Shown one piece after another: positions 1-25,943 of a stretch of DNA of 25,943 bases. The position numbers and the translations under genes are program-made. Numbering within the stretch: position 1 is the first letter of the stretch; the number at the start of each line of letters is the position of its first letter. The notes under the pieces are model-generated. The model made no database searches. It was not told the DNA's origin and saw only the letters and a program-made list of their open reading frames with translations. Source of the DNA: a virus; the IMG/VR virus record IMGVR_UViG_3300042937_000402, positions 1 to 25,943 of that record; one strand, given 5' to 3'.

Positions 1-260
1 CCTGCCTGAATGGTTGCGGTTGCTGTTTGTGACGTAGCGGTTTTAGCCGCCCGCCGTACTTTTACAGCGGGCTGACTAACCACATTCGTCATGAATCTTT
101 TTTTAGTCGTGAGCGCCTGTATTTGCGCTTCTGTCAGCGTTTCGTCAATGTGTGGCATGGTTGCCCACACTTCCGGCATAAGTTCGCGCATACGTCGAAT
201 TTTGCGCTGTATTGATTCAGGTGCTACCTGTTGTGTCTGTGCGATGGTGCGGATAGTCAT
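1..260 (-). CDS. Partial hypothetical protein with HTH-like N-terminus (runs off left edge)
   Basis: The reading frame opens with ATG at 260 and stays open for 86 codons to the edge of the window, so the C-terminus is missing. The first 30 residues (MTIRTIAQTQQVAPESIQR, followed by a basic stretch) look like a helix-turn-helix unit of the kind that begins small phage regulators. The visible C-terminal part is Ala/Thr/Lys-rich (TTKKRF, VKVRRAAKTATSQT), which suggests a basic linker. It follows the 280-543 gene by 19 bp with no terminator between them, so it is probably the second gene of the transcript from the promoter near 600. A DNA-binding role is inference only; the family is not recognised. 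Confidence 0.6.
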   Translation of the reverse strand, partial: MTIRTIAQTQQVAPESIQRKIRRMRELMPEVWATMPHIDETLTEAQIQALTTKKRFMTNVVSQPAVKVRRAAKTATSQTATATIQA

Positions 261-279
261 GGCAAAGTATTTTTAAGAA

Positions 280-543
280 TTAGCATTCAACGCATTCGCC
301 AAATTCCATCCAAACATCAAATGAATATTCAATAGCTTCGTCTAACCAATCTTCTACTACAAAAGTTGAAGTGTGTCCATTTTCAGAAAAGTCTATCACA
401 ATTGAATTTCTTACTGCGTCAAATCTTGAAACGCCAAAGCCATTAATACCGTACTCTTCTTTTGCGTTAACGTACCATGCAGAAAGTTTTTTGTTTGTGT
501 ACTCAACTACTTTGAGCGCCTTTGCTGTTGTTTGCTGATTCAT
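280..543 (-). CDS. Hypothetical protein, 87 aa
   Basis: This small acidic protein begins MNQQTTAKALK and ends GECVEC. I recognise no family. It has the alternating pattern of a small alpha/beta protein (SIVIDFSENG, STFVVEDW, then an acidic helix) and no membrane segment or signal peptide. The frame is open upstream to an ATG at 588, but that codon lies inside the -7 box of the promoter at 586-615 and could not be in the mRNA. The ATG at 543 is therefore the start; it follows a CA-rich leader ending ACACACAACGTC. It is the first gene of the leftmost transcript and precedes the partial HTH-like gene. Confidence 0.7.
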   Translation of the reverse strand: MNQQTTAKALKVVEYTNKKLSAWYVNAKEEYGINGFGVSRFDAVRNSIVIDFSENGHTSTFVVEDWLDEAIEYSFDVWMEFGECVEC

Positions 544-585
544 GACGTTGTGTGTTAAAAGTGATTGTTGTGTGTGATTGTGTGA

Positions 586-615
586 CAAAGATACGACGGC
601 TTTTTAATTTGTCAA
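586..615 (-). promoter_or_regulatory. Bacteroidota-type promoter P1
   Basis: On the minus strand TTG (613-615) is followed by exactly 19 bases and then TATCTTTG (586-593), matching the Bacteroidota housekeeping consensus TTG-N19-TAnnTTTG. A long A/T tract lies upstream (616-648). Transcription would start near 580 and drive the 280-543 gene. The whole element is closely copied at 3377-3439. Confidence 0.85.
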
Positions 616-648
616 TAGTTTTGTGATATTTTTTTTCAATTATTTTTT
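613..648 (-). repeat. Duplicated A-tract/promoter segment, copy 1
   Basis: These 36 bases match 3404-3439 at 33 positions. They cover the TTG box and the AT-rich upstream tract (AATTGAAAAAAAATAT on the minus strand), which may act as an UP-like element. The copies lie upstream of unrelated genes, so the regulatory region itself was duplicated or shuffled. Confidence 0.8.
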
Positions 649-658
649 ACGACAAAAT

Positions 659-683
659 GCCCGAACACTTTACAGCGTCGGGC
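659..683 (-). terminator. Probable terminator after ssb
   Basis: On the minus strand GCCCGACGC pairs with GTGTTCGGGC around a 6-nt loop with one bulged base, followed by ATTTTG. The U-tract is weak. It lies between the ssb stop (717) and promoter P1, where a transcript end is expected. Confidence 0.5.
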
Positions 684-716
684 GTGACTAAAAAACTGTG
701 CAAAATGAGCTATTTT

Positions 717-1130
717 TTAGAACGGCAAGTCGTCTGCCGTCATTGGTGTTGGCGCTGTTTGCTTCTCAGGGATTGGAGCGCCGGAATGGTTGTAGGTTTC
801 TGGCGTCTGCTTTTTTTCAAGCGCCCGCAACGTACTGACCTGAATTTCAGTTACCCGGTGCTTTTGCCCGTCCTTTTCGTATTCGCGGGAAGTGACTTTG
901 CCCTCAAGGAAAATAAGAGCGCCTTTGTGCGCAATTTCGGATGCACGCGCCGCCAAATCGTTCCACGCGGTGCAAGTGTGCCACTCTGTGACTTTTTGCC
1001 AAGCGCCCGACGCATCTTTGTAGTTTTCATACGTCGCGAGCGAAAAGCGGGCGTATGATTTACCAGTGTTGGTCTGTTTCAGTTCGGCTTCTGTGCCGAC
1101 GTTGCCAATTAGCGTTACTCTGTTAATCAT
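717..1130 (-). CDS. ssb: Single-stranded DNA-binding protein
   Basis: This 137-aa protein has the N-terminus MINRVTLIGNVG followed by an OB-fold core (KSYARFSLAT, EWHTCTAWN, KGALIFLEGKV, VSTLRAL). A Pro/Thr-rich linker leads to the acidic tip DDLPF, the conserved SSB tail that recruits repair and replication proteins. Length and order are standard for a phage SSB. It coats single-stranded DNA during phage replication and recombination. It is the last gene of the bet-exonuclease-ssb operon, 18 bp after the exonuclease start codon region, and its leader is the CA-repeat CACAACACACAACACA. The identification is secure. Confidence 0.97.
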   Translation of the reverse strand: MINRVTLIGNVGTEAELKQTNTGKSYARFSLATYENYKDASGAWQKVTEWHTCTAWNDLAARASEIAHKGALIFLEGKVTSREYEKDGQKHRVTEIQVSTLRALEKKQTPETYNHSGAPIPEKQTAPTPMTADDLPF

Positions 1131-1148
1131 TGTGTTGTGTGTTGTGAG

Positions 1149-1916
1149 TTAAAAAATGAATCTGCCTTCAGCCGCAAATACTTCCGGGCCTTCTTCAAGT
1201 CCTGCGATGTTGCAGTAATTAGCCACCTCAATCAGTCGGTTCCACCGTTCGCGGGCCTTGTTTCGTGCCTCGACTGTTATTTCAACGGGTGTCACATATC
1301 CGGCATCAGATACGGCAATGACGTAGTACCGACACGGTACGCCTGTAATGTCATATTCATGGCAGTAGATGGCGGCTTGTAAATCATACTGCATTGACCG
1401 GATCTGATTCTTTACAGACCATTCGCCCGCATGGTTACCCATTTTCTTTAAGTCCCATATAGCGTGTTCATCGAGCGCCTGAGTTACACGCGGAATCTGA
1501 ACAGCGTCCGGTACGCCTTTATGGAGCCATCCGTTGTATGTAAACTCAATGCGCTCCTGAAATTGGAAGTGATCGGGATTCAGCAGGGCAGCTTCCTGCA
1601 CGAATGTAGAACGGTCAATGCAGTCCGCCAAAAATTCAGCCTGTGCATATTGTTCTGTGGTCATCAATATGCGACCGTCCGCCGCTTCAAGCGCATCGGC
1701 AAAAGCGGCTTTTCCGTCTTTGGTTGTCCGGCTCTGTTTCTCCCAAAAATGGAAGCGGCGCTCTGTTTCATCAGGCGTGAACAGGATGCAGTCAAGTAGG
1801 CTGCCTTCGTTCATCGCGTCCGACGGTTCCGGTTTTTCGCTTAGGTAGCGTTTCAGTTCACGCGGGCAAACAGATAATGCCTTCAGTCGTGAAAATGATA
1901 GGTATTCGATGTTCAT
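1149..1916 (-). CDS. PD-(D/E)XK exonuclease, RecE-like partner of Bet/RecT
   Basis: The 255-aa protein begins MNIEYLSFSRLKALSVCP, followed by GSLLDCILF near residue 38, the usual N-terminus of the phage PDDEXK-like family related to exodeoxyribonuclease VIII. The catalytic motif is visible as GVPDAVQ (residues 134-140) and WDLKKM (154-159), giving PD-x(n)-D-x-K. It should resect double-stranded ends to make the single strands that the neighbouring Bet protein anneals. Its ATG overlaps the bet stop codon (ATGA), so the two are translationally coupled. The exonuclease fold is well supported; strand polarity cannot be read from the sequence. Confidence 0.9.
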   Translation of the reverse strand: MNIEYLSFSRLKALSVCPRELKRYLSEKPEPSDAMNEGSLLDCILFTPDETERRFHFWEKQSRTTKDGKAAFADALEAADGRILMTTEQYAQAEFLADCIDRSTFVQEAALLNPDHFQFQERIEFTYNGWLHKGVPDAVQIPRVTQALDEHAIWDLKKMGNHAGEWSVKNQIRSMQYDLQAAIYCHEYDITGVPCRYYVIAVSDAGYVTPVEITVEARNKARERWNRLIEVANYCNIAGLEEGPEVFAAEGRFIF

Positions 1917-2614
1917 TGTGATATGTTTGATTGTGAAAGTTCGTGTTTGCGCTCCGTGAATTGCTCTGTGAACTTTACAGCGTTTTTGGTGCGCTTGTAA
2001 AGTTTTGCAAGTTCGTCAACCGATGTGCAGCCTGCAATCAATTGCAGTACCTCGTCTGCTGATTGCGCTTGTTGTGTGTCGGTGAATGCTGCCTCTTCTT
2101 CCTGAATTGATAGTCCGGCAAGTTCATCGGGAAACGCCTTGCGAAGTGCAAAAGCCTCGGCAACCTTCGCAAGCATCTGAAACGGCATTGACTGCCATTT
2201 CTGTTGCCCTTGAAACTCTGCCATGATTGCCGTGTGCGTGAAAGCCGCAACCTGCCCAACCTTCGTTGATTTGTACACGGTTACGGTGGCTGACATTGGT
2301 TTCTTTCCGGCTGCAATCAGTTCGGCGGCGGTTTTGTACGACCCGTCCGGCATCACATCGAAACGGGCATCTTCCGTTCCGGCATGAAGTCCGGTACGGG
2401 CTGCAAGTGACCTGTAGCCGTCAATCCCGACAATTATAGAATACTTCATGCCTTCGCGGGTGTTGTACCTGGTAAGGTGTATTTGCTTTGCGAAAGGTGA
2501 AAGTTTCTTATCCGAACAGATGCGGGCGAAAATACCCAACTGTGCCGATGGTGTGCCTTGAGGGATTATTCCAGCCTCCTCAAGTTGTTTTAGTTGTGTT
2601 GATTGCAATTCCAT
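1913..2614 (-). CDS. bet: Bet/RecT-type single-strand annealing protein
   Basis: The 233-aa protein matches phage recombination protein Bet in its landmarks: KKLSPFAKQIHLTRYN, then SIIVGIDGYRSLAARTGLH near residue 60, and MLAKVAEAFALRKAFPDEL near residue 145. The C-terminal third is Gln/Glu-rich and variable, as usual. It anneals complementary single strands during phage recombination and works with the exonuclease and SSB encoded immediately downstream. Translation begins after a CA-rich leader (AAACACACACA). A strong hairpin terminator (2647-2667) ends only 33 bp upstream of the start codon and no clear promoter lies between, so expression may depend on read-through. Confidence 0.93.
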   Translation of the reverse strand: MELQSTQLKQLEEAGIIPQGTPSAQLGIFARICSDKKLSPFAKQIHLTRYNTREGMKYSIIVGIDGYRSLAARTGLHAGTEDARFDVMPDGSYKTAAELIAAGKKPMSATVTVYKSTKVGQVAAFTHTAIMAEFQGQQKWQSMPFQMLAKVAEAFALRKAFPDELAGLSIQEEEAAFTDTQQAQSADEVLQLIAGCTSVDELAKLYKRTKNAVKFTEQFTERKHELSQSNISQ

Positions 2615-2641
2615 TGTGTGTGTTTTAGCGTGCGAATATAG

Positions 2642-2667
2642 AAAAACCCGGCGTTTGTTGCGCCGGG
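2642..2667 (-). terminator. Rho-independent terminator upstream of bet
   Basis: CCCGGCG (2647-2653) and CGCCGGG (2661-2667) form a perfect 7-bp GC stem with a 7-nt loop. On the minus strand it is followed by TTTTTC (2646-2641). It begins 8 bp after the stop of the 2675-2962 gene. Confidence 0.85.
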
Positions 2668-2674
2668 CTGTTGG

Positions 2675-2962
2675 TTAATTTATATTTGCGGAATTTCTTA
2701 GAAATTCCGGCTTTGGCAGTTTTTTAATCCTGTGAAACAAGATTAGCGACCTCTGGTAATCCGCTGTACTTATTCCATGCAGGTCATCAGAAGGCTGCCG
2801 TGTGCCATTGGAGCCAACCCATTCGCACACAAACGAGCCGTTAAGGTAATACTCGATTGCCCACAAACCGCCTCCCAATGAGACGGTTCTCCAGTCTTCA
2901 GAAGACGTGTAAGGGCTATCCTCAATAAATGCCTTCAGTATTAATTTTACGTTGTGTTTCAT
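2675..2962 (-). CDS. Hypothetical protein, 95 aa
   Basis: A soluble-looking protein beginning MKHNVKLILKAFIEDSP. It contains the aromatic stretch GGGLWAIEYYLNGSFVCEWV and a basic C-terminal helix (RSLILFHRIKKLPKPEFLRN). I do not recognise the family; the middle could be a small beta-sheet followed by a helix. An upstream in-frame ATG at 2995 would add MHFFHHIIFLH, but that tract is encoded by low-complexity AT-rich DNA, so the ATG at 2962 is preferred. It is the second gene after promoter P2 and ends at the terminator 2642-2667. Confidence 0.65.
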   Translation of the reverse strand: MKHNVKLILKAFIEDSPYTSSEDWRTVSLGGGLWAIEYYLNGSFVCEWVGSNGTRQPSDDLHGISTADYQRSLILFHRIKKLPKPEFLRNSANIN

Positions 2963-3004
2963 GTGTAAAAAAATGATGTGATGAAAAAAATGCATGATAA
3001 AAAA

Positions 3005-3301
3005 TTACGATTTCCATGAAATTGAAAAATCACCTACATGATTGCGCACATCAGGAGTAGCGTAATATACATCCGCTGAAAACGTGTAATTTACGTCTGA
3101 TGTTTCAATGACAATAAAAGCGCCTTGCATGTCCACATCGCCAGTAAACTTGTTAATTACGTTATCTGCTGCATTGTTTGCAAGTGTGGTGAATCTTACT
3201 TTTTCGGCAAATTGCTTTCTGATGTTGCGTTTGATTTTAGCAATTTCAGATACTGTGACGTTGTTTTGGTTTTTGCGGATAATGAGAGTTACTTTTTGCA
3301 T
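3005..3301 (-). CDS. Hypothetical protein, 98 aa
   Basis: The protein starts MQKVTLIIRKNQNN, continues with a basic amphipathic helix (SEIAKIKRNIRKQFAEKV) and ends in beta-rich sequence (GAFIVIETSDVNYTFSADVYY). No family is recognised. It has no signal peptide or membrane segment. The DNA is more AT-rich than the structural genes. It is the first gene downstream of P2, with a leader of about 70 nt rich in CACACA and AATCA units. The leader ends ACGTC before the ATG, nearly the same as the leader of the 280-543 gene. Confidence 0.65.
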   Translation of the reverse strand: MQKVTLIIRKNQNNVTVSEIAKIKRNIRKQFAEKVRFTTLANNAADNVINKFTGDVDMQGAFIVIETSDVNYTFSADVYYATPDVRNHVGDFSISWKS

Positions 3302-3370
3302 GACGTTTGAATTTTGATTGTGATTGTGTGTGTGATTGATTGAATGATGTTGTTTGTGTTTCGTCTTTCG

Positions 3371-3388
3371 ACCTTACAAAGGTAAGGT
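3371..3388. promoter_or_regulatory. Operator-like inverted repeat over the P2 -7 box
   Basis: ACCTTAC (3371-3377) and GTAAGGT (3382-3388) are perfect 7-bp arms around a 4-base spacer. The dyad covers the -7 box (3377-3384) of promoter P2, a common repressor position. The P1 copy lacks it. No regulator was identified in the window. Confidence 0.45.
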
Positions 3389-3406
3389 TAATTTCTATTT
3401 TGTCAA
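3377..3406 (-). promoter_or_regulatory. Bacteroidota-type promoter P2
   Basis: On the minus strand TTG (3404-3406) is followed by 19 bases and TACCTTTG (3377-3384), matching TTG-N19-TAnnTTTG. The upstream A-tract is shared with P1. Transcription would start near 3370 and drive the 3301-2675 genes, perhaps bet-exonuclease-ssb by read-through. It lies directly after the tandem terminators of the late operon. Confidence 0.87.
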
Positions 3407-3439
3407 TACTTTTCTTATATTTTTTTTCAATTATTTTTT
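3404..3439 (-). repeat. Duplicated A-tract/promoter segment, copy 2
   Basis: This is the partner of 613-648 (33 of 36 bases identical), covering the TTG box and the upstream A/T tract. The differences are confined to four-base blocks beside the TTG box. The downstream leaders of both promoters are also similar, sharing CACACA and AATCAC units and an ACGTC-ATG junction. Confidence 0.8.
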
Positions 3440-3463
3440 CATGCTACCAAAACACAAAAACAA

Positions 3464-3491
3464 AAGCCGCCCTGACTATTCAGAACGGCTT
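3464..3491 (-). terminator. Tandem late terminator, second hairpin
   Basis: As minus-strand RNA, AAGCCGUUCUGA pairs with UCAGGGCGGCUU through 12 bp (two G-U pairs) around the 4-nt loop AUAG. It is followed by TTGTTTTTGTG. The G-U pairs make it a continuous stem only in the leftward transcript, which fixes its direction. Confidence 0.82.
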
Positions 3492-3539
3492 ATTGCCCGA
3501 TGGAAAAAACGTCATTTACTTCTTTACCCCTGCAAAAAT

Positions 3540-3566
3540 AAGCCGCCCGAATGAATCGAACGGCTT
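3540..3566 (-). terminator. Tandem late terminator, first hairpin
   Basis: As minus-strand RNA, AAGCCGUUCG pairs with CGGGCGGCUU through 10 bp (two G-U pairs) around a 7-nt loop, followed by ATTTTTGC. It is the first strong terminator after the endolysin stop at 3640. It shares its outer stem with the hairpin at 3464-3491, so the pair looks duplicated. Confidence 0.82.
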
Positions 3567-3639
3567 AAAGCATCACAATCACAAAAAAACACAATGAAAA
3601 AGAAACTGAAAAACATTCATTCGCTGCAAAGGTATGCAA

Positions 3640-4086
3640 TTACGGACGAACGATGCGGAATTGATTTTCAATCGCAACCGGCCTGCAATCAAGGTGCAAC
3701 CATGTAGGCGTAAAATTCACATCTTCGATTGTGGTTAGTCCGGCGGCTTTGAACTCTTCAAAGTTGGCGTTAATAATTGCAAGCAAGTCGGCAGGTTTGC
3801 GGCCTGCTGATTTTACGTCGGCAGCGCACCCGCGCCGATGCTGTGAAAACATAGCGCCTGTTTTGTCCGACATTGACCGGAAACCGGACGACTTAAACGG
3901 TCCTCCGACGTGCCAATTATTGACGACGACCGGAGCGCCTAATTTCTCTCTGAGAAGGTCAAGAATGCGGACAATCTTAGGGTCAATTAACCAAGCGGCA
4001 TTAACTGAAAGTGCCTTGAATGTATTTTGGTCAACTAATTCCCGCACATCAAAGTACAGGCTGTTGTGTATCGGGTATTGTGGCAT
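3640..4086 (-). CDS. M15-type peptidase, probable endolysin
   Basis: The 148-aa protein carries the signature of the M15 family of D-Ala-type zinc peptidases. SQHRRGCAADVK (residues 81-92) supplies the zinc His83 and Asp90, and TWLHLDCR (128-135) supplies the second His/Asp pair. It should cut peptide cross-links in peptidoglycan to release progeny. There is no signal peptide, so exit to the periplasm would depend on a holin. The frame extends upstream to 4170, but that extension runs through a terminator hairpin (4108-4137), so MPQYPIHN at 4086 is the start. It is the last gene of the lysis block and is followed by two terminators. Confidence 0.9.
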   Translation of the reverse strand: MPQYPIHNSLYFDVRELVDQNTFKALSVNAAWLIDPKIVRILDLLREKLGAPVVVNNWHVGGPFKSSGFRSMSDKTGAMFSQHRRGCAADVKSAGRKPADLLAIINANFEEFKAAGLTTIEDVNFTPTWLHLDCRPVAIENQFRIVRP

Positions 4087-4107
4087 GGTGTTGTTTTTAT
4101 GATGAAT

Positions 4108-4137
4108 AAAAAAGCCGCCCGCGCTGATGCGGACGGC
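4108..4137 (-). terminator. Terminator between holin-like gene and endolysin
   Basis: On the minus strand GCCGUCCGC pairs with GCGGGCGGC through 9 bp around a 6-nt loop, followed at once by TTTTTTATT. It lies 34 bp after the holin stop and about 20 bp before the endolysin ATG, leaving no space for a separate promoter. It may act as an attenuator. Confidence 0.85.
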
Positions 4138-4170
4138 CTGATTGCATCCCACCGCAATCGCATGAAGCAA

Positions 4171-4650
4171 CTAACCTTGTGTGTTGTCCGGTACCGTGTC
4201 CGGTATCTCTTGCCTGCTCTTAAAATACTTAATCAGCGTATTGAAGAGCGGCACGCCAATCATCGTTACAAGTACGCCCCAATCTTTTGCATAAACAGCG
4301 GCAACTATCTGCTCCGCTGTTCCATCAGGAACTGTGAACCCGAATAACAGCGCCACACCGAGTAGTGCGGTGACCGCTGAAATCCAAAACGTGTTATTTG
4401 ACAGGATGACCTTCCCGTTGATTTTCCCGCCCTTCTTTTTAAAATTCCAAATTGGAAATACGATGGAAGAAACAAGCAACCCGGTGACGGCAAATATGCC
4501 ACCTGAATTGAGTGTCGTTTCAAAGTCGCCTGCGAGCGTTTGAGGATCGGACGGAAATTCAATACCCGTCGCTGCGAGTGCCGCCAAAATGACGTATGTG
4601 ATTGATGCGATGAATCCGGGTGACTTCGGGTCGAATTTTTGTTTAGCCAT
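4171..4650 (-). CDS. Holin-like membrane protein
   Basis: The 159-aa protein has four hydrophobic segments, roughly at residues 13-30, 50-68, 88-106 and 124-142. A basic loop (FKKKGGKINGK, 70-80) lies between the second and third, and the tail is charged (SRQEIPDTVPDNTQG). It belongs to no family I can name with certainty. Its size, topology and place next to an M15 endolysin and two spanin-like proteins make a holin the best reading. The start MAKQKFDPK at 4650 is chosen over the ATG at 4713 because it lies 1 bp after the preceding gene's stop. Confidence 0.7.
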   Translation of the reverse strand: MAKQKFDPKSPGFIASITYVILAALAATGIEFPSDPQTLAGDFETTLNSGGIFAVTGLLVSSIVFPIWNFKKKGGKINGKVILSNNTFWISAVTALLGVALLFGFTVPDGTAEQIVAAVYAKDWGVLVTMIGVPLFNTLIKYFKSRQEIPDTVPDNTQG

Positions 4651-4651
4651 T

Positions 4652-5002
4652 TTATTGAATGTTATGGCAGTCCGGCTGCCTGTTAAAAATGCCCTGAATT
4701 GTGTCCGGTGCAATATCCGGTTTAGCGTCCGGTATTGTGTCTGCTTTCATGTCCGCTTGTATTGTCTGAATCGTGTCCGTGTGTCCTGTACATTTGTCCG
4801 TATTGATGGACATTTTTAACCGGACAATTTCCGAATTTAACCGGACGCGCATACTATCAAGCTGTCCGCGTCCGGCCTGCAATTCATTATTGAATGAATC
4901 AATCTTATCCGGCGTTTGTCCGGCTTGTTGTCGGTACTTGCGCGTTTGGATTGTGCAGGTAGTGATGAATAGCGCGACGGCGAAAATGAAAATATACTTC
5001 AT
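4652..5002 (-). CDS. Small membrane-anchored protein, o-spanin-like candidate
   Basis: The 116-aa protein begins MKYIFIFAVALFITTC, a short hydrophobic segment ending in Cys16. This could be a poor lipobox (ITTC; Thr at -1 is unusual) or a simple anchor. A predicted coiled-coil stretch (residues about 35-70) follows. The C-terminus is rich in Asp, Thr, Ile and Pro, with repeats such as DTIQTIQADMKADTIP and KPDIAPDTIQG. A Pro-rich outer-membrane lipoprotein paired with a coiled-coil membrane protein is the layout of two-component spanins in Gram-negative phages. This assignment rests on layout only. Confidence 0.65.
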   Translation of the reverse strand: MKYIFIFAVALFITTCTIQTRKYRQQAGQTPDKIDSFNNELQAGRGQLDSMRVRLNSEIVRLKMSINTDKCTGHTDTIQTIQADMKADTIPDAKPDIAPDTIQGIFNRQPDCHNIQ

Positions 5003-5009
5003 GGTAGTA

Positions 5010-5333
5010 TCATTGTTGCTGTTTTATTTTCGCAATATCAAGTACAGTTTTTTGGAATAACTGTGCTTGTTCGGTTTTGTAACGGTCAAGTTCGCGCCGC
5101 GCCTCGTCTATTCGCGCTTCCTGTGCTTTCATCGCTTCATCACATTGTAGGCGCTGTTCTCTTAACTTCTGATCGCACGCATCTTCAATTCGCCGCACTT
5201 CCATCCACATGGCAACGATTGCAGCGAACGAAGCGGAAATAACATAGTACGGTAATGTCCGGCTGTTTGGTAGTTCTAACTGCATTGGTTTGGTTTTTGG
5301 TTTTGGTTTGTCCGTCCTGCTCCCGCCCGACAT
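5010..5333 (-). CDS. Membrane protein with coiled coil, i-spanin-like candidate
   Basis: The 107-aa protein has a basic N-terminus (DKPKPKTKP), one membrane segment at about residues 28-45 (YYVISASFAAIVAMWM) and a long charged coiled coil to the C-terminus (EVRRIEDACDQKLREQRLQ onwards). This is the topology of Rz-type inner-membrane spanins, which fuse the two membranes after wall degradation. The coding frame opens further up at 5405, overlapping the tail gene. A start at MQLELPNSR (5285), directly after an A/C-rich leader, is also possible. It stands 40 bp after the tail-tip gene. Confidence 0.65.
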   Translation of the reverse strand: MSGGSRTDKPKPKTKPMQLELPNSRTLPYYVISASFAAIVAMWMEVRRIEDACDQKLREQRLQCDEAMKAQEARIDEARRELDRYKTEQAQLFQKTVLDIAKIKQQQ

Positions 5334-5373
5334 AGGCCGGACGAGAGTGCAGGAACCGGAGGAAGTCTTTATG

Positions 5374-8300
5374 TTAGTCGCCGATGAACAGGAACCGCAA
5401 TGCAAACTGTGTTGATGCAGGTAAATTTGTAGCAGAGTTCAGTACAAATGCACCCCGATTGCTACTTGTAATGTAAAAATTATTCATCTGTGCGGCTGCG
5501 TTGGCGTTTGCAGCACCTGGAACAGGAACAATAAGTGATGTAAATCGAACGAGACGAAGAGTAATTTGAGCAACCATACTGCCGCTATTCGGAGATGTTC
5601 CGGTAGTAAATGTTAGTAGGGCCCAATTGCCGCCGCCGGTAAAGCTGTCAACTGTTGCGCCTGTTCCAGCGCCCATACCAAAAGTAATGTACGATGAATC
5701 CCATGATGTCTCCGTTGGTGAACCAAACGAATTTGCAGTGAGCAAACCGCTGGAATACGTCAAATCAGTAACGCCAACTATTGATGTTGCGCTGTTAAAA
5801 CGCAATAACCTACCTGCCGCCTCATTCGTAATACCCATTACTGTGTACAGTTGCGATGTTGTCAATTCAGTCACCGCGCCCGCGCCTGATGCCGACCTGC
5901 CCAAAACTGTCGGGCCTGTTATATTAGCCATCTTTGCGAGCGTAATAGTTCCATCTGCAATACCTGCCGCAACTATCTGCCCAAATCCTAAAACAGTACC
6001 TGACCTGCGAAGTACATGGCCATCAGTACTGGCCGGTATATCAATTACGGTTCCAATGCTATTTGCGCCCCTTCCCATTACCGATAGCGCCGCTCTGTTT
6101 GATATTTTAACTGAAGTAACAGCGCCGTTATCAATTGTCCACACCGTACCGCCCGAACTTACTGTAATATCGCCCTTGTCACCATCCGCAACACCACCGC
6201 CGCCGGCCTGCGGAGTTAATTGAACGAACAGTCCGGCATTGGCGGGAATGTCAAAGTTGGCTGTTGACGAATTGACTGAAATGGAAGTAGCGCCTACTGA
6301 TGGTGCCGACGCGACTGTGAAAGTCTGAAATTGCCCCGTAACCGGATTGACTAACTTAACCTTGTCGCCCGCTGAAAACTCATTGCCCGCAAGCGCCGTA
6401 CCGACTGCGATACTTGTAACCGTTGCGCCTTTGGTGATTGCCGTTGAAAGCGAATTGAACGAAAGCGGAGTTAAAATTGCCCCCGGCGGATTGGCAACTA
6501 ATCCCTGATTACCGCCTGTTGTGGGCGCTGTGGTTGTCGGGTTAATGGTTGTCGGGTTACTTGTGCCACCTGTGAGTATCTTAACCTTTACAGGTGTTTT
6601 TACGTTGCTGTTTCCGAATGTCAGGTTTACCCAACTTCCCTCAATGATATTTTCCGTGACGTGCCAAAGTACGCGCATATCTAACCAATATAGACTGTCA
6701 GATGTGCTAATTAATTTGCGTACCTGATTGCACCCATTGCCGTATAGACTACCATTCATGCGCTTCTTAACCCGTAACCGCGCATCCAGTACGCGCTTAG
6801 CCATCAGTGAACCAATCGAAAGTGACCGGCTCCCCGAACCTTGCCCCCATTGACTTAATGCTGTTGTTCCGGCTGAATTAATCAGGGAACCGGAATAGTT
6901 TATAGAACCGGAACCCAATCTGCCTGTCCGCTCCCAAACGTCCGTACCACCATCAAGGTTTTCCGACTCATGCAGTACCTCATCTTCTTGAACGTCGGGT
7001 GTTCCCAAGTCGTACAACTCTAACCACATACCGCCTGTGTTCCACGATATTGTAAACTCACTTTCGTCAATACCTGTGCCGTCCGGCGCTTTCAGTTCGA
7101 TTGAACTAACTGAAATACTGTTTAGTTCGCCATCTGCGACAAGTGCAGGGGTAATGAAGTCGAATGCCTGAATGTAGTTAATTGTCTGACCTGATGCAGG
7201 AACTGTCTGTCCGCCCGCCATCAATATGAATACATCCGTGTTGTCGTTAGTCCATCCTGCAAGGTTGTAGAAGAACGAAAAGTTGTTAACTGTAACGGTA
7301 CGCTCCAGGTACTTCGTTCCTATCTTGAGCGTAATGTTAATTTGCGGAATGATTATATCTGTAGCATTGCCTGTATAACTGTCGTTCCTGATGGTAATGA
7401 AGAACGTGCCGCGCATCCGCATAGTTGCAGCGCCTGAGTTACTGCTAATAGTCTGATTGAAGTTGAACGTAGATGTTCCGTTAATCAGGATATTTTGCCA
7501 ATAGTTGCGGCGAAGCTTAGCTTCATACGTTAATTGTGTCTTGCTGTATTGTGACAGGAAGTCGTATGTGACATACGTCAACTTTGCCGCGTTCGTTTTT
7601 GTTTGGTCAACTGTCAGCGTGCCTGAATAAGCGCCGTATGTTTTTTGTGTGCCATCCTTCTTATACGTCCGCCAATTGTATGTACTATTCACGCGGTAAT
7701 CAACTTGTTCGATGATATACCGCGCATCCCTCATGCGAATGCGAGCGCCGAAAGCAAGGCAGATGTACTTCAGTACGTCATAACAGGAAAGTACATCTTT
7801 GTCAGGCCCTCCTTTCGTCTTGAAATCATAGAATGCTGAATGATCGACGTATGACAGATACATCGGGTCATTCGCGTCTGATGAAGTCATTGATGCCTCC
7901 CACCAGTCGAGCGAAGTTTCAAGGAACGCGTCATCAGTTGCCCAAAACGTATTGATATGCGATAACTTACCGAGTGCAGTTACCGCGTGCTTTGTTAGTC
8001 TTTCGCGTCCGAAATACAGTGCCCCGTCATTGTAGTACGGTATCTTTTTCAGAAGAGCAAGGCCGCAAACGGCAGTTAGGGTATAATTGAAAACCGGGCC
8101 TTCGTCGGTTTCATCACCAAGCGCATCGCCTGTAATAACACCCCGCCAAATCTTAACCCCCGCTTGTGTTGCTATCTCAAGTGCAAACCTGCCTTCTTTC
8201 GATGTTCGCAGGTCTGAAAGAAACGTCATTACCGTGGTTTCGGCGACGTTGACAAGTATTTCAATCGTCGCGATTGAACCCATGACCGGACTATGAATAT

Positions 8301-8451
8301 CGTCATCCGCTTCGCCCTTCCATTCTATTTTTATACCATCCTTCGCAATCTGAAAGGCGCTGTCAGATGATGACCAATCAGCATCATATACCGCTGCGTT
8401 GTATTGCGTGCCGTCCGGCGCTTTTCCGATTCCGTAAATTCTTAACGCCAT
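5374..8451 (-). CDS. Tail-tip/receptor-binding protein with C-terminal fibre region
   Basis: The 1025-aa protein follows the tape measure gene directly, the position of distal tail and receptor-binding proteins. Residues 1 to about 620 are a mixed alpha/beta region with no obvious motif. A Thr/Pro linker (PTTINPTTTAPTTGG, about 630-645) leads to a small beta domain (KGATVTSIAVG). Fibre-type sequence comes next: GDITVSSGGTVWTIDNGAVT near 757 and VLGRSASGAGAVTELTTSQL further on, motifs common in phage tail fibres. The C-terminal 120 residues are Gly/Ser-rich and probably form the receptor-binding end. It probably caps the tail and recognises the host; the exact function of the N-terminal part is inference. 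Confidence 0.8.
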   Translation of the reverse strand: MALRIYGIGKAPDGTQYNAAVYDADWSSSDSAFQIAKDGIKIEWKGEADDDIHSPVMGSIATIEILVNVAETTVMTFLSDLRTSKEGRFALEIATQAGVKIWRGVITGDALGDETDEGPVFNYTLTAVCGLALLKKIPYYNDGALYFGRERLTKHAVTALGKLSHINTFWATDDAFLETSLDWWEASMTSSDANDPMYLSYVDHSAFYDFKTKGGPDKDVLSCYDVLKYICLAFGARIRMRDARYIIEQVDYRVNSTYNWRTYKKDGTQKTYGAYSGTLTVDQTKTNAAKLTYVTYDFLSQYSKTQLTYEAKLRRNYWQNILINGTSTFNFNQTISSNSGAATMRMRGTFFITIRNDSYTGNATDIIIPQINITLKIGTKYLERTVTVNNFSFFYNLAGWTNDNTDVFILMAGGQTVPASGQTINYIQAFDFITPALVADGELNSISVSSIELKAPDGTGIDESEFTISWNTGGMWLELYDLGTPDVQEDEVLHESENLDGGTDVWERTGRLGSGSINYSGSLINSAGTTALSQWGQGSGSRSLSIGSLMAKRVLDARLRVKKRMNGSLYGNGCNQVRKLISTSDSLYWLDMRVLWHVTENIIEGSWVNLTFGNSNVKTPVKVKILTGGTSNPTTINPTTTAPTTGGNQGLVANPPGAILTPLSFNSLSTAITKGATVTSIAVGTALAGNEFSAGDKVKLVNPVTGQFQTFTVASAPSVGATSISVNSSTANFDIPANAGLFVQLTPQAGGGGVADGDKGDITVSSGGTVWTIDNGAVTSVKISNRAALSVMGRGANSIGTVIDIPASTDGHVLRRSGTVLGFGQIVAAGIADGTITLAKMANITGPTVLGRSASGAGAVTELTTSQLYTVMGITNEAAGRLLRFNSATSIVGVTDLTYSSGLLTANSFGSPTETSWDSSYITFGMGAGTGATVDSFTGGGNWALLTFTTGTSPNSGSMVAQITLRLVRFTSLIVPVPGAANANAAAQMNNFYITSSNRGAFVLNSATNLPASTQFALRFLFIGD

Positions 8452-11016
8452 TTAGAACACTCTTTTTTGTTTTGACTGTGCCCGATCGAGTACCAACACC
8501 AAATCAGTACCGCGAACTGTGAACTCGCCTGAAATATTCGCCTGTGAATTGATGCCTTCAAGTGCGCGGTTAGTTCGGTTATTGGATAGTATTTGAGATC
8601 CACGCGGTACGTTCATTAATTCAGGCCCTTGCTCGCCGACAAGTGATAGGCCGCCGGGCGCAAATTGCGTACCGCGTGCAAATGGCGTTGCTGCAATTGC
8701 GGCTATCTGAGTAGCGCCAACTGCCGCCTGTGCTATTGCAAGTCCTAATCCGAAAGGAAAACCAAACTGTGCGTATGTTTTCGTAATTGCGACCGCTGTA
8801 TTTATTGCAGCTTCTGCCATTGCAAGCGCCTTTTTTCGCTTCGCCCCGCGCCGCTGTATTTCTTCCCGTTTAGCCTCAAATTCAGCCTCAAGCCTTGCAC
8901 GTTCATCGGTATCTTTTCCGGCGTACTTAATGCGCTGCTGATACGATGCCTCAAGTGATTTTATCTGCCTTTCATCGAATGCGCTGAACAGGTTTTCAAG
9001 TGAATAAGCAGCTTCCCATGCAAGGTCTTTAAAAGCCTTTTTTCTCGCTTCAATTAAATCCTCTTGATCCTGCTGCTGTTTCTTGTAAAAGTCTGCCGTT
9101 GCGGCTAATATGCCGGAAAAGTCGGGTATCTGCTGTTCTAAAGGTACTTCGGATTGAACTTGACCAGGAATCTGCGGCGTTGGAAGCGGTTCAAAATTCG
9201 GTATAGGCTTCGACTGTATTACCGCCGTTTTTTCCAGTTCATCATTTAGCGCTTTCTGTTCTTTCGTGCTGCTTTTCGTGCTTTCCGTTACGCCATCTGT
9301 GACCTTTTTAAATGTCGTTTTTGCAGTGGTCGCCTTTCCGACTGCATCAGCACTTAATTTGTACAGGAGCGAGTTTTGCCGCAATTCGTCGGATTCCATC
9401 TTTAGCCCCGTAAGTCCGCTGAAGTCACGCGGCGGCGCTGCTTTGATTACACCCTGCCTTACCTCTTCTTGGTAAATTAGGTTATTAAGCGCACTTATTT
9501 GCGATTGAATAGCGTTTCTCTGCTCCTTGTTTGCGGCAATTGCATTTTCAGCAACAACCTTTGCCGCGTTTCCGTATAACTTATCCGCATCGGCTTTTTC
9601 TTTTAATTTTTGCCCTAACTGTAATTCAAGTTCAATTTGTTGTTCAGTTAGTTTTATAACCTTTTCGCGAGCGGCTTGCGCTCTTGCTGATGAAAGAAGC
9701 GCATCTACATAATTTTTATATGATGCCTCAAGATTCTTTACAAGTCCATCCTCAACTTTAAGACCGCCAAAATATTGCGGACTAATTTCCTGTAACCTCT
9801 TTAGCGCCTTCTCTTTTTCCTCTCTTGATGTTGTTTCTGATTCAAGTACAGGTATTATTCTTTCAATTTCAGACTTTTCCTTTGCTATTGACTTTGCAGC
9901 CTGCGATGTTACCTCTGTAATGGCCTGCTGCCTTTGTTCTGCTGTGGTAAGTTCGCGATTGAACGTACCAAAGTAGTCAACAAGCATATAAACAGCAACC
10001 GCAAGACCAATACCAATAAAGGCCTGCGTAGCTATATTTAACGCCAAAATAGCACTCCGTAAAGACATAACGGACGATATTAGTGCTTTGCCGCCTGTGA
10101 CAAGAGATGCCCAACCACTGACAAGAAGAGAGGATACTAATTGAATATTGCCTATCAATTTTGCGATCGGGCCGATTGCGACAAGTAGTCCGCCAAAGTA
10201 AAGTATTGCGGATTGAACTTCCGGATTTAGGCTGCTGAATGTAGCTGCTAATCCGCTTAGCCATTCCGCGAATGCAGATAGATTGCCTGATACGTTGAAT
10301 GAATTTTCAATAGCAAGTCCGACCTTTCCGAGCGATATGCGCATTTCATCGAGCGCATTCGATATGTTGTTTTTTATGCCGGACTCAAAACGGGGCAACT
10401 CTGATGCCGCCTGTGTAATCTTGCTGATAAACTCTTCTACAGATACATTGTTTTTTCGCAGCATTTCAACCGATGACGTGCCAAATGCGCTCTGCATCAG
10501 TTGGCTAATCATTGGTAGGCTTTCGGATATGACAGAAATATCCTCCTGCAATATCCTGCCCTTAGAAATCATCTGGGCAAACTGCTTAACAACCCCGTCA
10601 AACTCTTGCGCTCCGTTTCCGGACGCGGCAATTGCGTTGCCTAACTCCTTGATGATGCCGCGTGCCTTGTCCGCTTCAATGCCTACCGACTGAAGTCGTA
10701 CAGATGCCCTTATTGTTTCTTCTATCCCTAAGCCCGGATTTCGCGCAAGTTCGGTTAACTTCTGAAGCTCCTGTGATGCCGCCGCCGCGCTGCCTGATTG
10801 CGTCTGCAATGCTTTAGTCAACGATTCCAAATCACCCGCCGCTTTAATCGCTGATGCACCGAACAGGCCGAGCGGCAATGTCAGGCCCGTCATCATTTCA
10901 TTGCCGACTTTTGTAAGCCTGTCGCCGGCACGGCGAAGGGAACGCTCTGCCTGACCGAGCGCCTTTTCATCGAAAATTAGTCCTAATCGGACATTTAAAT
11001 CTGATGCCTTTGCCAT
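8452..11016 (-). CDS. Tail tape measure protein
   Basis: The 854-aa protein has the standard landmarks of a siphovirus tape measure. It opens with an N-terminal helical region (MAKASDLNVRLGLIFDEKAL, then ERSLRRAGDRLTKVGNEM). A central hydrophobic segment (about residues 265-350) may insert in the host membrane, and long coiled coils follow (about 360-530 and 640-720). The C-terminal signature is GGLSLVGEQGPELMNVPRGS. It sets tail length: at about 0.15 nm per residue, 854 residues predict a tail of roughly 130 nm. It lies between the tail assembly chaperones and the tail tip, the conserved order, and its stop abuts the next start. Confidence 0.95.
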   Translation of the reverse strand: MAKASDLNVRLGLIFDEKALGQAERSLRRAGDRLTKVGNEMMTGLTLPLGLFGASAIKAAGDLESLTKALQTQSGSAAAASQELQKLTELARNPGLGIEETIRASVRLQSVGIEADKARGIIKELGNAIAASGNGAQEFDGVVKQFAQMISKGRILQEDISVISESLPMISQLMQSAFGTSSVEMLRKNNVSVEEFISKITQAASELPRFESGIKNNISNALDEMRISLGKVGLAIENSFNVSGNLSAFAEWLSGLAATFSSLNPEVQSAILYFGGLLVAIGPIAKLIGNIQLVSSLLVSGWASLVTGGKALISSVMSLRSAILALNIATQAFIGIGLAVAVYMLVDYFGTFNRELTTAEQRQQAITEVTSQAAKSIAKEKSEIERIIPVLESETTSREEKEKALKRLQEISPQYFGGLKVEDGLVKNLEASYKNYVDALLSSARAQAAREKVIKLTEQQIELELQLGQKLKEKADADKLYGNAAKVVAENAIAANKEQRNAIQSQISALNNLIYQEEVRQGVIKAAPPRDFSGLTGLKMESDELRQNSLLYKLSADAVGKATTAKTTFKKVTDGVTESTKSSTKEQKALNDELEKTAVIQSKPIPNFEPLPTPQIPGQVQSEVPLEQQIPDFSGILAATADFYKKQQQDQEDLIEARKKAFKDLAWEAAYSLENLFSAFDERQIKSLEASYQQRIKYAGKDTDERARLEAEFEAKREEIQRRGAKRKKALAMAEAAINTAVAITKTYAQFGFPFGLGLAIAQAAVGATQIAAIAATPFARGTQFAPGGLSLVGEQGPELMNVPRGSQILSNNRTNRALEGINSQANISGEFTVRGTDLVLVLDRAQSKQKRVF

Positions 11017-11017
11017 G

Positions 11018-11757
11018 CTATTTAGGTTTTTGTGCCGCCTGTTTGGCCGCCATGTGTTTTGCGTACATTTCAGGATTTGTCCGCTTTAGAATTTCATCCG
11101 CCTCTGCATCGAATTTGTCAAATTCGGCCCGCTCCGCTTCTGTAAATTCATCCAGTTTTTTGAGGTCCGGCTTTGCATCCCAATCGAACGGAAGTAACTG
11201 CGACGGACGTTTCAGCTTGTTCTTACTATCAACCGTTTTCGCCATCACAAAAGCAATGTACCGCGTCTGCTCCCATTCGTTTCTGAATTTTTCCGCGTGC
11301 GCTTTTTGTCTGAATGAAAAGAATGCGGGCGTTGATTCCCAAAATTCCTCTTCAGTCATTCCGATTTGCGCCGCATCCCTTAATAAGTCAGCCCAACTCG
11401 GACGCTTTACGCTTCCGCCGTCGGGCCTGCTCCGTTTTTTTCGTCATCAGGTGTTTCGCCGCTGTTAAACGACTGTTCAAACATCTTCATCACTTCAGGT
11501 AGTATCTCCTGCGAACTTGTCAACCATTCGGCAACCGTGTACTTATCTGCGTCAAATGTCTGCCGGAAGTACGTTGCGCCCCTGACAAGTCCTGCATGAA
11601 CCAAGTCAACCATTACCCGAACAGATGGAGCGCCTTGAGCGAATGTTGCCATGTCGCTGAGTGCGCTCCGTCCGGTTTGCTCTTCGTAAATATATAGTGC
11701 CGCCATATCGAAACGAATAGGGCGGTTCTTTCCTCCAATTTTAACCTGCCTATTCAT
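11018..11757 (-). CDS. Tail assembly chaperone GT fusion made by -1 frameshift
   Basis: This is the long product of the two-frame chaperone gene. Ribosomes read the G frame from 11757, slip -1 at A_AAA_AAC (11434-11440) and continue without a stop to 11018, giving 246 aa. The joined part reads KRSRPDGGSVKRPSWADLL, then RDAAQIGMTEEEFWESTP and a charged helical C-terminus (KHMAAKQAAQKPK). The W...L...A..IGMTEEEF pattern is typical of the T half of such chaperones. The ATG at 11359 falls inside this continuous domain and is probably not a separate start. By analogy with lambda gpGT, it should recruit tail tube subunits to the tape measure. Confidence 0.82.
11407..11757 (-). CDS. Tail assembly chaperone G (short, unshifted product)
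   Basis: The 116-aa protein begins MNRQVKIGGKNRPIRFDMAA and contains a helical core (YIYEEQTGRSALSDMAT, MVDLVHAGLVRGA, QEILPEVMKMFEQSF) before the hydrophilic tail GETPDDEKNGAGPTAEA. Composition, size and place between tail tube and tape measure match G-type tail assembly chaperones. It shares its first 107 residues with the GT fusion. Its stop (11407) lies about 27 bases beyond the slippery site. It starts 2 bp after the tail tube stop. Confidence 0.85.
   Translation of the reverse strand: MNRQVKIGGKNRPIRFDMAALYIYEEQTGRSALSDMATFAQGAPSVRVMVDLVHAGLVRGATYFRQTFDADKYTVAEWLTSSQEILPEVMKMFEQSFNSGETPDDEKNGAGPTAEA
11434..11440 (-). promoter_or_regulatory. Programmed -1 ribosomal frameshift site A_AAA_AAC
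   Basis: In the G frame the codons are GAA AAA AAC GGA, so the seven bases are an exact X_XXY_YYZ slippery heptamer. A -1 slip enters an open frame leading straight into the T half. The same arrangement is conserved across lambda-like siphoviruses. A GC-rich stretch follows, but I see no strong hairpin. Confidence 0.85.
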
Positions 11758-11759
11758 AT

Positions 11760-12170
11760 TTACGAAATGGTTGCTTCGGTTAATGCGCCTGTTCCCTGGA
11801 ACTCACAATCCCATGTAACCGCTTCATCATTGCCGGATGAATTAAGGTTCATGGATGTGATGATAGCGGAGCCGCTGTACTTCTTGTCTCCTACTGTTCC
11901 GGTCTGGAAAACAAGTGCAACGGTGGTACTGTTTGTCCACGCTGTAAACATTTCTTCCCAACCATTAGTAGCGGCATAATCGAGAAGACCCGATACGGAT
12001 GCAGTCCATGATTTGGTGCCAGCAAGGTATTCAGCGTTTGCGGCGCTGTCCTTGCAGGTTGTTTCGAAAGTGTTGGTTGACAAGCTGATTGATGCGTCAA
12101 CCTGACAGGTGAAGGCTGTTGGCGTAGCGCCTGAATACAGCTTCATGTTTTTAGCTAATACTGTGGCCAT
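11760..12170 (-). CDS. Major tail tube protein
   Basis: The 136-aa protein is beta-rich and starts MATVLAKNMKLYSGATPTAF. It contains the pattern SISLSTNTFETTCKDSAA, then SWTASVSGLLDYAA and SGSAIITSMNLNSSGND. These features are typical of the TP901-1-like major tail protein family, whose members form stacked hexameric rings around the tape measure. Length matches the compact members of the family. Its position directly before the G/GT chaperones and after the neck genes supports the call. Confidence 0.9.
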   Translation of the reverse strand: MATVLAKNMKLYSGATPTAFTCQVDASISLSTNTFETTCKDSAANAEYLAGTKSWTASVSGLLDYAATNGWEEMFTAWTNSTTVALVFQTGTVGDKKYSGSAIITSMNLNSSGNDEAVTWDCEFQGTGALTEATIS

Positions 12171-12172
12171 GT

Positions 12173-12436
12173 TTAGCGTTTGTTTTTAGTGAAAAAGCCT
12201 GATTTCTCAGGAGCGTATGTAACTGAAACAACTTCCGTACTGGCTGTTGTAGTTGCTGATGGTGGCACGCAAAAGGTTTCAACTTTTGCCGTTGGTGGGT
12301 ACTTGCGCGACTTCGTGCCTTCCGGTACTGTTTCGGCAATACCCTGACTTATCAGAGCGTTGCAGGTTGGTTCATCGTGTTCGGCAACCGTACCGGCCCC
12401 AAACCCGTTTGCGTCTGTGATGTAGCGTATTTTCAT
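12173..12436 (-). CDS. Small hypothetical MKIR-type protein in the neck/tail block
   Basis: The 87-aa protein begins MKIRYITDANGFGAGTVAEH and continues with CNALISQGIAETVPEGTKSR, then a Pro/Thr-rich tail. It is built like the 67-aa protein at 18042-18245: MKIR, a short beta part with a glycine turn, a helix with an ALxxxGxA pattern, then a basic tail. I know no function for either. The ATG at 12436 lies 1 bp after the stop of the gp10-like gene. A longer upstream frame would overlap that gene by 137 bases and is unlikely. Confidence 0.65.
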   Translation of the reverse strand: MKIRYITDANGFGAGTVAEHDEPTCNALISQGIAETVPEGTKSRKYPPTAKVETFCVPPSATTTASTEVVSVTYAPEKSGFFTKNKR

Positions 12437-12437
12437 G

Positions 12438-12977
12438 TTATCGGTATCCTGATGCCCAAGCGGACGAATTAGACATTTGCCCCGCTCTGTTGGCGTTTGA
12501 AAATTTATTTTGTAGGATTTGAACAACTGCACGTTGTGCCGCAGGCCCTGCCGCCAAAATAGCCGATTCGACAAAGCGCTTTCCGGGCCTTATTTTGCCG
12601 TTTGACATTTTAACGTCATTGTTTGAGAAGTGCAGGTAATAACCGTCATTTGTGCCGCTTCCTGTATTTGCTCCTACAATTTGCGCATACTTCACGCGGC
12701 GCAACTTTGTAAGCGTCTTTATTGACTTGCGAAGGTTGCCGGGCCTGTATGTAGCCACTACCACTCCGCTGCCTTTCGGCATTCGCTTGAATAACATACT
12801 TTTGCCCGACTTGTAACGCTTATGCACACGCGCTCCGATTGGTGTTCTTCCTTTTATTGCGGACGCTAAAAAATCAGCAGGGCCTTTAAGGTCTGACTTG
12901 ATTGTTTTTGCAATCTGTGAGTTTAGCGCTTTTAAATTGCTGATGATAGCGTTTATTTCCTGCTGTGTGGTCGCCAT
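12438..12977 (-). CDS. HK97 gp10-like tail-completion/neck protein
   Basis: The 179-aa protein has the hallmarks of the HK97 gp10 family: TPIGARVHKRYKSGKS, PGNLRKSIKTL, YYLHFSN and RPGKRFVESAIL. An N-terminal helical segment and a C-terminal Asn/Ser-rich tail extend it slightly. Family members take part in joining the tail to the head or completing the tail terminator. Its place between the DUF3168-like gene and the tail tube gene is the usual one. Confidence 0.88.
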   Translation of the reverse strand: MATTQQEINAIISNLKALNSQIAKTIKSDLKGPADFLASAIKGRTPIGARVHKRYKSGKSMLFKRMPKGSGVVVATYRPGNLRKSIKTLTKLRRVKYAQIVGANTGSGTNDGYYLHFSNNDVKMSNGKIRPGKRFVESAILAAGPAAQRAVVQILQNKFSNANRAGQMSNSSAWASGYR

Positions 12978-12978
12978 A

Positions 12979-13386
12979 TCAATTGCGTGTAATGAATTGA
13001 TATGTTGCCGTCCGACTTAACGTCATGCTGTCCGCGTCCATTCCATCCACCGAACTGAGATATTTGCACGCCTCTACCGTTACGCCACCGGCGCTTCCGG
13101 TTACGAAATCAAGCGCCGTGCGTACCGCTGCGTCAATATCCTCAATAGCCTGATATGCGTTTTGGCCTTGTGCCGCGTCCGCCCAAAATGAAAACGTAAC
13201 TATTGACGTGTCGTGATCGGCTTTCTTGTCCTTCATTGCGTCCGTTGGCCTGTTGTCCACCGTGTACGCAATGGCAGGAAGCGCCGCTTCTTGTGCGATG
13301 AAAATAGGGTATATCCGGCTACCAACAAGTGCCGTGACGGCGCTTGTTGCTGATAATTTAGCGTAGATGTATTTCCCTGCGTTCAT
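12979..13386 (-). CDS. DUF3168-like tail terminator/completion protein
   Basis: The 135-aa protein begins MNAGKYIYAKLSATSAVTAL and continues VGSRIYPIFIAQEAALPAIA, a pattern of the DUF3168 family (gp17-like tail completion proteins). The middle (SIVTFSFWADAAQGQNAYQA) and the C-terminal YQFITRN also fit. Such proteins cap the tail tube at the head-proximal end. It starts 6 bp after the head closure gene and its stop lies 1 bp before the gp10-like gene. Confidence 0.85.
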   Translation of the reverse strand: MNAGKYIYAKLSATSAVTALVGSRIYPIFIAQEAALPAIAYTVDNRPTDAMKDKKADHDTSIVTFSFWADAAQGQNAYQAIEDIDAAVRTALDFVTGSAGGVTVEACKYLSSVDGMDADSMTLSRTATYQFITRN

Positions 13387-13392
13387 GCTGTT

Positions 13393-13725
13393 TTACGCTT
13401 GTTTCTGTGTAAAAATTAAAACTGATGCCTTGTAGTCCGGTTTCTGAAAATACAGGATGTCGTAATATTCAGAATCGAACACAATACGCATTTTTTCGGT
13501 TAGCGTGTCACGGTACGCAATGTCGAAAATGACGGCAGTCTGTGATATTGGTTGGTCATTCATCATATCTTCCTTGCTGCCGCCTTGACGATACGATACC
13601 TTAGCCCACACTTCGCAGTTCTTTTCCCACGTTATCAGTTCCTGACCGAATGCGCCCCTGGTGGAAACTGGTTGTTCAACCCTGATGCGCCATCTGCGTT
13701 CTCCGATTTGCGTTTGCTTCGCCAT
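13393..13725 (-). CDS. Head closure / head-tail adaptor protein
   Basis: The 110-aa beta-rich protein reads GERRWRIRVEQPVSTRGAFG, then WEKNCEVWAKVSYRQGG and YDILYFQKPDYK. This is the layout of SPP1 gp16-like head-tail joining proteins, which plug the connector and hold DNA in the head. The ATG at 13725 overlaps the stop of the connector gene as TAATG, so it is preferred. An ATG at 13734 would add three residues. Confidence 0.88.
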   Translation of the reverse strand: MAKQTQIGERRWRIRVEQPVSTRGAFGQELITWEKNCEVWAKVSYRQGGSKEDMMNDQPISQTAVIFDIAYRDTLTEKMRIVFDSEYYDILYFQKPDYKASVLIFTQKQA

Positions 13726-14327
13726 TATATCCACCGTTTTAGAGGCTGCAACAATACGTCTGACATTGACATGCCTTCTTCGCGGCTGTCTTCTCTATTC
13801 GTGTATGCCCGCGCAATTCGTGAAAGAATGCCTGCGGTGATATTTGGCGGCAATGATGACGGGCCGGAACCGTAACCGGCTGAATATGTCACAACCACAG
13901 CGTCCGGCCTGTTAGCCAAGTTGGTAGGCCATGAGTAATCCGGCTTTAGGGTGATGTTTGCGCCGCCGGATGAAGCGGTAAAATTCCATTCAGTTGATGC
14001 CCACGTTTGCAGCGTGTTGCCGTCGTCGTAATACTGAATTGATGTAATTGAATTGACAGGGCCAACACCCGACACAAACAGCGTATCGGTTGAATATTGC
14101 GGGAATCGGCTGTGGTGTTCAACTACTGTTTTATTCAGTAGTGCGCATTGATACTGTCTTTCAATTAGCGAACATTGCGCCTTGATCTGCATTATCAAAT
14201 ATTCGTCATCATGCCGAAGGTCATCCATGCGAAGTTGCATCCGCACCGCCTCTAACGATACGGGAAGTTCCGCACTTTCGGCGGTGATGGTATGACCCGT
14301 GTAATATCTCCCGTATCTGTATTCCAT
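13725..14327 (-). CDS. Head-tail connector, gp6-like
   Basis: The 200-aa protein has the pattern of gp6-type (adaptor) connectors. An N-terminal helical unit (LPVSLEAVRMQLRMDDLRHD, DEYLIMQIKAQCSLIERQYQ) is followed by a beta insert (VNSITSIQYYDDGNTLQTW), VVVTYSAGYG, and C-terminal helices (NITAGILSRIARAYTNRED) ending LLQPLKRWI. It binds the portal and forms the ring to which the head closure protein attaches. It follows the signal-peptide genes by one base, so those sit unusually between capsid and connector. Confidence 0.9.
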   Translation of the reverse strand: MEYRYGRYYTGHTITAESAELPVSLEAVRMQLRMDDLRHDDEYLIMQIKAQCSLIERQYQCALLNKTVVEHHSRFPQYSTDTLFVSGVGPVNSITSIQYYDDGNTLQTWASTEWNFTASSGGANITLKPDYSWPTNLANRPDAVVVTYSAGYGSGPSSLPPNITAGILSRIARAYTNREDSREEGMSMSDVLLQPLKRWI

Positions 14328-14328
14328 G

Positions 14329-14940
14329 TTACTTGTTGGCTGTTGTCTGCTTAATTAACCACCGCTTACCATCGGCCTGAATATACCGGTCGCCTGAAAT
14401 CCTGAAAAAGTCGGTGAATTTCCCGCTTGTCGGATAATTATTCAGCCTGATGACGGTATTGGCAATTGGTTGCGCCACACGCAGCGTTCCTGTACCTATA
14501 CGCCACCGATACGCGCCTGTGGCAATCTTGCTGATGACGATGGTCTGTTGCGTGTCGCCGCGCATATTCCATGTACCCAACCAAAGCGATTCGTTATCTG
14601 CTCTTAGGCTGTCAACAGGATTACGGCCTGTTAATGATTGTATGCGGTCTGATTCGCGAAATATGGCGGTGATGCGCTGTGAAAAATCGTATGTAGTTGC
14701 GATTGTTCCTGCGAACATTGATGCCCTGTCTGCAATGAAGTTTTTTCCGTTTTGATACAATTGCAGGCTGTCACCTGCTAATTGTGCGTCCTCCGCGTAT
14801 GCGCCATTGTCGTACACAATACGATGTATTTTGTAATATTTTCCTGCTGTGTTGCTGATGTATGTCGTATCAATTACGACCATTTGCGCCGAAAGTTGGA
14901 AGGCGAAAAATGCGATGAAAATTGAAAGAATATGTTTCAT
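14329..14940 (-). CDS. Secreted-type hypothetical protein in the head-neck block
   Basis: The 203-aa protein opens with a textbook Sec signal peptide: MKH, a hydrophobic core, LSA at residues 16-18 and Gln19. Cleavage after Ala18 is predicted, and Gln at +1 is characteristic of Bacteroidota exported proteins. The mature part is soluble and beta-rich (WLGTWNMRGDTQQTIVIS, YRWRIGTGTLRV, FTDFFRISGDRYI), which may be a barrel or lipocalin-like fold; I cannot name a family. It sits 11 bp after the fibre gene, which also has a signal peptide, and 1 bp before the connector gene. A fibre partner, chaperone or host-envelope factor are all possible. Confidence 0.75.
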   Translation of the reverse strand: MKHILSIFIAFFAFQLSAQMVVIDTTYISNTAGKYYKIHRIVYDNGAYAEDAQLAGDSLQLYQNGKNFIADRASMFAGTIATTYDFSQRITAIFRESDRIQSLTGRNPVDSLRADNESLWLGTWNMRGDTQQTIVISKIATGAYRWRIGTGTLRVAQPIANTVIRLNNYPTSGKFTDFFRISGDRYIQADGKRWLIKQTTANK

Positions 14941-14951
14941 GTTGTGATGTT

Positions 14952-17354
14952 TTAGTTGATAATGAAAAACCCGACCGACGTTACACCTGTAGCACCCGCA
15001 TCAAGGTTAATAGTGAATGAACCAGCAGCCGGAACCACGTTTTTTATTATCGCTGTTGCATCATTTGTGCGGATAGTTGCGAATACCAGTGAAGATGTGG
15101 TGCAAAGCGAATTAGTGACAGTTAGCGCCGTGGCTCCCGCCGCAAAGTTCACGTTGCCGGAAGGTGTGTTGATTGTTTGGTTTCCGGTTGTGCCTGATAT
15201 GGCGTTTGCGAGGTAGGAAATCTTGCCGTTATTCTCAATTTTGTAAATGTCCGACGGCGTGCTGTTTTGGATAAGCAGCGCGTTTGTGCCGCTGGAGGTG
15301 TTGGAGCCGCGAACGTGAACAGTGGCGGACGGCGTAAAATCCCCGCCTATGTTTACCGTAGCATTCGCTCTAACCCCCATAGCTATGCCTACGCCAGCGG
15401 TAAGGCTCGTCGTAAAGTTAGCTATTATTTCCGCGCCTGACATACTTGCCCTGCCAGTACTGCCGTCAGATTTAAAGCCCTGAAATTCAATAGCCGGAAC
15501 AGTGGGCGATGTACTACCAACATTGCCTTGAAAAGTGAACGCCCTGGTGTTAGTACTTGTGAATCCTTGCAATACAAGCCCACCAGACGAAGAAAACGCC
15601 TGACCAACTGCGCCAATATATTCAGCACTTGCCCAAGGGGCAACGCCCGTAAACGGGATTGCTGTAGTTAACCCTGTAGAAAAAAAAGAGTGCGCAACGG
15701 TCACTCCCCTCCAGGCTGCTATCGTGCCAGGTGTTGAAGTGCCTACTCCAAGTCTTGAATTTGAATTATCCCAATTAAACCCAGTCCCTATATTCGTATT
15801 TCCATTATCCAGCACTTTTACAAGTTCGGTATCTCCGCTATTAGTCAGCCTTGTGTTAACAGTGGTTAATGTTCCGCTACCCTTTACATTCAGCCTGCCC
15901 GTCGGCGAACTCGGAGCGCCGATATTTAACCGAACGTTAGAATTATCCCACGCCAAATTAGCCGAAGCATCGAACGAACCCGCAGGCGTAGAGTTAAACT
16001 GAACCTGCCCCGCGCTGCCCGCTGGAGTGCCGCCACCGCCGCCACCTGTCGCGCTCACAGTCGCCACACCGTTACTTTTACTCACCGTCACGTTCGTACC
16101 TGCAACTACATCAACAATTGGCAGCGTGACAGACGATGCCGCCACACCATCATTCAATAGTGATGCCCTTAGCGTTTGGCCGGACAGGCTGAAGGTATCG
16201 AGGCGCTGTATTTCATTCGTTATTGATTGGTCTGTTGCCGTCAGCGTGAATGACGGATAACTACCCGTTACGCCTATACCCCCGCCGTTCGCGATTGAAA
16301 CCGTTTGGTCGGGTGCGCTGTTTGTGACCGTGTAGTTTCCCGTTGCGCTGCTGACTGATATTCCTGTGCCTGCTGTGACGTTTGTGACGGGAAGTGTGAC
16401 GGTTTTAGCAGGCTGTGCGTCTGATGATAGTGACGCAGATAGCGTTTGGCCTGACAGGGAAAATGTGTCTATTGTTTGCAGTTCGTTCGTTGCGCTTTGG
16501 TCTGCGACCGTTGCGGCCTGCCAACGTGTATTGGTGGTATTGTAGGTTAATACCTGTCCGTTTGTCGGTGATGGTACATACACGTCATGCAGTTCGCCTA
16601 ATTCGTAACCGTTTTGGATATGCACGGATATTTCACCGCTTCCGGCATTGCTTTTTACACAATATCCGATTAAAACCAAATGATCGGGCGCTGTGGTTTT
16701 TGTTTGCGTTATGCCTCCTTCCGTTGTCGGTGATAGGTACAGCGCCGCGCCTTCGGTGAATGCGGATGTGTTGATACCTGAAATAAGACCTTCGGCAACG
16801 CAGTAACCTTCGCCGTTATTTGCAACCGTTTCATCAATCACGCCAAGCGTATTCGCGCTTAGGCTATCTTGCGACGCGAGCGCCTTTTTTACGGCTACCC
16901 TGTTACCTTGAGCGCCTGAAACGTACACAACTTCACCCTTATTGATTGTGCCGCCGGACTTGTTAACTACGATGAATTTTAAACGTAGTGCATCTGTGGA
17001 GCCGCCACCACCGCCAACACTCTGCCACGCGGAACCATTCCAATAATACAGCTGATTGGCAGCATTGACGACAAAGTGTGATTGGTGCGCTGTTGGTGTG
17101 TAGGCAGGTGGTACGGAACCGGAAATATTTGTCAGTCGGTAACCTGCTGAAATCCATGAAGCGCCGGAAAGGCGGTTTGGATTTACATACCATTCACCTG
17201 TGACCGTATCAATTGCCACCACATTGCCGGAAGCGCCGGGCGTGAATGTAGGCGCTCCAATGGTTTGCGTGATGCCGCCTGAACGGTATATATTGTTCTG
17301 AGCGAACGCAAAGGAACTGAAAAGAATGAAGAAAAGTAAAAGCCTCCGTTTCAT
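14952..17354 (-). CDS. Large fibre-like protein with Sec signal peptide
   Basis: The 800-aa protein begins MKRRLLLFFILFSSFAFA-QN, a clear signal peptide with cleavage predicted before Gln19. A Gly run (about 115) leads to a domain with NKSGGTINKGEVVYVSGAQG. Two related repeats follow, at about 283-345 and 374-436: DQSATNELQTIDTFSLSGQT and DQSITNEIQRLDTFSLSGQT. After a second Gly run come WDNSNVRLNIG and WDNSNSRLGVGTSTPG, motifs common in Bacteroidota surface and fibre proteins. The C-terminus is hydrophobic and beta-rich (VGFFIIN). No S74 chaperone domain is seen. It could be a head or neck fibre, or an exported adhesin. Export would be odd for a virion part assembled in the cytoplasm. Confidence 0.85.
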   Translation of the reverse strand: MKRRLLLFFILFSSFAFAQNNIYRSGGITQTIGAPTFTPGASGNVVAIDTVTGEWYVNPNRLSGASWISAGYRLTNISGSVPPAYTPTAHQSHFVVNAANQLYYWNGSAWQSVGGGGGSTDALRLKFIVVNKSGGTINKGEVVYVSGAQGNRVAVKKALASQDSLSANTLGVIDETVANNGEGYCVAEGLISGINTSAFTEGAALYLSPTTEGGITQTKTTAPDHLVLIGYCVKSNAGSGEISVHIQNGYELGELHDVYVPSPTNGQVLTYNTTNTRWQAATVADQSATNELQTIDTFSLSGQTLSASLSSDAQPAKTVTLPVTNVTAGTGISVSSATGNYTVTNSAPDQTVSIANGGGIGVTGSYPSFTLTATDQSITNEIQRLDTFSLSGQTLRASLLNDGVAASSVTLPIVDVVAGTNVTVSKSNGVATVSATGGGGGGTPAGSAGQVQFNSTPAGSFDASANLAWDNSNVRLNIGAPSSPTGRLNVKGSGTLTTVNTRLTNSGDTELVKVLDNGNTNIGTGFNWDNSNSRLGVGTSTPGTIAAWRGVTVAHSFFSTGLTTAIPFTGVAPWASAEYIGAVGQAFSSSGGLVLQGFTSTNTRAFTFQGNVGSTSPTVPAIEFQGFKSDGSTGRASMSGAEIIANFTTSLTAGVGIAMGVRANATVNIGGDFTPSATVHVRGSNTSSGTNALLIQNSTPSDIYKIENNGKISYLANAISGTTGNQTINTPSGNVNFAAGATALTVTNSLCTTSSLVFATIRTNDATAIIKNVVPAAGSFTINLDAGATGVTSVGFFIIN

Positions 17355-17362
17355 GGTGTGTG

Positions 17363-17665
17363 TTATTGTAGTCGTTTTAGCACCCCTCCAGGGAGTGCAA
17401 CGTGATTTGCCGATGTTATGTAGAAATCACCGACCGTTAGGCCGCCTGTGACTGCTGATTCATCGCTGTCGTATTGCGGCAACGTATGGCTGTAATTATT
17501 CAGGAATTGCGCCAAAGTTCGCCATGACGTGTGAAAGTCAACTGATGAATCCTTCACGATTATCTGTCCGGCTGTACCGCCTTCAGGCACTCCCGCGCCG
17601 GGCTGACTGACCGGAAATTGAACGGTAATATTTGCGGGCGATAATGTTACTTGAATATCTGACAT
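17363..17665 (-). CDS. Small fibre adaptor-like protein
   Basis: The 100-aa protein starts MSDIQVTLSPANITVQFPVS and has a Gly/Pro hinge with PEGGTAGQIIVKDSSVDFHT, a pattern frequent at the N-terminus of phage fibres. The C-terminal half reads ESAVTGGLTVGDFYITSAN and ends PGGVLKRLQ, a small fibre domain I have seen across phage tail proteins. There is no signal peptide. Its start overlaps the upstream stop as TAATG. It probably links the beta-sandwich protein (17665-18045) to the large fibre. Confidence 0.65.
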   Translation of the reverse strand: MSDIQVTLSPANITVQFPVSQPGAGVPEGGTAGQIIVKDSSVDFHTSWRTLAQFLNNYSHTLPQYDSDESAVTGGLTVGDFYITSANHVALPGGVLKRLQ

Positions 17666-18045
17666 TATGCAGTTATTTTGTCAATTAACGTGATATGCCC
17701 GCGAAAGAACACATATACTACGCCTGTGGAAAGTGTAACTTTCAAGTCCATCGAAAGTACGTTGTCTAAGGGCAGAACGCTTGTACCAACCGCTTCCGGG
17801 CTAATTGTCATTATCCCGGAAGCTGCGTTAGTCAGTACAATGCCTTGTCCTGTTGTAGTCGAAAGTGTCATCAGCACAGTACCGGACGCGTTTTTAATCT
17901 GCATTGATGCGGATGCACCTGTCAGGTTAATTGCTGTTCCGGTTGAATCTACGGCGGTCACGGTGAAAGGTATTGTCCGCGAACGATACCACTTCATTGC
18001 CACGTAACCGGGGCGTAAATCTAATTCCTGTGCGTCATTGGTCAT
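17665..18045 (-). CDS. Beta-sandwich fibre/baseplate-type anchor protein
   Basis: The 126-aa protein has the sequence TIPFTVTAVDSTGTAINLTG, then ASMQIKNASGTVLMTLSTT, GIMTISPEA and a closing VVYVFFRGHITLIDKITA. This Ig-like beta-sandwich pattern is common in phage proteins that anchor fibres, including BppU-like N-terminal domains. No signal peptide is present. Its ATG overlaps the stop of the preceding gene (ATGA), indicating coupled translation. In this position it may attach fibres to the capsid or neck. Confidence 0.65.
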   Translation of the reverse strand: MTNDAQELDLRPGYVAMKWYRSRTIPFTVTAVDSTGTAINLTGASASMQIKNASGTVLMTLSTTTGQGIVLTNAASGIMTISPEAVGTSVLPLDNVLSMDLKVTLSTGVVYVFFRGHITLIDKITA

Positions 18046-18245
18046 TTTCGTCTGATTTCCTTGTTGACTGTTGGCGATGTAGCGCGTTCAATCTTTTGCG
18101 TTTCAAGCGCAATTGCATAGTTCGCACGAACCAAGTCTTTTGCAAGCGCATCTGATACCTCAACTTCAGCATCCGGGCCAAAACTGAATGACTGTCCGGT
18201 CGTTGGGTCATTGCCTACAATTGATTGAAGTATCCTGATTTTCAT
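18042..18245 (-). CDS. Small MKIR-type protein next to the major capsid gene
   Basis: The 67-aa protein begins MKIRILQSIVGNDPTTGQSF and has the motif EVSDALAKDLVRANYAIALE, then a basic tail (KIERATSPTVNKEIRRK). It resembles the 87-aa protein at 12173-12436 in layout and opening residues. Small proteins with a G..vEVsd.lA..LV pattern often follow phage capsid genes, but no function is established to my knowledge. The ATG at 18245 lies 2 bp after the capsid stop. A longer frame starting at 18326 would overlap the capsid gene. Confidence 0.7.
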   Translation of the reverse strand: MKIRILQSIVGNDPTTGQSFSFGPDAEVEVSDALAKDLVRANYAIALETQKIERATSPTVNKEIRRK

Positions 18246-18247
18246 GA

Positions 18248-19474
18248 CTAAGATGCCGCTGTAATCAGGTGCTTGATTGCGGATGTATTGACGCATTCGC
18301 CGTCGAATCTCATCCATGCCTGCCAACCAACAACGCCATCCATTGCAAACAGTTCGTCGAGGCGCTTCACCTGCATACCGCCGGAAATGCGGATGTAGTA
18401 TTTGCTGAAGTCGCCGGCGAGAATCAGTTTTGAGGATGCGTTGATGGATGAATCCATATCTTGGTTAATCCAGTAGCGCGTTCCGTCAATAGTGTCCGGC
18501 GCTCCTTGAACGTATGAAGGCAACCACAACGGACGGTTCTGACTGTCAACCAGTTTTTTAACAGCCAGCAGAACAGCGTCGTTCATCATAAATCCGAACT
18601 TTTGAGAACGACGGTATGCCGGTTCGATGCTGTGCTTCAGATCAAGCAATTCAAGGTAGGTGAAGGCAGTTGCGGAAGCGGCTGTTTTACCGAGCGTCGA
18701 GGCCGTTACTACACCGTTAGGCGTAGCAGAGCCATTGCCGATGGTGCATTTGTTGTTGATTGAACGGCCAAAGCGAGCGCCGAACTGTTCCATGAACCAC
18801 GCTTCAAGTTGGTAATCGTTGTCCTGAAGAATCTCATAAGATTCTTTTACAACCGTGCCAAACTTGTAAGCATCCATCTGCACCTGTGAGAAAGTGAAGT
18901 CCTGAACCGTGAATGTAGATGCTTCGCCAACCTGCACAGCGATGGTTGATGTGTCGTCGTTCACAGCGTAATACTGTGACGCTCCGGTCGGGCTGCGTTT
19001 GATGGTTGCGGCTTCGTAAATACCCGAATAGTCCTTCAGGTATGATTCAATGCCGGGCATCCATTCATCAGGAACCAAATAACCGCCGAGGCTGTCCGTT
19101 CCGACGATTTGCGTGTTTGTTCCGCGCTTTTCAATGAGTGCGCGTTGCTCCTTGTCGAGATCGCGAACACCTGAACGCATTACCTGCATGAAGGCGCTGC
19201 GATATGCGTTTTCTTCGCCTTTGTCGGCATTCGGATTGACATTTTCGCGTCCGGCGAAGTGCTGTGCGGCTGCGCGGGCTTCAAGTTGTTCAGCCTTTTC
19301 GTTCGCTTGAATGGTGGCGGTCAATGCGGCTTCATCAGCCTCCATTTTAGACCACGTTTGATTTTCTTCAGCGGACATTGCGCGGCCTTCTTTGGCGGCA
19401 TTCAGCGCAATGGATTTCATCTGTTCGACTATCCGCGCCCGTGAATCGTAGAGTGACTGGATTCCAGTAACCAT
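18248..19474 (-). CDS. HK97-fold major capsid protein
   Basis: The 408-aa protein has an N-terminal helical delta/scaffold region of about 110 residues (LYDSRARIVEQMKSIALNAA, charged coiled coil). The HK97-type core follows: GTDSLGGYLVPDEWMPGIE, QVQMDAYKFGTVVKESYEI, GARFGRSINNKCTIGNG and the C-terminal GWQAWMRFDGECVNTSAIKH. The delta region is normally removed by the prohead protease encoded just upstream. It forms the icosahedral shell. An A-rich leader (AAAAATAAATCAAC) precedes the ATG, consistent with high expression in Bacteroidota. Confidence 0.95.
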   Translation of the reverse strand: MVTGIQSLYDSRARIVEQMKSIALNAAKEGRAMSAEENQTWSKMEADEAALTATIQANEKAEQLEARAAAQHFAGRENVNPNADKGEENAYRSAFMQVMRSGVRDLDKEQRALIEKRGTNTQIVGTDSLGGYLVPDEWMPGIESYLKDYSGIYEAATIKRSPTGASQYYAVNDDTSTIAVQVGEASTFTVQDFTFSQVQMDAYKFGTVVKESYEILQDNDYQLEAWFMEQFGARFGRSINNKCTIGNGSATPNGVVTASTLGKTAASATAFTYLELLDLKHSIEPAYRRSQKFGFMMNDAVLLAVKKLVDSQNRPLWLPSYVQGAPDTIDGTRYWINQDMDSSINASSKLILAGDFSKYYIRISGGMQVKRLDELFAMDGVVGWQAWMRFDGECVNTSAIKHLITAAS

Positions 19475-19480
19475 GTTGAT

Positions 19481-20371
19481 TTATTTTTGGTTGAAAATAT
19501 CTGCCTTCCGGTCAAGTGCGCGGATTAGCAGTTGATATGTAGCGTCAAGTCCGGCGCTGTTCGTTTGAACGTCCGGCGTGTTTACTCGTGTAATTGTGGT
19601 TGCAATTTCATTGATGAATGAAACAGCGTCGTCATGCTTTTGTACCACCATTGCCGCCGTATCTGTGGCAATTGCGGACAGTTCAGGATTAACAGACGCT
19701 ATCATTGTCAGTTTGTCGGCACACTCTTTGTACTTTCCTGCCATCTCATTCAGTTCACCGATTAACTCAGTCAGCACATCAATCATTTCCGCTTTCGGCT
19801 CCATCTCTTCGCCGTAATCTTCGCCCCTGATTTCCTTTGACCGCTTCGCGGCTGTTGTATCAGGATTGGCCGGATAGGTTACGGGTGATGCGTCATAAAC
19901 AGTAGATACCGATGTGATTATTCGGTGATCCCTACCGTCAATCGTTGACCATGCGTCACCGCGAGGCTTCCCGTTGTTCATTGTTATTGAGAAGGCCCAG
20001 GAACTTTGGTCAACGTCGCCGCGCCTCAATGCTTCTTTTACGTTTTGGCCGGTCGGGCTGTCAGGGAGTTCGGCCATGTACCACATTCCGACTTCGTCAA
20101 TGCCTACTTTTGCGGTTCCGGCTTTCGTGCGCCCTAAAATCAAATTTTGGTCGTGATTGAAGAGTATCCGCACATCTGACAAGTCAGCGCCATCCAAAGC
20201 GCCGCGTTGTATCTCTTCTGTGAACCATCCCATATCGTAAGGCACGCCAAATTTCAAGGCATACCCAAAAACGGTATCTTTTCCGCTTTCAGATTGCCTT
20301 AACTCAATAGCGCCCACACATGAACGCAGTTCGGTATTATTCGCCTGTTTGCGCTGTTCCTGTTGTTGCAT
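19481..20371 (-). CDS. HK97-type prohead protease (U35)
   Basis: The 296-aa protein matches the herpesvirus-assemblin-like serine proteases of HK97 phages. ILFNHDQNLILGRT supplies the catalytic His73, DVDQSSWAFSI (119-129) the catalytic Ser, and VYDASPVTYPANPDTTAA marks the end of the core near residue 173. A C-terminal extension of about 115 residues (acidic linker, then helices) is longer than the minimal protease and may act in assembly. It cleaves the capsid delta region during head maturation. Its start lies within the portal gene's last 35 bases. Confidence 0.93.
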   Translation of the reverse strand: MQQQEQRKQANNTELRSCVGAIELRQSESGKDTVFGYALKFGVPYDMGWFTEEIQRGALDGADLSDVRILFNHDQNLILGRTKAGTAKVGIDEVGMWYMAELPDSPTGQNVKEALRRGDVDQSSWAFSITMNNGKPRGDAWSTIDGRDHRIITSVSTVYDASPVTYPANPDTTAAKRSKEIRGEDYGEEMEPKAEMIDVLTELIGELNEMAGKYKECADKLTMIASVNPELSAIATDTAAMVVQKHDDAVSFINEIATTITRVNTPDVQTNSAGLDATYQLLIRALDRKADIFNQK

Positions 20372-21632
20372 TTGCGTCTGTGGAGTTATCCGGCGCTACG
20401 TCCGGCGTGATATTGTTCATTGCAGGGTTGTAGATTGTATCTGCGTCTGCAATTGGATTCAGGTTTTCAAGTACGCGGATCTCGTTAGGTGTCATCCATC
20501 CGGGCGAACTGACAGAGCCAAGCGCACGCTGATAGTATTCCGCACGGCTTTGCGTGTCGCCCCTCAGCATTGCATCCACATTGAAACGGAAAAACAGCCG
20601 CATTTTTTCGTTCTCAAAAAGTAGCTTTCGGTCAAGTTCGTTTTCCCAATTCTTCAGGATAGGGCGAAGCGTGTCACGCACGAATTCAAGCGACTGATGC
20701 TCGATGTTGTTGTTGGTGGCACGGTCTAACAGTCCGCCCATGTGCATCGGAATCCGGTAAATCCTGAAAATGTCCTGAAGTGAAAGTTTCGCGGTTTCGA
20801 TGAACAGAGCATCCGCCGGTTTCATCATTAATGGCACGAATTCAAGGCCGCCGTCAAGGATAGGTGTTTTTCCGGCATTTTCGCGGCCGGTATATCGTGC
20901 TTGCCATGCCTGTGAAAGATTCTGCTGTTGATCGGGCGACAATTTACCTGGGTGCTTTATGTAGCCTGACATAAACGCGCCGTTCTTCCAAAGCGCCGCC
21001 TGCGTTTCAGTTGTGGCAATACCAAGTCCGATGTTTTCGCGGAATATACTGATAGGTGACTTTCCGACAAGTCCATCGGTTGACATCCCCTTTATGTGGA
21101 TAATGTCACGCGGTCTGACAGGCGTTTCACGTTCCCGCATTTGCCCGTTCACTTTGTAGTCATAAACTCTGTACCACAAATTACCGTTCAAATCGAGTTC
21201 AGGAATTACCCAGTTAGGATTTTCGATAATGCGGAGCGCTTTAGGCCTACGGTTGCCATCCCTGATGATGTCTGCATAGAAATTACCATGCAGGGCAAGG
21301 TGGACCATTGCAGTAGCGCGAAAATCGTAAGACGTGTAAAGGTCGTGCGGCTCCTGTGAAATCAGGTAGTTGCGAATGTCGCCGGTCAATTGCAGTATTT
21401 GGCCATTGTCAGACGTGTACAGGCCGACCGGAAGCGATGCAATTGATTCAGACAGGATTTTTGCACAGGTAAAAACTCCGGCGTGCGCTAAAGCGGTTTC
21501 ACCGTTCACTGCTACGCCTGATTTAGTCGGACGAGCGCCGAACCATCCCCATGACCATTCAGGCGTACCTAATAAGTTGGACCTTTGGTTTTTTGGGGTG
21601 AAAACAGCCTTGATGTTATCTAAGATACTCAT
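20337..21632 (-). CDS. Portal protein, HK97 type
   Basis: The 431-aa protein has the family pattern: ALAHAGVFTCAKILSESIAS, LPVGLY, LHGNFYADIIRDGNRRPKAL, DIIHIKGMSTDGLVGKSPIS, then TATLNP-like C-terminal segments (HMGGLLDRATNNNIEHQSLE, FRFNVDAMLRGD). It forms the dodecameric ring through which DNA enters the head. The start MSILDNIKAVF at 21632 is chosen; the frame extends to 21713 but that part overlaps a terminator hairpin. Its N-terminus follows a terminator by 68 bp. Confidence 0.95.
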   Translation of the reverse strand: MSILDNIKAVFTPKNQRSNLLGTPEWSWGWFGARPTKSGVAVNGETALAHAGVFTCAKILSESIASLPVGLYTSDNGQILQLTGDIRNYLISQEPHDLYTSYDFRATAMVHLALHGNFYADIIRDGNRRPKALRIIENPNWVIPELDLNGNLWYRVYDYKVNGQMRERETPVRPRDIIHIKGMSTDGLVGKSPISIFRENIGLGIATTETQAALWKNGAFMSGYIKHPGKLSPDQQQNLSQAWQARYTGRENAGKTPILDGGLEFVPLMMKPADALFIETAKLSLQDIFRIYRIPMHMGGLLDRATNNNIEHQSLEFVRDTLRPILKNWENELDRKLLFENEKMRLFFRFNVDAMLRGDTQSRAEYYQRALGSVSSPGWMTPNEIRVLENLNPIADADTIYNPAMNNITPDVAPDNSTDANATTGTAQTGE

Positions 21633-21704
21633 GCGCTTGTTTGTGGCACAAAATTGCCGTAATTCGTAGCGCGCTAAACGATTTTTTGTTACCTGAATAA
21701 AAAA

Positions 21705-21723
21705 GCCCGACAAATTGCCGGGC
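21705..21723 (-). terminator. Terminator upstream of portal
   Basis: On the minus strand GCCCGGCA pairs with TGTCGGGC (8 bp, one G-U) around a 3-nt loop, followed by TTTTTTATTC. It lies between the two AT-rich genes and the portal gene. A weak CAATTTTG, one base off the -7 consensus, lies between it and the portal ATG but has no TTG box. Confidence 0.82.
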
Positions 21724-21728
21724 CAAGT

Positions 21729-21764
21729 GTTTCCATTTTGGAAATAGTTGTTATTCTTTTTTAG
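21729..21764. repeat. Imperfect flanking repeat, left copy
   Basis: Reads GTTTCCATTTTGGAAATAG and continues TTGTTATTCTTTTTTAG. It aligns with 22514-22547 with about six substitutions and one indel. Each copy carries a palindrome with TTTCCA/TGGAAA arms whose central triplet (TTT or AAA) is inverted between copies. The two copies bracket the genes at 21795-22460. Confidence 0.65.
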
Positions 21765-21794
21765 TTAGCTATCGGTCGCTCGGAATGCCTCTAC

Positions 21795-22115
21795 CTAAAG
21801 AGTTTGGTGTTTGTTCGCGGCTTCACTATCTTTGTATTCCTGCCTATTCTTAATCAACTCAGCTACTCCTGTCAAATATGTGGCAGCCGCTATTTTTGCA
21901 ACCAAATCCATTATAGACTCATAATCTGATTTCGGCAATGCGATAACTATTTTATGCAGTTCGGTTATGGCGTCCTCTGCTACAATTAATGCAGCCTCGT
22001 TTATTTCGGCAGCGTCCTTGACGTTTCCTTCAATTATATATTTATAGGTGATTTCTTTGGCGGCTTTAGTCACCGCCTCTGTTGTTGGTTTATTGAGAAT
22101 CATTGAATTGCTCAT
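21795..22115 (-). CDS. Hypothetical protein, 106 aa (accessory insert)
   Basis: This mainly helical protein starts MSNSMILNKPTTEAVTKAA and includes EGNVKDAAEINEAALIVAED and MDLVAKIAAATYLTGVAELI. No family is recognised and no signal or membrane segment is present. The DNA is more AT-rich than that of portal or terminase. Its leader repeats that of the neighbouring 98-aa gene over 23 bases (22124-22146). The position between terminase and portal is normally empty in HK97-type phages, so this looks like an acquired accessory gene. Confidence 0.65.
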   Translation of the reverse strand: MSNSMILNKPTTEAVTKAAKEITYKYIIEGNVKDAAEINEAALIVAEDAITELHKIVIALPKSDYESIMDLVAKIAAATYLTGVAELIKNRQEYKDSEAANKHQTL

Positions 22116-22123
22116 TGTGTTGT

Positions 22124-22146
22124 GTGTTTTATTGCGTGAAAAATTG
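22124..22146 (-). repeat. Direct leader repeat, copy 1
   Basis: The 23-base sequence (GTGTTTTATTGCGTGAAAAA then TTG on the plus strand) is identical to 22469-22491. Each copy lies 8 to 9 bases upstream of a start codon in the leader of a two-gene accessory block. Confidence 0.85.
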
Positions 22147-22163
22147 TGTGTTGAACTTGTCGG

Positions 22164-22460
22164 TTATTCCGGCGGGTTGGTGAGCTCCTTTATTTTGTTT
22201 GAATTTTCCAGCACCCTTATAAGTGACTTGACTAACATTAGCATTTCTACTTTTGGTTTTTCAGGTATCTTGTATGATTTAACTATAGATGTAATCGAAT
22301 TTTCTATTATTTTGGCTGCTTCCGATTCCGCTTCGTTTGGGATTATAATAGTTAGTCCTGTTTCATTATCACACATTACTTGAATACCTTTCGGCAGGTA
22401 TATTTCATATCTATCCGCATCTGGTGTTTTACTGGTCATTTTTTTGATTTTGTTACTCAT
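22164..22460 (-). CDS. Hypothetical protein, 98 aa (accessory insert)
   Basis: The protein starts MSNKIKKMTSKTPDADRYEI and has a beta-rich first half (YLPKGIQVMCDNETGLTIII) followed by helices (SEAAKIIENSITSIVKSYKI, VEMLMLVKSLIRVLENSNKI). No family is recognised. It shares a 23-base leader with the downstream 106-aa gene and has similar AT-rich composition. The pair probably entered together. Two possible starts (22460 and an internal Met8) exist; the first follows the shared leader and is preferred. Confidence 0.65.
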   Translation of the reverse strand: MSNKIKKMTSKTPDADRYEIYLPKGIQVMCDNETGLTIIIPNEAESEAAKIIENSITSIVKSYKIPEKPKVEMLMLVKSLIRVLENSNKIKELTNPPE

Positions 22461-22468
22461 TGCATTTA

Positions 22469-22491
22469 GTGTTTTATTGCGTGAAAAATTG
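22469..22491 (-). repeat. Direct leader repeat, copy 2
   Basis: Identical over 23 bases to 22124-22146. It lies in the leader of the 98-aa gene. No promoter consensus is visible in it, so it may be a shared translation or regulatory leader, or a trace of duplication. Confidence 0.85.
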
Positions 22492-22513
22492 AACTCATCG
22501 AAAAATTGGAGTA

Positions 22514-22547
22514 GTTTCCAAAATGGAAATAACTGCTATTTTTTTAG
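22514..22547. repeat. Imperfect flanking repeat, right copy
   Basis: Reads GTTTCCAAAATGGAAATAA and continues CTGCTATTTTTTTAG. It is the partner of 21729-21764. It includes the last codons of the 79-aa gene (its TAG stop is at 22536-22538), which suggests that the left copy is the remnant of a duplicated gene end. Confidence 0.65.
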
Positions 22548-22775
22548 CCTGTTCCGGCGCTCTTGTTTTTCATTCCTAATTCGTTTTAGGTGGCGACATT
22601 TTGCCATCTTGAAGGCGTTGTAAGTTACGAATTTCGGCCTGTTGTACTCTTCGACACTTGATCGCTCTGTCCTGAAGTAAGCATCTTTACAAGTTCGGCA
22701 TTCTGTCAATCTTATCAGGAATTCAGCGTAAAAATCTGCGAACGTGCGCGGGTGATGGTATCGCCTGTGATTCAT
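22536..22775 (-). CDS. Small basic protein after large terminase
   Basis: The 79-aa protein is rich in Arg, Lys and His (MNHRRYHHPRTFADFYAEFL, then RHLKRIRNEKQERRNRLKK). It has a CRTC pair and a later KCRH, which could form a small zinc site. No family is recognised. Its ATG overlaps the terminase stop (ATGA), so translation is coupled and a packaging-related or DNA-binding role is plausible, though not shown. Confidence 0.7.
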   Translation of the reverse strand: MNHRRYHHPRTFADFYAEFLIRLTECRTCKDAYFRTERSSVEEYNRPKFVTYNAFKMAKCRHLKRIRNEKQERRNRLKK

Positions 22776-24451
22776 ACAAAGTAGATACCGCCTGAATAGG
22801 TTTCAACTGGATTCTTAATGTATTCACCGAGTGCGATGACAGACGCAATAATGCCGTCAATTTTCAGATTTAGGCTGTTTTTCTTCTTTCTGATTTTCAG
22901 GTTTTCATTTTGATCGTAGTACGGCTGAACATTTGACAACATCCACCGCATAATTGGATTCCCGCCGTGATTTATCATGCCCTGCTTTACAAGGCGCTCA
23001 AATTCCTTTGTCGGTGCTGACATATTCATGATTCCCTGTGCAAATTTGTCCATCGGGAACCCGTCAGCTTCAAGCCGCGCTACCGTCTGAAATGCGTTAT
23101 ACGGGTCGTAACCTATCGCCTGTATATCGTACTCGCCCCGTAATCGGTGCAGGTCTGCTATCAGGTAGTCATAATCCGTGACGTTGCCGGGTGTAATCGT
23201 TAGCAGTCCGCTGTTAATCCATCGCAACACATCAGGAAATTCGCGGCTCCGCATTTTCGCGGTTTCTTCAGGTATGTAGAAAAACGGTAGTAGTATATGC
23301 GGTTCGCCTTCATTTTCGGAAGGGAAAAGCAGAACGCACGCGGTAAAGTCAGACGTTGCGGCAAAGTCAATACCGGCGAAACACGCACGGCCTTTTAGCG
23401 CTTGTAAATCGTAACTGTTCGGGCATTTCTGCCAAACTTCGTCCTGTATCCACACCTCGGCAACACCACAGGGTATATTCAGATTCTTTGTCTTGAACTC
23501 AACTTCAGACCTGCCGCCTTCATTAACCGCTTTGGTGTATTCTGATTCCATAAACTCCCACGACGGGGTAATGCCGATTTGCGGATTTGCTTTAACCCAC
23601 GTTGAGCGGTCGTTCCAGTCGTCGCCTTCGTCAAGGGTGTAGATAACCCCGAAAAAAGTTTCGTCCGTTTTTAGGCCGCGCAAAATATCAATGCAGTTTT
23701 GGCGCAAATGGAACCAGGGCGATTCAAAGTTAAACCCTGAAGTTGTAATGATATACGAAAGCGGATTAGACCGCGCTCCTTGTCCTGTTTCAAGCACCTT
23801 CAGGACCTCATTAGTCGGGTGTGCATGAAATTCGTCAATGACGGCAATGTGCGGCGAAAGTCCGTCAAGCGTTCCGGCTTCGGCGCTCAGCGCCTCCATA
23901 AAACTATCTGTGCGACTGCTGATTATCCGGTGCGCTCTGATTTCAAGTTCATCCCTGATGACCTCGCTATCATTTCGAAGTTCGCGGGCCATCAACTTTG
24001 CGGCGTTGTACACAATCTTTGCCTGATGCCGTGTCGTTGCGGCGCTGAATATCTGTGCGCCATTTTCACCATCAATTAACAAACCGCCCAACATGATTGC
24101 AGCGGCTTCTTCTGTTTTTCCCTGCTTTCGTGCCACCTCTACGAATGCCCGCCGGAAGCGGCGACCCTTCCCGTCCGTCCGCTGCCATCCGAATATACAA
24201 GCCCACCGGAACGCCTGAAAATCCTGCACATTAAACCGTTGGCCCTTCCAATTGCCTGATGTGTGGCGAAGGATTGAAATAAAGCGCAACCATCGCTCCG
24301 CTTCGTCCTCATCGAAGTAGTATTGAAAATCCGGCGTATTCTGTCGCTTCAGGTCGTTCAATTGCCGCTGTACAGCCATGCGCACGTTTTCGCACACGGC
24401 AGCTTTACCGGATACGACGTTGTTCATGTATTGACTGTACAGTTCAATCAT
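22772..24451 (-). CDS. terL: Terminase large subunit, HK97 type
   Basis: The 559-aa protein has an ATPase and a nuclease half. The ATPase shows Walker A VARKQGKTE (residues 106-114), Walker B IAVIDEFHAH (202-211) and the coupling motif TTSG (236-239). The nuclease half begins with GIDFAATSDFTA, whose Asp362 is a predicted metal ligand, and ends with KIDGIIASVIALGEY, which holds a second Asp. It pumps and cuts concatemeric DNA. The start overlaps the small terminase stop (ATGA). The cos-type or pac-type mode is not decided by the protein alone. Confidence 0.96.
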   Translation of the reverse strand: MIELYSQYMNNVVSGKAAVCENVRMAVQRQLNDLKRQNTPDFQYYFDEDEAERWLRFISILRHTSGNWKGQRFNVQDFQAFRWACIFGWQRTDGKGRRFRRAFVEVARKQGKTEEAAAIMLGGLLIDGENGAQIFSAATTRHQAKIVYNAAKLMARELRNDSEVIRDELEIRAHRIISSRTDSFMEALSAEAGTLDGLSPHIAVIDEFHAHPTNEVLKVLETGQGARSNPLSYIITTSGFNFESPWFHLRQNCIDILRGLKTDETFFGVIYTLDEGDDWNDRSTWVKANPQIGITPSWEFMESEYTKAVNEGGRSEVEFKTKNLNIPCGVAEVWIQDEVWQKCPNSYDLQALKGRACFAGIDFAATSDFTACVLLFPSENEGEPHILLPFFYIPEETAKMRSREFPDVLRWINSGLLTITPGNVTDYDYLIADLHRLRGEYDIQAIGYDPYNAFQTVARLEADGFPMDKFAQGIMNMSAPTKEFERLVKQGMINHGGNPIMRWMLSNVQPYYDQNENLKIRKKKNSLNLKIDGIIASVIALGEYIKNPVETYSGGIYFV

Positions 24452-24912
24452 ATTGCCTTGCGCTTCGGTGTCAGTATTTCAAGTATCGGATCTACCTTCT
24501 TTTCTACCTTTTTCACATGGATTCCCTGCCTTGCGCGGGGTGTAAATCCGAATTGTTCACGGAGAGGCTTAATGATGTCTTCCATCATTTTGTATGTTTT
24601 CAAATTCGGATTCGGCGAACCGCCGGGATTCAGGCCGTCATTTACTATTGAAACGTAGGCAATTTTCTGAATGATGATTGCGGACACATACGTTTCGATT
24701 GAATCAGCGTCCTGTTCGGCTAATATGCCGAAGTCCTGAAGATGGTTAACTACCTCGTTCCACTTTTCAAGGTGCGCACCTTGGAAGTAGTCAGGAGCCG
24801 GTAAATGTGAAACTGTTTTAGCTGCCGATTCAATGCGGCTTCCGTGCCGGTCGGGCCTGTATGTGCCTTCAGCTTTATGCTGTTCCTGTGATTTAGGTGG
24901 TCGTCCTGTCAT
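24448..24912 (-). CDS. terS: Terminase small subunit, P27 family
   Basis: The 154-aa protein begins MTGRPPKSQEQHKAEGTYRP, a typical P27-like opening, and continues with the helical core HLEKWNEVVNHLQDFGILAE, QDADSIETYVSAII and KTYKMMEDIIKPLREQFGFT. The family recognises phage DNA and recruits the large subunit. It overlaps terL by four bases and is preceded by an HNH gene, the standard order HNH-terS-terL. Confidence 0.92.
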   Translation of the reverse strand: MTGRPPKSQEQHKAEGTYRPDRHGSRIESAAKTVSHLPAPDYFQGAHLEKWNEVVNHLQDFGILAEQDADSIETYVSAIIIQKIAYVSIVNDGLNPGGSPNPNLKTYKMMEDIIKPLREQFGFTPRARQGIHVKKVEKKVDPILEILTPKRKAI

Positions 24913-25010
24913 GGTCTAAATTTTGACGCTTTTGCCGTCGCGTATGCGCGAATGGCAGCGCGATGTTGAGAGGAGCCCCCTAAAACTTTAGGTACACCCC
25001 CCTATTTTGT
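24913..25010. other. Non-coding gap upstream of terS, candidate cos region
   Basis: The 98 bases between the HNH stop and the terS start contain a C-rich tract (ACCCCCCTA), the palindrome CCTAAAACTTTAGG (24979-24992) and several GCGC words near 24940-24965. Phages with an HNH-terS-terL order commonly carry their cohesive end in this interval. No overhang sequence can be read directly. Confidence 0.4.
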
Positions 25011-25340
25011 TTATTTTTTGGCGTTTTTCGCCTTATTCCCTTCCTTTCCTGCCTTCTGCGTATTGTGCCACCTGCAAAGCGTTTGTCGTTCACCGAACCA
25101 AAACCCATACTCATCGTTAAACCCATTCACATGGTCACGTTGAAGGTTCTCAGTCGTCACTATTCCATGCCGTGCGCACTCTGCACATTGCGGCTCATTC
25201 AGTATCTCTGCCTTCGCCATCTTGCGCCATCTCCAACTATTGTACAGCGCTTCCCGCCACGCTCTACCCTCCTTGTTCTCGAATGGTTCGCGCTTTGGCT
25301 TCCAAGGTGCAGGCTTCGATGTTTTGTTGACCGTCGGCAT
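25011..25340 (-). CDS. HNH endonuclease
   Basis: The 109-aa protein has the zinc-ribbon HNH layout: CAEC (C52, C55), RDHVNG (His70 of the first H), and LCRWHNTQK (C89, H92, N93). Short HNH proteins upstream of HK97-type terminases assist specific genome cleavage during packaging. Basic residues cluster at both ends (KPAPWKPKREPF, KEGNKAKNAKK). It follows the 25343-25798 gene by two bases. Confidence 0.93.
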   Translation of the reverse strand: MPTVNKTSKPAPWKPKREPFENKEGRAWREALYNSWRWRKMAKAEILNEPQCAECARHGIVTTENLQRDHVNGFNDEYGFWFGERQTLCRWHNTQKAGKEGNKAKNAKK

Positions 25341-25342
25341 TA

Positions 25343-25798
25343 CTACACTTCAGGAAGGTACGATATTACCACGCCACCGATTGCCTCGGCTTCATCCAAC
25401 TTATAAACGAAATCAGGATGAAACAGGTTTTCGTTTTTCATTCGGATTGTTTCAGGATCTGATGGGCTGAATACTTCGTAACCAATTGCTTTAAGTATTG
25501 AAACAATCTTTTCGTCTTCCATGTCAATTGTTATATGCTCAAGGTGTTCACATATCTTTTGAACAGCAATGTCAAAGTAACTTGTTTTGGATGGAACGCG
25601 GAACGCCAACGATCTCGGCGGCTGCATTTGAACTGACAGCGCCTCACGCGGTACGTTCTCCCCTGTGACGTATATAACAGAAGCGAACGCGGCTTTTTCT
25701 GCCTGTTGAAAATCGTCAGCCTCAATCTGTGGGCCTTGCCACTTGCTTTTTTCGCCTGTCAGCGGTGATGTGATGATGATTTCAGTATTGAATTTCAT
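25343..25798 (-). CDS. Hypothetical protein, 151 aa
   Basis: The protein starts MKFNTEIIITSPLTGEKSKW and contains FQQAEKAAFASVIYVTGENV, then IAVQKICEHLEHITIDMEDE and KAIGYEVFSPSDPETIRMKN. I recognise no family; alternating strands and helices suggest a soluble alpha/beta protein. The ATG at 25798 is preferred over 25822 because it directly follows a CA-rich leader (CAACACCACAC). It is the first gene of the packaging block visible here. Confidence 0.7.
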   Translation of the reverse strand: MKFNTEIIITSPLTGEKSKWQGPQIEADDFQQAEKAAFASVIYVTGENVPREALSVQMQPPRSLAFRVPSKTSYFDIAVQKICEHLEHITIDMEDEKIVSILKAIGYEVFSPSDPETIRMKNENLFHPDFVYKLDEAEAIGGVVISYLPEV

Positions 25799-25816
25799 GT
25801 GTGGTGTTGTTTTAGT

Positions 25817-25870
25817 GCGCACTACGGAATCGAACCGAACGACTTACGTCATTGCCCCTTTGGCGTGCGC
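25817..25870 (-). other. tRNA-like folded element (not a full tRNA)
   Basis: On the minus strand a 54-nt element has outer arms GCGCAC/GTGCGC. Inside are a short GCC/GGC hairpin, a 6-bp hairpin AATGAC-GTAA-GTCGTT and a T-arm-like CGG-TTCGATT-CCG. It is about 20 nt shorter than a tRNA, lacks an anticodon loop and has no encoded CCA. It may be a degenerate tRNA, a structured leader or chance. Confidence 0.3.
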
Positions 25871-25903
25871 TGTACTGAACGACTTGTCAAAAGTTATCTT
25901 ATG

Positions 25904-25927
25904 CGCTTCACGACTTGATATGAAGCG
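25904..25927. repeat. Inverted repeat at right edge
   Basis: CGCTTCA (25904-25910) and TGAAGCG (25921-25927) are perfect 7-bp arms around a 10-base spacer, an operator-like layout or a weak hairpin. It lies upstream of the tRNA-like element. No promoter box was found beside it. Confidence 0.4.
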
Positions 25928-25943
25928 TAAATTAATGCCGTCA

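Follow-up and report, generated by a model that had tools for sequence, protein, structure and literature searches.

The virus sequence analysed here, 25,943 bp in length (IMGVR_UViG_3300042937_000402) and called the window below, carries a siphophage gene set. Its late operon reads terminase, portal, protease, HK97-type major capsid protein (MCP), p94, p126, p100, FIB and p203, followed by the adaptor (Ad1), head closure (Hc1; PF05521), tail terminator (PF11367) and neck genes, and then by the tail tube (assigned by position), tape measure (PF20155), tail tip and lysis genes. The pair of interest, a fibre gene (FIB) and its neighbour p203, therefore stands in the order MCP - p94 - p126 - p100 - FIB - p203 - Ad1 - Hc1 (Table 1). 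We infer a Bacteroidota host, because the genes have A-rich leaders without Shine-Dalgarno sites and because of the Q-rule, by which Gln at +1 marks signal peptidase I substrates in Bacteroidetes (PMC5837995). Within the lysis region, a lipoprotein-like ORF (MKYIFIFAVALFITTC) lies beside a single-TM ORF at 4652-5405, and the two are probably a spanin pair, judging by position.

Table 1. Positions in the window of FIB, p203, their parts and neighbouring genes
Feature	Position	Strand	Remarks
Lysis genes	3640..5405	-	M15 peptidase, probable holin, lipoprotein-like and i-spanin-like ORFs
Tail-tip protein, 1025 aa	5374..8451	-	Assigned by position; own variable, leaderless C-terminal tip
Head-tail adaptor	13725..14327	-	phrog_442; downstream context
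p203, 203 aa, exported partner	14329..14940	-	Sec signal peptide
p203 signal peptide	14887..14940	-	MKHILSIFIAFFAFQLSA; cleavage predicted Ala18/Gln19; mature start QMVV
FIB, 800-aa fibre	14952..17354	-	Sec signal peptide; phage-fibre domains
FIB C-terminal tip	14955..15335	-	Ends VGFFIIN; several exchangeable tip types exist
FIB middle domain, residues 125-285	16500..16982	-	Also in leaderless phage fibres
FIB exported N-domain, residues 19-125	16980..17300	-	Found in exported fibres from several phage backbones; candidate for docking
FIB signal peptide	17301..17354	-	MKRRLLLFFILFSSFAFA; cleavage predicted Ala18/Gln19; mature start QNNIY
p100	17363..17665	-	Small, leaderless, directly upstream of FIB; retained in relatives of the window backbone
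p126	17665..18045	-	phrog_1084
Major capsid protein	18248..19474	-	PF05065; upstream context

Sec leaders and fibre architecture

An earlier note on this DNA had described a signal peptide ending in Ala18 and followed by Gln19 on both proteins, and the two minus-strand ORFs bear this out. Under a home-made leader rule (positive n-region, hydrophobic core, small residues at -3 and -1, Gln at +1), FIB and p203 were the only genes of the window to pass (2/34), and shuffled versions of their N-termini passed in about 1% of cases (203 and 204 of 20,000). Both N-termini also show the sequence features of Sec/SPI substrates under the Bacteroidetes Q-rule. With no alternative start codon upstream of residue 45, FIB cannot lose its leader through internal initiation in that stretch. 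p203 does have an in-frame ATG, at residue 20, but its relatives do not conserve that Met. A lipobox with Cys at +1, as in Llp/Cor-type exclusion lipoproteins, is absent from both proteins, which have Gln at that position, and no NCBIfam match to a T9SS C-terminal sorting domain was found at or near cut-off.

Homologues consistently without the leader, which the note had named as an argument against export, were looked for and not found. Among IMG/VR relatives a Q-rule leader is present in 17/17 distinct proteins with the FIB N-domain, and the leader rule is passed by 22 of 23 relatives of p203, the 23rd having a leader that ends AYT before Q (a 24th match, at the recombination scar in L139, was left out of this count). 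Members of the p203 family, which are 25-30% identical, all retain M1, K2 and Q19. The p203 leaders of the window and of L014 have 6/18 residues in common and 43% DNA identity, against 86% for the remainder of the gene, indicating a replaced leader sequence with preserved function. The N-terminal region differs in a third FIB type (L065/L067, G016/G017), yet this type too begins with a Q-rule leader. Judged by sequence, the leaders of FIB and p203 are not a product of chance, and Sec export of both proteins is well supported.

The fibre-type repeats reported for the 800-residue protein are present, with residues 372-434 resembling 288-350 (57% identity against a close relative). In its body and tip homology to phage fibres and its location in a late structural operon FIB has the marks of a tailed-phage fibre, and it departs from these proteins in one usual, though not strictly defining, trait, that of a cytoplasmic product without an export signal. 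No Peptidase_S74 (PF13884) intramolecular-chaperone domain was found in FIB. Both the middle domain and the tips of FIB recur in leaderless phage fibres. Such fibres, including those of L016 and L017 and the Pseudomonas phage Rollin tail fiber, have middle domains 42-54% identical to that of FIB, but differ from it in lacking the leader, the N-domain and p203. Some of them adjoin a p126-like gene (L016, G018), and the p126 homologue of L150 has an additional match to phrog_3304 (L-shaped tail fiber protein assembly). A maximum-likelihood tree of 69 middle domains splits the leader-bearing forms between two places, both enforced by branches with good support, and requires no fewer than two switches between presence and absence of the leader. 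Most simply, leader and fibre body were joined at least twice. We considered a Cys185/Cys232 disulfide as a feature of export; in the tree set every exported form has the pair (17/17), but so do 7 leaderless forms, and it is thus not tied to export.

The partner protein p203 had no match in Pfam, PHROGs or NCBIfam, and three queries found no relatives among 50,697 phage records. AlphaFold models were poor (mean pLDDT 47 for p203 and 51 for the N-terminal half of FIB); the low-confidence model of p203 consists of beta hairpins, helices and a beta domain. The O-glycosylation motif D[ST][AILVMT] occurs three times in p203 against 0.83 expected (p = 0.04, uncorrected) and is not enriched in FIB, and we did not rely on it as a sign of periplasmic O-glycosylation. 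We rejected the idea that p100 is a fibre N-terminus split off as a gene of its own: compared by profile with MSDV-type fibre N-termini, it gave a probability of 1.4%.

Linkage, position and exchange of the cassette

p203 adjoins FIB in 22/22 contigs with a complete leader-bearing FIB and downstream sequence, whereas p203 or the N-domain was found at 0/65 loci with leaderless fibres of the FIB middle-domain family (Fisher p ~4e-21, relatedness not corrected for). This linkage, and the exchange of the two genes as a unit, support the proposal that they are functional partners.

At least four phage backbones carry the cassette, which is found at two different places in the late operon. In the window clade it lies between p100 and the adaptor. 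In the sister phages (G001, G002, G011-G015) it lies between the tail-tip and lysis genes, the usual place of fibre genes, and p100 abuts the adaptor where that region is present in the contig. In L150 it comes after p126-p100, which follow the tail-tip gene; in another backbone (L151/L174 and L152-L154) it is upstream of the tape measure; and in G016/G017 it is carried by an unrelated, integrase-bearing phage. The placement of the pair inside a head-neck operon, as first described, holds for the window but not for its sister phages, and is specific to the window lineage. One sister genome, G001 (L043+L044; 39.9 kb, classed as linear in IMG/VR), has ends that overlap near-exactly over ~244 bp and is therefore probably a complete circular map of ~39.6 kb.

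Recombination has left traces in two contigs. L139 is a window-type genome in which the FIB end, p203 and a truncated caspase-like gene are foreign, and its scar at L139:1064-1537 fuses the truncated gene in frame to the end of the resident, window-type p203. A recombinant cassette at L005:302-3029 joins a window-type FIB N-half to a G001-type p203.

In G012-G017 a third cassette gene encodes a leaderless protein that neither Pfam nor PHROGs recognised. PDB profile matches (3bij, E=6e-16; 4afr, E=1e-8), together with His and Cys dyad motifs (THSGHG, DTC), give it the profile similarity and dyad of a metacaspase fold. Such caspase/metacaspase-fold genes lie directly downstream of p203 at L131:1187-1918, L135:2878-3606, L136:15796-16539 and L143:8658-9389, and their products may cleave FIB or p203 or have a host-directed role. 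The sister phages also encode a further exported Q-rule protein of 164-166 aa near an HNH gene (L043:7603-8097; G012 20949-21449 = L130:2549-3049), which had no BLAST match to p203. Another protein with a leader, 282 aa long (MKKIQILVFSLLCLALSMQAQTI), is encoded by the integrase-bearing phages at L135:10785-11633 (G016) and G017 23375-24223.

Fibres of cultured Cellulophaga phages

GenBank annotation of MS/MS proteomics lists phi10:1 gp091-gp094, phi19:1 gp101-gp104 and phi39:1 gp25-gp26 as virion proteins. These ten genes encode fibres, pectate lyases and structural proteins and lie between the tail and lysis genes. The leader rule is passed by 9/10 of these distal fibre/pectate-lyase genes, as against 0/27 core head and tail proteins detected by MS/MS (Fisher p = 8e-8). 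phi19:1 gp104 has a leader-like MRNIVLILLFFNISFSFG followed by K, without Gln at +1; for phi10:1, the predicted mature N-terminal peptides are QTVEGTVGSDGSLIPYNVSGGLDETAVDTK (gp094) and QTTDVVK (gp091). Like FIB, the Cellulophaga genes combine Sec leaders, mostly with Gln at +1, with a late-operon position, here near the lysis genes; unlike the FIB-p203 pair, they come from phages without a p203 or caspase homologue, and their leaders go unremarked in the records. Apart from one weak N-domain match they have no homology to FIB or p203, and since they are not close homologues they bear on the pair by analogy of kind only.

Not all Bacteroidota phage fibres bear a leader. The fibres of phi18:1 and phi12:1, encoded inside the head-neck cluster, are leaderless, which weighs against the export reading proposed below, and no clear leader-bearing fibre was detected by the leader rule in P2559Y, 6H or B40-8. 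The collagen-like fibre gp52 of phi18:1 resembles FIB in lying in the head-neck cluster, between Hc1 and a tail component, but has no leader; it has been detected in free virions (PMC13288928).

PHROGs files the pectate lyases of phi10:1 and phi39:1 as morons, while GenBank lists them as virion proteins. At L177:44100-47391 and L182:10140-12173 a leader and ~20 further residues are common to different fibre/pectate-lyase families (phrog_21199, phrog_27797), and the leader module thus seems to be exchanged among appendages.

Proposed export and attachment of FIB and p203

The assembly of tailed phages is taught as a cytoplasmic process. To account for signal peptides on a fibre and its neighbour, the earlier note had offered three readings: an adhesin or exclusion factor displayed on the host envelope, capture of a host secreted protein, and attachment of fibres outside the cytoplasm during release. 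The last of these is the best supported, and with modest confidence we suggest that Sec exports the fibres and that they join virions outside the cytoplasm, at about the time of lysis, because the MS/MS-positive virion fibres of three cultured Bacteroidota phages carry leaders and their core proteins do not.

FIB and p203 would be made late as Sec pre-proteins of virion-fibre components and exported to the periplasm, where signal peptidase I would cut between Ala18 and Gln19; Gln19, now N-terminal, would probably be converted to pyroglutamate, as the Q-rule suggests. The two proteins would fold there, probably assembling together, and dock on otherwise complete virions once lysis mixes the compartments. 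Docking could be through the conserved exported N-domain, p203 or both, and the mosaic body and tips of FIB would then bind host surfaces. p126 and p100 are possible virion-side acceptors, although both are also present where the cassette sits elsewhere. The MS/MS annotations of the Cellulophaga fibres favour a place in the virion for FIB; against this, such detection could reflect exported fibres that stuck to, or were co-purified with, virions. With a variable tip already present on the tail-tip protein, adsorption may not require FIB.

The main rival, which we consider unlikely but well worth weighing, is that FIB and p203 are exported to form a complex in the envelope or periplasm, produced in lysogens or at a late stage of infection and not part of the virion, that acts as a receptor cover or adhesin, with superinfection exclusion, blocked re-adsorption to debris or an altered host surface as its role. 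Conserved Sec leaders on a two-gene cassette that moves between two positions and at least four backbones are moron-like, the virion already has its variable tail tip, and Q-rule proteins of Porphyromonas gingivalis phages have been read as possible outer-membrane modifiers (PMC10367356). FIB is nonetheless a long modular fibre built of virion-fibre domains, without a lipobox or a detected T9SS signal domain, and leader-bearing fibres are MS/MS-positive in the virions of cultured phages. We also rejected a receptor-binding tip common to FIB and the tail-tip protein: the tips of FIB have no clear homology to the variable tip of the latter, and masking of the same receptor by FIB is therefore not supported.

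A dual role, with the exported fibre at first covering the host envelope and later being picked up by virions, so as to serve both exclusion and adsorption, fits all the sequence data, since late operon position and export allow both; it is a less simple account, and we think it improbable. We give far less credence still to a leader that is a relic or a hydrophobic anchor, with FIB and p203 assembled in the cytoplasm as ordinary tailed-phage fibres are, since leaders are kept in all relatives and swapped for others in some, Gln, relevant only after cleavage, is kept at +1, and both genes retain the leader together. Least credible of all is a captured host secreted-protein gene whose leader, kept without a phage export function, obeys the Q-rule of the host phylum (PMC5837995), as the body of FIB is nested among leaderless phage fibres and limited pattern searches of GTDB genome contigs found no relatives and no host or prophage copies.

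Lambda Lom, T5 Llp and similar phage-encoded proteins are exported to the envelope, as FIB and p203 would be, but are outer-membrane proteins or lipoproteins and not long modular fibres. In P. gingivalis phages, five genes of unknown function encode Q-rule proteins, which like FIB and p203 have Gln at +1 as substrates of signal peptidase I; unlike FIB, they are not described as fibres, and modification of the host outer membrane is their proposed role (PMC10367356). Our literature search, mostly outside subscription journals and preprints, found no description of leader-bearing virion fibres in tailed phages, and prior notice elsewhere is possible. The fibre is a known kind of gene; the export route, should it end in the virion, looks new.

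More broadly, we regard it as an even call whether many Bacteroidota tailed phages finish their virions outside the cytoplasm, with Sec-exported adhesion fibres and tailspikes that would be matured by the signal peptidase and glutaminyl cyclase of the host and dock at lysis, FIB-p203 being one such mobile cassette. The question of export and attachment is directly testable with the cultured Cellulophaga phages, and a Q-rule leader in a late operon offers an annotation handle for the fibres of Bacteroidota phages. Were fibres exported and joined to the virion after lysis, co-infecting phages could exchange host-range determinants in the lysate, and these determinants could be modified in the periplasm and could be missed or misfiled, as with the moron label given to pectate lyases in PHROGs.
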